Assembly: GCA_028690445.1 (NCBI GenBank)
Contig: JAQVBE010000008.1
Coordinates: forward strand, 48,367 to 112,366
Length of the DNA: 64,000 nt
Reading direction: 5' to 3'
Source of the DNA: Aliarcobacter sp.
Lineage (GTDB): Bacteria > Campylobacterota > Campylobacteria > Campylobacterales > Arcobacteraceae
A program made the position numbers and the translations under genes. The notes beneath the pieces were generated by a model, which was not told the origin of the DNA, made no database searches, and saw nothing but the letters and a program-made list of their open reading frames with translations. Shown here in pieces: positions 1 to 64,000 of the stretch (within the stretch, counting starts at the first letter, position 1; every line of letters starts with the position of its first letter).

Positions 1-883
1 TACCTTTTAATTCAGATTTTTTATAACCTGTTAATTTCTTAACAGTATCATTTACATTATAAACTTCATATTTATTATTTAATACGAGTATGGCACTACT
101 TGTATTATTAATTAGAGCTATCTGAAAATCTCTTTCTTTTTTTAATTGTATGGTTGAATATTTTAATTCTTTAACTAATTCTTCAAGTTCATTATTTCTT
201 TGAAATATTTTATCTTGCATGATGAATAAAGTATTTGTTAAAATAGAAACTTCATCTATAATATTTTCATCTTTAATTATATTAACTTGTTTGTTTTTTG
301 CAATTTCCTCTGCTGATAAAGTTAAAGTAGTAAGTCTTTTTGTTAATCTATAACCAATAATATAGGCAATGATTGTGCTGAATAAAATTTCTAATATCAT
401 TAGAAAAAATGTTCTATTTCTATTATCTTTTATAACTTTGTAAATATCTGATAATTCATAAAGAATTTGTACATTTGCAATTATTTTTTTATTTATATCT
501 ATTGAAAATGATTTTAACTGAAATATTTCTTCATTTATTTCTATATTTGTAATATTTTTATCAAGAATATCTTTATACATAGGATTTTCATCATGTATAT
601 GAGAAATTGCTATGTTACTATTATTTACTATTCTAACTGCAGCAATATAATCTATTTTAGTAAAACTCTCTACGGCATTATCAATTGTTGCTAAATCGTT
701 AATTATCAAAGGTGTTTTAATAAGCTCATTAAAAAGTTTACTGCTGGATTCAATATTTGTTCGAACTAAAGAATTTGAAAGATTATTCAATGATGAAAAA
801 TTTAAAAATACAATCAACGAAATGAATAATATTTCAAATATAACAAAAGATAAAATAAACTTATATTTAAAAGATAATCTCAT
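1..883 (-). CDS. Membrane sensor protein with PAS region, probable histidine kinase N-terminal part (runs off the left edge)
   Basis: Open frame read from cat at 881-883; translation MRLSFKYKFILSFVIFEILFISLIVFLNF... with a second TM segment, HAMP-like region, then PAS-like 'ALINNTSSAILVLNNKYEVYNVNDTVKKLTGYKKSELKG'. Kinase domain not in window. Confidence 0.75.
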   Translation of the reverse strand, partial: MRLSFKYKFILSFVIFEILFISLIVFLNFSSLNNLSNSLVRTNIESSSKLFNELIKTPLIINDLATIDNAVESFTKIDYIAAVRIVNNSNIAISHIHDENPMYKDILDKNITNIEINEEIFQLKSFSIDINKKIIANVQILYELSDIYKVIKDNRNRTFFLMILEILFSTIIAYIIGYRLTKRLTTLTLSAEEIAKNKQVNIIKDENIIDEVSILTNTLFIMQDKIFQRNNELEELVKELKYSTIQLKKERDFQIALINNTSSAILVLNNKYEVYNVNDTVKKLTGYKKSELKG

Positions 884-884
884 T

Positions 885-1703
885 CTACTCTTTTGGTAAA
901 GATAATTCTTTTGATATATCTCTTACTATATCATACTCTTTATCATCCGTTTTGATAATATTTTTCATACTCAAATTTTCTAATAAATCTTTTGGAATAT
1001 TTAGAAAAGCATTAGTAAATTTTTTTTGTAAATCTTCTGATATTGATTTATTAAATGCAACCGGATGACTTGGATATGCCTGTGTTCTATAAAGTATCCT
1101 TAAAGCTTCTTTTGCTTTTATGTCTTCTAAGGCATCAAATGTTCTTTCAATTCCACCACCAACATCTCCAATTCCTCTAGCAATTCCTTTATATACAGAG
1201 TCATGAGAATTAACATAAGTGAATTGTTCATTTTTCTCAATATTTATATTATATTTTTTTGATAATTCATATTTTGTAAGAAGAGTTGCAGCAAAAGCAT
1301 TTGGAGAAGCAAATAAAATTTTTTTACCTTTTACTTCTTCAATATTATTTATCATACTATTTTTGTTTACAACTAAAATACCAACTAAGTTTTCATCAGC
1401 TCTAATTTTTGCTTTGTATCCTTTTTTTTTATTTGCAACAAGATAATGATATGGATTCATATAAGCAATATCGTAACCACCGGAATAAAGTACCTCTTCA
1501 AATTTTGAAATAGAGCTTTCGATTTTTAAATCAATTTTTTGCCCTGTTTCTTTTTCAAGATATTGAATAACAGGAGTCCATGATTTTATAAGAATAAGTG
1601 GACTTTGTTGAGGAACAACGCCAAAAGTAAGCGCAGCATATAAACTTGACGAGATTAACTGAGAAATAAAAAAAGATAATAAAATACTTTTCATTGAGAA
1701 CAA
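885..1703 (-). CDS. PhnD-like phosphate/phosphonate-family periplasmic substrate-binding protein
   Basis: Signal peptide; 'LTFGVVPQQSPLILIKSWTPVIQYLEKETGQKI', 'GGYDIAYMNPYHYLVA' typical of PhnD/SsuA/transferrin-like family. Confidence 0.85.
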   Translation of the reverse strand: MFSMKSILLSFFISQLISSSLYAALTFGVVPQQSPLILIKSWTPVIQYLEKETGQKIDLKIESSISKFEEVLYSGGYDIAYMNPYHYLVANKKKGYKAKIRADENLVGILVVNKNSMINNIEEVKGKKILFASPNAFAATLLTKYELSKKYNINIEKNEQFTYVNSHDSVYKGIARGIGDVGGGIERTFDALEDIKAKEALRILYRTQAYPSHPVAFNKSISEDLQKKFTNAFLNIPKDLLENLSMKNIIKTDDKEYDIVRDISKELSLPKE

Positions 1704-1774
1704 CCTAAATAGTTTTATATTTATATTCTCTTAATTATAGCATTAAAAAGTACGCAATCTACAATATATTGCAA

Positions 1775-3685
1775 TTATTTCTCTTTTGTTTTTTTTATTA
1801 CTAGAGGAATAATTATTCTAAAAAGAGCTCCAGTGTAATTTTTTCCTTCAAATTCATAGTTATCATTTGAAACTTCAATTTTTGCATCCATATTTTCAAC
1901 TATTTGGCTACTCATGTATAGACCCAACCCTGTTCCCTCATTATCTTTTTTTGTAGTAAAATAAGCCTTAAATATTTTATCTTTGATTTCTTCAGGAATT
2001 CCTCCCGCATTATCTTTAATTTCTAATACTATATTTTTTTCTTTTTTTAGAACATTTATAAAAATCAATTTTTCATAATCTAAATCTTTTTTTACAAGTT
2101 CATCTCTTGCATTATTTAATAAATTAATTATTATTTGAATCAATTCATTTTCATAAGTATTTATTTTTATGTTATCTCCACTTTTAACAATTTTTATTCC
2201 ATTAGAGATAAATTGAGAGCCAATTAAATTTATAACTTTATCTATAATATCTAAAATTTTAAATTCACTTTTATTTTTATTTGGTTTATAAAAATTTCTA
2301 AAATCATCAATAGTTGTTGATAAATATTGTACTGATTTATTTATTTGTTCCAATCCTTTAATCAAAAAATCATCTTCTAAAATATTCATCTCTTTTTGTA
2401 GTTTCATTCCAGTTGAAGATGCTGAAATAGATGATAAAGGCTGACGCCATTGATGAGCTATATGTCCTATCATTTCTCCTAAGGCTGCCATTTTTGATTG
2501 TTGAGCTATTATATTTTGTTGTTTGGTTTTTTCGTATTGATATTTTTTGAATTTACTTCGTAGAATTTCTGTAAAATATATAGATATAATCAAAAGGAAT
2601 ATAATCAAAAAAAATGTAAACACAATTGTTTTAAAAAGGTATTCTTTAAATTCTCTATTTAATTCTTCCTTTTTATCATTTATAGCTTTTTCCATATCAT
2701 CTTCATAGAATCCACTTCCTATCATCCATGACCAATTATCTAAGCCTTTTACAAAACTTATTTTTTTAATTGATTGCTCACCATTTGGCTTTTTATTTTG
2801 GATATAAGAATAAAAACCTTCACCTTTTTTAGATATTTCAATTAAATCTTCTATTACTTTTTTTATTTCAACTGTATCGTTATTTTTAACAGCATTTTGA
2901 CCTACAAAATCTTTATTAATATGACTTAAATAAATCGAGTCATAATTTATAATAAATATATATCCATTATTTTCAAATCTTATTTCTCTAATATTTCTTA
3001 AAACTTTTTCTTGAACCTGTTTTTCAAAATCTTCTAAATACTCTCCCGTACCTATAAACCAACCAAATTGTTCAAGATTTCTAACTAAACCAATTTTCTT
3101 TCTTTGAATATCTCGATTTATTGGATTGTACCAATACCATTCATAAAAAGCTTCATTACTTTTTGATAAAAGAGCTGTCATATCTTTTATAATATATGAA
3201 CCTTTTGCATCTTGATAATTCAAAAAATCTTTACCCTCAAGTTCTTTGTTATATGGCAATAATATATTTTTTCCACTATTTTCATAAATGAAATAATATC
3301 CTCTACCACTATTAAATCGCACATTTCTTAACGCATCTACAACCAATTTTTTAATCTCATCAATATTTTTATCTGGATTATTTTTATACATATTATCTGC
3401 TATATTATATGAGGTATCAATTGCTTCTTTCAAAGTTCTTTTTAATTCTAATTCTGTAGATTCTTGTTCTCTTTTAATATAATCATAAACCTCATGAACT
3501 CTTTGTTTGATAATCTCTTCATTTTTTTTAGTATATTCCAAACAAATTTTTTCTTTATCTTTTTCAAACCTTTTTTTATTTTCAAAAAAAGATATTGCTA
3601 ATATAAAAATTGTGATACTCAAAACAAAAATTGTTGGAGCATATTTAATTATTTTTAATAGCTTTTTTTCATTTTCAAGTATCAT
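1775..3685 (-). CDS. Cache-domain sensor histidine kinase
   Basis: Two TM segments flanking double Cache-like region ('GRGYYFIYENSGKNILLP', 'NGYIFIINYDSIYLSH'), H-box 'GEMIGHIAHQWRQPLSSI', N/G boxes 'NNARDEL', 'DNAGGIPEEI', 'GTGLGLYMS'. Confidence 0.92.
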   Translation of the reverse strand: MILENEKKLLKIIKYAPTIFVLSITIFILAISFFENKKRFEKDKEKICLEYTKKNEEIIKQRVHEVYDYIKREQESTELELKRTLKEAIDTSYNIADNMYKNNPDKNIDEIKKLVVDALRNVRFNSGRGYYFIYENSGKNILLPYNKELEGKDFLNYQDAKGSYIIKDMTALLSKSNEAFYEWYWYNPINRDIQRKKIGLVRNLEQFGWFIGTGEYLEDFEKQVQEKVLRNIREIRFENNGYIFIINYDSIYLSHINKDFVGQNAVKNNDTVEIKKVIEDLIEISKKGEGFYSYIQNKKPNGEQSIKKISFVKGLDNWSWMIGSGFYEDDMEKAINDKKEELNREFKEYLFKTIVFTFFLIIFLLIISIYFTEILRSKFKKYQYEKTKQQNIIAQQSKMAALGEMIGHIAHQWRQPLSSISASSTGMKLQKEMNILEDDFLIKGLEQINKSVQYLSTTIDDFRNFYKPNKNKSEFKILDIIDKVINLIGSQFISNGIKIVKSGDNIKINTYENELIQIIINLLNNARDELVKKDLDYEKLIFINVLKKEKNIVLEIKDNAGGIPEEIKDKIFKAYFTTKKDNEGTGLGLYMSSQIVENMDAKIEVSNDNYEFEGKNYTGALFRIIIPLVIKKTKEK

Positions 3686-3906
3686 TTATTCCCTTTTTAT
3701 TAAGCGATAATTATAGCAGATAAATTGTTATTTATTAAAATAACACACTCTATTATTTACTATTTTAATCAAAGTAACAAATCACATAGGTTCATCTAAA
3801 AATATTAAGAGAAGATTATCAACTCACACATATGAAACCGCTCATTCTGAAAAATATAAAGAATTTTATGAAAAAATAATTTTGAGTATAAAACAGAATT
3901 ATTACT

Positions 3907-4689
3907 TTAAAATTCTATTTTTTCCTGACCAATTCTATAAAGCGAAAAATCATACTTTATAGGATCAAGGCTATCAAACTCTTTTAGTTTATTGGTAATC
4001 ATCAATGCTGATTTTAAATCGTAACTTTGTCTATCTAAAAGTCCTAATTTTTGTGATACTTTAAAAGTGTGAGTATCAAGTGGTAAAATCAAATCTTTTT
4101 TATTTACTCCACTCCAAAGTCCTAAATCTAGATTGTCATCACGAACCATCCAACGCAAAAACATATTCCATCTTTTATATGGAGCATTTCCTAACTCTTT
4201 TATAAGTCCTTGTTTATCCCTTTTAAATGGGCTTGAGATTAAAAATGTGAAACCTTGTGATTTGTGATTTGCTGTGTTGTGGATTTTTTGAATTAGAGCG
4301 TCAATTCCTTCTAAAATATTGTTCTCTTTTTTGTAGGCATTTACAAATATGCTATTTAAACTATCTTCATTTTTTAGTCGTTTAAAGGTTTTAAATACTA
4401 TTTTTATATCTTGGGCATTTTGAAATCTATAATAGTGATTATTTAGCTCTTTATCTATTATCTCATCACTTTTTTTAAGAAGTGAAAAATCTAAACTATC
4501 TAAAAATTTCACTATTAATTTTGCATTTCCATAAGCAAATAAAGCACATAAAAGAATGACAAACTCATCTTCATATCTTCGTGCTACTAAAAGTGGATCT
4601 GGTTTGTCATAACTTATCTCAAAATCTTTATTTCTATTTTCTACTTCAATATCAAGAAGTGTTTTTATTTCTATATCTTTTTTTGTCAT
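3907..4689 (-). CDS. TIGR02757/DUF2400 family protein
   Basis: 'PLLVARRYEDEFVILLCALFAYGNAKLI', 'NMFLRWMVRDDNLDLGLWSG', 'LILPLDTHTFKVSQKLGL'. Start trimmed to MTKKDIE (cat 4687-4689) because the ORF-track start overlaps the divergent SDR gene. Confidence 0.8.
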   Translation of the reverse strand: MTKKDIEIKTLLDIEVENRNKDFEISYDKPDPLLVARRYEDEFVILLCALFAYGNAKLIVKFLDSLDFSLLKKSDEIIDKELNNHYYRFQNAQDIKIVFKTFKRLKNEDSLNSIFVNAYKKENNILEGIDALIQKIHNTANHKSQGFTFLISSPFKRDKQGLIKELGNAPYKRWNMFLRWMVRDDNLDLGLWSGVNKKDLILPLDTHTFKVSQKLGLLDRQSYDLKSALMITNKLKEFDSLDPIKYDFSLYRIGQEKIEF

Positions 4690-4759
4690 TTTTATCCAAA
4701 GTGCTTTTATATTTATAAAGTTATAATAGCATTTCAAAAATTTATACGGATTAAAGATA

Positions 4760-5581
4760 ATGCAAAATATATTAATTACGGGTTGTTCTTCAGGTATTGG
4801 ATTACAAACGGCACTCACATTAAAAGAAAATAATTACAAAGTTTACGCAAGTGCTAGAAAACAAAAAGATGTTGAAATGTTAAAAGATTTAGGTTTTAAA
4901 ACTTTCAAAATTGATGTTAGAAACAAAGAAGAAATAACAAAGGCACTAAATAAAATCTTAGAAAATGATCTAAAACTTGATGCTGTTTTTAACAATGCTG
5001 GATTTGGGCAACCAGGAGCTGTTGAGGATTTAAGTGTTGAAGCTTTAAAAAAACAATTTGATACTAACTTTTTTGGGCTACATGAAGTGACTATTCAAGC
5101 TATGAAAATATTTAGAACACAAGGTTTTGGGAAAATCATTCAACATAGCTCAGTTTTAGGAATAATCTCTTTAAAATATAGAGGTGCTTATAATGCAAGT
5201 AAATACGCAATTGAGGGAATAAATGACACTTTAAGACAAGAAGTAATGGGAAGTAATATTTTTATTAGCATTATAAACACCGGTCCAGTAACTTCAAAAT
5301 TTAGAGAAAATGCTTTAAAAAAATTCAATAAAAACATCACAATAAAAGGAAGTTTTTTTGAAGAGACTTATAAAAAAGAATTAAAAGCAAGACTTGAAAC
5401 TACAGAAGATAAAGCACCTTTTAATCTTCCAGCTTCAAGTGTGGCAAAAACTGTTTTAAAAATTATGCAAAAATCAAAACCAAAACCCAGATATTATGTA
5501 ACAACTGCTACTCATATCTTAGGCTTTTTAAAAAGAGTTCTAAGTACTTCTTTGATGGATAAATTACTAAATAAAATCTAA
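4760..5581 (+). CDS. Short-chain dehydrogenase/reductase
   Basis: 'ITGCSSGIGLQTA' Rossmann motif, 'NNAGFGQPG', 'YNASKYAIEG'. Confidence 0.92.
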   Translation: MQNILITGCSSGIGLQTALTLKENNYKVYASARKQKDVEMLKDLGFKTFKIDVRNKEEITKALNKILENDLKLDAVFNNAGFGQPGAVEDLSVEALKKQFDTNFFGLHEVTIQAMKIFRTQGFGKIIQHSSVLGIISLKYRGAYNASKYAIEGINDTLRQEVMGSNIFISIINTGPVTSKFRENALKKFNKNITIKGSFFEETYKKELKARLETTEDKAPFNLPASSVAKTVLKIMQKSKPKPRYYVTTATHILGFLKRVLSTSLMDKLLNKI

Positions 5582-6222
5582 TTCTTTTTCATCTGTAAAA
5601 TCAATCTAGTAATAACCTGTCTAATTGCTAGATTTGAAGTTTGAAGTAATGCCTCTTTTGAATAGATTATTTCACTTTCATTATAAATATAATTATCAGA
5701 GAATAAAATATTATCTTTTGTATCTTGATATATTATTTTGTTGTTTTTATCTATAACTCTAAGTTCTATTGAAATTTTTATTTGTGCTTTTGAAGAAAAA
5801 AATGCTTTTTCTAAACTATATTTTGGAACAAAAAGATAAATATTATAATCACTTCCAAAAGATACAAATTTAGTTTTAAAAATTTTATCATTACTCATTT
5901 GAAGTTTAAATTCATTTTCTATTATATTTGATAAAGAAACACTATTATTATAATAGGCATCTTGCATTCTTAAATCTTCATTGTTTGAAAATTCTGGAGT
6001 AAAAAAAGTGTTAATTCCAATTCCCACATGACTTGAAACCAAACCACCAACTCCCAGCCCAATAGAGACAGGACTTCTATAAGTTTGAGGAACTCCTGCT
6101 ATGATGATATTATTATTTAAAGATATAGAATTTATTTCATCTAAATTTAGATTTTGTTTAGAAGTACATGCAGTAAAAAAAGCTAAAAAACAGATCAAAA
6201 AAATTTTATTTATATATTTCAT
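5578..6222 (-). CDS. Putative lipoprotein
   Basis: N-terminal 'MKYINKIFLICFLAFFTACTSK' lipobox; Gly-rich central segment. Confidence 0.7.
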   Translation of the reverse strand: MKYINKIFLICFLAFFTACTSKQNLNLDEINSISLNNNIIIAGVPQTYRSPVSIGLGVGGLVSSHVGIGINTFFTPEFSNNEDLRMQDAYYNNSVSLSNIIENEFKLQMSNDKIFKTKFVSFGSDYNIYLFVPKYSLEKAFFSSKAQIKISIELRVIDKNNKIIYQDTKDNILFSDNYIYNESEIIYSKEALLQTSNLAIRQVITRLILQMKKN

Positions 6223-6234
6223 AAAAGACTCTTC

Positions 6235-7035
6235 TTAGTTTTGGATAATCTCTTTTTTGTTTGCTAAACCTTGTAGATAATCACTAATTTGTATTAAACA
6301 AAATGTGATTAAAAATATCATAAGACCTGGAAAAAAACTAACCCACCAAGCTATATCAATAACAGCTTTCCCATCACTTAATAAACTTCCCCAAGACATA
6401 GATGGTGGATTTACTCCAAGACCTAAAAATGAAAGCCCAGATTCAGCTAATATTGAACCGCCAACTCCAAAAGTAAATGAAATAAGAAAAATAGGAGCTA
6501 AAAGTGGAGCAAAATATTTAAAAATAATCTTAAAAGTAGAAACATTTGCAACTTTTAAAATCTTAATAAAAGGTTTATTCCCAATAGCAAAACTCTCACT
6601 TCTTATCATTCTAGCCATTCCCATCCAACTTGTAATTGAAATAACTATAATTAAAATTAAAGCGGAAGCTTGAATATATGATACAAGTGCTAAAAGTAGA
6701 AAAAAAGTAGGAAATGTTAGAAATAAATCAATCATAATTGTAATAGTCTTATCAATGTTACCCTTAAAATATCCGGCATTTATTCCAATAAAAAGTCCAA
6801 CTATTGATGAGATAGAAGCTGCTAAAAATCCAATAATTAAAGAAGTTTGACCACCATTTAAAACCCTTGCAAACATATCTCGACCTAATCTATCAGTTCC
6901 AAATAAATGCTCAAATGAGGGAGCTTGTAGGATTTTTGTTGGGTCAAGTTGATATGGAGAAATAGTGTATACAAAAGGCAGTAAAAAAATTGCTAAAATA
7001 ACTGCTATTAATAAATATAAAGCTACTTTAAACAT
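6235..7035 (-). CDS. ABC transporter permease, DppC/OppC family
   Basis: 'HLFGTDRLGRDMFARVLNGGQTSL', 'SLLSDGKAVIDIAWWVSFFPGLMIFLITFCLIQISDYLQ'. Confidence 0.9.
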   Translation of the reverse strand: MFKVALYLLIAVILAIFLLPFVYTISPYQLDPTKILQAPSFEHLFGTDRLGRDMFARVLNGGQTSLIIGFLAASISSIVGLFIGINAGYFKGNIDKTITIMIDLFLTFPTFFLLLALVSYIQASALILIIVISITSWMGMARMIRSESFAIGNKPFIKILKVANVSTFKIIFKYFAPLLAPIFLISFTFGVGGSILAESGLSFLGLGVNPPSMSWGSLLSDGKAVIDIAWWVSFFPGLMIFLITFCLIQISDYLQGLANKKEIIQN

Positions 7036-7046
7036 ATTTTATACTT

Positions 7047-7643
7047 CTATTCTTGTGTGTAAAAATAATAAGAAAGTGCGCTTTTACCGAAATTCTTAGT
7101 TTTATTTAGTGAAAATTTACCTAAAATTTCTGGCATTTCTAAACTAGAAACATGCTCAACAATAATCATATAAATATTATCTACTTCAATATTTTTAATC
7201 ATTGTAAAAGATTTTTCATAAATATCTTCCATTCCATCTCTATAATCAAATGGAGGATCAATATATAAAACAATTTCATCTTGTGAATTTCTTAAAAAAT
7301 CAATAAACAAAGGAGTTTGTACAAAAGTATTTCCTTGAACTGTTTGACATTTTTCCATATCAACAGCTTTACAGTTTTTTAGTAAAATCTGATATGAATT
7401 TCTATCAAGTTCAACAAAATATGCTCTTTTTGCACCTCGACTAATTGCTTCTAATCCAATAGAACCGCTTCCTGCAAAGGATTCTATAAAAATTTTATCA
7501 ATTATATCAAACTGCAAAACATTAAACAAAGACTCTTTTAATCTAGCTTTTGAACTTCTTGTTACATCTAATGATGGAAGTTCTAAAATCTTTCCTTTAT
7601 ATTTACCTGCAATTATTTTTGTTGTTGGCTTTTCAGTTTTCAT
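7047..7643 (-). CDS. rsmD: 16S rRNA (guanine966-N2)-methyltransferase RsmD
   Basis: 'IIAGKYKGKILELPSLDVTRSSKARLKESLFNVL', 'ESFAGSGSIGLEAISRGA', 'YIDPPFDYRDGM'. Confidence 0.92.
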   Translation of the reverse strand: MKTEKPTTKIIAGKYKGKILELPSLDVTRSSKARLKESLFNVLQFDIIDKIFIESFAGSGSIGLEAISRGAKRAYFVELDRNSYQILLKNCKAVDMEKCQTVQGNTFVQTPLFIDFLRNSQDEIVLYIDPPFDYRDGMEDIYEKSFTMIKNIEVDNIYMIIVEHVSSLEMPEILGKFSLNKTKNFGKSALSYYFYTQE

Positions 7644-7668
7644 AATTTATACCTTAATTAAGATTTAT

Positions 7669-9219
7669 TTATCTAGCATAACTTTCGGCTCTAATTTCTC
7701 TAATTACATTAACTTTAATTTCACCAGGATATTGAACTTTTTGCTCAATTTCTTTTGCTATTTCCGTTGCTAATAAAATAGCTTCATCATCATTTATAAG
7801 CTCAGCTTTTACAATAACTCTTACTTCTCTTCCCGCATTTATTGCATAAGCATTTAAAACACCCAATTTACTTGTAGAAATATTTTCAACTTCTTCAACC
7901 CTTTTTAGGAAACTTTCTAATACTTCTCTTCTAGCTCCTGGACGTGCTGCGCTTAAAGCATCAGCTGCGCATACAGAAGCTGATTCTACATTTATTGGTT
8001 CTTCATGACCATGGTGGGCGTAAATTGCATTTATAACTGTATCACATTCATCATATCTTTTACAAATTTCAGCACCTAATTGTACATGTGAACCTGGCAT
8101 TTCATGAGTTAAGGCTTTTCCAATATCATGTAATAATCCAGCTCGTCTAGCTAAAATGGCATCTCCACCCATTTGAACTGCTAATAATCCCGATAAATGA
8201 GCAACTTCTAAAGTATGCGCTAAGGCATTTTGACCGTAAGAAGCTCTATATCTTAATCTTCCAACAAGTTTAACTAATTCAGGATGCATTGTTTTAATTC
8301 CAAGTTCTAAAACAACATCTTCACCCTCTTTTTGGATATTTTTGTCAAATTCTGATTTTACTTTTTTATAAATTTCTTCAATTCTAGCTGGTTGAATTCT
8401 TCCGTCTTCAAGTAATTCTTTAATTGTTTTAGTAGCAACAGCTCGTCTATAAAGATTAAAGGATGAAATTGTAATAGTATTTGGTGTATCATCAATGATA
8501 ATATCAACACCCAATAACATTTCAAGAGCTTTTATATTTCGCCCTTCTTTTCCTATTATTTTTCCTTTTGTTTCTTCATCATTTATAGGAATATTATTTA
8601 TTAATCGTTCAGCTGCAAACTCACCTGCATATCTTGTAACTGCAAGTGAAAGCATATTATTAATTTCATTTTTTGCATTTTGTTCTGCAATTTTGTATTT
8701 TTTTCTAAAAATTGAAGAAATTTCGGCTCTTGAATCCTCTTTAACTTTTTTAAGCATCAATTCTCTAGCCTCAAGTAAAGTTAAACCAGAAGCATTTTCA
8801 AGTATTTTTATGGCTTCAAAAGTTTTATCTTCATAAGTCTTCTTCTGTTGTTCTATTCCTTCTTTTAAACTTGTAATTTTTCTGTTTTTTTCAACTATCT
8901 CATCTTTTTCTTGTTTGATAATTCTTAATTCAGATTCTAAATGTTCGTTTAATTCTCGTTCTTTTTTTTCTATTTTAGAAAGCATTACGTCATACTCTCT
9001 TCTTGCGTGTTTAAATTCTCTATCACATTCGAATTTTGCCTTTAATTGAGCATCTTTTAAAGAAACTTCTGCTTCATGCTCAATCACTTTTGCTTTTGCT
9101 TTTGCTTGTTCAATAAAAATTTGAAATTTTGCTTTATCTAATTTTTTTACAATAAATATGCTTAATGCAGAACTCAATACTCCTACAAAAGCAATTACTA
9201 GTATATATTCCATATTCAA
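7669..9219 (-). CDS. rny: Ribonuclease Y
   Basis: N-terminal TM and coiled coil, KH region 'GKIIGKEGRNIKALEMLLGVDIIIDDTP', HD domain 'HTLEVAHLSG...LLHDIGKALTHEMPGSH'. Confidence 0.97.
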   Translation of the reverse strand: MNMEYILVIAFVGVLSSALSIFIVKKLDKAKFQIFIEQAKAKAKVIEHEAEVSLKDAQLKAKFECDREFKHARREYDVMLSKIEKKERELNEHLESELRIIKQEKDEIVEKNRKITSLKEGIEQQKKTYEDKTFEAIKILENASGLTLLEARELMLKKVKEDSRAEISSIFRKKYKIAEQNAKNEINNMLSLAVTRYAGEFAAERLINNIPINDEETKGKIIGKEGRNIKALEMLLGVDIIIDDTPNTITISSFNLYRRAVATKTIKELLEDGRIQPARIEEIYKKVKSEFDKNIQKEGEDVVLELGIKTMHPELVKLVGRLRYRASYGQNALAHTLEVAHLSGLLAVQMGGDAILARRAGLLHDIGKALTHEMPGSHVQLGAEICKRYDECDTVINAIYAHHGHEEPINVESASVCAADALSAARPGARREVLESFLKRVEEVENISTSKLGVLNAYAINAGREVRVIVKAELINDDEAILLATEIAKEIEQKVQYPGEIKVNVIREIRAESYAR

Positions 9220-9223
9220 AACC

Positions 9224-9763
9224 TTAATTTGTTATTATGTAATTAGCTTGAATATCGTAATTATCAGATAGAATTTTTTCACTCTTGCAAAGTACTAACT
9301 GTGTAAAAACTGTTATTGGTCTATAGTTTAAACTATCGAAAAATCTATCATACATACCTTTTCCAAAACCTATTCTTTTTCCTAGTTTATCAATTCCAAC
9401 TACAGGAACTATTGCTAGGTCAATTTTTTTGGCTTTAAAAAAAGAGTTATTTGGTTCTTTTATTCCAAATCTCTTTTTGTACAAGGGTAATCTATATTTA
9501 ACAATTTTAAAACTCTCCCCTTGCATAAATGGCACATAAACTTCTCTTCTTTTTGTTTTTCTTAAACTATTTATCAACGGTTTTACATCAACTTCTATAT
9601 CCATAGGGATATATAATAAAATATTTCTCGAATCACTCTGTTTTATAAAGTTTTCTAATTTTTTAACAATTATTTTATTTTTGTAATACTTTAAAAAAAG
9701 GCTTGCAAACTCTAATCTCTTTATACACGATTTTCTAAAATCACTTTTGTGATTATTTTTCAT
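9224..9763 (-). CDS. 5-formyltetrahydrofolate cyclo-ligase family protein
   Basis: 'VDLAIVPVVGIDKLGKRIGFGKGMYDRFF'-type motif. Confidence 0.9.
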   Translation of the reverse strand: MKNNHKSDFRKSCIKRLEFASLFLKYYKNKIIVKKLENFIKQSDSRNILLYIPMDIEVDVKPLINSLRKTKRREVYVPFMQGESFKIVKYRLPLYKKRFGIKEPNNSFFKAKKIDLAIVPVVGIDKLGKRIGFGKGMYDRFFDSLNYRPITVFTQLVLCKSEKILSDNYDIQANYIITN

Positions 9764-9824
9764 ATTTAAGCCTCACTTGGGTAAAATCTCTACCCAACAA
9801 ATAATTTTACCCAAAGGAATTAAA

Positions 9825-10385
9825 ATGCAGTTTAAAACTTTAGCATTTTTGTCAATTTTATCTATTTTATTATTTACAGGGTGTGATTCAAAAGATAAAG
9901 ATGAATCTTCAAAGGAAGAAACAGCTGTAAAAAGTAGTAATAGAGTATCAGAATTTCAACTAAAAACTACAAATGACACAATAGTAAATCTAAAATTAGA
10001 AAATGATAAGATAATCGCAAAAGATTATCCAAACAAGATAGTGTTGTTAAGCTTTTTTACAACTTGGTGTCCACCTTGCAAAGCAGAAATACCAAATTTA
10101 ATAAAAATACAAAATGATTATAGAAATGACCTTGTAATTATTTCCGTCTTACTTGAAGAAATGAAAACAAACAGTGAAATCAAACAATTTGTAAAAGACC
10201 ATAATATAAATTATGAGGTAACAAATGCACCTGAAAATATGGATCTTGCAAAAGCAGTAGGAGGAATAAAATCAATTCCAACTATGTTTTTAATCGATAA
10301 AGAAAATACAATATTTCAAAAATATGTAGGATTAGTTCCAAATGAAATGATGGAAATTGATATTAAAAAAGTATTAGAAAAATAA
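9825..10385 (+). CDS. TlpA-like thioredoxin-fold lipoprotein
   Basis: Lipobox 'LSILLFTGCDSK', 'LLSFFTTWCPPCKAEIPNL' CxxC. Start moved from 9777 to ATG 9825 by RBS and signal peptide. Confidence 0.88.
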   Translation: MQFKTLAFLSILSILLFTGCDSKDKDESSKEETAVKSSNRVSEFQLKTTNDTIVNLKLENDKIIAKDYPNKIVLLSFFTTWCPPCKAEIPNLIKIQNDYRNDLVIISVLLEEMKTNSEIKQFVKDHNINYEVTNAPENMDLAKAVGGIKSIPTMFLIDKENTIFQKYVGLVPNEMMEIDIKKVLEK

Positions 10386-10394
10386 AGGTAGAAA

Positions 10395-11381
10395 ATGTTT
10401 AGTTTTTTTAAAAAGAAAAAAGATAATGCTATAGAAAAGGAAGAGTTTCCTTTAGAAATAAAAGAAAATACTATTCAAGGAAGCAAAGTTCAAAATGAGC
10501 AAACAAAAAGCTTTTTTTCAAAAGCACTAGAAAAAACTTTTGAAACTATAAAAATTGTTGTTCCTCAAAAAAAAGAGAAAATATCTTTTGATGATATTCA
10601 AGAACTTTTAATTGAAGCAGATATGGAATATGAAATTATAGAAAAAGCAATGAATGGTCTTCCCCATGAAATCACAAGAAAACAGTTAAGACATAGACTT
10701 GTAATGCTTTTTGAACATGCTCCAAAAGTTGACCTATCAAATTTACCAAAACCATTTGTAAGACTTATAATTGGAGTTAATGGTGCTGGAAAAACTACAA
10801 CTATTGCAAAGCTAGCAAATATCTCTAAAAAAGATGGAAAATCCGTTATTTTGGGAGCAGGAGATACTTTTAGAGCAGCAGCAATTGAGCAACTTTCTAC
10901 ATGGGCAGCGAAATTAGATGTTCCAATTATAAAAACAAAACAAGGACATGATGCAAGTGCAGTAGCATTTGACACTATAAGTGCAGCAATTGCAAGAAAT
11001 ATTGATAATGTAATTATTGATACAGCAGGAAGATTACAAACGCAAACAAACTTAAACAATGAGCTTAAAAAAATAGTAAAAGTTTGTACAAAAGCAATGC
11101 CTGACGCTCCTCATCAAAAACTTATGATTTTAGATGGTACACAAGGAAATACAGCAATTGCACAAGCTCGTGCATTTAATGAAATGGTTGGAATTGATGG
11201 AATTATCGTTACAAAACTTGATGGAACTGCAAAAGGTGGAGCTTTATTTTCTATTTCAAATCAACTAGAACTTCCAATTTTTTATGTAGGAATTGGTGAA
11301 AAGCAAGATGATTTAATTGCATTTTCTCCAGATGACTTTGTTGATAGTTTACTAGATGAAATTTATACACCAGAAAAATAA
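10395..11381 (+). CDS. ftsY: Signal recognition particle receptor FtsY
   Basis: 'IIGVNGAGKTTTIAKLANI', 'GAGDTFRAAAIEQLSTWA', 'IDTAGRLQTQTNLNNELKK', 'TKLDGTAKGGALFSI'. Confidence 0.97.
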   Translation: MFSFFKKKKDNAIEKEEFPLEIKENTIQGSKVQNEQTKSFFSKALEKTFETIKIVVPQKKEKISFDDIQELLIEADMEYEIIEKAMNGLPHEITRKQLRHRLVMLFEHAPKVDLSNLPKPFVRLIIGVNGAGKTTTIAKLANISKKDGKSVILGAGDTFRAAAIEQLSTWAAKLDVPIIKTKQGHDASAVAFDTISAAIARNIDNVIIDTAGRLQTQTNLNNELKKIVKVCTKAMPDAPHQKLMILDGTQGNTAIAQARAFNEMVGIDGIIVTKLDGTAKGGALFSISNQLELPIFYVGIGEKQDDLIAFSPDDFVDSLLDEIYTPEK

Positions 11382-11396
11382 AAAAAGGAATTAATT

Positions 11397-12005
11397 TTGA
11401 AAGCAAAAAACAAATCTTTTATTGAAGACGTAGTTATACTTTTTATTCTTGGAATCATAATATATTTTATTTATAGCTTCTTTTTCTCAACAGAAGAAAA
11501 AGTTGAAAAAGTTAAAATAGTAGAAAATAAAACTACAATAGAAAAAAAAATAAATATTCCTACACCTAAAGAACCCATTATAAATGAGATAAAAAAAGAA
11601 GAAGAAATCATACCAACACCAGCTGTTACAATTCCAGTTGAAACTCCAAAAACAGAAAATCCTGTTGAGACAAAAGTTAACACAGTGATTGAAGAAAAAG
11701 TATCTACATCTGAAATAACTGACCCAAAAGCAAAAATTGAGTTATTTTATAAAACTATAAAAGAAAATATTTATAAAAATATAGATAAAAATGTAGATAA
11801 AGATAAAATAAAAACAGGTGAACATATTGAGTTTAGGCTAACTATTTTAAAAGATGGTGGGTATGAGCAATTAAATTCTACAAAAGGTGATAAAGATTAT
11901 TTTGAACTATTTAGATCATCAATAAAAGAGGCTTTCCCAGTAAAAATTGATAATTCTTTAAAAGAGAGTTTTCCTAGATATTTTAGAATGGAAATAGTAT
12001 TTTAA
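11397..12005 (+). CDS. Single-TM protein with Pro/Glu/Lys linker and TonB-like C-terminal region (hypothetical)
   Basis: TTG start; TM 'VVILFILGIIIYFIYSFFF', P/E/K/T-rich linker, C-terminal 'GEHIEFRLTILKDGGYEQLNSTKG...'. Confidence 0.6.
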   Translation: MKAKNKSFIEDVVILFILGIIIYFIYSFFFSTEEKVEKVKIVENKTTIEKKINIPTPKEPIINEIKKEEEIIPTPAVTIPVETPKTENPVETKVNTVIEEKVSTSEITDPKAKIELFYKTIKENIYKNIDKNVDKDKIKTGEHIEFRLTILKDGGYEQLNSTKGDKDYFELFRSSIKEAFPVKIDNSLKESFPRYFRMEIVF

Positions 12006-12024
12006 GAGGTTTTTTTAACCTCTT
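12004..12024. terminator. Hairpin between convergent genes
   Basis: aagaggtt-ttttt-aacctctt inverted repeat. Confidence 0.55.
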
Positions 12025-12025
12025 A

Positions 12026-12859
12026 TTATCTTAATTGTAATTCTTCTAAAAACTTTTTATATGGTTCATTCCAACAACAATTATGTGTCGCATCATAATA
12101 TTTATAAATGATATTATCTTTATTTTCAAACTTTGATAAATAAGATAAAAATATCTCTTTAGGAATAACATCATCTTCTTTTCCGATTAAATGATATTGT
12201 TTAATATTTTCAAGCCCTTTTGTATAATCTGCTGGATTTAATGATTCATTTAATCTTGATATATTATGTATTGTAGTCCATTTAAGAATATCAACATTTC
12301 CAGCTATAGTAATTAACATATTTATATCTTCTCTTCTTGAAGCTACCAAAGTTACAATTGCTCCACCACCTGAATATCCAATCAAAGTAAAGCTTCTATT
12401 TTTGTAATTATCTTTTAAATTATTTAAAGCTTCATCAAAACTTTTTATAACTTTTTCATCAAATCTATTACTTGTCCAGTATTTTTTACTACATTCATTT
12501 GAGTTTATATATTGACAAGGTCTTGCAATGTAAACTTTGCACTCACTTTCACTTGTATCTTGATTCATAAGTTCTAAAGCAGTAGGAGTTATTGGTGTGG
12601 GATTTGCAGATATTGTAGTTCTTGTAATCCAAGATAAACCATCTCCTTCTATATAAACTTTTAAGTCTTTATTTTTGCAATTATTAGGAGTTTTTTGTAA
12701 AGAAAATAAAGCAAAAGAAGACGTTTGTATATTTACTTGTGTAAAGTCTTTATTTGAAAGTGCAAATAAAGATTCTTTTCTTTCTTGCAAAGTCGGAATA
12801 CTGCTTAAACACCCAGTAAATATAAAGATTATTATTAAAAAAGAGAAATTAATATTCAT
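12026..12859 (-). CDS. Lipoprotein with alpha/beta-hydrolase fold
   Basis: Lipobox 'IIIFIFTGCLSS', 'FTLIGYSGGGAIVTLVASR' nucleophile-elbow motif, 'YDATHNCCW' His. Confidence 0.75.
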   Translation of the reverse strand: MNINFSFLIIIFIFTGCLSSIPTLQERKESLFALSNKDFTQVNIQTSSFALFSLQKTPNNCKNKDLKVYIEGDGLSWITRTTISANPTPITPTALELMNQDTSESECKVYIARPCQYINSNECSKKYWTSNRFDEKVIKSFDEALNNLKDNYKNRSFTLIGYSGGGAIVTLVASRREDINMLITIAGNVDILKWTTIHNISRLNESLNPADYTKGLENIKQYHLIGKEDDVIPKEIFLSYLSKFENKDNIIYKYYDATHNCCWNEPYKKFLEELQLR

Positions 12860-12861
12860 TT

Positions 12862-13593
12862 TTATTTTAATAATAAATCCATTTCTTTAGCCAATGCTTT
12901 TCTTTTTGCAAGATTAATCAATGCTTCTTCAGACTCAATATAACTTGCATCTTTTTCAGGAATAAATTTTTCAATAAAAATAATTTGAGTACCAACATCT
13001 TTTAAATTTACTTTAACAATATCACCTTCATTCTTATCTTTTAAGGCTGTTATAACTTCAATATTTAATTTATTTACATCCACTAAATCTGTTAAACCAT
13101 CTTTTTGTTTTGAAGCTAAATCATTTGAAACTGATTTTACATATTTTATAAAAGATTCTTGTTTATCTTTTTTATTTTTTAATCTATTTAAAGCTGCAAT
13201 AATTTTATCCGCATTTTCTTCGTAAGTTACTAAAATATTTCGTAATTCATATTTTGCTACAATCCTTGGTTTTTCTGCTTTATAAAGCTCTTTTAACTCT
13301 GTATCAGTTGGGACATAACTTCTTAAAAATTTTTCACTCCAAATATCAACTGTAAGAATATTTTTTGCAGTTCTTAAATTAATATCATTTTTCATTATAT
13401 CTTTTTCTAAATTTTGAGATAATTTAACAACAGTGTCATACTCTTTTGTTAAAGCTTCTTTTACCTTTGCTTCTTGTTTATAAAAATCAACTTTATGCTT
13501 TTGGGCAGTATAAGAAGCTACTTCTTTTTCATCTGAAAATAAATTAATATTAAATAAAATACTACATAAAAATAAGGCTGTAAATTTTTTCAT
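12862..13593 (-). CDS. Periplasmic parvulin (PpiC/SurA-like) peptidyl-prolyl isomerase
   Basis: Signal peptide; 'VAKYELRNILVTYEENADKIIAALNRLKN...' resembles parvulin start; ends 'KVNLKDVGTQIIFIEKF'. Confidence 0.7.
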   Translation of the reverse strand: MKKFTALFLCSILFNINLFSDEKEVASYTAQKHKVDFYKQEAKVKEALTKEYDTVVKLSQNLEKDIMKNDINLRTAKNILTVDIWSEKFLRSYVPTDTELKELYKAEKPRIVAKYELRNILVTYEENADKIIAALNRLKNKKDKQESFIKYVKSVSNDLASKQKDGLTDLVDVNKLNIEVITALKDKNEGDIVKVNLKDVGTQIIFIEKFIPEKDASYIESEEALINLAKRKALAKEMDLLLK

Positions 13594-13615
13594 CTTTTTC
13601 CTTTAAATATAAAAA

Positions 13616-16600
13616 TTAGAAATTAAGTCTAAAAGAGACATTTCCTGAATATCCTTCAAAATTGCCATCTTTACTTCTATCATAATCAACACCTATCATT
13701 ACACTTGTAGATTCACTAAGTGTTGTTTTAACTCCAAATCCTGCATTAAACATAGTTTTGTTTAAATCTTGTGTTGGTGTTACAAATTGACTCCCACCAC
13801 CTACATATTGAGCTTTTATATCAGCATTTGTATCGCCAAAAGCATTATAAGCTGCTAATTTAAATTCTGGAACAATTACAGTATCTCCAATATTTAAATT
13901 CGTAGAAAGTTTAGCTCCAACGCCTAGAGTACCTTTATTTACTTTTACAGAATCAACTTTTAAAGCATCATTTTGATGTGAAGTACCTTTTTCAATATAA
14001 CCTTTTTGATTTAAATTTCCATATTCAAGAGAAGTAAAAGGTGTTAAAGTTGCTAAATCTTCAAAATATACTCTATGACCTACTTCAACTTTAGCAGATA
14101 TTTGATCAGCATCAGATGAAGATGATAATTTACCAGAATTTGCAGTTCTTATTGAATCAGTAGAGTGTTTTGCATAAGATAATATACCATCTACATAGGT
14201 ATCACCAAAATCCATTGATCCATAAGTTGAAAGCTGAACACTTTGAGTATCTGAACTATCTCCACTTCTAAAATCTGTTTGATCTATTTTTGTATTTGCT
14301 TGTGCTAATGCTAATCCTATCGTTGCGCCATTTCTTAGAGTTCTATCAAGTCCTGCAACAAAACCTAAAGTAGTTGATTCATATCCGTCATAATCTTGAA
14401 CTTTACTTTGTGTTGCTTTTGAACCCATTGCTTTTATCCATAATGAATTATTTAAAGTATATGTTCCTGATGAATATCCTGAATAACCATATGGAATAAA
14501 ATCGGTACTTGAAGAAAGTTTTATATCAGATATTCTATCTTTTATTGTTGAGGCTACTAAAGTTGATGCAGTAAGAGAAGATTGAATACTTGAGTTATTT
14601 GCAACAGGTGCTAATAATTTTTGTATTTCTATCATTTGTGCTTTTTTCTCAGGTGTTAAATTCACTCCACCATCTAAAGCTTCAATTTTAGTTCTTATAT
14701 TACCTAAAGCTTCTTTTTTCTCTAATGTAGCAAGTGCTTGTGAAGCTCCATTTGAATAATGTTCTCCAATACCTGATTTTACAATATATAAATCTTCAGC
14801 CCCATATTTTCCACCACCTGTTCTATCAGCAAATAAAATCAGATTATTCCCATCCACTTTAATTATTGAATCAATGATACTATTATCACTAACTTTTCCA
14901 TTTGCTTCTGTTCCCAAATAAGTTCCTGAAATACTATTTGCAGAAATTAAAGTATAACTTCCAGCACCATATAAAGTACCTTCATAATTAACTTTTATTA
15001 TTGCATTATTATCAATTGTTAAAGTATTAGTTGCAATACTTCCAGAAGGAGCACCAGCTGATGAACCACTAGCTGTTATATCAGAAGTATATACTTTAAA
15101 TCCAGTTAATGAATTAGCTGCTAATGCTAAGTTCTCTGTAATTTTTATATCATGAGTATTTACATCTAAAATAGAATTTGCTCTTACAGTTAAACTTCCG
15201 TCAAATTTAACATCATCCTTCATGTCAAGTATTGTTTTATTTGTTCCATTTCCAATATAAGTATTTTGGGCATATATATCTTTATCTAAATTTTGAGTAT
15301 AAGTATTTGCAGTAGAACCAGCTGATCCAAAAGTTACATTTTTAAGTCTTTCTGAACTTGTACCAATATCTGTAGTAAGTAATGTTGTACCTAAGAAATT
15401 TAATGAACCAGTATCAGTAGTTGCTGTAGTAACGGCAACAGGAGATGAAGAAACTATTATATTTTTACCATCAGATACATTTACTACACCATCTGCATCA
15501 TAAATTAAATCACCAGTTAAATTTCCTTCAAAATTAACAGTACCTTCTCCGCTTACATGGAATGTACTTTCTTTTACATAAACATCATTTTTGAAAGTAA
15601 CTATTTTACCATCAGCCCCTGCATAAATTTTTTCGAAAGTAGAATTTCCAGCAGTATTTCCACCTAAAACTCCTGTTATTATCGAACTTCCATCAAATTC
15701 TAAAATTGCATTATTTCCATTAACAAATTGAGTTCCAGCACTACCAACTGTTAAATTAACATCATCGCCTATTGCTAAAGTGCTAGCTTTATTATCAAAA
15801 TCAACAGTTCCTATTATTCCCTCAGCAGAAGGATTTGTACTATTATCACCATTTAATACAACTTTTCCATTATCAGAATATTTTAAAGTTGATGCATATA
15901 CCATATCATCAAAAGTAACTGTTTTTCCAGTTGCTCCTGCATTTATAGTATTTAAAACTTTATTACTTTGTCCAACTTCACCTTTAATATTTGAAGTTCC
16001 TTCAAAAGTTAATGTTCCCGTATTTGTATTATCTACCGTAATTAATATATTATCAGAACCTGTATTTATTAGATTTACGTTATCTTTTAGCGTTAAGGTT
16101 GCATTATTTCTGAGGTTTACAACATCCGCATAAAGTTCTCTAGCAAGTGCAGTATAACCTATAACAAGACCTGGTCCACCACTATTTTGTTGATTAGCCG
16201 TATTTATATTAAGTTCTTTAATTCCAGAAGCACCACTATTTATGCTATTTCCTGAAATTGTTCCATCACCTTGATAATTTATAATTCCAGTATTATTTGA
16301 AGCTAAAGTTTGAACTGAACCTAAAATACCTTTTCCATCTGATACATTTACCGTTGCATCTTTTCCAGCAAAATTAATACCTCCTGTTAGACCATTTAAT
16401 AAATTCGCTGTTCCATTATCTGTAAATATAATATTTGTATTTGTTGTTCCAGATACTGTATTAAAATTTACAGCCCCTGCACCAATTTTAGTATTTGTCG
16501 CATAAACATCATTTGCAAAATTTGTTGTTCCAGTACCTGTATTTATTTCGACTAGCTTATGTGTTGAATCTCCAACTGTTCCACTTACTGTTTGATTATT

Positions 16601-19369
16601 ACTTCCAACTAAATTTAATGTCCCTTTATTATCTACTGTTGTTGTAACATTTCCCGTTAATCCAGTATTTAAATTTGCTATTCCATTATCAGTGAATTGT
16701 AAATTAGAAGTTGTTGTTCCTGATACTGTATTAAAGTTTCCTGTTCCTGCTCCAATATTTGTATTTGTGGCATACACATCATTTTCAAATGTTACTGTTT
16801 TACCAGCTATTCCATTTGCGTTTATATTTCCTAAACTAGTTGTTGAATTCCCAACTGTTCCTGTTACTGTTGAGCTTCCATTAAATGTTAAATTCCCTGC
16901 TCCTGTAATAGTTGAAGTTACATTTGAACCATCTGTCATTATTAGAGTTGAATCTATTTTTGTATTAACTGCATTTACATCTCCAGCTACTGTTGTACTA
17001 TGTCCAGTATTTGATACATTTAAATTACCTATATTCCCAACTGTTCCTGTAATTATTTGATCTATAATTCCTGTTGTTGTTAATGTGCCTACTCCTGCAC
17101 TAGTCGAGTTTACCGCTCCGGTTAAATTACCTTTTATATCTACTGTTCCTGCTCCAATATTTGTATTTGTGGCATACACATCATTTTCAAATGTTACTGT
17201 TTTACCAGCTATTCCATTTGCGTTTATATTTCCTAAACTAGTTGTTGAATTCCCAACTGTTCCTGTTACTGTTGAGCTTCCATTAAATGTTAAATTCCCT
17301 GCTCCTGTAATAGTTGAAGTTACATTTGAACCATCTGTCATTATTAGAGTTGAATCTATTTTTGTATTAACTGCATTTACATCTCCAGCTACTGTTGTAC
17401 TATGTCCAGTATTTGATACATTTAAATTACCTATATTCCCAACTGTTCCTGTAATTATTTGATCTATAATTCCTGTTGTTGTTAATGTGCCTACTCCTGC
17501 ACTAGTCGAGTTTACCGCTCCGGTTAAATTACCTTTTATATCTACTGTTCCTGCTCCAATATTTGTATTTGTGGCATACACATCATTTTCAAATGTTACT
17601 GTTTTACCAGCTATTCCATTTGCGTTTATATTTCCTAAACTAGTTGTTGAATTCCCAACTGTTCCTGTTACTGTTGAGCTTCCATTAAATGTTAAATTCC
17701 CTGCTCCTGTAATAGTTGAAGTTACATTTGAACCATCTGTCATTATTAGAGTTGAATCTATTTTTGTATTAACTGCATTTACATCTCCAGCTACTGTTGT
17801 ACTATGTCCAGTATTTGATACATTTAAATTACCTATATTCCCAACTGTTCCTGTAATTATTTGATCTATAATTCCTGTTGTTGTTAATGTGCCTACTCCT
17901 GCACTAGTCGAGTTTATCGCTCCGGTTAAATTACCTTTTATATCTACTGTTCCTGCTCCAATATTTGTATTTGTGGCATACACATCATTTTCAAATGTTA
18001 CTGTTTTACCAGCTATTCCATTTGCGTTTATCTCTTTTAATTTATTTGTTGCATCTCCAACTTGTCCTGAAATAGTTGATGTTCCTGCTAGGTTTAATGT
18101 TCCTTGATTAGGAGCATCACTTGTTATTGCTGAATCTATATTTTTACCATCTGCTAGGTTTACTATTCCATTATCATTATATCTTAGAGCTGTTCCCGTA
18201 TAATTACCATTTAAATTTACAGTCCCTGTTCCCTCTACATCTAAATATGTTGCATACACATCATTTGCAAATGTTACTGTTTTCCCAGCTATTCCATTTG
18301 CATTTATATTTCCTAAACTAGTTGTTGAATTCCCAACTGTTCCTGTTACTGTTGAATCTCCATTAAGTGTTAAATTCCCTGTTCCTGTAATAGTTGAAGT
18401 TACATTTGAACCATCTGTCATTATTAGAGTTGAATCTATTTTTGTATTAACTGCATTTACATCTCCAGCTACTGTAGTAGTAAATCCTGTATTTGATACA
18501 TTTAAATTACCTATATTCCCAACTGTTCCTGTAATTATTTGATCTATAATTCCTGTTGTTGTTAATGTTCCTACTCCTGCACTAGTTGTTACTACATTCC
18601 CTGTTAAATCTGAATTTAAAACTACTGTTCCAGCAGCACTAAATTTTAAATCATCTACTGGACCAGTAGAAACATTAACTGCACTCTTAAAAGTAGTTGT
18701 ACTACCTACTGCTGCAACATCTATTGAACCTGCATTTACAGTTCCATTAAATACTATATTATTACCATCAAGCTTTATGTTTCCATCACCTATTCCTGTA
18801 TAACCAGATACAGTATTATTTCCTTGAAAAATTAAATTAGCTGTATAATCAATCGAAGATGGCGTTTGTGTTAAAGAATAAGTAGAACTACTTGAAACAG
18901 GAACTAAAGCAGGAGATGTAGGTGCAGAATAAAGAGTACTACCTTGTTTAGTAATATTATTTGCATTTGCACCAGATGCAAAAGTAAGCTCTAATTTTAA
19001 TTTATCTGGATTTTGATTAAGTATATAAGCATCTTGTAATGGTCCATAATAATTGGCAGAAGTAGAGGTTGGAATATAAAAACTATTTGCCCAAGAAGTT
19101 GGAGCAAATATTACATTATCTGTAGTTGCAGCATTTCTTGTATCAGCATTATTACCATTAGTTGCTGTATTTGTTGCTGTTTCAACCGTAACACTACCAC
19201 TGGTAAGATTACTAAGTACAGTACTTGTTCCCGTAAAATAATCTGTAGCATTAGCTTTTGTACTACCAAGTGTTAGCGTTCCACCTATTAAGGCAATACT
19301 GAAGGCTAAACCTATTTTTCCACCTTTTAAAATACGAAATCTCGTATTCATAACTCTGAATGAATTCAT
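13616..19369 (-). CDS. Repeat-rich autotransporter (type V secretion) with C-terminal beta-barrel
   Basis: Extended signal peptide-like 'MNSFRVMNTRFRILKGGKIGLAFSIALIGGTLTLGSTKANA', beta-helical repeats, C-terminal barrel ending '...SGNVSFRLNF' with terminal Phe. Confidence 0.92.
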   Translation of the reverse strand: MNSFRVMNTRFRILKGGKIGLAFSIALIGGTLTLGSTKANATDYFTGTSTVLSNLTSGSVTVETATNTATNGNNADTRNAATTDNVIFAPTSWANSFYIPTSTSANYYGPLQDAYILNQNPDKLKLELTFASGANANNITKQGSTLYSAPTSPALVPVSSSSTYSLTQTPSSIDYTANLIFQGNNTVSGYTGIGDGNIKLDGNNIVFNGTVNAGSIDVAAVGSTTTFKSAVNVSTGPVDDLKFSAAGTVVLNSDLTGNVVTTSAGVGTLTTTGIIDQIITGTVGNIGNLNVSNTGFTTTVAGDVNAVNTKIDSTLIMTDGSNVTSTITGTGNLTLNGDSTVTGTVGNSTTSLGNINANGIAGKTVTFANDVYATYLDVEGTGTVNLNGNYTGTALRYNDNGIVNLADGKNIDSAITSDAPNQGTLNLAGTSTISGQVGDATNKLKEINANGIAGKTVTFENDVYATNTNIGAGTVDIKGNLTGAINSTSAGVGTLTTTGIIDQIITGTVGNIGNLNVSNTGHSTTVAGDVNAVNTKIDSTLIMTDGSNVTSTITGAGNLTFNGSSTVTGTVGNSTTSLGNINANGIAGKTVTFENDVYATNTNIGAGTVDIKGNLTGAVNSTSAGVGTLTTTGIIDQIITGTVGNIGNLNVSNTGHSTTVAGDVNAVNTKIDSTLIMTDGSNVTSTITGAGNLTFNGSSTVTGTVGNSTTSLGNINANGIAGKTVTFENDVYATNTNIGAGTVDIKGNLTGAVNSTSAGVGTLTTTGIIDQIITGTVGNIGNLNVSNTGHSTTVAGDVNAVNTKIDSTLIMTDGSNVTSTITGAGNLTFNGSSTVTGTVGNSTTSLGNINANGIAGKTVTFENDVYATNTNIGAGTGNFNTVSGTTTSNLQFTDNGIANLNTGLTGNVTTTVDNKGTLNLVGSNNQTVSGTVGDSTHKLVEINTGTGTTNFANDVYATNTKIGAGAVNFNTVSGTTNTNIIFTDNGTANLLNGLTGGINFAGKDATVNVSDGKGILGSVQTLASNNTGIINYQGDGTISGNSINSGASGIKELNINTANQQNSGGPGLVIGYTALARELYADVVNLRNNATLTLKDNVNLINTGSDNILITVDNTNTGTLTFEGTSNIKGEVGQSNKVLNTINAGATGKTVTFDDMVYASTLKYSDNGKVVLNGDNSTNPSAEGIIGTVDFDNKASTLAIGDDVNLTVGSAGTQFVNGNNAILEFDGSSIITGVLGGNTAGNSTFEKIYAGADGKIVTFKNDVYVKESTFHVSGEGTVNFEGNLTGDLIYDADGVVNVSDGKNIIVSSSPVAVTTATTDTGSLNFLGTTLLTTDIGTSSERLKNVTFGSAGSTANTYTQNLDKDIYAQNTYIGNGTNKTILDMKDDVKFDGSLTVRANSILDVNTHDIKITENLALAANSLTGFKVYTSDITASGSSAGAPSGSIATNTLTIDNNAIIKVNYEGTLYGAGSYTLISANSISGTYLGTEANGKVSDNSIIDSIIKVDGNNLILFADRTGGGKYGAEDLYIVKSGIGEHYSNGASQALATLEKKEALGNIRTKIEALDGGVNLTPEKKAQMIEIQKLLAPVANNSSIQSSLTASTLVASTIKDRISDIKLSSSTDFIPYGYSGYSSGTYTLNNSLWIKAMGSKATQSKVQDYDGYESTTLGFVAGLDRTLRNGATIGLALAQANTKIDQTDFRSGDSSDTQSVQLSTYGSMDFGDTYVDGILSYAKHSTDSIRTANSGKLSSSSDADQISAKVEVGHRVYFEDLATLTPFTSLEYGNLNQKGYIEKGTSHQNDALKVDSVKVNKGTLGVGAKLSTNLNIGDTVIVPEFKLAAYNAFGDTNADIKAQYVGGGSQFVTPTQDLNKTMFNAGFGVKTTLSESTSVMIGVDYDRSKDGNFEGYSGNVSFRLNF
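16741..17946 (-). repeat. Three tandem 402-bp (134-aa) almost identical repeats inside the autotransporter gene
   Basis: Sequence starting ctgttcctgctccaatatttgtatttgtggcatac recurs at 16741, 17143, 17545, and partially at 17947, with period 402; I saw one base difference (accgctcc vs atcgctcc) in the third copy. Confidence 0.93.
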
Positions 19370-19379
19370 TCCTAGAGTT
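19331..19379 (-). promoter_or_regulatory. Two adjacent inverted repeats over the autotransporter translation start region
   Basis: aatacga-aatc-tcgtatt (19331-19348) and aactct-gaatgaattcattc-ct-agagtt (19352-19379); the second contains the start codon. Confidence 0.6.
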
Positions 19380-19446
19380 CTCCTTAGTTTTTCAATACAT
19401 CATAATTGTACTTATTATACCTAAGAAACTCAAAAAATAGCTAATT

Positions 19447-20010
19447 TTAATTATAAAAAAAGCTATTTATTTTTCTAAAGTATCTCTCTATTCCATCAAA
19501 AGAGTGATTTCCACCCTCTTCTATTATAAGTTCTGTATCTTCAAGCTTTAAAGCTGCTTCAGTAAAATCTAAAACCTCATCTTCTTCTTGTAAAAGTGTT
19601 ATAAAATTTTGTGGATTTTTAATATATGCTACTTCATAATTTTTTAAAGATTTTATATGACCTTTTGTAAATTCAAATCTTGAATTATCATAATAATTAG
19701 TAACAAAATCTACACCTTCATATCTATCCAAACTTCCACAAGGATTTACAGCTGGATTTATTAAAACTGCTTTTAAATCATACTTATTTGCTAAAAATAA
19801 AGCATAAAACCCACCCAAAGATGAACCAACTAAATAAACATCTTCTTCTTTACTTAAAAAAGCTTCTATAATTTGTTCTAGTGTATCAATCGCTAGATTA
19901 GGGATTGTAGGAAGTGAAATTGTAATAAGCTCATCTTCAAAATACTCCTTAAATTTTTGGGGTTTTGTTCCAAAACCTGAACTTGCAAATCCATGTATAT
20001 ATATTATCAT
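19447..20010 (-). CDS. YqiA/UPF0227-like esterase
   Basis: 'IIYIHGFASSGFGTKPQKFKEYF', 'YLVGSSLGGFYALFLANKY', 'LINPAVNPCGSL'. Confidence 0.85.
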   Translation of the reverse strand: MIIYIHGFASSGFGTKPQKFKEYFEDELITISLPTIPNLAIDTLEQIIEAFLSKEEDVYLVGSSLGGFYALFLANKYDLKAVLINPAVNPCGSLDRYEGVDFVTNYYDNSRFEFTKGHIKSLKNYEVAYIKNPQNFITLLQEEDEVLDFTEAALKLEDTELIIEEGGNHSFDGIERYFRKINSFFYN

Positions 20011-20021
20011 CTTATTTTTTC

Positions 20022-20504
20022 CTATTTTTTAATTTCATTTCTCAAGGCATTTCGTGAAGCTTTATCAACAAGATTAAAAATAATATCAATCTCATTTTTT
20101 AAACTATTTTTTTTATGCCCTTTAACTTTTATAAGAATTATATTTAATTTATCTGTTTTTTTTAAAAAATCTTTATACAATTCATGATTATTCATAAGTT
20201 TTCCCGCTGATGAGTGAAAATTATTTTTTTCTAATCTTTCTCGTCTATCTTGTAAACCTATAATATTTTGACAATCAGTATAAATTTCTATAATTACATC
20301 TTTATCATTTATTTCTTCCAAACTCCAAAGTAATGTTTGAAGTTCTAGTTTTGTTGAAGAGGTGTCTTCAAATCTTTTTGTTTTTATATCTTTTTTCATC
20401 TCTTCAAAAGAAATATCTTTATCTTTTAAAAGTAAATAAGCACCAAAGCCTACTTTTTCTTGTGGGTTTACACTTGAATCTGTGAATAGTTTTATTTTTT
20501 TCAT
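20022..20504 (-). CDS. RNase H-fold protein (ribonuclease HI-like)
   Basis: 'KLFTDSSVNPQEKVGFGAYLL', 'TKLELQTLLWSLEEI', 'IEIYTDCQNI'. Confidence 0.75.
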   Translation of the reverse strand: MKKIKLFTDSSVNPQEKVGFGAYLLLKDKDISFEEMKKDIKTKRFEDTSSTKLELQTLLWSLEEINDKDVIIEIYTDCQNIIGLQDRRERLEKNNFHSSAGKLMNNHELYKDFLKKTDKLNIILIKVKGHKKNSLKNEIDIIFNLVDKASRNALRNEIKK

Positions 20505-20602
20505 TTTGGATTGTATTGTATTTTATATTACAATCTGTCATATTTTAGAAAGGCTATAAAAAAAACTATTATAATTCCATCATAAAATAGCTAGGAAATA
20601 AA

Positions 20603-21952
20603 ATGGCAAAAAAGAAAATATCACTTTTTGAGTGTCAACATTGTGGAGAGCAATCTACAAAATGGCTAGGGAAATGTCCAAATTGTGGTTCTTGGGATTC
20701 ATTTATAGAATTAAATCAAGAGCAACAAGAGGTTTTAAAACACTCATCAAAAATTATAAACACTACTTCAAAAGCAGTACCAATTACACAAATACAACAA
20801 GATAATGTAACAAGATTTTCTTCTTTTAATGATGAGTTTGATTTAGTTTTAGGAGGAGGAATAGTTCCTGGAAGTTTAACTTTAATTGGAGGAAGTCCAG
20901 GAGTTGGGAAATCAACGCTTCTTTTAAAAGTTGCTGGAAGTATCTCAAAATCTGGGAAAAAAGTTTTATATGTTTCAGGAGAAGAAAGTGCTGGACAGAT
21001 AAAACTGCGAGCAAATAGACTTGATGCAAACCATGATGATTTATTTTTACTTAGTGAAATAAAACTTGAAGAGATACAAGATGAACTTTTAAGACAAAAT
21101 TATGAAGTTGTAATCATTGACTCAATTCAAACTATTTACTCTTCAAATTTAAGCTCAGCTCCTGGAAGTGTTTCACAAGTGAGAGAAATCACTTTTGAAC
21201 TAATGCGTAAAGCAAAAGAATCAGATATTGCAATGTTTATAATAGGTCATATTACAAAAGATGGAAGTATCGCAGGTCCAAGAGTTCTTGAACATATGGT
21301 TGACACAGTTTTATATTTTGAGGGAGAAGCTAGCAGGGAGCTAAGAATGCTTCGAGGTTTTAAAAACCGTTTTGGTTCAACTTCTGAAATTGGTATTTTT
21401 GAAATGACAGCGGAGGGATTAATAAGTGCAAAAGACATAGCTTCAAAGTTTTTTGATAAAAGCAAAGCACAAGCTGGTTCAGCTCTTACAGTTGTTATGG
21501 AGGGAAGCCGTGCTATAATCTTAGAAGTTCAAGCACTTGTAACTGAAAGCACTTATCCAAACCCAAAAAGAAGTGCCACAGGTTTTGATGCAAATAGACT
21601 TACTATGCTTTTAGCTTTACTTGAAAAAAAGATTGATTTACCATTAAATAATTATGATGTTTTTATAAATATAAGTGGTGGAATAAAAATCAAAGAAAGT
21701 TCTGCTGATTTAGCTGTAATTGCTGCAATTATTTCATCTTTTAGAGATAGACCTATTTCAAAAGAATCAGCATTTATTGGTGAAGTTTCATTAACTGGTG
21801 AAATAAAAGATGTATATTCTATTGATTTAAGATTAAAAGAAGCACAAGCACAAGGTATGAAAAAAGCGGTAATTGCTCAAAAAACAAATCTGAAACTTGA
21901 TATTAAAACTTATGCCGTTGACGAAGTTTCTAAAATGATAGAACTATTTTAA
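20603..21952 (+). CDS. radA: DNA repair protein RadA
   Basis: N-terminal zinc finger 'CQHCGEQSTKWLGKCPNCGSWDSF', Walker A 'GGSPGVGKSTLLLK', 'KNRFGSTSEIGIFEM'. Confidence 0.97.
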   Translation: MAKKKISLFECQHCGEQSTKWLGKCPNCGSWDSFIELNQEQQEVLKHSSKIINTTSKAVPITQIQQDNVTRFSSFNDEFDLVLGGGIVPGSLTLIGGSPGVGKSTLLLKVAGSISKSGKKVLYVSGEESAGQIKLRANRLDANHDDLFLLSEIKLEEIQDELLRQNYEVVIIDSIQTIYSSNLSSAPGSVSQVREITFELMRKAKESDIAMFIIGHITKDGSIAGPRVLEHMVDTVLYFEGEASRELRMLRGFKNRFGSTSEIGIFEMTAEGLISAKDIASKFFDKSKAQAGSALTVVMEGSRAIILEVQALVTESTYPNPKRSATGFDANRLTMLLALLEKKIDLPLNNYDVFINISGGIKIKESSADLAVIAAIISSFRDRPISKESAFIGEVSLTGEIKDVYSIDLRLKEAQAQGMKKAVIAQKTNLKLDIKTYAVDEVSKMIELF

Positions 21953-21960
21953 GGAAAAAA

Positions 21961-22380
21961 ATGATTGATTTAGAGAACAATACACAATTTGAAATTGATG
22001 TTTCAAGTTTAGAAGATATTGCAAAAACACTTACAAATAAAGATATAGAACTTTTAGTTGTTAAAAATGATGAAATTCAAATTCTTAATAAAGAACACAG
22101 AAATATAGATAAAGCAACTGATGTTTTAAGTTTTCCAATGGATTTTGATTTTGAACATATGCCTTTAGGTTCGATTGTAATTTCAACAGATTTTGTTGAA
22201 GAAAAAGCCAAAGAGTATGGACATAGTTTTAATGAAGAGTTTTCTTTACTTTTTATTCATGGGATTTTACATCTTTTGGGGTTTGACCATGAAGTTGACG
22301 AAGGTGAACATAGAACTAAAGAAGAAGAATTAATAAAAGAGTTTAAACTACCAGATAGTTTAATTGTTAGAAACTCTTAA
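21961..22380 (+). CDS. ybeY: Endoribonuclease YbeY
   Basis: 'LNKEHRNIDKATDVLSFPM', 'FIHGILHLLGFDHEVDEGE'. Confidence 0.95.
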   Translation: MIDLENNTQFEIDVSSLEDIAKTLTNKDIELLVVKNDEIQILNKEHRNIDKATDVLSFPMDFDFEHMPLGSIVISTDFVEEKAKEYGHSFNEEFSLLFIHGILHLLGFDHEVDEGEHRTKEEELIKEFKLPDSLIVRNS

Positions 22381-22409
22381 AATAGTCTAGTTTAAAACTA
22401 GACTATTTT
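22379..22409. terminator. Bidirectional terminator between ybeY and the Fur-family gene
   Basis: aaaatagtctagttt-a-aaactagactatttt, near-perfect long inverted repeat, A/T flanks on both sides. Confidence 0.85.
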
Positions 22410-22807
22410 GCACAGTTAGGACAAAGTCCATTAAATACTATATTTGTAGAATCAATTTTAAATGTAGTTAATTTTGAAGCTTCGCTTAAAATATTAGACG
22501 AATCCAACATAATATCTTCAATATACCCACAAGACGAACAAACCAAGTGAGCATGTTCTATTTTAACTAATTCATAAACTGATTTAGTATTTGGTATTTT
22601 TACCTCTGAAAGAAAAACTTTTTCAATCATAGCATTTATATTTTTATAAATAGTTGCTAATGATACTGATGGGAACTTAGATAATAGTTTTTTGTATAAA
22701 TCATCAATGTTCATGTGACCGTTTTTATAAAGTTCTTCAACAATTGCTACTCTTTGTGGAGTAACTTTTAAATCATATTCTTTTAATAAATTTGTATAAT
22801 TTGTCAT
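22403..22807 (-). CDS. perR: Fur-family regulator, PerR-like
   Basis: 'KVTPQRVAIVEELYKNGHMNIDDLY', 'SLATIYKNINAMIE', 'HAHLVCSSCGYIEDI', C-terminal 'CPNC'; divergent from rubrerythrin-family gene. Confidence 0.82.
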   Translation of the reverse strand: MTNYTNLLKEYDLKVTPQRVAIVEELYKNGHMNIDDLYKKLLSKFPSVSLATIYKNINAMIEKVFLSEVKIPNTKSVYELVKIEHAHLVCSSCGYIEDIMLDSSNILSEASKLTTFKIDSTNIVFNGLCPNCAK

Positions 22808-22926
22808 TAAAAACTCCCTTTGCGCGAAATAATACTATTTTAATATTTATTTCCACATAAATTATATTTAGCTATAAATATATATTATTATAACTAGATA
22901 TAAGAATTATAACATAAAAATTTTCA

Positions 22927-22990
22927 AAGGATAATAATTTTCTTTTAAGTTTGAATATTTTATAATTCTTAAATAATAATTATTATCCTT
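22927..22990. promoter_or_regulatory. Inverted-repeat candidate operator upstream of the rubrerythrin-family gene
   Basis: aaggataataatt (22927-22939) and its exact reverse complement aattattatcctt (22978-22990); the latter overlaps the palindrome ataataattattat (22973-22986). Confidence 0.55.
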
Positions 22991-23065
22991 AAATAAAATA
23001 TATTTTAATCTAGGTAAATAAAATTATAAAATGTTATAATAAAACAATTTAATGTAGGAGTTAAA

Positions 23066-23716
23066 ATGAGACAATATGAAACTTATAAATGTGACAAATG
23101 TGGGAATGAAGTAGAAGTACAAAAAGTTGGTGGTGGAACTTTACACTGCTGTGGGCAAGAAATGCAGTGTATAACAACAGATTTAACTTCAGTCGTATTA
23201 ATGAAAGCTTTTGCTGGGGAATCAATGGCAAGAAATAAATATGAATATTTTGCAAATGTAGCACAAAAAGAGGGTTATAGAGATATAGCTGAGCATTTCC
23301 AAAGAGCTGCAAACAACGAAAAAAGTCATGCTAAACTTGAATTAAAAGCATACAATGTTTTAAATTATGACAAAGAGTTTGGTAACACAAGTGAAAATCT
23401 TCAATACGCAATTGATGGTGAATCTTATGAAAATATAACTATGTATCCAGATTTTGCAAAAGTTGCAAAAGATGAGGGTCATGCAGAAATTGCAAAATTA
23501 TTAACTATGATTGGTAAAATCGAAATCGAACATGAAAATATGTATAGAATGTTAAAAAATAGATTAGATTCAGAAAAAGAGTTTGTTAGTGATGAGGAAG
23601 AAGAGTGGATTTGTGAAGAGTGTGGACATATTCATAGGGGTAAAAAAGCTTTAAAAGTTTGTCCTGTATGCAAACATCCTCAAGAGTATCAATCAAGATT
23701 AAATTCTAAAAAATAG
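23066..23716 (+). CDS. Desulforubrerythrin-like protein (desulforedoxin + rubrerythrin diiron + rubredoxin domains)
   Basis: N-terminal 'YKCDKCGNEVEVQKVGGGTLHCCGQEM', central 'AFAGESMARNKYEYFANVA...EKSHAKLE', C-terminal 'WICEECGHIHRGKKALKVCPVCKHPQ'. Confidence 0.92.
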   Translation: MRQYETYKCDKCGNEVEVQKVGGGTLHCCGQEMQCITTDLTSVVLMKAFAGESMARNKYEYFANVAQKEGYRDIAEHFQRAANNEKSHAKLELKAYNVLNYDKEFGNTSENLQYAIDGESYENITMYPDFAKVAKDEGHAEIAKLLTMIGKIEIEHENMYRMLKNRLDSEKEFVSDEEEEWICEECGHIHRGKKALKVCPVCKHPQEYQSRLNSKK

Positions 23717-23775
23717 TTTAACCTCTAAAAAATAATATCTTCGATAACATTACAAAAAATTTATCGGAGATATAT

Positions 23776-25362
23776 TTGTTAAAAATTCTATTCCTAGTTT
23801 TACTCACACTAACACTTAATGCTAATACTTTTTCTATAGCTTCATATAATGTAGAAAATTTCTTTGATTTAAATAATGACAATGATGAATATAGTGAATT
23901 TATACCAAACACTAAATCAAACTGGAATCAAAATACTTTTAATATCAAAGTTAATAATCTAGTAAAAGTTTTAAGCGATGTTGATGCTGATATTATAGCT
24001 TTACAAGAAGTTGAAAATAGAGAATTAATGCAACTTTTATTGAAGAAACTCCCAAATTATCATTATTTTTCTTTTATAAAATATCCAGATTCAGCTATTG
24101 GTGTGGGATTTTTATCAAAAATAAAAATAAAAGAAAATAGACAGTTAGATGTAAAATTTACTGCCAAAGTTTATAGACCAATACTTGAAACAACTTTTAT
24201 ATATGAAAATATTGAATTTAAAGTTTTTAATAATCATTGGCCATCGAAAGCTGTAGGAGAAAGTTATAGAATAAAATATGCAAAAGATTTACAAGAAAGA
24301 ATAAATACTCTTCCAAAAGATTATGATTATATAATAGTGGGTGATTTTAACTCTGATTATAATGAAATGCAAACTTTTAAAACAAATCAAAAACTAAATA
24401 ATAGTTTAGGAATCACAGGAATAAATCATATCTTAAACACAGTTTTAAATGATAATTTTATTACCTATGATGATATATTAAAAAATGAAAAAAGAGTTCA
24501 TTACAATTTATGGTTAGAATTACCACCAAATGAAAGATTTTCAAGTAAATTTAGAAATCAAAACAATACTCCTGATAATATCTTGATTCCAGCTGCTTTA
24601 TTTGATACAAAAAAAGTATCTTATGTTCCAAATTCTTTTATGGTTTTTAAACCTGAATATTTATATGAAAATAATATTGTAAAAAGATGGAAAATGAGTG
24701 AAGAAAGATTTAATAAAACTCATATAGGAAGTGGTTATTCTGATCATCTTCCCATTTATGCAAAATTTTCTGTGGATGAGAAAGATACTAATATTTTAAA
24801 AAAACAAGAAGTAAAAAGTCAAAAAAAAGAAGAAACAGCAAATATTTCAGATTTATATAAAAAAGAAAAATTAAGTCAAGATGTTATTTTAGAAAAAGTT
24901 GTTGTTATTTATAAAGATCAAGAAAAAGCAATAATTAAAAAAGCAAATGATAAAGCAATTTTTATTTTTTCTAATGCAAAGGAGTTAAAATTAGGTTATG
25001 AATATAACCTTCAAATTAAACAAATTTCTAATTATTACGGACTAAAAGAGATAAAAGAGTTTGCTATTTTAGATGAAGTTGAAAAAGTTGAAGATTATAA
25101 ATCTTTATTTTTAAATGCTGAAAATATAGATATTTTTGATTTTAAATATGAAAATGAGGTTATCACAAACATAAAAGGTGTCGTAAAAAACTCAAAGTTA
25201 TATTTAGATGAAAATAAATATATAAAAATATATTCAAATAAAAGAAATATACTACCAAGAAATGGGGAAACAATCACAATATTAACTGGTCATTTAGCAT
25301 CATATAAAGGAAATATGCAAATAATTCTTTATTCTGAATCAGATTTTAAAATAGGATTTTAA
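23776..25362 (+). CDS. Secreted endonuclease/exonuclease/phosphatase family protein with C-terminal extension
   Basis: 'ASYNVENFFDL', 'IIALQEVENRELM', 'NHWPSKAVGE', 'VGDFNSDYNE', 'GSGYSDHLPIYAKF'; TTG start. Confidence 0.85.
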   Translation: MLKILFLVLLTLTLNANTFSIASYNVENFFDLNNDNDEYSEFIPNTKSNWNQNTFNIKVNNLVKVLSDVDADIIALQEVENRELMQLLLKKLPNYHYFSFIKYPDSAIGVGFLSKIKIKENRQLDVKFTAKVYRPILETTFIYENIEFKVFNNHWPSKAVGESYRIKYAKDLQERINTLPKDYDYIIVGDFNSDYNEMQTFKTNQKLNNSLGITGINHILNTVLNDNFITYDDILKNEKRVHYNLWLELPPNERFSSKFRNQNNTPDNILIPAALFDTKKVSYVPNSFMVFKPEYLYENNIVKRWKMSEERFNKTHIGSGYSDHLPIYAKFSVDEKDTNILKKQEVKSQKKEETANISDLYKKEKLSQDVILEKVVVIYKDQEKAIIKKANDKAIFIFSNAKELKLGYEYNLQIKQISNYYGLKEIKEFAILDEVEKVEDYKSLFLNAENIDIFDFKYENEVITNIKGVVKNSKLYLDENKYIKIYSNKRNILPRNGETITILTGHLASYKGNMQIILYSESDFKIGF

Positions 25363-26666
25363 TGTTACTCAAATCAATTTTCACAAATAGTTCTGGAATT
25401 TTAGTTTCAAGGGTTTTAGGGTTTATAAGAGACCTTTTAACAGCATCTGTTTTAGGAGCGAATATCTACTCTGATATATTTTTTGTGGCTTTTAAACTAC
25501 CAAATTTATTCAGAAGTATTTTTGCTGATGGTGCTTTTACTCAAGCTTTTATTCCATCTTATGCAAAATCAAAACATAAAGTTAGATTTTCATCTATTAT
25601 ATTTTTACAATTATTCGGATTTTTGATTATTTTATCTTTGTTAGTTATGGCTTTTTCTCATCTTGTTGCAAAAACAATTGCTATTGGTTTTGATGAAAAA
25701 AGTTTAGAGTTAGCAGCACCTTTATTTGCTATTAATTTTTATTATTTACCAATGATTTTTGTGGTTACTTTTATGGGAGCATTATTACAATATAAAAAAC
25801 ATTTTGCAACAAGTGCATATTCAACTGCACTTTTAAATTTAGCAATGATAGGTTCACTTCTAATTGCTCAAAATATGGAAAAATATGATATTACATTTTA
25901 TTTATCTTATGGTGTTTTAGTAGGTGGTTTTTTACAAATATTAGTACATCTATATGCAGTAAAAAAATTAAATTTATGTAAAATATTTCATTTTAAAAAA
26001 CATGAAGAAAAGGAAGAAAGCAAATTTTATAAAAATTTCTTTTCTGCAACTTTTGGTTCTTCAACACTTCATATTTCAGCATTTATAGATACGTGGTTAG
26101 CTTCATTTTTAATGAGTGGTTCAATATCTTATCTTTATTATGCAAATAGAATTTTCCAACTTCCCCTTGCAATTTTTGCAATAGCAACTTCAATAGCCCT
26201 ATTTCCAATGGTTGCACGGGCTATTAAAAATAAAGAAGAAGATGTAGCATTAAGACTTATGAAAAAATCTGCCTTAATTTTATTTGGTTTATTATCTATT
26301 TCTGCATTTATTGGTATAACTTTTAATGAATTTATTATAAAACTTCTTTTTGAAAGAGGAGAATTCACAAGCGCTGATACTCAAAACACAGCACTAATCT
26401 TAACTATGTATTTAATTGGATTATTACCATTTGGTCTTGCAAAGATTTTTTCTCTTTGGTTATATGCCAAAGAACAACAGTTTTTAACTGCAAAAATATC
26501 AATGTATAGTTTAAGTTGTAATATTATGTTTTCTTTAATTTTAATCAAACCATTTGGTGCAGCAGGACTTGCGTTTGCAGGGACAATTGGAGGATTTGTA
26601 CTATTTTTTCTAACAATAAAAGCTTTTGGTTTCAAAAAGTTTATAGTAATGTTTTCTAAGTCTTAA
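25362..26666 (+). CDS. murJ: Lipid II flippase MurJ
   Basis: 'SRVLGFIRDLLTASVLGANIYSDIFFVAFKLPNLFRSIFADGAFTQAFIPSY'. Confidence 0.95.
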   Translation: MLLKSIFTNSSGILVSRVLGFIRDLLTASVLGANIYSDIFFVAFKLPNLFRSIFADGAFTQAFIPSYAKSKHKVRFSSIIFLQLFGFLIILSLLVMAFSHLVAKTIAIGFDEKSLELAAPLFAINFYYLPMIFVVTFMGALLQYKKHFATSAYSTALLNLAMIGSLLIAQNMEKYDITFYLSYGVLVGGFLQILVHLYAVKKLNLCKIFHFKKHEEKEESKFYKNFFSATFGSSTLHISAFIDTWLASFLMSGSISYLYYANRIFQLPLAIFAIATSIALFPMVARAIKNKEEDVALRLMKKSALILFGLLSISAFIGITFNEFIIKLLFERGEFTSADTQNTALILTMYLIGLLPFGLAKIFSLWLYAKEQQFLTAKISMYSLSCNIMFSLILIKPFGAAGLAFAGTIGGFVLFFLTIKAFGFKKFIVMFSKS

Positions 26667-26756
26667 TTATAATTAATCTTCCTATATTTTCTCTATGACT
26701 TTATTTAATAAGATTTGGCTATAATCCACCTTTTATTTAAATACTCAGGATTATTA

Positions 26757-28466
26757 ATGAAAGACTTTTTTAAACAATATTCACCATATTATAAAAATTA
26801 TAAATTATTCTTTTTTTACTCTTTTGTGGGAATTATTCTAGTTTCAGCTGCCACATCTGGAACTGCATATGCAATTCAACCTTTACTAGATGATATTTTT
26901 ATCAACAAAAATAAAGAAATGCTTTATATGATGCCATTTATTATAATTGCGCTTTATACAGCAAAAGGCTTCGGAAGATATATGCAGGCTTATTATATTT
27001 CATTCATTGGACAAGATATTACAAGAATTGTAAGAGATAAGCTTTTTTCTCATGTTTTATCCCTTGATATGGATTTCTTTCAAAAAAAACACGGGGGAGA
27101 ACTTGTAAGTAGAATTACAAATGATATAAATAGAATTCAACAAGCAATATCAAACTATGTTGCAGAATTTTTAAGTGAAATTTTAACAATAATTGGACTT
27201 ATTGCCTTAGTAATTTACCACTCACCCGAACTTTCATTTTATGGACTAATAGTTTTACCAATCGCCTTTTATCCACTTTCTTTGTTAGCAAAAAGAATGA
27301 AAAAATTATCTTTTAAATCACAAGAAAGTAACTCAGATATTACTTCAAGTTTAAGTGAATCTTTTAATAATATTGAAATTATTAAAGCAAATTCAAGTGA
27401 AAAAATAGAAGCAACAAAATTTTCAATTCATAATATGATTTTTTTTAAATATAACATGAAAGCATTAAAAACAAATGAGTTAACTTCTCCATTAATGGAA
27501 ATTATTGGTTCATTTGCTTTTGCCGCTGTTATTATTGTTGGTGGTTCAAAGGTGATTTCAGGTGAGATTACAACTGGAACTTTTACATCTTTTATTGCAG
27601 CTTTATTTATGCTTTATACACCTATTCGAAGATTATCTTCTTTGTATAATAAAATGCAAGATGCTCTTGCTGCGAATGAAAGAATAAATGATATTTTTGC
27701 AAAAGAAGCAAATATTATTTCAGGAGAAAAAGAGTGTCCTTCTAATATTCAAACAGTGAATTTTAAAGATATTGCATTGAAATATGATGATTTTGTTGCA
27801 TTAAAAAATATAAATTTAGAAGCAAAAAAAGGCGAAATAATTGCCCTAGTAGGAGACAGTGGTGGTGGAAAATCTTCTTTAATAAATCTAATCATTAGAT
27901 TCTATGATACAAGTGCTGGAAATCTTTTATTAAATGATACTTCAATAAAAGACTTTAATATAAAATCCCTTAGAGAAAATATTTCAATAGTAACACAAAG
28001 AGTTTATATTTTTAATGATTCAATAGCTGCAAATGTAGCTTATGGTTATGAAGTAGATGAAATAAGAGTTATTGAAGTTTTAAAACAAGCTCATGCCTAT
28101 GATTTCGTAATGAAAATGAAAAAAGGTGTACACACAATTTTAGATGAATTTGGAACAAATTTAAGTGGAGGACAAAGACAAAGAATTGCAATTGCAAGAG
28201 CTTTATATAAAAATCCACAAATACTAATTTTAGATGAAGCAACATCTGCATTAGATAACGAAAGTGAATCAATTATTAGTGAAGTTATTCAAGAAGTTAG
28301 CAAAAATAAAATCACTTTTATCATAGCACATAGATTAAGCACCATAAAAAATGCAAATAAAATTGCTGTTTTTAAAGCTGGTGAAATTGTTTGCATAGGT
28401 AGTGAAGTTGAGCTTTTAAACTCTTGTAAAGAGTATCAAAGACTACATAATCTAGCAAATATTTAA
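26757..28466 (+). CDS. msbA: MsbA-like ABC transporter (fused TMD-NBD)
   Basis: 'LVGDSGGGKSSLINLIIRFYD', 'NLSGGQRQRIAIARALYKNPQILILDEATSALDNESE'. Start moved to ATG 26757. Confidence 0.85.
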   Translation: MKDFFKQYSPYYKNYKLFFFYSFVGIILVSAATSGTAYAIQPLLDDIFINKNKEMLYMMPFIIIALYTAKGFGRYMQAYYISFIGQDITRIVRDKLFSHVLSLDMDFFQKKHGGELVSRITNDINRIQQAISNYVAEFLSEILTIIGLIALVIYHSPELSFYGLIVLPIAFYPLSLLAKRMKKLSFKSQESNSDITSSLSESFNNIEIIKANSSEKIEATKFSIHNMIFFKYNMKALKTNELTSPLMEIIGSFAFAAVIIVGGSKVISGEITTGTFTSFIAALFMLYTPIRRLSSLYNKMQDALAANERINDIFAKEANIISGEKECPSNIQTVNFKDIALKYDDFVALKNINLEAKKGEIIALVGDSGGGKSSLINLIIRFYDTSAGNLLLNDTSIKDFNIKSLRENISIVTQRVYIFNDSIAANVAYGYEVDEIRVIEVLKQAHAYDFVMKMKKGVHTILDEFGTNLSGGQRQRIAIARALYKNPQILILDEATSALDNESESIISEVIQEVSKNKITFIIAHRLSTIKNANKIAVFKAGEIVCIGSEVELLNSCKEYQRLHNLANI

Positions 28467-28549
28467 TTATTTAAAAGTTAAAAAATATTAAAAACCAATA
28501 TTTAATGATTTTTAGATAAAATGTATTAATTTAAAAAAAGGGATAAACT

Positions 28550-29608
28550 TTGATTAGTTACCAAACACTAAAGAAAATCTTATTTAAGTTTGAACCAGAA
28601 ACTGCACATAATCTAGCAGAATATGGCTTAAGGTTTTTAGGAAAATGCAAAATTGCAAAAGCATATATGGAAAAGAAAAACTATATATCAAATCCTAAAT
28701 TAACGCAAGAAATTTTTGGTGTAAGATTTGAAAATCCAGTAGGACTTGCTGCTGGTTTTGATAAAAATGCAACCATGATAAAATCTATGAAATCTTTAGG
28801 ATTTGGATTTACTGAAATTGGAACAATGACACCAAAACCTCAAGATGGAAATCCAAAACCTAGAATGTTTAGATATCCAGAACAAAAGTCAGTTCAAAAT
28901 GCAATGGGATTTAATAACAAAGGTGCCCATGAAGTTTTAAAAAATTTAAAAAAAGTTTATCCTTTTTCTATTCCAGTTGGTGCAAATATTGGAAAAAATA
29001 AATTTACTCCAGAAGAGTTTGCCCTAAGTGATTATAAAAGTTTAATCAAAAAATTTGAAGCAAATAGTGATTATTTAGTAATAAATATTTCAAGCCCAAA
29101 TACTCCAAATTTAAGAGATTTACAAAATGAAAAGTTTATTACAGAACTTTTTACAATGGCAAAAGATTTAACACAAAAACCAATATTATTAAAAATCGCC
29201 CCTGATATGGAAGTTTCAATGGCAATTGATTTATGTAATAGTGCAATAAATGCAGGTGCAGCTGGAATAATAGCAACCAATACAACTATTGATTATAGTT
29301 TAGTACCAAATTGTCAAAATTTTGGTGGACTTTCAGGGGCTTGTTTAACACAAAAATCTGCAAATTTATTTAAAGAATTAGCTAGGGAATTATTTGGTAA
29401 AACAGTTTTAATCTCTGTTGGTGGGATTTCAAATGGAGTTCAAGCTTATGAGAGAATCAAAGATGGAGCAAATCTTATACAAACATATTCAGGAATGATT
29501 TTTGAAGGACCTTCTATGGTGCGAAAAATAAATGAAGAACTATTGGAACTAATGGCAAAAGATGGATATGAAAATATTTCTCAAGCTATTGGAGCTAATT
29601 TAAAATAA
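28550..29608 (+). CDS. pyrD: Dihydroorotate dehydrogenase (quinone type)
   Basis: 'FENPVGLAAGFDKNATMIKSMKSLGFGFTEIGTMTPKPQDGNPKPRMFR', 'ISSPNTPNLRDLQ'. Confidence 0.96.
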   Translation: MISYQTLKKILFKFEPETAHNLAEYGLRFLGKCKIAKAYMEKKNYISNPKLTQEIFGVRFENPVGLAAGFDKNATMIKSMKSLGFGFTEIGTMTPKPQDGNPKPRMFRYPEQKSVQNAMGFNNKGAHEVLKNLKKVYPFSIPVGANIGKNKFTPEEFALSDYKSLIKKFEANSDYLVINISSPNTPNLRDLQNEKFITELFTMAKDLTQKPILLKIAPDMEVSMAIDLCNSAINAGAAGIIATNTTIDYSLVPNCQNFGGLSGACLTQKSANLFKELARELFGKTVLISVGGISNGVQAYERIKDGANLIQTYSGMIFEGPSMVRKINEELLELMAKDGYENISQAIGANLK

Positions 29609-29618
29609 AAGGAATAAA

Positions 29619-30938
29619 TTGATTAAAATATTTATTATTCAATTTTTATTATTAATTACAATTTCGGGAGAATTAATGAGTAGCAGTTTACCAAAGTATT
29701 ATACAAAAACTTTAGAAAATGGTTTAGAAATAGTTGCAATACCCATGAAAAATGGTTCAGGTGTAATATCAACTGATGTTTTTTATAAAGTTGGAAGTAG
29801 AGATGAAAAAATGGGTAAAAGTGGGATTGCTCACATGTTAGAACATTTAAATTTTAAATCTACTAAAAATTTAAAAGCTGGTGAATTTGATGAAATTGTA
29901 AAAGGTTTTGGTGGTATGAATAATGCTTCTACTTCATTTGACTATACTCACTATTACATAAAATCAGCTTCAAAAAATATGGATAAATCATTAGAATTAT
30001 TTGCAGATTTAATGGAAAATTTAACATTAAAAGATGAAGAATTTCAACCAGAGCGTGATGTTGTAGCAGAAGAAAGAAGATGGAGAACAGACAATAACCC
30101 AATGGGATATTTACAATTTAGATTATTTAATAATGCTTTTATTTATCATCCATATCACTGGACACCAATTGGATTTATGAATGATATTCAAAATTGGTCA
30201 ATCACTGATATTAGAGATTTTCATAGTACTTATTATCAACCAAAAAATGCAATAGTTGTAATTGCAGGAGATATTGATGAAAAAGATGTATTTGCATCTG
30301 TTGAAAAACATTTTAAAAATATCAAAAATACAAAAGAGATTCCATCAAAACTTCATACAGTTGAGCCTGTTCAAGATGGAGAAAAAAGAGTAATAATAAA
30401 TAAAGAATCAGCTGTACAAATGATTGCAATAACTTATCATATTCCAAACTTTGAACATGAAGACCAAGTTGCATTATCAGCTTTAAGTGAATTTTTAAGT
30501 AGTGGTAAAAGCTCAATTTTACAAAAAAAACTTGTAGATGAAAAAAGATTAGTAAATACAATTTATGCTTATAATATGGAATTAAAAGACCCTGGAATTT
30601 TCATGTTTATGGCAGTTGCAAATGAAAGTGTTGATGCTAAAGAAATTGAAAAAGAAATTTTAGATACAATTGCGCAAATCCAAAAAGGTGATATTTCTCA
30701 AAAAGATATTGACAAAATTAAAATAAACACAAAAGCTGATTTTATTTTTTCACTTGAAAGTTCAACAGAAGTTGCATCTTTATATGGTTCATATTTAGTA
30801 AGAGACAATATAAAACCTCTTTTAAATTATGAAAAAAATGTTGATAAATTAACTAAAGAAGATTTAATTAATGTTGCAAAAAAATATTTAGTAAAAAACA
30901 ACTCAACAACAGTTATTTTAAAACAAGAAGAAAAATAA
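29619..30938 (+). CDS. M16-family zinc peptidase, exported
   Basis: Signal peptide; HxxEH 'GIAHMLEHLNFKST'; 'RDVVAEERRWRTDNNPMG'. Confidence 0.93.
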   Translation: MIKIFIIQFLLLITISGELMSSSLPKYYTKTLENGLEIVAIPMKNGSGVISTDVFYKVGSRDEKMGKSGIAHMLEHLNFKSTKNLKAGEFDEIVKGFGGMNNASTSFDYTHYYIKSASKNMDKSLELFADLMENLTLKDEEFQPERDVVAEERRWRTDNNPMGYLQFRLFNNAFIYHPYHWTPIGFMNDIQNWSITDIRDFHSTYYQPKNAIVVIAGDIDEKDVFASVEKHFKNIKNTKEIPSKLHTVEPVQDGEKRVIINKESAVQMIAITYHIPNFEHEDQVALSALSEFLSSGKSSILQKKLVDEKRLVNTIYAYNMELKDPGIFMFMAVANESVDAKEIEKEILDTIAQIQKGDISQKDIDKIKINTKADFIFSLESSTEVASLYGSYLVRDNIKPLLNYEKNVDKLTKEDLINVAKKYLVKNNSTTVILKQEEK

Positions 30939-30971
30939 GAGATTTAGTAGTAAGTAAAGGATAGAAAAAAT

Positions 30972-31859
30972 ATGGAAATTATTACCGGTTCAATGACCGC
31001 ACTTATAACACCATTTAAAAATGGAAAAGTTGATTTAGTAAAATATGAGTCTTTAATTAAAAGACAAATCGCCCAAGGTATAAATGCAGTTGTTCCTGTG
31101 GGAACAACAGGAGAGAGTGCAACACTATCATTTAATGAGCATAAAGAGTGTATTGAAGTGGCAGTTGCAGCTTGTAAAGGTTCAAATACTAAAGTAATTG
31201 CAGGTGCTGGTTCAAATGCAACACATGAAGCTTGTGAGTTAGCAAAACATGCTCAAGATGTTGGTGCAGATGGAATTTTATCTATAACTCCATATTATAA
31301 CAAACCAACTCAAGAGGGTTTATATCAACATTTTAAAGCAATTGCAAACTCTGTAGAAATTCCTTTTGTACTTTATAATGTTCCAGGAAGAACTTCTGTT
31401 GATTTAGAAGCTAAAACTGCTATTAGACTTTTTGATGATATTAAAAATATATATTCTATAAAAGAAGCAACAGGTTCGCTTGAAAGAGCTATTTGCCTAA
31501 TTTCACAAAGAAAAGATTTTCTTGTATTTTCAGGTGATGATGCTATTGATTTTCCAATGCTTGTAAATGGTGCAAAAGGAATTATTTCTGTAACTGCAAA
31601 TATTCTTCCAAATCTAAAATCACAATTAGTTAATAGTGTTTTTGAAGGTGATTATGAAAGAGCTAAACAAATAAATGAGGATTTATATGCTTTAAATTCT
31701 GTATTATTCTGTGAAAGTAATCCAATTCCTATAAAAGCTGCTATGTATTTATCTGGTTTATTAGATACTTTAGAATATAGGCTTCCATTACTTGCTCCAA
31801 GTAGTGAAACAATGAAAAAATTAGAAAAAACTTTAGAAAAATATGAGGTAATAAAATAA
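30972..31859 (+). CDS. dapA: 4-hydroxy-tetrahydrodipicolinate synthase
   Basis: 'GSMTALITPFKNGKVD', 'VVPVGTTGESATLSFNEH', 'YNVPGRTSVDL', 'SIKEATGSLERA'. Confidence 0.97.
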   Translation: MEIITGSMTALITPFKNGKVDLVKYESLIKRQIAQGINAVVPVGTTGESATLSFNEHKECIEVAVAACKGSNTKVIAGAGSNATHEACELAKHAQDVGADGILSITPYYNKPTQEGLYQHFKAIANSVEIPFVLYNVPGRTSVDLEAKTAIRLFDDIKNIYSIKEATGSLERAICLISQRKDFLVFSGDDAIDFPMLVNGAKGIISVTANILPNLKSQLVNSVFEGDYERAKQINEDLYALNSVLFCESNPIPIKAAMYLSGLLDTLEYRLPLLAPSSETMKKLEKTLEKYEVIK

Positions 31860-32641
31860 TGTGTAATGATGATATGAAAGGTAAAACTTTAGTAATTTCT
31901 GGTGGAACTAAAGGTATTGGAAAAGAATGTGTTTACAAATTTGCAAGTAAAGGTATAAATGTAGCTTTTACATATAATTCGAATCAACAATTCGCAGAAG
32001 ATATTTGTAAGGATATTGAAGAAAAATATAAAGTAAAATGCAAAGCTTATCCTTTTAATATTTTAGAACCAGAAAAATATAAAGAATTATTTGAAGAAAT
32101 TGACAAAGATTTTGATAGGGTTGATTTCTTTATTTCAAATGCTATGATTTATGGTCGAGCCGTTGTTGGTGGTTATGGTAAGTTCATGAAATTAAAACCA
32201 AGAGGTTTAAATAATATTTACACAGCAACTGTAAATGCATTTGTTTGTGGAGCACAACAAGCTGCAAAAAGAATGCAAAAAATCGGTGGTGGAGCAATTG
32301 TTTCGCTTTCATCTACTGGAAATTTAGTATATATAGAAAATTATGCAGGTCATGGGACAAATAAAGCAGCAGTTGAAGCAATGGTTAGATATGCAGCAAA
32401 TGAACTTGGTGAATTTGGAATTAGAGTAAATGCAGTTTCTGGTGGTCCAATTGACACAGATGCACTAAAAGCATTTACAAACTATGAAGAAGTAAAAGCA
32501 AAAACTGCTGAATATTCTCCATTAAATAGAATTGGTCAACCTCAAGATTTAGCACAATCATGTTACTTTTTATGTACAAGTGATGCATCATGGATTACAG
32601 GTCATACTCTAATTGTTGACGGTGGGACGACTTTTAGATAA
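31859..32641 (+). CDS. SDR-family oxidoreductase, FabL/enoyl-ACP reductase-like
   Basis: 'VISGGTKGIGKECV', 'GHGTNKAAVEAMVRYAANELGEFGIRVNAVSGGPIDTDAL', 'GHTLIVDGGTTFR'. Confidence 0.85.
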   Translation: MCNDDMKGKTLVISGGTKGIGKECVYKFASKGINVAFTYNSNQQFAEDICKDIEEKYKVKCKAYPFNILEPEKYKELFEEIDKDFDRVDFFISNAMIYGRAVVGGYGKFMKLKPRGLNNIYTATVNAFVCGAQQAAKRMQKIGGGAIVSLSSTGNLVYIENYAGHGTNKAAVEAMVRYAANELGEFGIRVNAVSGGPIDTDALKAFTNYEEVKAKTAEYSPLNRIGQPQDLAQSCYFLCTSDASWITGHTLIVDGGTTFR

Positions 32642-33186
32642 TGTCATCAAAAGCATTAAATCTACCAAATCTTTTGGCACTATTTAGAATAGCATTAGCA
32701 CCGCTAATGTTATGGTTTTTTATTGATAGGAATAACCCTATTTTTTCTTCTTGGCATCCTTCATGGTTTGATTATTTTGCTGGACTTATTTTTGTTATAG
32801 CATCTATCACTGATTTTTTTGATGGTTTTATTGCTAGAAACTGGAATCAAATGACAAAATTAGGTGGAATTTTAGATCCACTTGCAGATAAGATGCTTGT
32901 ACTTGCTGGTTTTCTAGGTCTAATCGTAATAGATAGAGCTTCAGCATGGGCTGTATTTTTGATACTTTCAAGAGAATTTTTTATAACAGGATTAAGAGTT
33001 GTAGCTATTAGTGAAGGAAAAGATGTAGCCTCGACAATGGCTGGAAAAATAAAAACTGTTATTCAAATGATAGCTATTGGATTTTTAACAATGAATTGGC
33101 CATTTGCAGCAGAAATTTTATGGTTAGCTGTCATTTTAACAATATATTCAGGATATGAATATACAAGAGATTATTTCAAAAATTAA
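32641..33186 (+). CDS. pgsA: CDP-diacylglycerol-glycerol-3-phosphate 3-phosphatidyltransferase
   Basis: 'NLPNLLALFRIALAP', 'ITDFFDGFIARNWNQMTKLGGILDPLADKML'. Confidence 0.95.
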   Translation: MSSKALNLPNLLALFRIALAPLMLWFFIDRNNPIFSSWHPSWFDYFAGLIFVIASITDFFDGFIARNWNQMTKLGGILDPLADKMLVLAGFLGLIVIDRASAWAVFLILSREFFITGLRVVAISEGKDVASTMAGKIKTVIQMIAIGFLTMNWPFAAEILWLAVILTIYSGYEYTRDYFKN

Positions 33187-33195
33187 AGGCTTTTC

Positions 33196-34254
33196 TTGGG
33201 TACTATTACTTTTTTACTTGTTTTATCATTTTTAGTTTTTTTTCATGAACTTGGGCACTTTTTAGCAGCTCGTTATTTTGGTGTAAAAGTTCATGTATTT
33301 TCAATTGGTTTTGGTAAACAATTATATGCAAAAGAGTGGATGGGAACAACTTGGCAATTTGCTTTAATTCCACTTGGTGGATATGTACAAATGAAAGGTC
33401 AAGATGATAAAAATCCCTCTTTAAAAGAAGATGGTGATGATTCATATAACAATAAAAAACCTTGGCAAAGAATTATTATTTTATTTGCAGGTCCTTTTTC
33501 AAACTTTATTTTAGCAGCTATTTTATATTTTACAATTGCAATGATGGGAGCTTCAACATGGGCTGCTCAAATTGGGAATGTTCAAGAAAACTCACCTGCA
33601 TTTCACGCAGGGATTCTTCCAAATGATGAAATTGTAAAAATAAATGACACAGATATAAAATCTTGGGATGAAATAGGAAAAACTATTATTAGTACAGATG
33701 GGGCTTTAAAATTTTTTATTAAAAGAGACGGAGTAATTATTGCAAAAACAATAAATCCATATATTGCTGATAGTGAAAATATGTTTAAAGAAAAAATCAA
33801 AAAAAGAATGATAGGAATCTCGCCATCAGGGAAAATCATAAATCTTGATTTATCTTTTAGTGAATCTGTAGTTTATGCTTATCAAAAAACTGTTTTTGCC
33901 TCTACTATGATTTTTCAAGGTATTCAAAAACTAATTCAAGGTGCGATTCCTAGTAGTGAAGTGGGTGGAGTAATTTCAATTGGAAAAGTAATTTCAGATG
34001 CAAGTGAATCATCAATTATTGCATTATTTGCAATAACTGCCCTTATCTCTGTAAATTTGGGAGTTTTAAATCTTCTTCCAATTCCAGCACTTGATGGTGG
34101 ACATATTATGTTTAACTTATATGAAATGATAACTAGAAGAAAACCAAGTGAACAAGTGTTTATGTTTTTAACTATTACAGGTTGGGTAATTTTAGGAAGT
34201 TTAATGATTCTTGGAATTTATAACGATATTAATAGAATACTTTTAAATAACTAA
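33196..34254 (+). CDS. rseP: Site-2 protease RseP
   Basis: 'VFFHELGHFLAARYFGVKVHVFSIGFG', PDZ region, 'NLGVLNLLPIPALDGGHIMFNLYE'; TTG start. Confidence 0.95.
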   Translation: MGTITFLLVLSFLVFFHELGHFLAARYFGVKVHVFSIGFGKQLYAKEWMGTTWQFALIPLGGYVQMKGQDDKNPSLKEDGDDSYNNKKPWQRIIILFAGPFSNFILAAILYFTIAMMGASTWAAQIGNVQENSPAFHAGILPNDEIVKINDTDIKSWDEIGKTIISTDGALKFFIKRDGVIIAKTINPYIADSENMFKEKIKKRMIGISPSGKIINLDLSFSESVVYAYQKTVFASTMIFQGIQKLIQGAIPSSEVGGVISIGKVISDASESSIIALFAITALISVNLGVLNLLPIPALDGGHIMFNLYEMITRRKPSEQVFMFLTITGWVILGSLMILGIYNDINRILLNN

Positions 34255-34327
34255 TATTTTATTTGTCCAATCATTACCGCATCTAAGCTTTTTGGTTGAT
34301 TTCTTTTTCATTAAGCAATTGTTTCAA

Positions 34328-35590
34328 CTATTGATAAGAACTCATCCTTAAATTTTTCTCTATTCTACCTATACTTTCTTCATTTATCTCAAGCTCATTC
34401 GCCCTACTTCTAAATGTAGAAAAAATATCAATAGTTTGTTCAATAATCTCTTTTATAATATTTTCTTTTAAAGAGTGAAGTTTTGCAATTTCTAGTAAAT
34501 CTTTTTTTGTAAAATCATTTGTTTTACCTCTTAAAGATAACTGATGATTTTTAGTATAACCTGTTCCATTTGCATATGTTATATCATAAGCAGGACTTAG
34601 ATTCCAGATTCCTTTTTCATCCATTAAAAATGCAAAGTTTTTTGCATGGTCATCTTGATTTTTTCCTATTATATTAAAAACCATTCTTCTATAAAGTTCG
34701 TATAAGTCTTGTTGATTTCCTGTTAAATATCTAGTTAGTCTAAAAAGTTCATCATAAGAGTAATGCATTGGTACATTAAAATTACAGTGGGTAAGTCCAG
34801 CTACACTATGAAGATGTTTAGCTTTACCATTTACTCTATCAAATCGTTTTATTAAATAGTGAGTTAGATTTCCATGTTCTAATAATTCAATATTAGGAAC
34901 TTCAATTTTTGCTTGTTTAGCCATATTCATATACAAGTATTCTAGTTTTGTGTAATCAGAGCTTTTTTGATTATCATTAAAAAAATCAAACTTTATTAGA
35001 TAATGTTCAAATTCTGAAGGCAATTCTTTTTTTATACCACTTATTATCTCTTTACTATTTGGGTTATATCCTATAATTGCTTTTGCTCTTGCACCTCCTG
35101 CACTTGCAGCACTATCCATAAAAGTAAGCATTTCATCCACAACTTCAATAGCATCACCACTTATAATTTTTTTAGCATTTTCATAAAAACTATTTAGTTC
35201 TATTAGCTCTTGTTGTTTTTGATTATCAAGTTTATGGATTGAGGGTTTATAAGAGATTGCACCTATACTTTTATCTCCTATAAACATAAGTTTTTGAACC
35301 ACATTTAATTCATAAGATAGAATATTCTTTGATTCAAAATATCTTTCAATTACTTTTGTTCCAAATTTATCAGGCAAACTATCATGGAAAACTCCAGCTA
35401 ATCCTTCAAAATAAGTTTCATCATCGTTTGTATAAACTCCTTCAATAGACAAAGGAAGTTTAAGAGGTGAGATTTCTAATTTAGAGTTTTTAAATTCTTT
35501 ATCATATTCAAAATACACTCTTCCATCTTTTAATAAAATAGTTCCTATTTTTTTATCATAGATGAAAGCTTCAACTTCATATTGGCTCAT
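34328..35590 (-). CDS. hipA: HipA-family kinase/toxin
   Basis: 'YFEGLAGVFHDSLPDKFG', 'MDSAASAGGARAKAIIGYN', 'FNIIGKNQDDHAKNFAFLMDEKGIWNLSPAYDITYA'. Confidence 0.9.
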   Translation of the reverse strand: MSQYEVEAFIYDKKIGTILLKDGRVYFEYDKEFKNSKLEISPLKLPLSIEGVYTNDDETYFEGLAGVFHDSLPDKFGTKVIERYFESKNILSYELNVVQKLMFIGDKSIGAISYKPSIHKLDNQKQQELIELNSFYENAKKIISGDAIEVVDEMLTFMDSAASAGGARAKAIIGYNPNSKEIISGIKKELPSEFEHYLIKFDFFNDNQKSSDYTKLEYLYMNMAKQAKIEVPNIELLEHGNLTHYLIKRFDRVNGKAKHLHSVAGLTHCNFNVPMHYSYDELFRLTRYLTGNQQDLYELYRRMVFNIIGKNQDDHAKNFAFLMDEKGIWNLSPAYDITYANGTGYTKNHQLSLRGKTNDFTKKDLLEIAKLHSLKENIIKEIIEQTIDIFSTFRSRANELEINEESIGRIEKNLRMSSYQ

Positions 35591-35880
35591 TTGATTATCC
35601 TTTTTGGAAGTTTAGATTCATTTTTTATTTCTTCTAAACTTTTTATTTCTCTTTGTTTTAATAAACCTTTTAAATTTTCATATAGTCGTAAAGCAATAAA
35701 AAGTTTTAGTATATTTTCTAATGAAGCTCTTTTTTTATAAACAAAATCTTTATAAGTTGGAAATGGAATATCAGCTTTTAAAGCTAACTCTTTTTGTTGA
35801 AGCTTTTGAATCTTTCTTTCATTTTCAATAAGCTTAATTATCTTTTCTATTAATTCAATTGGAGTTGATAGTTCGAGCAT
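35587..35880 (-). CDS. HTH (Xre-like) partner of HipA, putative HipB antitoxin
   Basis: 97 aa, 'QKLQQKELALKADIPFPTYKDFVYKKRASLENILKLFIAL' HTH-like; 4-nt overlap with hipA. Confidence 0.78.
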   Translation of the reverse strand: MLELSTPIELIEKIIKLIENERKIQKLQQKELALKADIPFPTYKDFVYKKRASLENILKLFIALRLYENLKGLLKQREIKSLEEIKNESKLPKRIIK

Positions 35881-35893
35881 TTTTGACCTTTAG

Positions 35894-35955
35894 ATATGTT
35901 ATTACATATTTTATATTTATAATAATATCATAAAGTATGTGATTTTATATATCAC
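35894..35955. promoter_or_regulatory. Two inverted repeats upstream of the hipB-like gene
   Basis: atatgt-tatt-acatat (35894-35909) and gtgat-tttatat-atcac (35939-35955). Confidence 0.45.
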
Positions 35956-36059
35956 TTTTCAGGCTGTTCATTAAATAACTTATTATAAAATTTACCATCC
36001 AATACAATTATGTACATTTAATTGGATGTTAGATAACATTGCAACTAAAAAGAGAAACT

Positions 36060-36740
36060 ATGAATAAACAAACAGCAACTAAAAATTTAGATGAAGTAAT
36101 AACAAAAGTTGAAGGTGCAAGATTAAAAATATCTGAACATCATATTGTAAAAATTATTGGTGTTTCAAAATACTCAACAGACGCAGATGTAAAAATTTTA
36201 TACGAAGCAGGTCAAAGAGCTTTTGGTGAAAACAAAGTTCAAGATTTAAAACAAAAAATGGAAGGACTTGATGAATTACCAATTGAATGGCATTTTATTG
36301 GAACTTTACAAAAAAACAAAATCAATAATTTAATAGATTTAAATCCAACTTTGATTCAATCATTAGACTCTTTAGATTTAGCACTAGAACTTAATAAAAA
36401 ACTTGAAGCTAAAAACAAAAAACTATCTGCCCTACTTCAAATAAATTCAGCTTATGAAGATACAAAATCAGGAGTTCTTCCTGAAAATGCTCTTGAAGTT
36501 TATAAACAAATTCTAAAGCTTTGTCCAAATATTATTTTAAAAGGTATTATGAGTATTGGTGCTCATGTTCAAGATGAAAAAATCATAAAAGAATCATTTA
36601 AAACAACTAAAAAAATCTATGATGAATTAGTTCCATTTGGAGCAAAATATTGTTCTATGGGAATGAGTAGCGATTTTGAACTGGCAATTGCCTGTGGATC
36701 TAATATGATTAGAGTTGGTTCTACTTTATTTAAAGACTAG
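36060..36740 (+). CDS. YggS/PLPBP-family pyridoxal phosphate-binding protein
   Basis: 'RAFGENKVQDLKQKMEGL', 'EWHFIGTLQKNKIN', 'CSMGMSSDFELAIACGSNMIRVGSTLF'. Confidence 0.95.
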   Translation: MNKQTATKNLDEVITKVEGARLKISEHHIVKIIGVSKYSTDADVKILYEAGQRAFGENKVQDLKQKMEGLDELPIEWHFIGTLQKNKINNLIDLNPTLIQSLDSLDLALELNKKLEAKNKKLSALLQINSAYEDTKSGVLPENALEVYKQILKLCPNIILKGIMSIGAHVQDEKIIKESFKTTKKIYDELVPFGAKYCSMGMSSDFELAIACGSNMIRVGSTLFKD

Positions 36741-36756
36741 ATTTCTAGCCTTTAAA
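36729..36756 (+). terminator. Hairpin at the 3' end of the yggS-like gene
   Basis: tttaaagactag-attt-ctagcctttaaa, one mismatch. Confidence 0.6.
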
Positions 36757-36764
36757 TAAATTCT

Positions 36765-36980
36765 TTATTTCTTCGTTTCACTTCTTATTTGAGTTATTGT
36801 TTTTCCACCAATTGAATAATTATCAGTATTTACTTCTTCAATAATCACAACAGCACTGTTTGCACCTCGACCATTAAAAACCTTTGCAAAAAGTTCAGTA
36901 ATTCCCTTTGATAACTCCTCTTTTTGCTCTTTTGTAGCCCCTCCATCTTCCTCTGTCATTTTTACATTTATAACTGGCAT
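36765..36980 (-). CDS. 4-oxalocrotonate tautomerase family protein
   Basis: 'MPVINVKMTEEDGGATKEQKEELSKGITELFAKVF' with Pro2. Confidence 0.9.
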   Translation of the reverse strand: MPVINVKMTEEDGGATKEQKEELSKGITELFAKVFNGRGANSAVVIIEEVNTDNYSIGGKTITQIRSETKK

Positions 36981-36981
36981 T

Positions 36982-38166
36982 TTATTCTCCTTTTAATTTA
37001 AGTATTTTAGTCAAAATCAACAAAGCAATTCCACCTGAAACAATAAAAGCTGTAACATACAAAGTATAATCATAAGTTTTAAAATGTTCAATTAATGCAA
37101 CACTATAAAGTGGTGCTACAACTTGCCCTATTCCATAAGCTGTTGTTAATGCACCCATTAACATTACAGGATTATTTCCAGCTATTTTTCCTCCAAGATT
37201 CATAAATAATGCAACTAATCCTATAAAAGTTCCACCATATAAAATTCCTGAAAATAGATTTAAATAGATATTATTTGTTAAAGCTGAAATCAAAATACCA
37301 ATTACTTGTAAAAACATTGCAAGTATTATGATATTTACACTTCCATATTTGTGAGCTAACATCATCCAAATAATACAAGATGGAATTCCAGCAAGTCCCA
37401 CTAATGTCCATGTAAAACTCCCAAATCCCTCAAGTCCTTTTAAAGAATTTATAATATCAGGTAAAAAAGTTCCTTGAACAACCATTCCAACACCCTCGCA
37501 AAAATATGCCATAATTAAAATTACCACAAAAGGTGAAAACAAAGATTTATCAATATGATGTTTTACGCTATTTTGTTTTACTTCTTTGTCATAAGATAAA
37601 ATATACATAGAATAAAATGACATTACAAAAGCAAAAATAGCCAAAACAACCCAAGCAAATTGCCATGTTCCATTAAAATAAAATACTATTCTAACTATCA
37701 AATCACTAATCAAAATAGAAAATCCAATTCCAGAAAAATGTATTCCCATAGCTTTTGTTTTATTTTGAATATTTAATTTATTCATAACAATAGCAGAACC
37801 AACAACCAAAGCCATAGCAGCCCCAAATCCTGCAAGTATTCTTGATATTATCCAAATAGTTTCAGAAGTTGTAACTCCAAGCATTAGCGTTGTAATTACA
37901 GCTAAAAACATACCTAATCTAAAAAATTTTACTTTTGTATTTATATCTTTTATAAAAACTGAAAATATAGAACCTGCTAAATATCCAACATAATTAATAG
38001 AAGCCAAAACTCCTGCAAAACTAATAGTTAAATAATCTTCTAGCATTGGAGGTAACAATGATGTAAAAACAAATCTTGCAACGCCAACACCAATAATAAG
38101 TGCAATAATTCCAGCAAGTAAAATAGCAACATTTGAATTTTTATCTAATAAATTTATACTTTTCAT
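36982..38166 (-). CDS. MFS transporter, YbfB/YjiJ-like
   Basis: 12-TM-like; 'GVGVARFVFTSLLPPML', 'NYVGYLAGSIFSVF'. Confidence 0.87.
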   Translation of the reverse strand: MKSINLLDKNSNVAILLAGIIALIIGVGVARFVFTSLLPPMLEDYLTISFAGVLASINYVGYLAGSIFSVFIKDINTKVKFFRLGMFLAVITTLMLGVTTSETIWIISRILAGFGAAMALVVGSAIVMNKLNIQNKTKAMGIHFSGIGFSILISDLIVRIVFYFNGTWQFAWVVLAIFAFVMSFYSMYILSYDKEVKQNSVKHHIDKSLFSPFVVILIMAYFCEGVGMVVQGTFLPDIINSLKGLEGFGSFTWTLVGLAGIPSCIIWMMLAHKYGSVNIIILAMFLQVIGILISALTNNIYLNLFSGILYGGTFIGLVALFMNLGGKIAGNNPVMLMGALTTAYGIGQVVAPLYSVALIEHFKTYDYTLYVTAFIVSGGIALLILTKILKLKGE

Positions 38167-38257
38167 ACTCTCTCTCCTTAGTATTTCTGTATAATATCAC
38201 TAAAAATGATATTAAGTCAAATATCTAATCATGATTTATGATATAAGGAAAAGAGAT

Positions 38258-39097
38258 ATGGATTCAAGTTTATTAAAAGTTTTTGTTGAAGTAGCACGAG
38301 AAAATAGTATTACAAAGGCAGCAAATAAATTAAATTTTGCCCAATCAAATGTAACTTCAAGAATAAAACAGCTTGAAAAATCTTTAGGCTTTGCACTATT
38401 TCATAGAGTTCCCAAAGGTGTGATTTTAAGTAAAGAAGGAGAAAAACTCTATCCTTATGCAGTTGAAATTGTAAAAAAAGTTGAACTTGCTACTTTTAGT
38501 ATGAAAAATATAAACAACCAAGAACATCTAATAATTGGTTCAACCGAATCAAATGCCACTACAAGAATTGTGCCATTTTTAGTTCAACTTCACAGTGATT
38601 TTCCAAATATGAGTTTGGAATTAATCACAAATACAACAAGAGAAATCACAAAAGAACTGCTTGATTATAAAGTTGATATTGCATTTATTAGTGGAATTCC
38701 AAAACATAGTGATTTAATAGTTTTAAATAAAGTAGAAGAAGATATTGTTGTTGTTGAGCCCAAAATAGGAGATGCTCCAAATGTTTTTTTATCTTTTAAA
38801 AATGGTTGTGCTTATAATGAATTTGGGCAAAATTATCTAAAAAATAGCTCAAACGAAGATTTTAAAACCTTAGAGTTTGGAAATTATGAAATAATTTTAG
38901 GTTGCGTGAAAGCAGCAATGGGAAAAAGTTTATTGCCTATGAGTATAGTTAAAAAACATAAATATGAGAATGATTTAAAAATTACAACTTTACCAAAAGA
39001 GTTGGCAAATATGCCAACTTGTTTGGTTTGTAGAAAAGATAATATTCCTAAAATCGAGGATTATCTAAAAGAGTATCAATTTTTTATCTTTCAGTAA
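38258..39097 (+). CDS. LysR-family transcriptional regulator
   Basis: 'MDSSLLKVFVEVARENSITKAANKLNFAQSNVTSRIKQLEKSLGFALFHR'; divergent from the MFS gene. Confidence 0.93.
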   Translation: MDSSLLKVFVEVARENSITKAANKLNFAQSNVTSRIKQLEKSLGFALFHRVPKGVILSKEGEKLYPYAVEIVKKVELATFSMKNINNQEHLIIGSTESNATTRIVPFLVQLHSDFPNMSLELITNTTREITKELLDYKVDIAFISGIPKHSDLIVLNKVEEDIVVVEPKIGDAPNVFLSFKNGCAYNEFGQNYLKNSSNEDFKTLEFGNYEIILGCVKAAMGKSLLPMSIVKKHKYENDLKITTLPKELANMPTCLVCRKDNIPKIEDYLKEYQFFIFQ

Positions 39098-40247
39098 ATG
39101 CTTCGTTAAGAGTTTTAATAACAGGTTTAGCAAGATATGTTAAAACTGTTCGCTCTCCTGTAATAATATCAATTTGCCCTGTCATACCAGGTGTTACAAT
39201 AACTTTTTTTCCAACTTTTGAAATCATTTCTCTTCCATCAATTGAAATAAGAACTCTAAAAAAGAATTCATCACCCTTAGCTGTTTTTTCTACCAAAGTA
39301 TCTGAACTGATATGTTTTACTTTACCTTCAAAACCACCAAAAATAGAAAAATCATAAGCATCTAATTTTACAGAAGCTTTTTGTCCCTCTTTTACAAATG
39401 AAATTTCAGAAGGGCTTAATTTTGCTTCAATTACAAGTTCATCAATAGGTACTAATTGCATTATTACATCACCTGCTCTTACTTTTGCACCTTTTGTTGT
39501 AATTAAAATATTATTTACAATCGCATCCATAGGAGATACTATTTCAGCTCTTCCTAAAGTTACAGTTTTATCTGCTAATTCTTGTTTTTGACTAGATAAT
39601 TCTTCTTCATATTTTGTAAGTTCAGCTTGTGATTCTTGAAAATATTTATTTTTTCTATTTACAATTTGACCTTCAATATCTGCAACTTGTCGTTTTAATC
39701 TTATTAATTCAATAGCTCCTACATCTCCTGTTTTAACTAAAGGAATATTCAAATTTAATTCATCTCTTGCTAAGTCCAAAGAGTTTTGTAAAGTTCCTAT
39801 CTCATCATTTAGTGCTTCTTGTCTTCTTTTAAATAACTCTTGTTGAGAAGACATAAAATCAGGATATTCTATTGATAAAGGAGTAAACCTCATTTCTTTT
39901 TTAAAAACTTCTGCTTTTAATCTTGATATAGTAGATTCTAAAGCTGCTACTTTTGATTTTATTGATTCATAACTCGCTTGAAATTGTGATTCGTCAAGCT
40001 TCGCTATAACTTCATCTTTTTTTACACTTTGCCCCTCTTTTACAAATATTTCTTCTATAACTCCATCATTTGCTGATTGTATTTCTTGTTTTTTAGCAGT
40101 TGCTATTACAATTCCCTTTGCTCTTGATATTTGCTCCAATTTTGCGATTGATGCCCAAGTTAAAAAAGGAATTAATATTACAAACAACGATCCAAGTATT
40201 ACTATTAAAGGATTAATTTTTATAATGTATGGTAAATCTACTTTCAT
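39084..40247 (-). CDS. Type I secretion membrane fusion protein (HlyD/LapC family)
   Basis: 'AKGIVIATAKKQEIQSANDGVIEEIFVKEGQSVKKDEVIAKLDE', C-terminal 'VTPGMTGQIDIITGERTVLTYLAKPVIKTLNEAFTER'. Confidence 0.95.
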   Translation of the reverse strand: MKVDLPYIIKINPLIVILGSLFVILIPFLTWASIAKLEQISRAKGIVIATAKKQEIQSANDGVIEEIFVKEGQSVKKDEVIAKLDESQFQASYESIKSKVAALESTISRLKAEVFKKEMRFTPLSIEYPDFMSSQQELFKRRQEALNDEIGTLQNSLDLARDELNLNIPLVKTGDVGAIELIRLKRQVADIEGQIVNRKNKYFQESQAELTKYEEELSSQKQELADKTVTLGRAEIVSPMDAIVNNILITTKGAKVRAGDVIMQLVPIDELVIEAKLSPSEISFVKEGQKASVKLDAYDFSIFGGFEGKVKHISSDTLVEKTAKGDEFFFRVLISIDGREMISKVGKKVIVTPGMTGQIDIITGERTVLTYLAKPVIKTLNEAFTER

Positions 40248-40248
40248 T

Positions 40249-42360
40249 TTATACCTTTGCTACTATATTTTTTGGTGCTGATAATTTATTTAGAACTTCT
40301 TCTTTAGTATCATCAATTGCAATACCATTAGGTGTTAAAACAATAATTCTATCAACCATATTTAAAACAATTGGTTTGTGTGTTACTACTATCATTGTTT
40401 GATTTGAGTCCATTCTATTTTTTAGCATTGTAATTATTTGTTTTTCAGTTCCCTCATCCATACTAGCTGTTGGTTCATCAAGAAGTATTATTTTTTTATT
40501 TGCAACAATCATTCTTGTAAGTGCAATAAGTTGTTTTTGTCCACCTGAAACACTTTCTCCACCCTCAGGAACAACTGTATCCAAACCATTTGGTAAGGCA
40601 TTTATCAAACCAATTAAACCTGATAATTTAGCAGCTTCAATAATTTGTTCATCACCCACGCCTATCATTCCAAATATTAGATTATCTCTTAATGTTCCTG
40701 CAAATAATTTTGTACTTTGAGGCAAATAACTCATATTTTCAGTTAAAAAATCTCTTTTTATTAACTGCATATCAATTCCATCTAAATATACAAATCCTTT
40801 TGTAGGTTTATATAATCCAGCAATTATTTTAAGAAGTGTTGATTTTCCACTTCCAATAGCTCCTAAAATAGCTACTTTTTCACCTTGTTTTATATTTAAT
40901 TCAGACAAAGTAAGTATATTTGAGTTTTCGCTATACCCAAAAGATATATCTTTACATTTTATATCTGTTGAATCTAAATAAGGACTAAGCGGTCTGCTTA
41001 CTCCTTCATTATCAGATGCTAGTTTGTAAATACTATTTAAATCTTTTATAGATAGTTTTGCTTTACCCCATTGAACAAACTGATTTGGAAGTTGAGCTAT
41101 TGGTTGAAGTATTCTTCCTGAAAGAATAGTCATAGCAATCAAAGCTCCCATTGTGATTGTTCCATTTTCTGCTACTAAATAAGCTCCTAAAGATACAATC
41201 ATAATATAACTTAGTTGTTGAAGAAAAGCTGTTATATAAGATGACATATCAGTGTAATGTCTTATTTCAATATCATCATCAACAGCTTCTTGAGTTAATT
41301 TATTCCAATTATTTAAAATATTAAATCCAGCTCCAGTTGCTTTTATATTTTCACTATTTTCAACAGTTTCTACCATTAAACCCATTTTCTTATATGAAGC
41401 CATTGATGAGTTTTTTGAAGCTAATTCGATTTTGTCTCTAAAAATAAATCCAACAATCAAAGATATAATCAAAAAGCCAATAGGCACAAGTCCCATAGCA
41501 AAACCACCAATAAAGAAAATAGCAATCATAAAAATAATAGAAAAAGGTATATCTATAAAAATAAACATAGCAGCAGATGTTATAAAAGCTCGCACAGAGC
41601 TATAACTTTGAAGTTGTCCTGTAAGAGTTCCTATACTTTTTGGAAGTGCATCACATCTTATTTGTAAGAATCTTTCAAAAATATCATTTGAATATTCTAT
41701 ATCCATTTTTTTAGTTGCATAATCTAATAGAACTGATCTTGAAAATTTGATTATCATTTCTAAAAAAATAGCAATAAAAACTCCCATAGTTAAAACAACC
41801 AAAGTAGAAATAGCTCCCGTAGGAACAACTCTGTCATAAACTTGCATTGTATAAAGAGAAGTTCCAAGAGCCAAAGTATTTACACTAAAAGTAGCAGCTG
41901 CTGCATATACTAATAATCTTTTTTGTTCATAAGCAACTTTTTTAAACATTTCAAGTGCAGATGATTTTTTTTCTTCTTTTTTCTTCTTTTTCAAATTTGC
42001 AAATTTTGTATTTTTAGGAAAAGAATCAAAAACTTTTATTCCATCTTTGTATTGAGCCTTAAAACTTCCATCTTTTGAATGTTCATATATTAAAACCATA
42101 CCAATTTCAGGAACAAATGCAAAAGTTGGTAAAAACTGTTTTGATATTTTTTTTGAAAAATTTAGATTTTCAAAATCCAAATTATTTAATAACTCAGAAT
42201 AAAACATCTCTAAATACTTATTTTCATAAGAAGTTAAGTTCTCTACAATCATTTGTATTTTTTTTGAATTCAAATTAGTTGTACTATCACTTATAATAGT
42301 ATTAGAACTTAACAACCATTTTAAGTCATCTTTTGCTAAATTTAAATCACTATAAATCAT
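40249..42360 (-). CDS. Type I secretion ABC transporter (LapB/HlyB type) with N-terminal C39-like domain
   Basis: 'ILGAIGSGKSTLLKIIAGLYKP', 'ESVSGGQKQLIALTRMIVANKKIILLDEPTASMDEGTE'; N-terminal ~140 aa precede the TMD. Confidence 0.95.
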   Translation of the reverse strand: MIYSDLNLAKDDLKWLLSSNTIISDSTTNLNSKKIQMIVENLTSYENKYLEMFYSELLNNLDFENLNFSKKISKQFLPTFAFVPEIGMVLIYEHSKDGSFKAQYKDGIKVFDSFPKNTKFANLKKKKKEEKKSSALEMFKKVAYEQKRLLVYAAAATFSVNTLALGTSLYTMQVYDRVVPTGAISTLVVLTMGVFIAIFLEMIIKFSRSVLLDYATKKMDIEYSNDIFERFLQIRCDALPKSIGTLTGQLQSYSSVRAFITSAAMFIFIDIPFSIIFMIAIFFIGGFAMGLVPIGFLIISLIVGFIFRDKIELASKNSSMASYKKMGLMVETVENSENIKATGAGFNILNNWNKLTQEAVDDDIEIRHYTDMSSYITAFLQQLSYIMIVSLGAYLVAENGTITMGALIAMTILSGRILQPIAQLPNQFVQWGKAKLSIKDLNSIYKLASDNEGVSRPLSPYLDSTDIKCKDISFGYSENSNILTLSELNIKQGEKVAILGAIGSGKSTLLKIIAGLYKPTKGFVYLDGIDMQLIKRDFLTENMSYLPQSTKLFAGTLRDNLIFGMIGVGDEQIIEAAKLSGLIGLINALPNGLDTVVPEGGESVSGGQKQLIALTRMIVANKKIILLDEPTASMDEGTEKQIITMLKNRMDSNQTMIVVTHKPIVLNMVDRIIVLTPNGIAIDDTKEEVLNKLSAPKNIVAKV

Positions 42361-43604
42361 TTAATTTCTCCAGTTAATAAATCTATTTGACCATTTTTTA
42401 ATGCTAATTTATATGATAAAATACTTTTTGTTACATATAGGTTTGATAATTCTATTTTATACTGCATAACTTCTCTTGATGCATTTACCAAATCCAACCA
42501 TTGTCTTTTACCTGCTAAAAAAAGTCTTGTATAAGAATCCAAAACATTTTGAGCAGAATCAACCGAACGCTGTAAAATATTTATTCTATTTTTTGCTATT
42601 TCATAGTTGTTATAATCACTTAATAAACTATCTATTAGTTCTTTTTCAATAGTTTTTTTTCTATATTCCATTTCATTTATTTTTATTTTTGATGCTGCTA
42701 TATCTGAAATAGAAGATAAACCAGCTCTTGTTGTAGCAGTAAATGCTAGATATACAATATTTTGGTCATTAGATTTATCATAATTATCAGAATACAAATC
42801 TCCCTCTCTACGCTCAACTCTCAAATTAAGATTTGGCATAATAGAAGCTTCTGTACCATCTTTTTCATATTTTGAAGTTTCTATTTGAGCTGATGTTTTT
42901 TTCAAAGAGGGATGAAACTCTAATAGTTTTTTTATACTTTCTTCAATATCACTATTTTGAGCATTTGTAATATCTCTAAAATCAATATCACAATTTATTT
43001 TTCTATCAAGTATAAGTTCTAGTTGTAAAGTTGCTACTTTATATTTATTTTTTGCAAGCATTTTATCACTACTCACTTGCTCTATTCTAGCACTTAATAA
43101 ATCTTTATCAGAATTTGAAGAAACTCCAACTTCCATTCTTCTATCTAGCATTTCACTAAATTTACTCAGATTATCAGCACCTTCTTGTAACTCTATAATA
43201 TTTGATTTTGATTGAAGATAGCTTTCTAAAATATTTAAATAACTCTCTATTAGCTTATATGAATTTTCTTCTAGTTCATAAATATTTTCTTTTTCTTTTG
43301 AAGTTGCCATATCATATTTACTTGTGAGTTTTCCACCCGTCCAAATGGGTTGGTCAAGTCTTGCTACTGCTGTATGCCTATCACTATCTTTTCCAGAAAC
43401 ATCTAGAGATGGTGTTGGAAAAAATCCCCAAAATGCAGAATCAACTCTCTCTTTTGCACCTTTTATCACTTCTTGTGACATTTTAACACTTGGGTGATTT
43501 GACAAAAGTTGTGAAAGTAACTCATCTGAATCTGTTTTACATACCTCACTAGCAAAACTTACTGTTGTAAGTAAATACATAACTAAACTCAATTTTCTTT
43601 TCAA
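42357..43604 (-). CDS. TolC-family outer membrane channel protein
   Basis: TolC-type repeats 'LLSNHPSVKMSQEVIKGAKERVDSAFWGFFPTPSLDVSG...'. TTG start at 43604 with aggaaaaac upstream preferred; the track start at 43673 would lie inside a terminator hairpin. Confidence 0.88.
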   Translation of the reverse strand: MKRKLSLVMYLLTTVSFASEVCKTDSDELLSQLLSNHPSVKMSQEVIKGAKERVDSAFWGFFPTPSLDVSGKDSDRHTAVARLDQPIWTGGKLTSKYDMATSKEKENIYELEENSYKLIESYLNILESYLQSKSNIIELQEGADNLSKFSEMLDRRMEVGVSSNSDKDLLSARIEQVSSDKMLAKNKYKVATLQLELILDRKINCDIDFRDITNAQNSDIEESIKKLLEFHPSLKKTSAQIETSKYEKDGTEASIMPNLNLRVERREGDLYSDNYDKSNDQNIVYLAFTATTRAGLSSISDIAASKIKINEMEYRKKTIEKELIDSLLSDYNNYEIAKNRINILQRSVDSAQNVLDSYTRLFLAGKRQWLDLVNASREVMQYKIELSNLYVTKSILSYKLALKNGQIDLLTGEIK

Positions 43605-43657
43605 GTTTTTCCTTTGTGATTTTTTAGCTCTTAGTTTTATAGTAGAGTTAAACGCAA

Positions 43658-43689
43658 AAAAACTTAGAAGCAAGAGCTTCTAAGTTTTT
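43658..43689 (-). terminator. Rho-independent terminator between the repeat-protein gene and tolC
   Basis: aaaaacttagaagc-aaga-gcttctaagttttt perfect 14-bp stem; minus-strand reading continues into TTTTTTT. Confidence 0.85.
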
Positions 43690-43750
43690 GTTTTTTGCTT
43701 TTTTTAGATTTTATCCTAAGGATTAAATCTTAAAGTTTTTTGCTTTTTTA

Positions 43751-46700
43751 TTATGCTGTTACTACAACACCGTCAGTTACTTTTACTGTATAAGTTTCAT
43801 TACCAGCTGCACCATCAAAATTACCTGTTATACTATATGATTGATATCCAGCAACAGCTACTCCACTATTATTTATAGCCCATCCAGTTAAATCTAAAGT
43901 ATCTTTTGTTGCATCAGCATTAATAGTTAATAGAATATCACCTAAAGTATCATTCGCTGCAAATAAATTTGCTGCTGTAATAGTGATTGCTGTATTATTT
44001 ACTAAATCAGTAGTTGCATCAATAGTTGTAAGACCAGTAATTCCAGCTAAACTTCCAAGATCAGTTAAACTAAAAGCTAATCCTGTTACATCAACTTCTG
44101 AAACAGTTACTAAACCACTTGTTGCAGTATTAATTGCAGCTACATTAGCTACAGTTGCATCAGTTCCTGTAATATGTACTGTTTCATTTCCAAGTCCAGT
44201 TATAGCCCCTGCATATGCTTCTGCTACTTTTGCTGAACTACCACTAATATCTGTAACTGTAGTTGCATCTACTACACCTGAAGTTTTTGCATCAAGACCA
44301 GTTAAATCAGTAGCTTTTACACTTCCAGTATCAGTTAATTTTAATGCATACACATTTACTGTTGCATTTGCATCAACTAATGCTGCATTTAAAACAGCTG
44401 CTGTATCATCTGCAATAGTTGCTGTTACCGCTCCACTTGTTAAATCTGCAATTGCATCTGCTTGAGCTGCTGTTACTGTTCCAGAAATAGTTACTGCTTC
44501 ATCTCCTGTTGTAAGACCGTTAGCTGATACATATACACTAGTTACATCAGCAATATTTCCAGTTACTGTTGTTACATCTACTAGTACATCAAGTGAAGTT
44601 TTTGCATCAAGAGCAATTAACCCAGCAGCTGTTGCAGTTAGTCCTGTAATAGTTACTGTTTCATTTCCAAGTCCAGTTATAGTCCCAGCTGTATTTGCTG
44701 CATATGCTGCTGTTACCTCTGCTAAAGTACCACTAATTGCTGTAACTGCAGCTGCATTTACAGCAACTGAAGTTTTACCATCAAGACCAGTTAAATCAGT
44801 AGCTAATGTTGTAGTATCATTACTTACTGTTAATTTATATGCATTTGCTCCTGCATTTGCATCAAGTAATGCTGTATTTAAAGCTGCTGCTGTTCCAGCT
44901 GCAATAGTTGCTGTTACCGCTCCAGTTGTTAAATCTGCAATTGCATCTGCTTGAGCTGCTGTTACTGTTCCAGAAATAGTTACTGCTTCATCTCCTGTTG
45001 TAAGACCGCTAGCTGTATATACACTAGTTACATCAGCAATATTTCCAGTTACTGTTGTTGCATTTACTGCTACAGCAACTGAAGTTTTAGCATCAAGAGC
45101 AATTAAATCAGCTGCTGCTGCAGTTGTACCAGTTACTGTTAAAGTTAATGCATCATTATCATCATTTGATACACCAGCTAATGCTGATTTTAAAGCTGCT
45201 GCTGTTCCAGCTGCTACTGTTGCTGTTACTGTACCATTTGTTGCTTTTGAAATTGTATTTGCATCTGTTGCTGATATTTCACCAGTAACAGTTGCATCTA
45301 CATCTGCTGCTTTAGTTATTGTTTTTGCTGCAAGAACTGTTTTTATATCTGCTGCATTACCAGTGATTTCTGTAACTAATTTTGCATCAACTGCAACTGA
45401 AGTTTTACCATCAAGAGCAATTAAATTAGTTGCTGCTGTTCCTCCCACTGTACTATCTACTACTAAAGTTAATGCATCTGTTGCTTTTGCATCTGTTAAA
45501 GCTGTAACTAAAGCTGCAGCTTCATCATGTGTTACTGTTGCAGTTACTATTCCAGTTGTAGCTTTTGCAATTACATCTGCTTGAGCTGCTGTTGCTGCTC
45601 CAGAAATAGTTACTGTTTTTGTCTCTTCACCTGTAAAGTGAGATTTATTTCCATCAAATACTGTTGTTACATCAGCAATATTTCCAGTTACTGTTGTTGC
45701 ATCTACTTTTATAGCAACTGAAGTTTTAGCATCAAGAGCAATTAAATCAGCTGCTGCTGCAGTTGCACCGTTTACTGTTAAAGTATATGCATTTGCTCCT
45801 GCATTTGCATCAAGTAATGCTGTATTTAAAGCTGCTGCTGTTCCAGCTGCAATAGTTGCTGTTACCGCTCCAGTTGTTAAATCTGCAATTGCATCTGCTT
45901 GAGCTGCTGTTACTGTTCCAGAAATAGTTACAGTTTCACCTCCAAGATTTCCAAAGTTAGCTGCATTTGTTACAAATACTTTCGTTACATCAGCAATGTT
46001 TCCAGTTACATTTATTGCATCTACTACTACATCTTCTGAAGTTTTAGCATCAAGAGCAATTAAATCTGAAGCTTTTGCATTAGCACCAGTTACTGTTAAA
46101 GTTAATTTATCTGCTGCATTTGCATCTTTTAAATTTGCAACTAAAACATCTGCAGTAGCACTTACAGATGCAGTTACTATTCCAGTTGTAGCTTTTGCAA
46201 TTGTATTTATTTGAGATGTTAATGCACCATTATCAATAGTTACAGCTTCATTTCCAAGATTTGCAAAACCAGCTTTATTTGTTACATATAATTTTTCTAA
46301 AGCTGCATAATCTCCAGTTACTTCTGCTGCATCTACTTTTACTTTTACACTAGTTTTAGCATCAAGAGCATTTAAAACAGTTGCTGCTGCAGTTGTACCG
46401 TTTACTGTTAAAGTATATGCATTTACATCTACATTTGAATCAACTAATGCTGTATTTAAAACTGCTGCTGTATCAGCTGCAATAGTTGCTGTTACTATAC
46501 CAGTTGTTAGGTCTGCAATTGTATCTGCATTAGTTGCTGTTACTGTACCACTAAGAGTTACTGCTACATTTGCTGCTACATCTGTTGTTGCAGCATTTGT
46601 TACAAGAACTGTATGTACATCTGTAAAATTTCCAGTGATTAATGTAACTGCATTTGCATTTACAATAGTTCCAGTTTTAGCATCAAGAGCAATTAAATCA

Positions 46701-48393
46701 GTTGCTGCTGCTGTTCCTTTTGAAATTGTTAAAGTTAATAAATCTGCATTTGTTGTATTTACTAGTACTTTATTTAAAGCTGCTGCTGTTCCAGCTGCTA
46801 CTTCTGCTGTTACTACACCAGCTGTTGCACCTGTAATTGTATTTGTATCAGCTGCTGATACTGTACCAGTAACTGTTACAGCTTCATCACCTTGAGTAGC
46901 TATTCCAGCTGCTGAATAAACTTTTTTAACATCTGCTGCACTTCCAGTGATTAATGAAACTGCATCTACATTTACATTAACTGAAGTTTTACCATCAAGA
47001 GCTAGTAAATCAGATGCTTTTGTTCCTGCTGCTGTATTATTTACCGTTAAAGTTAAAGCATCTGTTGCTTTCGCATCTGTTAATGCTGCAACTAAATCTG
47101 AAGCTTCAGCACCATTTACTGTTGCTGTTACAACACCAGTTGTTAATTTTGCAATATCATTTGCATTTGCTGCAGTAATACCACCACCAGTAATTTTAAT
47201 AGCTTCATTTCCAAGACCACTTACAGTTTTTGCTGTATTTGCTGCATATGCTGCTGTTACTTCTACAACACTACCACTAATTGCTGTAACTGCAGCTGCA
47301 TTTACAGTAACTGAAGTTTTACCATCAAGACCAGTTAAATCAGTAGCTAATGTTGTAGTATCATTACTTACTGTTAAAGTATATGCATTTTCACCTGCTG
47401 CTGTTAATGCTGTATTTAAAACTGATGCTGTATCAGCTGCAATAGTTGCTGTTACTGTTTCAGTTGCTGCTGTTGCAATTAAATCTGCAGTAGTTGCTGA
47501 GATAGTACCTGTGATTTTTACATCTGCATTTGTAGCAATAGCTAATGCATCTGTAACATTTTCTGCATCTACACCAACAGTTGCAGCATTTTCAGTTATT
47601 GTAGTTATAGAAGTTACAGTAAAATTATCAACTTTTGCAGCTAAAACAACTAAATCTCTTGCGTTTACAGTTTTATCTGTTGTTGTAAATGTTATAACAT
47701 CAGCTGCATCTACATTTGCAAGAGCTTTTAAAGTTGCTGATACAGATCCATCTTTGATTGTTGCAGTTAATGCACCAGTTGTTGCTTTTGCGATTGTATT
47801 TGTATCTACTGCTGAGATTTCTCCAGCAGTAATTTCTACAGCTGCATTTGTTGCAATATTCAATGCTGATTTAATAGCAGCAACATTTTCTGAAGTACCT
47901 TCAAGTTTAATTACAAGAGAAAAATCTGCATTTGGAAGTAGTTTTTTTAGATTAATTAAAGCAGTTAATTCACTAGTTCCTGAAACAGTAGCTTGAGTTG
48001 GTGCAAATGTGATAGAATCAGAAGTTTTCACACCATTAAGAGCTGTAACTAAATCTAAATTAATAGCAGTATCAACTAAAGTAGCTGTTACCTTTCCAGT
48101 TGTTGATTTTGCGATAGTGTTTAACTCAGCTGCAGTTGGAGTACCTGTAACTATAATAGCACCTGCGTAATTTGTAATTCCATCAAGTGCATCTATTATA
48201 ACTGCTGCACTATCGTTTAATGGTTGTGAAGCTGCTGTTTTTAATACAATTGGTAAATCAGTTTTGTCATTGATAGTTTTTAAATTAGCTGCAGTTAATC
48301 TGCGTTTGTTATTGTAACTTGTGTATCAGCATTAATTACTGCTACTAAAGCTTCTGTCATTGTCCCTTTAAATGTATCTACATTTGCTGCCAT
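43751..48393 (-). CDS. Giant Ala/Thr/Val-rich repeat protein, predicted T1SS substrate (adhesin or S-layer-like), frameshifted near its 5' end
   Basis: Main frame 43751-48031 (1426 aa). Homologous repeat coding continues upstream in the same frame to ~48298; ATG at 48393 opens MAANVDTFKGTMTEALVAVINADTQVTITNAD then stops at 48297-48295; one extra T would join the two (…NAD-LTAANLKT…). Confidence 0.85.
44836..44983 (-). repeat. ~148-bp direct repeat in the repeat-protein gene, copy 1
   Basis: Apparently identical to 45784-45931 (offset 948 bp = 316 codons). Confidence 0.75.
45784..45931 (-). repeat. ~148-bp direct repeat in the repeat-protein gene, copy 2
   Basis: Apparently identical to 44836-44983. 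Confidence 0.75.
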
Positions 48394-48476
48394 TGTTATA
48401 TCCTTTTGTTTTTAAAATCCTGTAATTTTAACGCATATTTTTTAAAACATAGCTTAATGTTTAATTAAATAAATTA

Positions 48477-49265
48477 TTAATACAAATTTTTGAACTTTTT
48501 TAACTCTTCTTCGATATTTGGAACTTTCATAAAATGCTCACCAATCAAAAATGCATCAGCACCGATAGAACTTAATCTTTTTATTGTTTCGACATTTGAA
48601 ACACCTGATTCTGCAACTATAATTTTTCCATTTGGAATAAGTGGAATTAATTTATCACATAAAGTCATATCCATCTCAAAGGTACTAAGATTTCTGTGAT
48701 TTATCCCTATAATCGTAGCTCCACTTTTTATAGCTTTTGTTAAATCCTCAAGGTCATGGATTTCAACTAAAACTTCAAGTCCTAAATGAATAGCATATTC
48801 ATAAAGCTCTTTTAACTCTTTTGTTCCAAGTGCTTTTGCAATAAGTAAAATAAAATCCGCACCATAAACCAAAGCTTCAACAATTTGATATTTATCAACT
48901 ATAAAATCTTTTCTTAGAAGTGGTGTTGGAACATATCTTCTAATTGCTGTTAGATATTCTAAATTTCCTTGAAAATAATGTGGTTCTGTTAAAACTGAAA
49001 TTGCATTTGCTCCACTATTACTATAAGCTTGTGCGATTAAAATTGGGTCAAAATCCTCTTTTATGATTCCTTTACTAGGACTTGCTTTTTTAACCTCTGC
49101 AATAATTCGAATAGGTTCTTCTTTTGTAGAAGTCAAATATGGTTTTACATCTCTTGGAGCATAAGGATTTGAAGATAAAGTTCTTCCTAATAAATCTAAA
49201 CTTATCTCTTTTTTTCTCTTTTCTAAATCTTGTTTTGTTTTTTTGATTATTTCATCTAAAATCAT
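48477..49265 (-). CDS. trpC: Indole-3-glycerol phosphate synthase
   Basis: '[21 protein letters not shown]', '[13 protein letters not shown]', '[14 protein letters not shown]', 'VAESGVS'. Confidence 0.96.
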
Positions 49266-50614
49266 TTTTTACACTCCTTTATTTTTTCCCAATGTAGTTT
49301 TATTTCTTCGTCATTTAAGCCAATTTCATCAATAACTTTTTTCATTTGCTTATTTGCTTCTTTACAATTTTTCAGTTTATATTCCCCCCAAGCTAAAGTA
49401 TCAATATATGCTATATTATTTGGTTCTTCTTGAAGTGCTTTTTTTACTAAAAGTACACCTTTTGATACATTTACATCAAAATCAATTAAAATATATGCTA
49501 AATAATTTTCATAAATATGATTATCCATATTTTGCGTTACTTTTTCAAGTTTTGTAATAACACTGTTTAATACACTTTTCTTATTTTCAGCCATTTCAAA
49601 TTCTATAATTGCTTGTTGAGCTAAATAATCAAAATTATAACTACTAGCATATAATCGACCTAATAAATCATAAGCTTTTGAAGGTTGATTTGTAATTTTA
49701 TATAGATTCAACAAGATTTCATCTTCAGCTTCGTTTTCTTCTAAAAACTCTATTGCTTCTGCAACATTGTCTTTTGCTATATATTTTGTTAATAAAAGTT
49801 TTGTTCTATCAAATATCTCTAGTTCATTATTTTCAGAATTTTCAATATTTGCACTATTGTCTTTATTTTTTTTATACTCAAAATACATATCTTTTAATAA
49901 AGGAAGTATTTTTTGAGTTTGTTGTTCTTTTTCATAAAAAGTTAAAAGTTGTATTGATAAATTAAAATCATGACCATTGTCTTTTATATATTGTTCTATT
50001 TTATTTATAGCTTCTGTTTTTTGTGACAAATTGAAATATTGGATATTTGTCAAATTAAAAAATGTATTTACAGATTTATTTAAAGCAAATGATTTCTCAA
50101 ATAATTCATAAGCTTTTAAATAATCTTTTTGCTGTAAATAAATTGTTCCTAAAAGTTCATAATTTACATCGCTTTTAAATAAATTAGCTAATTTTTGTGC
50201 ATTTAATAAAGCTTCTTTTTGATTTCCCAACTTGAATAATGCAAAGGTATATAATCTTAAGATAATTTCTTCTTCTTTGATATTATCAACATAATATTTT
50301 AAAGCTTGTTCTTTAACCATCTTATAATCTTGTATATGTGTCGATATAGCTAGATATTTTACAAAATATTCATAATTTTCTGTTTTTTCAAATAATTTAA
50401 AATATAAATTCCTTGCATCAAAATATAATTTTTGATTTTCTGATTCTAATGCTAAAATTATATATTGATTTTCTGATTCAAAACTCTTGGTTTTTAACTC
50501 AACAAATTTTGTTTTTATTGGTTCTTTCTTTTCTACTTCCAAAATTTTATTATTACATCCACTAAAAAAGAATAATAATAAACAAAGGATTAAAGACTTC
50601 GTATAGCTGGGCAC
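49262..50614 (-). CDS. TPR-repeat lipoprotein
   Basis: Lipobox '[11 protein letters not shown]'; multiple TPR-like helices; '[18 protein letters not shown]'. Confidence 0.8.
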
Positions 50615-50979
50615 TCTTTATAAACCTCTTCTTCATTTTCTTTAAAATAATCCCAAAAGGGAAAAGTTCTACATTGACTTGGTCTTACATTATAAATAGA
50701 ACATTGTTTTTTCTCCAAATCAAAGAAACAACACGCATAGTTATTTGAGGCTAATTGTATCTCTTTTATACTATATTTGTAGGCTACTTTATTTAAATAT
50801 CTTTTTTTTAAATCTTCACTAGAAATTTTTTTATACAAAGCTAAGGCTTCAATTTCTTGTGAATTTATCCAAATATAGCCACTTTCACCAATACAACAAT
50901 TTCCTTTGCAAGAATCACAGCCACTTGGCTCAAAGGCAAAATTAAATCCCTCTTTTTTAACTAAATTACTCAATATCAA
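50590..50979 (-). CDS. YkgJ-family Cys-cluster protein
   Basis: 'CDSCKGNCCIGESGYIWI', 'CCFFDLEKKQCSIYNVRPSQCRTFPFW'. Confidence 0.9.
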   Translation of the reverse strand: MILSNLVKKEGFNFAFEPSGCDSCKGNCCIGESGYIWINSQEIEALALYKKISSEDLKKRYLNKVAYKYSIKEIQLASNNYACCFFDLEKKQCSIYNVRPSQCRTFPFWDYFKENEEEVYKECPAIRSL

Positions 50980-51682
50980 CCTTTATACTATGTGTTGAAG
51001 ATTTTTTGTATATCTCTTTTACTGTAGAAGTAAACTCATTATTTTTATCAAAAACTATTAATGGTTTTAATATTTTTGTTAAAGACTTTGAATTTTTTTT
51101 TGCATAAACTAAAATCAATGTTGCATCTTTTGAATCTTTTGGATGAACAAACTGCAAAGCTTCTAAATTAAATTTATATTTATTCAATAATATTAATATT
51201 TCATTTATCTGTTTTACATCATAACAAAAAAAGAATTTTCCTTCACTATTTAAAATAGTTGAAGCCTTTTTTATAAATACTTCAAGTGGTAAAGAATCAT
51301 TATATCTAGCTATTTTCAAACATTCATTATCACTTTTTATTACATTATTATGATAAAAAGGTGGATTTGAAACACAAATATCAAATCTTTTATCAAAATC
51401 TATTTCTTCAAAAGAACCTTCATATAATATTGAATCTATTTTATTTGTTTTTGAATTTTTAGATGAGAAGAATTGAAACATTTTTTGTATTTCACACTGA
51501 TTTAGTTTTATTTTTTCAAAATTCTTTGCTACTAATAAACCTAAGATTCCACTTCCACTTCCAATATCTAATAATTCACCTTTAATATTCTTATATTTTT
51601 TTAAATTCTCAATAATAAAGTTATATAAAAAATGTGTATCACTGTTGTAACAATAGCCATTTGTTGGCTGATATAAAACCAA
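50966..51682 (-). CDS. tRNA1(Val) (adenine-N6)-methyltransferase-like SAM methyltransferase
   Basis: 'LLDIGSGSGILGLLVAK', 'DICVSNPPFYHN' (NPPF/Y motif). Confidence 0.82.
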   Translation of the reverse strand: MVLYQPTNGYCYNSDTHFLYNFIIENLKKYKNIKGELLDIGSGSGILGLLVAKNFEKIKLNQCEIQKMFQFFSSKNSKTNKIDSILYEGSFEEIDFDKRFDICVSNPPFYHNNVIKSDNECLKIARYNDSLPLEVFIKKASTILNSEGKFFFCYDVKQINEILILLNKYKFNLEALQFVHPKDSKDATLILVYAKKNSKSLTKILKPLIVFDKNNEFTSTVKEIYKKSSTHSIKVDIE

Positions 51683-51977
51683 AAATCTTCCTTCTTTTAT
51701 TTGATGGGATTATATCTAAGTTAAATAAATCTGAGTTTTAATTTCATTATTAACTCATACTTTTATATATAAATTAGATTGATATTTTAAGCTTAAACAT
51801 AGGTTATAAAAGCATTTTTAATTTCATTATTATCTTGTAGCAAAATGTAACAAGACATAAATTCAACTTATAAATTCCAAAGATAAAATATTCTTTGAGT
51901 TTATTATAGGCTATTATTTGACGATAATATATTGAGTTAAGTCAAGTATTGATATTAAAATAATTTAAGGAGAAATT

Positions 51978-52295
51978 ATGTCTAATATGGAAGCTCCTGC
52001 AAATACACCTGTTTGGGTTAATGAAGCTAGATGCAAAGCATGTGATAAATGTGTTTCAGTATGTCCAGCTGGCGTACTTGCTATGAGACAAGAAGTTCAT
52101 TCTACTTTAGGTTCAATGATAAAGGTTGTTCATCCTGAATCATGTATTGGTTGTATGGATTGTGAATTAGCATGTCCTGATTTTGCAATTTATGTTGCTG
52201 ATAAAAAAGAGTTCAAATTTGCAAAACTTACAGAAGATGCAAAAGAGAGAAAAGAAGCGGTTATAAAAAATAATTATAGAGAACTAGAGGCGTAA
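51978..52295 (+). CDS. oorD: 2-oxoglutarate:acceptor oxidoreductase delta subunit (4Fe-4S ferredoxin)
   Basis: 'CKACDKCVSVCPAGVLAM', 'CIGCMDCELACPDFAIYV'; first of oorDABC. Confidence 0.93.
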   Translation: MSNMEAPANTPVWVNEARCKACDKCVSVCPAGVLAMRQEVHSTLGSMIKVVHPESCIGCMDCELACPDFAIYVADKKEFKFAKLTEDAKERKEAVIKNNYRELEA

Positions 52296-52304
52296 GGATA
52301 ATTA

Positions 52305-53435
52305 ATGGCAAGAGAACTAATTTCGACAGGAAATGAATTAGCAGCAAGAGCTGCACTTGACGCAGATGTTGAGTTTTTTGGTGGATACCCTATTACTCCT
52401 TCAAGTGAAGTAATGCATGTTCTTTCTTCTGCATTACCAGCTAGAGGACATGCATGTATTCAAATGGAAGATGAAATAGCAGGTATTTGTACAGCAATTG
52501 GTGCTGCAATGTCTGGTAAAAGATCAATGACAGCAACATCAGGACCTGGTATTTCTTTAAAAGCAGAAAACTTAGGAGTTGGATATATTTCTGAAGTTCC
52601 TTTAGTTGTTGTAAATGTAATGAGAGGTGGTCCATCAACTGGTCTTCCAACAAGAGTTGCACAAGGTGATATTTTACAAGCAAAAAATCCAACTCATGGA
52701 GATGTTAAATCTATTACTTTAGTTCCTGGTAATTTAAAAGAGTGTTATACAGAAACTGTAAGAGCATTCAATTTAGCTGATAGATTTATGCAACCAGTAT
52801 TTGTTTTATTAGATGAAACAATTGGTCACATGAGTGGAAAAGCTATTATCCCTGATTTAGAAGAAGTACAAGCTGGTAAAATTTCAAGAAGAAAATTTAC
52901 AGGTGATAAAAAAGATTATAAACCTTATGGTGTAGGAGCTGATGAACCAGCTATCTTAAATCCAATGTTTGAGGGTTATAGATACCACTTTACAGGACTT
53001 CACCACGGACCAACAGGACATCCTACTGAAGATGCTGATATGTGTGATGCTTTAATGAAAAGATTATTTAATAAAGTTGATGCTCACTTAGATGAATTAG
53101 AATTAAATGAAGAATATATGTTAGAAGATGCTGATATTATGATTATTGCTTATGGTTCTGTATCTTTAGGTGTAACAGAAGCAATTAATAGAATGAGAAA
53201 AGAAGGACTTAAAGTAGGAATGTTCAGACCTCTTACAATTTGGCCAAGTCCAGCAAAAAGAATTAATGAATTAATGAAAAAATTTAAAAAAGTATTGGTT
53301 ACTGAATTAAATATGGGACAATTTGCAGGTGAAGTACAAAGAGTATCAGGAAGATCTGATTTTGATACATTATTCAAAGTAAATGGTAGACCTTTATCTC
53401 CACTAGAAATTATTGAAAAAGTGAAAGGAATGTAA
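52305..53435 (+). CDS. oorA: 2-oxoglutarate:acceptor oxidoreductase alpha subunit
   Basis: 'FFGGYPITPSSEVMHVLSS', 'TATSGPGISLKAENLG'. Confidence 0.95.
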   Translation: MARELISTGNELAARAALDADVEFFGGYPITPSSEVMHVLSSALPARGHACIQMEDEIAGICTAIGAAMSGKRSMTATSGPGISLKAENLGVGYISEVPLVVVNVMRGGPSTGLPTRVAQGDILQAKNPTHGDVKSITLVPGNLKECYTETVRAFNLADRFMQPVFVLLDETIGHMSGKAIIPDLEEVQAGKISRRKFTGDKKDYKPYGVGADEPAILNPMFEGYRYHFTGLHHGPTGHPTEDADMCDALMKRLFNKVDAHLDELELNEEYMLEDADIMIIAYGSVSLGVTEAINRMRKEGLKVGMFRPLTIWPSPAKRINELMKKFKKVLVTELNMGQFAGEVQRVSGRSDFDTLFKVNGRPLSPLEIIEKVKGM

Positions 53436-53437
53436 TT

Positions 53438-54271
53438 ATGGCTTTTAATTATGATGAATATTTAAGAACAGATAAAATGCCAACACTATGGTGTTGGGGA
53501 TGTGGTGATGGAGTTATTTTAAAATCTGTAATTAGAGCTATTGAAAAAACTGGCTGGAATATGGATGATGTTTGTGTTGTTTCAGGAATTGGTTGTTCAG
53601 GAAGATTCTCTTCATATATCAACTGTAATACAGTTCATACAACTCATGGAAGAACTTTACCTTATGCTACAGGAATTAAATTAGCAAATCCTGATAAAAA
53701 AGTTATTGTTGTTGGTGGTGATGGTGATGGTCTTGCAATTGGTGGAAATCATACAATTCATGCTTCAAGAAGAAATATTGACTTAAATTATATTATTATC
53801 AATAACTTTATTTATGGATTAACTAACTCTCAAACAAGTCCAACAACTCCACAAGGTATGTGGACTGTTACTATGAGTAGAGGAAATATTGACCCTACTT
53901 TTGATGCTTGTAAATTAGTTGAAGCCGCGGGTGCTTCTTTTGTTGCAAGAGAAACTATGCTTGACCCTAAAAAACTTGAAAGAACTTTAGTTAAAGCTTT
54001 TGAACATAAAGGTTTCTCTTTTGTTGAAGTATTCTCTAACTGTCATGTTAACTTAGGAAGAAAAAATAAAATGGCTACAGCAATGGCTAACTTAGAGTGG
54101 ATTGATTCTATTTCTATGGGTAAAGCTAAATTTGAGAAATTAGAACCAGAAGAACAAAAAGGTATTTTCCCAACTGGTATTTTAAAACAAGATACTGAAG
54201 CACTGGAATACTGTGAAGCTTATGAAAAAGTAAAAGAAGCTCATAAAAATAAAACTATGGTTCAATTATAA
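53438..54271 (+). CDS. oorB: 2-oxoglutarate:acceptor oxidoreductase beta subunit
   Basis: TPP-binding 'VVGGDGDGLAIGGNHTIHASRRNIDLNYIIINNFIYGLTNSQTSPTT'. Confidence 0.95.
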   Translation: MAFNYDEYLRTDKMPTLWCWGCGDGVILKSVIRAIEKTGWNMDDVCVVSGIGCSGRFSSYINCNTVHTTHGRTLPYATGIKLANPDKKVIVVGGDGDGLAIGGNHTIHASRRNIDLNYIIINNFIYGLTNSQTSPTTPQGMWTVTMSRGNIDPTFDACKLVEAAGASFVARETMLDPKKLERTLVKAFEHKGFSFVEVFSNCHVNLGRKNKMATAMANLEWIDSISMGKAKFEKLEPEEQKGIFPTGILKQDTEALEYCEAYEKVKEAHKNKTMVQL

Positions 54272-54281
54272 GGAGATACAC

Positions 54282-54851
54282 ATGGCAACAAATAAAACAT
54301 TAATGAGATTTACAGGTGTTGGTGGACAAGGTGTACTTCTAGCAGGTGCGATTTTCGCAGCTGCAAAAATCAAAGATGGTGGATATGGATTAAAAACTGC
54401 AACTTATACATCTCAAGTTAGAGGTGGACCAACTGTTGTTGATATTACTCTACAAGATGATGAAATTTTATATCCTTATGCAAATGATGGAGAAATTGAT
54501 TTTATGCTTTCAGTTGCACAAGTTTCTTACAATCAATTTAAAAATGGTGTAAAAGAAGGTGGAGTTATCGTTGTTGAACCTAACTTAGTTACACCAACTG
54601 AAGAAGATAGAAAAAAATGGAAAATCTATGAGATTCCAATTATTACTATTGCAAAAGAAGAAGTAGGAAATGTTATTACTCAATCAGTTTTAGCATTAGC
54701 TATGGCTAACTATTTTACAGGTGAAACTGTTTCAAATGATGTATTAAGAGCAACAATGCTTTCAAAAGTACCTGAAAAAGTACATGAAATAAATAATAGA
54801 GCATTTGACTTAGGTCTTAAATACGCAAAAGAAGCACAAGCTGCTAACTAA
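54282..54851 (+). CDS. oorC: 2-oxoglutarate:acceptor oxidoreductase gamma subunit
   Basis: 'FTGVGGQGVLLAGAIFAAAKI', 'TYTSQVRGGPTVVDI'. Confidence 0.95.
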   Translation: MATNKTLMRFTGVGGQGVLLAGAIFAAAKIKDGGYGLKTATYTSQVRGGPTVVDITLQDDEILYPYANDGEIDFMLSVAQVSYNQFKNGVKEGGVIVVEPNLVTPTEEDRKKWKIYEIPIITIAKEEVGNVITQSVLALAMANYFTGETVSNDVLRATMLSKVPEKVHEINNRAFDLGLKYAKEAQAAN

Positions 54852-54879
54852 AAAATAGAGGTTATTTAACCTCTATTTT
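54852..54879. terminator. Bidirectional terminator after oorC
   Basis: aaaatagaggtt-attt-aacctctatttt perfect 12-bp stem between convergent genes. Confidence 0.85.
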
Positions 54880-55423
54880 ACTCTTTTAAATAATTACTAT
54901 AATTTTCAATCTTCTCTTTTAATCTTTTTGCTAAATAAATATTTGAATTACTTAAACAAGACAAAATAAAACTTGCTTCTTTCTTATAAGCTATTATTTT
55001 TTCATTATCCCAATGTTCTGGAGGAATTGATAGATTTGTAATTCTATCAGCTAATTTAACCATTTGAACTTCATAGGGTTGAGCTAGTAATTTTTCAATA
55101 CTATCTTTCATCTGTTCTTGTTTTGAACTTAAAGTTTTATCTTTTGTTAAAGCTTCAACTCCATCAGCAATTTCACTTCCAAATTTTACATATAATTCAT
55201 CATAAGTAATATTTGTATCTTCAATTACATCATGTAATAAAGCACAAGAAATGGCAAAATCTACTTTTTTTTCATCAAGTTGAGATTTTTCACAAGCATT
55301 TATAACTTCCATTGCTACACAAGTTATATGAGCCAGATAAGGTAAACCTTTTGGAGTTTTTTGTTCAGCATGGGCAGATGCAGCAAAATTTAGAACTTTA
55401 ATATAATTTTCTTGATTAAACAT
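54878..55423 (-). CDS. Stand-alone HD-domain protein (MESH1/small alarmone hydrolase-like)
   Basis: 'KTPKGLPYLAHITCVAMEV', 'CALLHDVIEDTNITYDEL', 'VQMVKLADRITNLS'. Confidence 0.82.
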   Translation of the reverse strand: MFNQENYIKVLNFAASAHAEQKTPKGLPYLAHITCVAMEVINACEKSQLDEKKVDFAISCALLHDVIEDTNITYDELYVKFGSEIADGVEALTKDKTLSSKQEQMKDSIEKLLAQPYEVQMVKLADRITNLSIPPEHWDNEKIIAYKKEASFILSCLSNSNIYLAKRLKEKIENYSNYLKE

Positions 55424-56246
55424 TTGATTTACTCTCTTTTTTATGATTATTTATAATATTATCGCTTTTTGAAAAAGAAATTAAATCTTCAACTGTTTTA
55501 ATCTTAGAACTATCAATATTTAGCAAACTTTTTTCAAAAACAATAGCTGTTGTTAAAGCATCATAATAAGCTCTATGATGATTATCAACTTGAATATTTA
55601 AAACTTCTTTTAAAAAACCCAAACCATATTTTTCAGATTGAATAGTTCTTTTTGCTAAATCAATAGAACAAATTTTTCTATTTAGAAGTTTTCCTAAATG
55701 AAATTTTTCAAAAGAATCTGAAATAAAAGTGTAATCAAATTTTATATCATGAGCTATAAAAACATCATCTTCTAAAAAAACTTTAAACTCTTTTAATACT
55801 TTTTCTAATCTTGGAGCATCTTCTAACATTTTAAGATTTATTTTTGTAACTTCTTGAACATAAGGCGGTATCTCTCTTGCATGAACTAAAGATTCAAATT
55901 TACCAATAATCTCACCATTTTTATATTTTACTGCACCTAATTCAATAATTTGATAACCTTTTTTAGCACTTCCACCATTTGTTTCAATATCAACTATACA
56001 AAAAGTTTGTTCTTCAATTGGTGTTTTTGTTGTTTTTAAATAAACAAAATCTCCATCAAACTCTAATGGTAAACCATTTGATAAAAGTAATTCAAATTCA
56101 AGTTCAGGAGTTTCATAAAGTGCATCTGTTGCTTCTTTTAATAAACCTAAAAATTCAGTATATAAAATCGGTTCTTTTAATAATCTTTGCAAAATATTTT
56201 GTAATTTAAATTGAGGTTTAGGAATAATCCTTCTATTTGATTTCAT
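55416..56246 (-). CDS. 3'-5' exonuclease, DnaQ/PolC epsilon-like
   Basis: 'FCIVDIETNGGSAKKGYQIIELGAVKY', 'FIAHDIKFDYTFI', 'HHRAYYDALTTA'. Confidence 0.9.
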   Translation of the reverse strand: MKSNRRIIPKPQFKLQNILQRLLKEPILYTEFLGLLKEATDALYETPELEFELLLSNGLPLEFDGDFVYLKTTKTPIEEQTFCIVDIETNGGSAKKGYQIIELGAVKYKNGEIIGKFESLVHAREIPPYVQEVTKINLKMLEDAPRLEKVLKEFKVFLEDDVFIAHDIKFDYTFISDSFEKFHLGKLLNRKICSIDLAKRTIQSEKYGLGFLKEVLNIQVDNHHRAYYDALTTAIVFEKSLLNIDSSKIKTVEDLISFSKSDNIINNHKKESKSNV

Positions 56247-56826
56247 TAGCCTCTTTTACAAAATCTATCATTTTTTGTTTAGATTTTTTTCCCTTTGATT
56301 CTTCAACTCCGCTACTAACATCAACTCCATAAAAGCCATAATTTCTTATTTCTTTTAAATTGGATGCAGTTAATCCACCAGCTAGAATAAATTTTGAACA
56401 ATCAAAATTTTCAAACCACTCTAAAGCAATTCTTTTTCCCTCACCTCCAAAACCATCAACAAAAGCATCTAACAAATAATAATCATTATTTAAATTCTCT
56501 AAATCTTTTTGTGATTTTACTCTAATGACTTTTATAGATTTTACTTCTAATAACTCAAAATTTAATAGTTCATTATCATCAATAATTTGAGCCAATTGCA
56601 TTTTTGATTTATGACAAACTTCGTTTATAAAATTTTCATTTTCATTTACAAAAAGTCCCACTGTTTGAACAAAAGGAGGAAGTTTTTCAACTATTTCTCT
56701 TGCTTTTAAAGGTGTAATATATCTTGGAGAATCTGCATAAAAAACAAAACCTAAAGCATTTGCCCCTGCATTTATCGCATCAAGAGCATCTTGGAAATTT
56801 GTAATTCCACAAATTTTTACTCTCAT
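56233..56826 (-). CDS. trpF: Phosphoribosylanthranilate isomerase
   Basis: 'VKICGITNFQDALDAINAGANALGFVFYADSPRYI', 'LAGGLTASNL', 'GVDVSSGVEESKGKKS'. Confidence 0.95.
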   Translation of the reverse strand: MRVKICGITNFQDALDAINAGANALGFVFYADSPRYITPLKAREIVEKLPPFVQTVGLFVNENENFINEVCHKSKMQLAQIIDDNELLNFELLEVKSIKVIRVKSQKDLENLNNDYYLLDAFVDGFGGEGKRIALEWFENFDCSKFILAGGLTASNLKEIRNYGFYGVDVSSGVEESKGKKSKQKMIDFVKEANEIK

Positions 56827-56830
56827 TTTT

Positions 56831-57472
56831 TTAAACCTGCAGACTTTTTATAGCTTTTGAATAATCAGAATTACCAAACACATAAGACCCAGCAACAACA
56901 ACATCAACACCAGCTTCTTTTAAATCATGAATATTTTTGTCATTTACTCCACCATCAACTTGAATTAGACAGTTTGGATTTCTTTTATTAATTAATTCTT
57001 TTAATTTTTTTGCTTTTTCAATAACCGAAGGAATAAATTTTTGTCCACCAAAACCAGGATTTACTGACATTAATAAAACCATATCTAAATCTTCTAATAA
57101 ATATTCTATTGATTCAGGTGTTGAGTGAGGATTTAAAACAATCGCTGGTTTAATTCCATAATCTCTAATTTTTTGAATAAGTCTATGTGGATGATTTTCA
57201 CTTTCTATATGAAAAGAAATATAAAGAGGTTTACAAGGAGCAAATAGTTCCACAAAAAATGTATTATCTTCAACCATAAGATGAATATCAAGAGGTTTAG
57301 TAGCAACTTTTACAACAGGATTAACAACGACAGGTCCAATAGTCATATTTGGAACAAAATGTCCATCCATTACATCAACATGAATTAAATCACATCCCCC
57401 ATCACAAATAGCTTTTATTTCGTTTGCTAGATTTCCAAAATCAGCCGATAATATAGAAGGTGCTACAAGCAT
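56831..57472 (-). CDS. rpe: Ribulose-phosphate 3-epimerase
   Basis: 'PSILSADFGNLANEI', 'DVMDGHFVPNMTIGPVV', 'MSVNPGFGGQKFI'. Confidence 0.97.
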   Translation of the reverse strand: MLVAPSILSADFGNLANEIKAICDGGCDLIHVDVMDGHFVPNMTIGPVVVNPVVKVATKPLDIHLMVEDNTFFVELFAPCKPLYISFHIESENHPHRLIQKIRDYGIKPAIVLNPHSTPESIEYLLEDLDMVLLMSVNPGFGGQKFIPSVIEKAKKLKELINKRNPNCLIQVDGGVNDKNIHDLKEAGVDVVVAGSYVFGNSDYSKAIKSLQV

Positions 57473-57594
57473 CTTTTCTAACCTTTTTTTCTAAATTTTG
57501 GTCGATTATATCATTTAAACTCTTTTAGAAAGTATAAAAATATACATATAATATTTTTTGATGTAGAATACGAAAAAAAACAAAATGGCAAATT

Positions 57595-58614
57595 ATGAAA
57601 AAAATTTTATTCTTATTTATTTATAGTTTATGTTTTAGTGAAGATATAAATAAACTTTATAGTGAAGCTCAAGATTTAGAAAATAAAGGAAATTACAAAG
57701 AAGCTATGCTTTTATATAAAAAAGCTGCGGATTTAAATATTCCTAAAAATACTCCAGAAGATAAATATATACTTGATTTAGCAAAAAACAATGAACACAA
57801 AGTTGATTCATTTACAAATATGAAAAAAGCTTTTTATCAAAAACAAATTGATAAGATAAATGATAAAGAGACTGATGAAAATCTAAAACAAATAATTACA
57901 AGTGATTTTAGTCTTTATCCTTATAAAAAGAATTATTTATTACCAGTAACTTATGATTTTAATCAATCAGAAGATAGAAATTCTTTTGAAACAGCTTTTC
58001 AAATAAGTATTGAAAAACCTATTGCTTATAATATTTTTGGACTTAATGAATCAATAAGCGCTGCATATACTCAAAAATCATTTTGGCAAACAGCAGAACA
58101 CTCTTCCCCTTTTAGAGAAACAAATTATGAACCTGAAGTATTTATTCAATTTCCATATAAAGATAATAGCGTATTAAAAAGCTATAAAGTTGCTTTAAAC
58201 CATGTTTCAAATGGGAAAAATGATGAATTTTCAAGATCATGGAATAGAGTCTATTTAGAAGCTTACTTTCAATTATCAAATCTTTTTATAATTCCAAAAG
58301 TTTGGTATAGACTTCCAGAAAACGGTAGTGATGATGACAATCCAAATATTCAAGATTATTATGGATATGGTGATTTAACTTTTCTTTATGTTTATAAAAA
58401 ACATACTTTTGAATTAGCATTACGAAATAATCTTGAATTTAATAATGCAAATAAAGGTTCAGCAGAATTAAACTGGACATTTCCTTTACCTGATTTTTTA
58501 TCTAACCTTGATTCATATGGATTTTTACAAATATTCTCAGGTTATGGAAATAGTTTAATTGATTATGATAGAGAAGTTCATAAAGTAGGATTAGGAATAG
58601 CTTTTTCTAGATAA
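57595..58614 (+). CDS. pldA: Outer membrane phospholipase A with N-terminal TPR/Sel1-like segment
   Basis: 'VALNHVSNGKNDEFSRSWNRVYLEAYFQ' (PldA His/Ser region), N-terminal 'YSEAQDLENKGNYKEAMLLYKKAADL'. Confidence 0.88.
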   Translation: MKKILFLFIYSLCFSEDINKLYSEAQDLENKGNYKEAMLLYKKAADLNIPKNTPEDKYILDLAKNNEHKVDSFTNMKKAFYQKQIDKINDKETDENLKQIITSDFSLYPYKKNYLLPVTYDFNQSEDRNSFETAFQISIEKPIAYNIFGLNESISAAYTQKSFWQTAEHSSPFRETNYEPEVFIQFPYKDNSVLKSYKVALNHVSNGKNDEFSRSWNRVYLEAYFQLSNLFIIPKVWYRLPENGSDDDNPNIQDYYGYGDLTFLYVYKKHTFELALRNNLEFNNANKGSAELNWTFPLPDFLSNLDSYGFLQIFSGYGNSLIDYDREVHKVGLGIAFSR

Positions 58615-58616
58615 TC

Positions 58617-59111
58617 CTACTTTTTCATATTTTGTATATAATAGAAAATAGCTTCTATTTCTTCTTCAACCAAAAAGTAAGTTGGCATAACATTAGCATA
58701 ATGAATTAATTTCTCACATACTTGCTCTTTTTCAAATTTTAAATTTAAATTTTTTTTAGTATTTACTTTTAGTGAAAAAGTTTCATAATCTATACTTTTT
58801 ATATCAGGAATAACTAAAGTACAGTTGTAAACTTTTTTATCAAGCAACTGATGTTTAAAATCAACCATTTTTCTTCCTCTTGCATCATTCCCATGACAAC
58901 TATTACACCCTATTCCTCTTGGGTTATTATAAAGCATTTTCCCATATTCATATTTTGTAATAAAAGAATTATTAATATCTATTAAATCTTGTTGCTGCTT
59001 TTGTTCAGCTCCATTTACTTCTGGCTGTTTATTTTCCAATTGATTTTGTTCAACTTCATTGGCAAAAAGAGATAAATTAAAAAGTAAAAAAATCACATAT
59101 ATATATTTCAT
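58617..59111 (-). CDS. Exported c-type cytochrome
   Basis: Signal peptide; CxxCH 'GIGCNSCHGNDARGRK'. Confidence 0.85.
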   Translation of the reverse strand: MKYIYVIFLLFNLSLFANEVEQNQLENKQPEVNGAEQKQQQDLIDINNSFITKYEYGKMLYNNPRGIGCNSCHGNDARGRKMVDFKHQLLDKKVYNCTLVIPDIKSIDYETFSLKVNTKKNLNLKFEKEQVCEKLIHYANVMPTYFLVEEEIEAIFYYIQNMKK

Positions 59112-59692
59112 TTAAGTCCTAATTTATCTATATTTTTAAAAAACCAATAGAAACTAAACATTAAACCTGGTGTTTTAGCTTTTGATTCATCAAAAATAAA
59201 TTCTTCTGCTTCTTCACTTGGCAAATACATAACTTCAATTTGCTCATCATTTATTCCACCACCATCATGAATTTTCATTGATTCATCTATTTTTGCAAAA
59301 AATAAATATTGACAAGCCCCACTTATTCCCACATTTGTATAAAATGAAGTTATTTTTAAAATATCATCTGTTAAAACATGATACCCACACTCTTCATCTA
59401 TTTCTTCTTGAACAATTACTTCTAAAGGTTTATCTTTATCAACTAATCCTGCACATAATTCATAAGTAAATGTTTTAGAATTATCATTTAAAAAAACAGG
59501 AACTCGAAACTGTTTTACAAGTAAAAACGCTTTTTTTTCAACATGATATAAAAGAATTGCCACACTATTGTGACTTCTTACAGCTTCCCAAGTTTTATCT
59601 TTTCCATTTTGATTGAATGTTACTTTTATTGGATGAATAAATTTTGTATCTTTTAATTCACTTATTTCTAAATTTTCAATTATATTTATCAT
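59108..59692 (-). CDS. NUDIX hydrolase (NDP-sugar/ADP-ribose pyrophosphatase type)
   Basis: 'ELCAGLVDKDKPLEVIVQEEIDEECGYHV' Nudix box-like. Confidence 0.87.
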   Translation of the reverse strand: MINIIENLEISELKDTKFIHPIKVTFNQNGKDKTWEAVRSHNSVAILLYHVEKKAFLLVKQFRVPVFLNDNSKTFTYELCAGLVDKDKPLEVIVQEEIDEECGYHVLTDDILKITSFYTNVGISGACQYLFFAKIDESMKIHDGGGINDEQIEVMYLPSEEAEEFIFDESKAKTPGLMFSFYWFFKNIDKLGLK

Positions 59693-59740
59693 TTTTTATC
59701 TTTAAAATTTTTTTGTATTCTAACTAAAAAATAATTCAAT

Positions 59741-60913
59741 TCACTTTTTATTTACTATTGAGGAAAAATCAATACTAAAGATTGTCTCTTCGCCTACTTT
59801 AGATTTTAAATCAAGAAATAAATTATATTCATTACAGATTCTTTTTACTATATCTAAGCCTATTCCAAAACCGCCTTCATTGTTATTTCCTCTTTTATAT
59901 CTTTTAAAAATATTTTTTTCTTCATCTTTACTTATTCCTCTTCCAAAATCTCTTACATATAAAATATTATCTTTTAATGTAACCTCAATAATAGAATCTT
60001 TATAGCTATATTTAATCGCATTTGAAATTAGATTATTCACCAATTTTTGCGTTTTTGTCTTATCCATTTTAATAAAACAACTAAAAAGATTTGGATTTAT
60101 TTGGATATTTTTTGTAATAGAGATATCATTAAAATAATCAACACTTTCTGCAACCAAATCTTTTAAATCAAACTCTTCATAAACATCTTCATTAATTTCA
60201 TTAAAAGCAGAAAAATGAATGTCATTATATATTTGAGAAATTTGCTTAGAACTACTTAAAATATATTTCATCATTTTTTCTGGATTTTTTCCATTTTTTA
60301 GCATGGAAACTGAAGTCATTAAAACTGTAATTGGAGTATTTAATTCATGTGCTGAATCTTTTATAAATTTATCCATTGATTCAACTCTTTTTCTTGCAGG
60401 ATTTAATAAAATTTTTGATAACAAAAAACCAATACAAGCTATAAATATTGAACTAATAATCAGTTTTACAAGTATTAATATTTTAATATTATTTTTATCA
60501 CTAACTACTTGACAACTTTCCATAATTATATATTTTATAGGAATATTTTCTTCATCAAGAGTAGTTATATAATAGCTATAAAAGTTATTTTCATAAATAT
60601 TTTTTGAATAATCAATTTGAAATCTTTTATCTAAATATGAAAAAATAATATTTTTATCTTTATCTAAAAGAGCATATTTAATATTTACTTTTGATAGTTT
60701 TTCAGGAATAAAATCTTTCTTTTTCATATATTTATCTAAAATTTCAGCTTTAATTTGCATAGAAGCATTTTTAAGTTCCATAGTACAAGAATCATGTGCC
60801 ATTTTTAATTCATTTTGATAATAAACATACAAAATAACACTAACAAGAAAAATTGTTGAACTTACATAAATAAATAAAAAATTTCTTAAAGCTTTTTTTT
60901 CATCGCTATTCAA
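59741..60913 (-). CDS. Two-component sensor histidine kinase
   Basis: 'FIKDSAHELNTPITVLMTSVSML' H-box, 'NNLISNAIKYSYKD', 'FGIGLDIVKRI'. Confidence 0.94.
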   Translation of the reverse strand: MNSDEKKALRNFLFIYVSSTIFLVSVILYVYYQNELKMAHDSCTMELKNASMQIKAEILDKYMKKKDFIPEKLSKVNIKYALLDKDKNIIFSYLDKRFQIDYSKNIYENNFYSYYITTLDEENIPIKYIIMESCQVVSDKNNIKILILVKLIISSIFIACIGFLLSKILLNPARKRVESMDKFIKDSAHELNTPITVLMTSVSMLKNGKNPEKMMKYILSSSKQISQIYNDIHFSAFNEINEDVYEEFDLKDLVAESVDYFNDISITKNIQINPNLFSCFIKMDKTKTQKLVNNLISNAIKYSYKDSIIEVTLKDNILYVRDFGRGISKDEEKNIFKRYKRGNNNEGGFGIGLDIVKRICNEYNLFLDLKSKVGEETIFSIDFSSIVNKK

Positions 60914-61565
60914 ATCTATATCCTATTGAACGAATAGTTGTAATTTTTTCTTTTCCAATAATTTCTCTAAGATTTTTTATATAAACTCGAATAGTAGAAT
61001 CTGTTGGCATTTCATCATAAACCCAAATATTTTGTAATAATTCATCACTTGAAATTATTCTATTTTTATGTGTACAAAAATATTTTAAAATATCTCTTTC
61101 TTTTAAAGCAAGATTTATTATTTTATCATCTTTAAAAATTTGACATGATTCTGGTTCAAAAAATAAGTTTTTATCAATTTTAATTTTATTATCTTGATTA
61201 ATAAAAAATTGTCTGCAAAGTTTTAAAATCCTTTGATCTAATTCTTCTAAATCAAAAGGTTTTTTAATGTAATCATCAACGCCATTTTCAAACGATTCTT
61301 TTAAGTGTTTCGTATCTTGATAAGCTGTCAAAATAATAACTGGAGTGTTATTTTTATACTCTTTTCTAATAGTCTTTAAAACCTCTATTCCACTAATTTG
61401 TGGGGTATTTATATCTAATAATGCAATATCAAACTTTTGCTCAATTAAAGCTTCTAAAGCAACTTGTCCGTTAGTACACAAAGTTACTTCAAAACCCTTA
61501 TCTTCGAGATGTTCATTTAATAAATCACTTAATGCAACATCATCTTCTAGTAACAAAACTTTCAT
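60906..61565 (-). CDS. OmpR-family response regulator
   Basis: 'MKVLLLEDDVALSDLLNEHLEDKGF', 'IALLDINTPQISGIEVL', winged-helix C-terminus. Start moved to ATG 61565. Confidence 0.94.
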   Translation of the reverse strand: MKVLLLEDDVALSDLLNEHLEDKGFEVTLCTNGQVALEALIEQKFDIALLDINTPQISGIEVLKTIRKEYKNNTPVIILTAYQDTKHLKESFENGVDDYIKKPFDLEELDQRILKLCRQFFINQDNKIKIDKNLFFEPESCQIFKDDKIINLALKERDILKYFCTHKNRIISSDELLQNIWVYDEMPTDSTIRVYIKNLREIIGKEKITTIRSIGYRFE

Positions 61566-61593
61566 ATAAAACCCTAATACTAAGCGTATATGT

Positions 61594-62094
61594 TTATCTA
61601 AAATTATCAAAAACTAAAGGAGCTTTAAAATCAAGTGACTTTAAATGTTTCATAATAGTCTGTAAATCATCAATATTTTTACCTGTAACTCTTATTTCAT
61701 CACCTTGATTAACAGCTGATACTTTTAATTTTAGATTTTTTATTTCTGTTTGAATTCTTTTTGCTTCATCTTTTTCAATACTATCAATAATTTTATAAGA
61801 ATATTTTCTATTTCCACCACTTGAATCTTCTTTTTTTAACTCTTCAAGTGAATTTATAGAAATGCCTCTTTTATTCATTTTTGAAATTAATATATCTCTC
61901 ATTGCATCTATTTTATTGTCGCTTGTACTAATTAATGTTAAAGTTTTAGCTCCAACATTTAAATCTAATTCTTTTGAAATACCTTTAAAATCATATCTAG
62001 TATCAATTTCTTTTTGAGCTTGAATTACTGCATTCTTAACCTCTTGCATATCAAGTTTTGCTGAAATATCAAATTGATGTTCTTTAACTGCCAT
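61594..62094 (-). CDS. yajQ: YajQ-family nucleotide-binding protein
   Basis: 'EHQFDISAKLDMQEVKNAVIQAQKEIDTRYDFKG', 'SAVNQGDEIRVTGKNIDDLQ'. Confidence 0.96.
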   Translation of the reverse strand: MAVKEHQFDISAKLDMQEVKNAVIQAQKEIDTRYDFKGISKELDLNVGAKTLTLISTSDNKIDAMRDILISKMNKRGISINSLEELKKEDSSGGNRKYSYKIIDSIEKDEAKRIQTEIKNLKLKVSAVNQGDEIRVTGKNIDDLQTIMKHLKSLDFKAPLVFDNFR

Positions 62095-62181
62095 AGTTAT
62101 TCCTTTTTTAATTTATTATTTATTAATTTTAGATTTTAACATTAATTTATATAGCTTCTGGTAAAACAAGATTTTAAATAA

Positions 62182-62943
62182 TTAAAAACTAAAGACATCA
62201 TTATATTTATATTTAAAACCTAGATTTTCTATCTTTGAACCATCAATCTTTCTATCTAAAAAGAAATTATTATCCAAAAATATCGGAATATCAAAATTAT
62301 ACTTTTTAGAATTAAAACTATAAATTTCTTTTTTTGTAGGATGTTCTTTAGAACAAAGGTTAAAAATTCCAGTTAAATTATTTTCAATTACAAATTTAGT
62401 TGCACTAATTACATCATTTCTATGAACAAAATTTATTAAACTTTCTGGAAATTCGACTATTTTATTTGCACTTCTTTTTCCAAAATATCGGTTCTCTCCA
62501 ACAAGTGCTGAAACTCTAAAAATTATATTACTTTTATTTTCAATAAGCTTTTCAGCATCAAATACTATTTTAGAACTTGAATCAGTTATTTTATATTTTT
62601 CATCAAAATTACCTATAATATTTGGATAAATAGAAGTAGAACTTATAAATATAATTTTTTCAATATTCTTTATTTTTTCATGATTATAAATTTTTTCTAA
62701 AAAATTTAAATAATTTTCAAATTTAGAAGGAGGATAATTAATAAATAAATAATTAGTATCTAATAATTCCTCCAAAAAATCTAAATTTTGCTCATTTAAA
62801 ATATATGAAGTAAATCCTTCTTCTTCATATATTTTTTGTTTTTCATCATTTCTTGATGAAACTTTTATTTTATACTTATTTTTTAATACTTTTGCAAGTT
62901 CAAAGCCTAACCAACCTGTTCCTAAAATAGTAAAAGTTTTCAT
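62182..62943 (-). CDS. NAD(P)-dependent epimerase/SDR-like protein
   Basis: 'FTILGTGWLGFELAKVLKNK', 'IIFISSTSIYPNIIGNF'. Confidence 0.8.
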   Translation of the reverse strand: MKTFTILGTGWLGFELAKVLKNKYKIKVSSRNDEKQKIYEEEGFTSYILNEQNLDFLEELLDTNYLFINYPPSKFENYLNFLEKIYNHEKIKNIEKIIFISSTSIYPNIIGNFDEKYKITDSSSKIVFDAEKLIENKSNIIFRVSALVGENRYFGKRSANKIVEFPESLINFVHRNDVISATKFVIENNLTGIFNLCSKEHPTKKEIYSFNSKKYNFDIPIFLDNNFFLDRKIDGSKIENLGFKYKYNDVFSF

Positions 62944-63330
62944 TTAATTCTTCAAAATTTCATAAGTTATTATAATCCAAGCAATAATTAACAAAGAACC
63001 ACCAATAGGAGTAATAGCTCCTAAAATTGGCATTGATAAAATTGCTAAAAGATATAATGAAAATGAAAATATACACATCCCAATAATTATAAGCCAAATA
63101 GCTATATATATTTTTTTTGATTTAGGTTTTAAAGCATAAAGAAAAGTAGCTATAAAAAGTCCAAAAGTGTTGTAAAAGTGATATTCAACACCTGTATGAT
63201 AAATCTTTAACATATACTCATCAAGTATAGATTTTAATCCATGCGCGCCAAAAGCACCCAAACTAATAGCTAAAGCCATCATAAAAGAAGCAAGAACTAA
63301 AAATATTTTAATTTTATTATTTAATATCAT
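62944..63330 (-). CDS. DUF423-family small membrane protein
   Basis: 'MALAISLGAFGAHGLKSILDEYMLKIYHTGVEYHFYNTFGLF'. Confidence 0.92.
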   Translation of the reverse strand: MILNNKIKIFLVLASFMMALAISLGAFGAHGLKSILDEYMLKIYHTGVEYHFYNTFGLFIATFLYALKPKSKKIYIAIWLIIIGMCIFSFSLYLLAILSMPILGAITPIGGSLLIIAWIIITYEILKN

Positions 63331-63353
63331 TATTATTCATATCCTAAAGTAAT

Positions 63354-63800
63354 TTATTTAACATCAACTTCCCAAAAAAACTCAATCCAAGTATTAGCTT
63401 CTCTAACACTAAAATCTGGTTTTATAACAGCTGTATTTTTATAAAATAAAGTTGCTAATTTAAATTCAATATTTGGAAATCTCTCTTTTAAAATCTTAAA
63501 AATCTCTCTCATTGTCTCACCAGAATCAACAATATCATCAATAATCAAAACTTTCTTAGCATGAGAAATATCTGGAATATTAAAAATATTAAATGTATCC
63601 AATTTAACTTCACCATCATAATGAATAGAGTTTAATGAATATAAATTCTTTATATTCATTGCTTGTGCCATTAAATGAGAAAGTGTTAATCCACCTCGTG
63701 CAACTGCTAATAAAATTTCAGGTTCAAAACTTCTACATTTATTTACTAAAATCTGTGTATCATCTTTAAATAAATCATAACTATAATAAAACTTTTCCAA
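63354..63800 (-). CDS. Purine phosphoribosyltransferase-like protein
   Basis: 'ILLAVARGGLTLSHLMAQAM', PRPP motif 'VLIIDDIVDSGETM'. Confidence 0.88.
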   Translation of the reverse strand: MEKFYYSYDLFKDDTQILVNKCRSFEPEILLAVARGGLTLSHLMAQAMNIKNLYSLNSIHYDGEVKLDTFNIFNIPDISHAKKVLIIDDIVDSGETMREIFKILKERFPNIEFKLATLFYKNTAVIKPDFSVREANTWIEFFWEVDVK

Positions 63801-63951
63801 AAAATTTCCTATCCTAATATAAGAGATGATTGTATCAAAAGAAAAGTAATAGCAAAGTAAAGATGAAATGAAAATAATTTCAAAGAGTTTTAATAAATCA
63901 AATTATCGTCTGATTATCACTAGTAAATTAAATATAAAAATAGAAATCCAG

Positions 63952-64000
63952 TGGTGCTCGCAATCGGAGTTGAACCGATAACCTCTTCCTTACCATGGAA
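63952..64000 (-). tRNA. Partial tRNA-Thr (anticodon GGU), cut by the right edge
   Basis: Minus strand TTCC-ATGGTAA-GGAAG (anticodon loop, GGT), AGGTT, T-arm ATCGG-TTCAACT-CCGAT, acceptor TGCGAGC-A-CCA. Confidence 0.85.

Follow-up and report, generated by a model that had tools for sequence, protein, structure and literature searches.

A type Va autotransporter of the Arcobacter group with near-identical tandem blocks in a predicted beta-solenoid stalk

Introduction

Long, highly identical tandem repeats in the stalks of single-chain bacterial surface proteins, present in variable copy number, characterize the Periscope Proteins, examples of which are SasG, Sgo_0707, Rib and CdrA; the survey of this group also includes an autotransporter, ShdA, with 4–6 PATR repeats (PMC8201768, PMC9704523). 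The rOmpA (Sca0) autotransporter of spotted-fever Rickettsia contains near-identical tandem units of 216/225 bp that vary in copy number within species, and its arrays could not be closed by short-read assembly and were resolved with nanopore reads (PMC6908463). A different route to variation is known for Hsr of Helicobacter mustelae, which varies by recombination (PMC2846917). Export of type V proteins can also involve a co-encoded periplasmic helper, as in the SadB-SadA and TpgA-AtaA pairs, and the Bordetella parvulin Par27 acts on one such protein (PMC8151025).

Here we describe an autotransporter gene with a near-perfect internal tandem repeat, found in a window of 64,000 nucleotides of Aliarcobacter sp. 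(contig JAQVBE010000008.1, positions 48,367 to 112,366). The source genome is a 2.42-Mb Arcobacteraceae draft in 25 contigs. Among named relatives, Aliarcobacter sp. STF1_119 and Arcobacter caeni stand closest to it; they are taken here as genomes G023 and G004, respectively. The Arcobacter group includes food-borne members. Judging by titles and abstracts, none of the papers listed by literature searches on Arcobacter or Aliarcobacter autotransporters describes this gene family.

Results

A classical autotransporter carrying near-identical tandem units

The gene lies at 13616–19369 on the minus strand as a single open reading frame of 1917 aa. It is the only gene in this genome that matches PF03797 (E 9.5e-46, residues 1643–1895), which bears out the label of autotransporter given in the initial annotation. 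The leader (residues 1–42; 19244–19369, minus strand) opens with M(N/K)SFRVxxTRFRILKGGKIGL, is near-identical across orthologs, and is followed by a hydrophobic stretch with an ANA-type site that, by inspection, is an apparent signal sequence. At the other end of the protein, an AlphaFold2 model of residues 760–1917 shows stalk to about residue 1516, then a helical segment, a long helix at about 1593–1618 (14516–14593, minus strand) that is predicted to link into the barrel, and the translocator barrel itself (13685–14443, minus strand), with model strands at 1641–1916. The modelled barrel matches those of EstA, NalP, BrkA and EspP with E values of 1e-12 to 1e-8. The conserved C-terminal part of the stalk (residues about 1028–1516; 14822–16288, minus strand) is built of modules that are orthologous by position and are not homogenised. 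With a 12-strand PF03797 barrel, an N-terminal signal sequence and a predicted helix entering the barrel, the product is a classical (type Va) autotransporter.

The autotransporter has no ESPR match in Pfam, and leader residues 7–33 also match the leaders of other large surface proteins. The core motif FRILKGGKIxL (19300–19369 here; also G000:C17:27400–27474, L104) is common to large open reading frames, many of 700–4000 aa, and occurs in 10 of 20 Arcobacteraceae genera. Five inspected motif-bearing reading frames have the look of two-partner (TpsA/FHA-like) exoproteins, judged by their N-termini. In Arcobacteraceae this leader may act as an extended signal peptide region for type V secretion.

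The initial annotation had also reported consecutive 402-bp units, one base apart, within this gene, and both TRF and direct comparison of the copies confirm them. TRF places the array at 16741–18031 (period 402, 3.2 copies, 99% matches, score 2575). The 402 bp from 16741 recur unchanged from 17143, and the third copy, from 17545, is a single base off, at 17917 (C>T on the plus strand; Ile/Val in the protein), amounting to one difference in the 804 bp of DNA compared between units; the self-match at a shift of 402 is exact for 774 bp, far above chance expectation. Each unit corresponds to exactly 134 codons (402 = 3 x 134) in the frame of the 1917-aa protein on the minus strand. In protein order, unit 1 (17545–17946, residues about 475–608) carries the variant base, and unit 2 (17143–17544, residues about 609–742) is identical to unit 3 (16741–17142, residues about 743–876). 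Ahead of unit 1 in the protein, and on the same strand, are a near-exact partial copy of 85 bp in the 402-bp period (17947–18031, residues about 447–474) and a more diverged copy, covering only a portion of the unit at about 90% identity (18223–18522, residues about 283–382), in agreement with flanking copies earlier placed at about 17947–18640.

Both the 402-bp unit and the whole protein match their own genome at this locus alone. Antigenic variation in which silent cassettes are shuffled into an expression site has a precedent in Hsr, an autotransporter of a related bacterial group that varies by cassette recombination (PMC2846917), but a genome-wide search with unit and protein found no silent cassette copies elsewhere, and we regard this explanation as very improbable here.

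Predicted structure of the stalk

A first AlphaFold model, of residues 43–760 and based on 11 sequences, is all beta with a mean pLDDT of 85, rising to about 95 in the array. The pattern of strands recurs at 134 residues with a sub-period of 18–20 (19) residues, or about seven rungs per unit; this sub-period comes from predicted secondary structure only, the hydrophobicity periodicity of the stalk being uninformative. A Foldseek search of the stalk model against the PDB returned no significant match, and the best weak ones are mostly to the beta-helix passengers Hap, VacA, Ag43 and Hbp, together with other solenoids. Sequence searches with the entire autotransporter and with its neighbouring peptidyl-prolyl isomerase (PPIase) against solved structures likewise gave no match. 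On these models the stalk is likely a beta-helix. The usual rise of a beta-solenoid is 0.48 nm per rung, and one 402-bp unit of about 7 rungs would represent about 3.3 nm of rod.

Arrays in closed genomes

Of 31 genomes (species) of the genus, 18 have the autotransporter gene; none of the 73 others examined from the family has it, apart from weak barrel-only matches. Over the C-terminal 960 residues, its DNA diverges by 3.5% from G023 and by 13% from G004 and G025. In one of the genomes with the gene (G019, L054) two autotransporters of the same family lie in tandem, the first of 915 aa and the second broken at a contig end, a possible gene-level duplication.

Eight of the assemblies with the gene are closed or almost so, with one or two contigs, and in each of them the gene contains direct repeats of high identity that keep the frame. 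The shorter units are of 273 bp in G029 (5.4 copies, 100% identity) and G011 (7.4 copies), 276/279 bp in G010 (7.1 copies), 384 bp in G006 (6–7 copies) and 204 bp in G012 (about 91% identity). Units of 1125 bp in G025 (2.1 copies), 1299 bp in G002 (2.1 copies) and 1410 bp in G005 (1.9 copies) exceed the range of TRF, which was run with a limit of 1000 bp. Every array period found in the orthologs is divisible by 3 and ortholog lengths span about 1.5 to 2.6 thousand residues, so the proposal that passenger length changes in frame is supported across species. Copy number also changes at one and the same period: relatives that are 21% divergent in C-terminal DNA have 5.4 and 2.5 copies, respectively, of a 273-bp unit. 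This comparison, like all those made here, is between species.

Because closed genomes carry arrays of this kind in the same gene, the near-identical in-frame arrays of this family are real and not an artefact of assembly. It is nonetheless conceivable that this particular array, or its copy number, was made or miscounted by the assembler, given that the source is a 25-contig draft and the period-402 stretch exceeds short-read length. Moreover, six of the nine other drafts with the gene (G019, G020, G021, G023, G024 and G028) have it broken by a contig end or N-gap within the repeat region; G023 breaks at the array itself, so this nearest ortholog was compared outside the array only. We consider such an error unlikely, since equivalent near-identical arrays occupy the same gene in closed genomes and since spurious duplication leaves unexplained both the single internal variant and the in-register diverged neighbours. 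The count of 3.2 copies, read from the draft, is plausible.

Homogenisation of the stalk and ordinary divergence of the C-terminal region

A profile of a 69-residue module, seeded with both halves of the 134-residue unit, identifies 14 modules here; full-length orthologs have 9 to 25. For 91 of 124 array modules the best match lies inside the same gene, compared with none of the 44 C-terminal modules (four per gene). At four-fold degenerate sites the copies of this array differ at 0 of 157 positions, and differences within eight other arrays amount to 0 to 0.9%. By the same measure the C-terminal region is 8% diverged from its ortholog in G023, 26–27% from those in G004 and G025, and up to 57% from that in G005. 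The recent duplication or gene conversion first proposed for these units is therefore supported: no four-fold site separates the copies, against a divergence at such sites of 8% from the closest species and 26–27% from the two after it.

In a tree of the 273-bp-type units from eight species, each species with at least two units forms one group (0 of 200 shuffles equally low), and the units of G029 are mutually identical, with a distance of about 8% to the G022 units. Genomes G002 and G006 differ by 12% in DNA, yet their units are of 1299 and 384 bp. A one-off ancient duplication, with identity preserved by selection on the protein sequence, might be entertained in that a solenoid fold must persist, making constraint at the protein level plausible. 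However, the four-fold sites contradict it, being identical in the array when orthologs are 8–57% apart, and only an odd constraint on codons, limited to the array, could account for them. The different units of the sister species G002 and G006 also speak against it, and such a one-off origin is very improbable. The sequence comparisons instead show concerted evolution that is limited to the stalk and creates new unit registers; the C-terminal part of the stalk and the barrel diverge in the manner of ordinary orthologs.

A PPIase gene paired with the autotransporter

A PPIC-type PPIase with an apparent signal peptide is encoded at 12862–13593 (minus strand), starting 22 bp past the autotransporter stop. 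Strong homologs of it (L062–L079) adjoin the autotransporter in 18 of the 18 genomes that have one and occur in 0 of the 13 that do not, which contain at most weak general PPIase paralogs. Fisher's test gives 1/C(31,13), about 5e-9, uncorrected, a figure whose true weight is lowered by shared ancestry. A reasonable inference is that the PPIase serves as a dedicated chaperone of the autotransporter.

Two diverged PPIase paralogs also lie beside second autotransporter-type genes. In G021 (C23, L053:4700–11019) the gene order is second autotransporter, SapC family (PF07277, E 3.6e-63), PPIase, and in G012, at 988–991 kb, a paralog adjoins a 2458-aa leader-bearing reading frame, a candidate autotransporter-type gene. 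The downstream alpha/beta hydrolase was considered as a member of the system and rejected, as species that lack the autotransporter have it too. In G007 and G008 (L097, L098) a distantly related barrel, at 22–24% identity, lies close to the hydrolase gene, on its upstream side; in other genomes this hydrolase gene borders the operon.

The window holds a second repeat-rich gene, at 43751–48031 on the minus strand, encoding 1426 aa. TRF units in it are of 489 and 318 bp, and it contains several direct repeats of at least 92% identity, with periods that are all multiples of 3. It has no match in Pfam or NCBIfam and adjoins type I secretion genes at 39084–43673 (HlyD, ABC exporter, TolC-like); its product is probably a secreted surface protein.

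Discussion

Taken together, the results make it quite probable that the locus encodes a type Va autotransporter with an all-beta solenoid stalk of ~68-residue modules, in which a two-module, 134-residue block has recently been copied, giving a protein that resembles the Periscope Proteins. The block presumably was duplicated in tandem in the central stalk very recently, and recombination among the copies could then gain or lose whole units, through unequal crossing-over (probably RecA-dependent) or slippage; unequal crossing-over between copies would be the simplest mechanism. With each 402-bp unit gained or lost, the length of the surface rod would change by ~7 rungs, or about 3 nm, and the N-terminal tip would shift its distance from the cell, a behaviour akin to that of a Periscope Protein. 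The autotransporter likely functions in adhesion or surface spacing; its length may vary between isolates, and it may serve as a surface antigen.

Whether such changes in length are advantageous bears on how the turnover is read. Arrays might grow and shrink simply because the gene is modular, with length conferring no advantage; diverged modules would provide seeds for recombination, and the size of the unit seems arbitrary among species. Homogenised arrays are present in nearly all full-length orthologs with the frame always intact, and the gene is retained with its coupled PPIase. These features weigh against neutral turnover and are not proof of adaptive length, and we give neutrality a lesser but appreciable chance. 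On a further reading, which is possible but less likely than not, the length of the solenoid rod may be retuned through new tandem blocks of arbitrary multi-rung size, such that unit and copy number both turn over between sister species while a dedicated parvulin-type chaperone keeps the repetitive passengers export-competent.

The family adds a clean set of length-variable autotransporters for the Arcobacter group, a poorly studied lineage. Homogenised stalk beside non-homogenised C-terminal modules provides a control built into a single gene, and the tight pairing with the periplasmic PPIase makes it possible to test whether a chaperone serves a single repetitive type V passenger. A practical consequence is that this gene is systematically broken, and possibly miscounted, in short-read assemblies.

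Among described systems, the SadB-SadA and TpgA-AtaA pairs are similar in that a periplasmic helper gene adjoins the gene for a type V secreted protein. However, SadA and AtaA are trimeric proteins whose helpers are not described as PPIases, whereas here a PPIC-type protein is encoded beside a classical autotransporter; Par27, for its part, is described as interacting with the two-partner protein FHA (PMC8151025). Hsr and other H. mustelae autotransporters are likewise large proteins of Campylobacterota, but Hsr draws on silent cassettes and the present gene is single-copy with internal tandem units. The nearest well-studied autotransporter with near-identical tandem units is rOmpA, whose NCBIfam model (NF052635) weakly matches residues 1167–1917 (E 3.5e-11). 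Membership in that equivalog family is rejected, at 40.8 bits against a cut-off of 2600, and rOmpA differs in unit length and belongs to a distant bacterial group.

The likeness to Periscope Proteins extends to a monomeric surface stalk and repeats of more than 50 residues (here 134) with very high DNA identity; repeat number, which in that class varies between closely related strains, varies here between species. The differences are that the predicted stalk is one continuous, rod-like beta-solenoid and not a chain of domains that each fold on their own, and that the unit itself changes between species. In sum, the protein is best read as an autotransporter of variable length in the manner of the Periscope Proteins, comparable to rOmpA or ShdA: a clear new family, but of a kind already known elsewhere.
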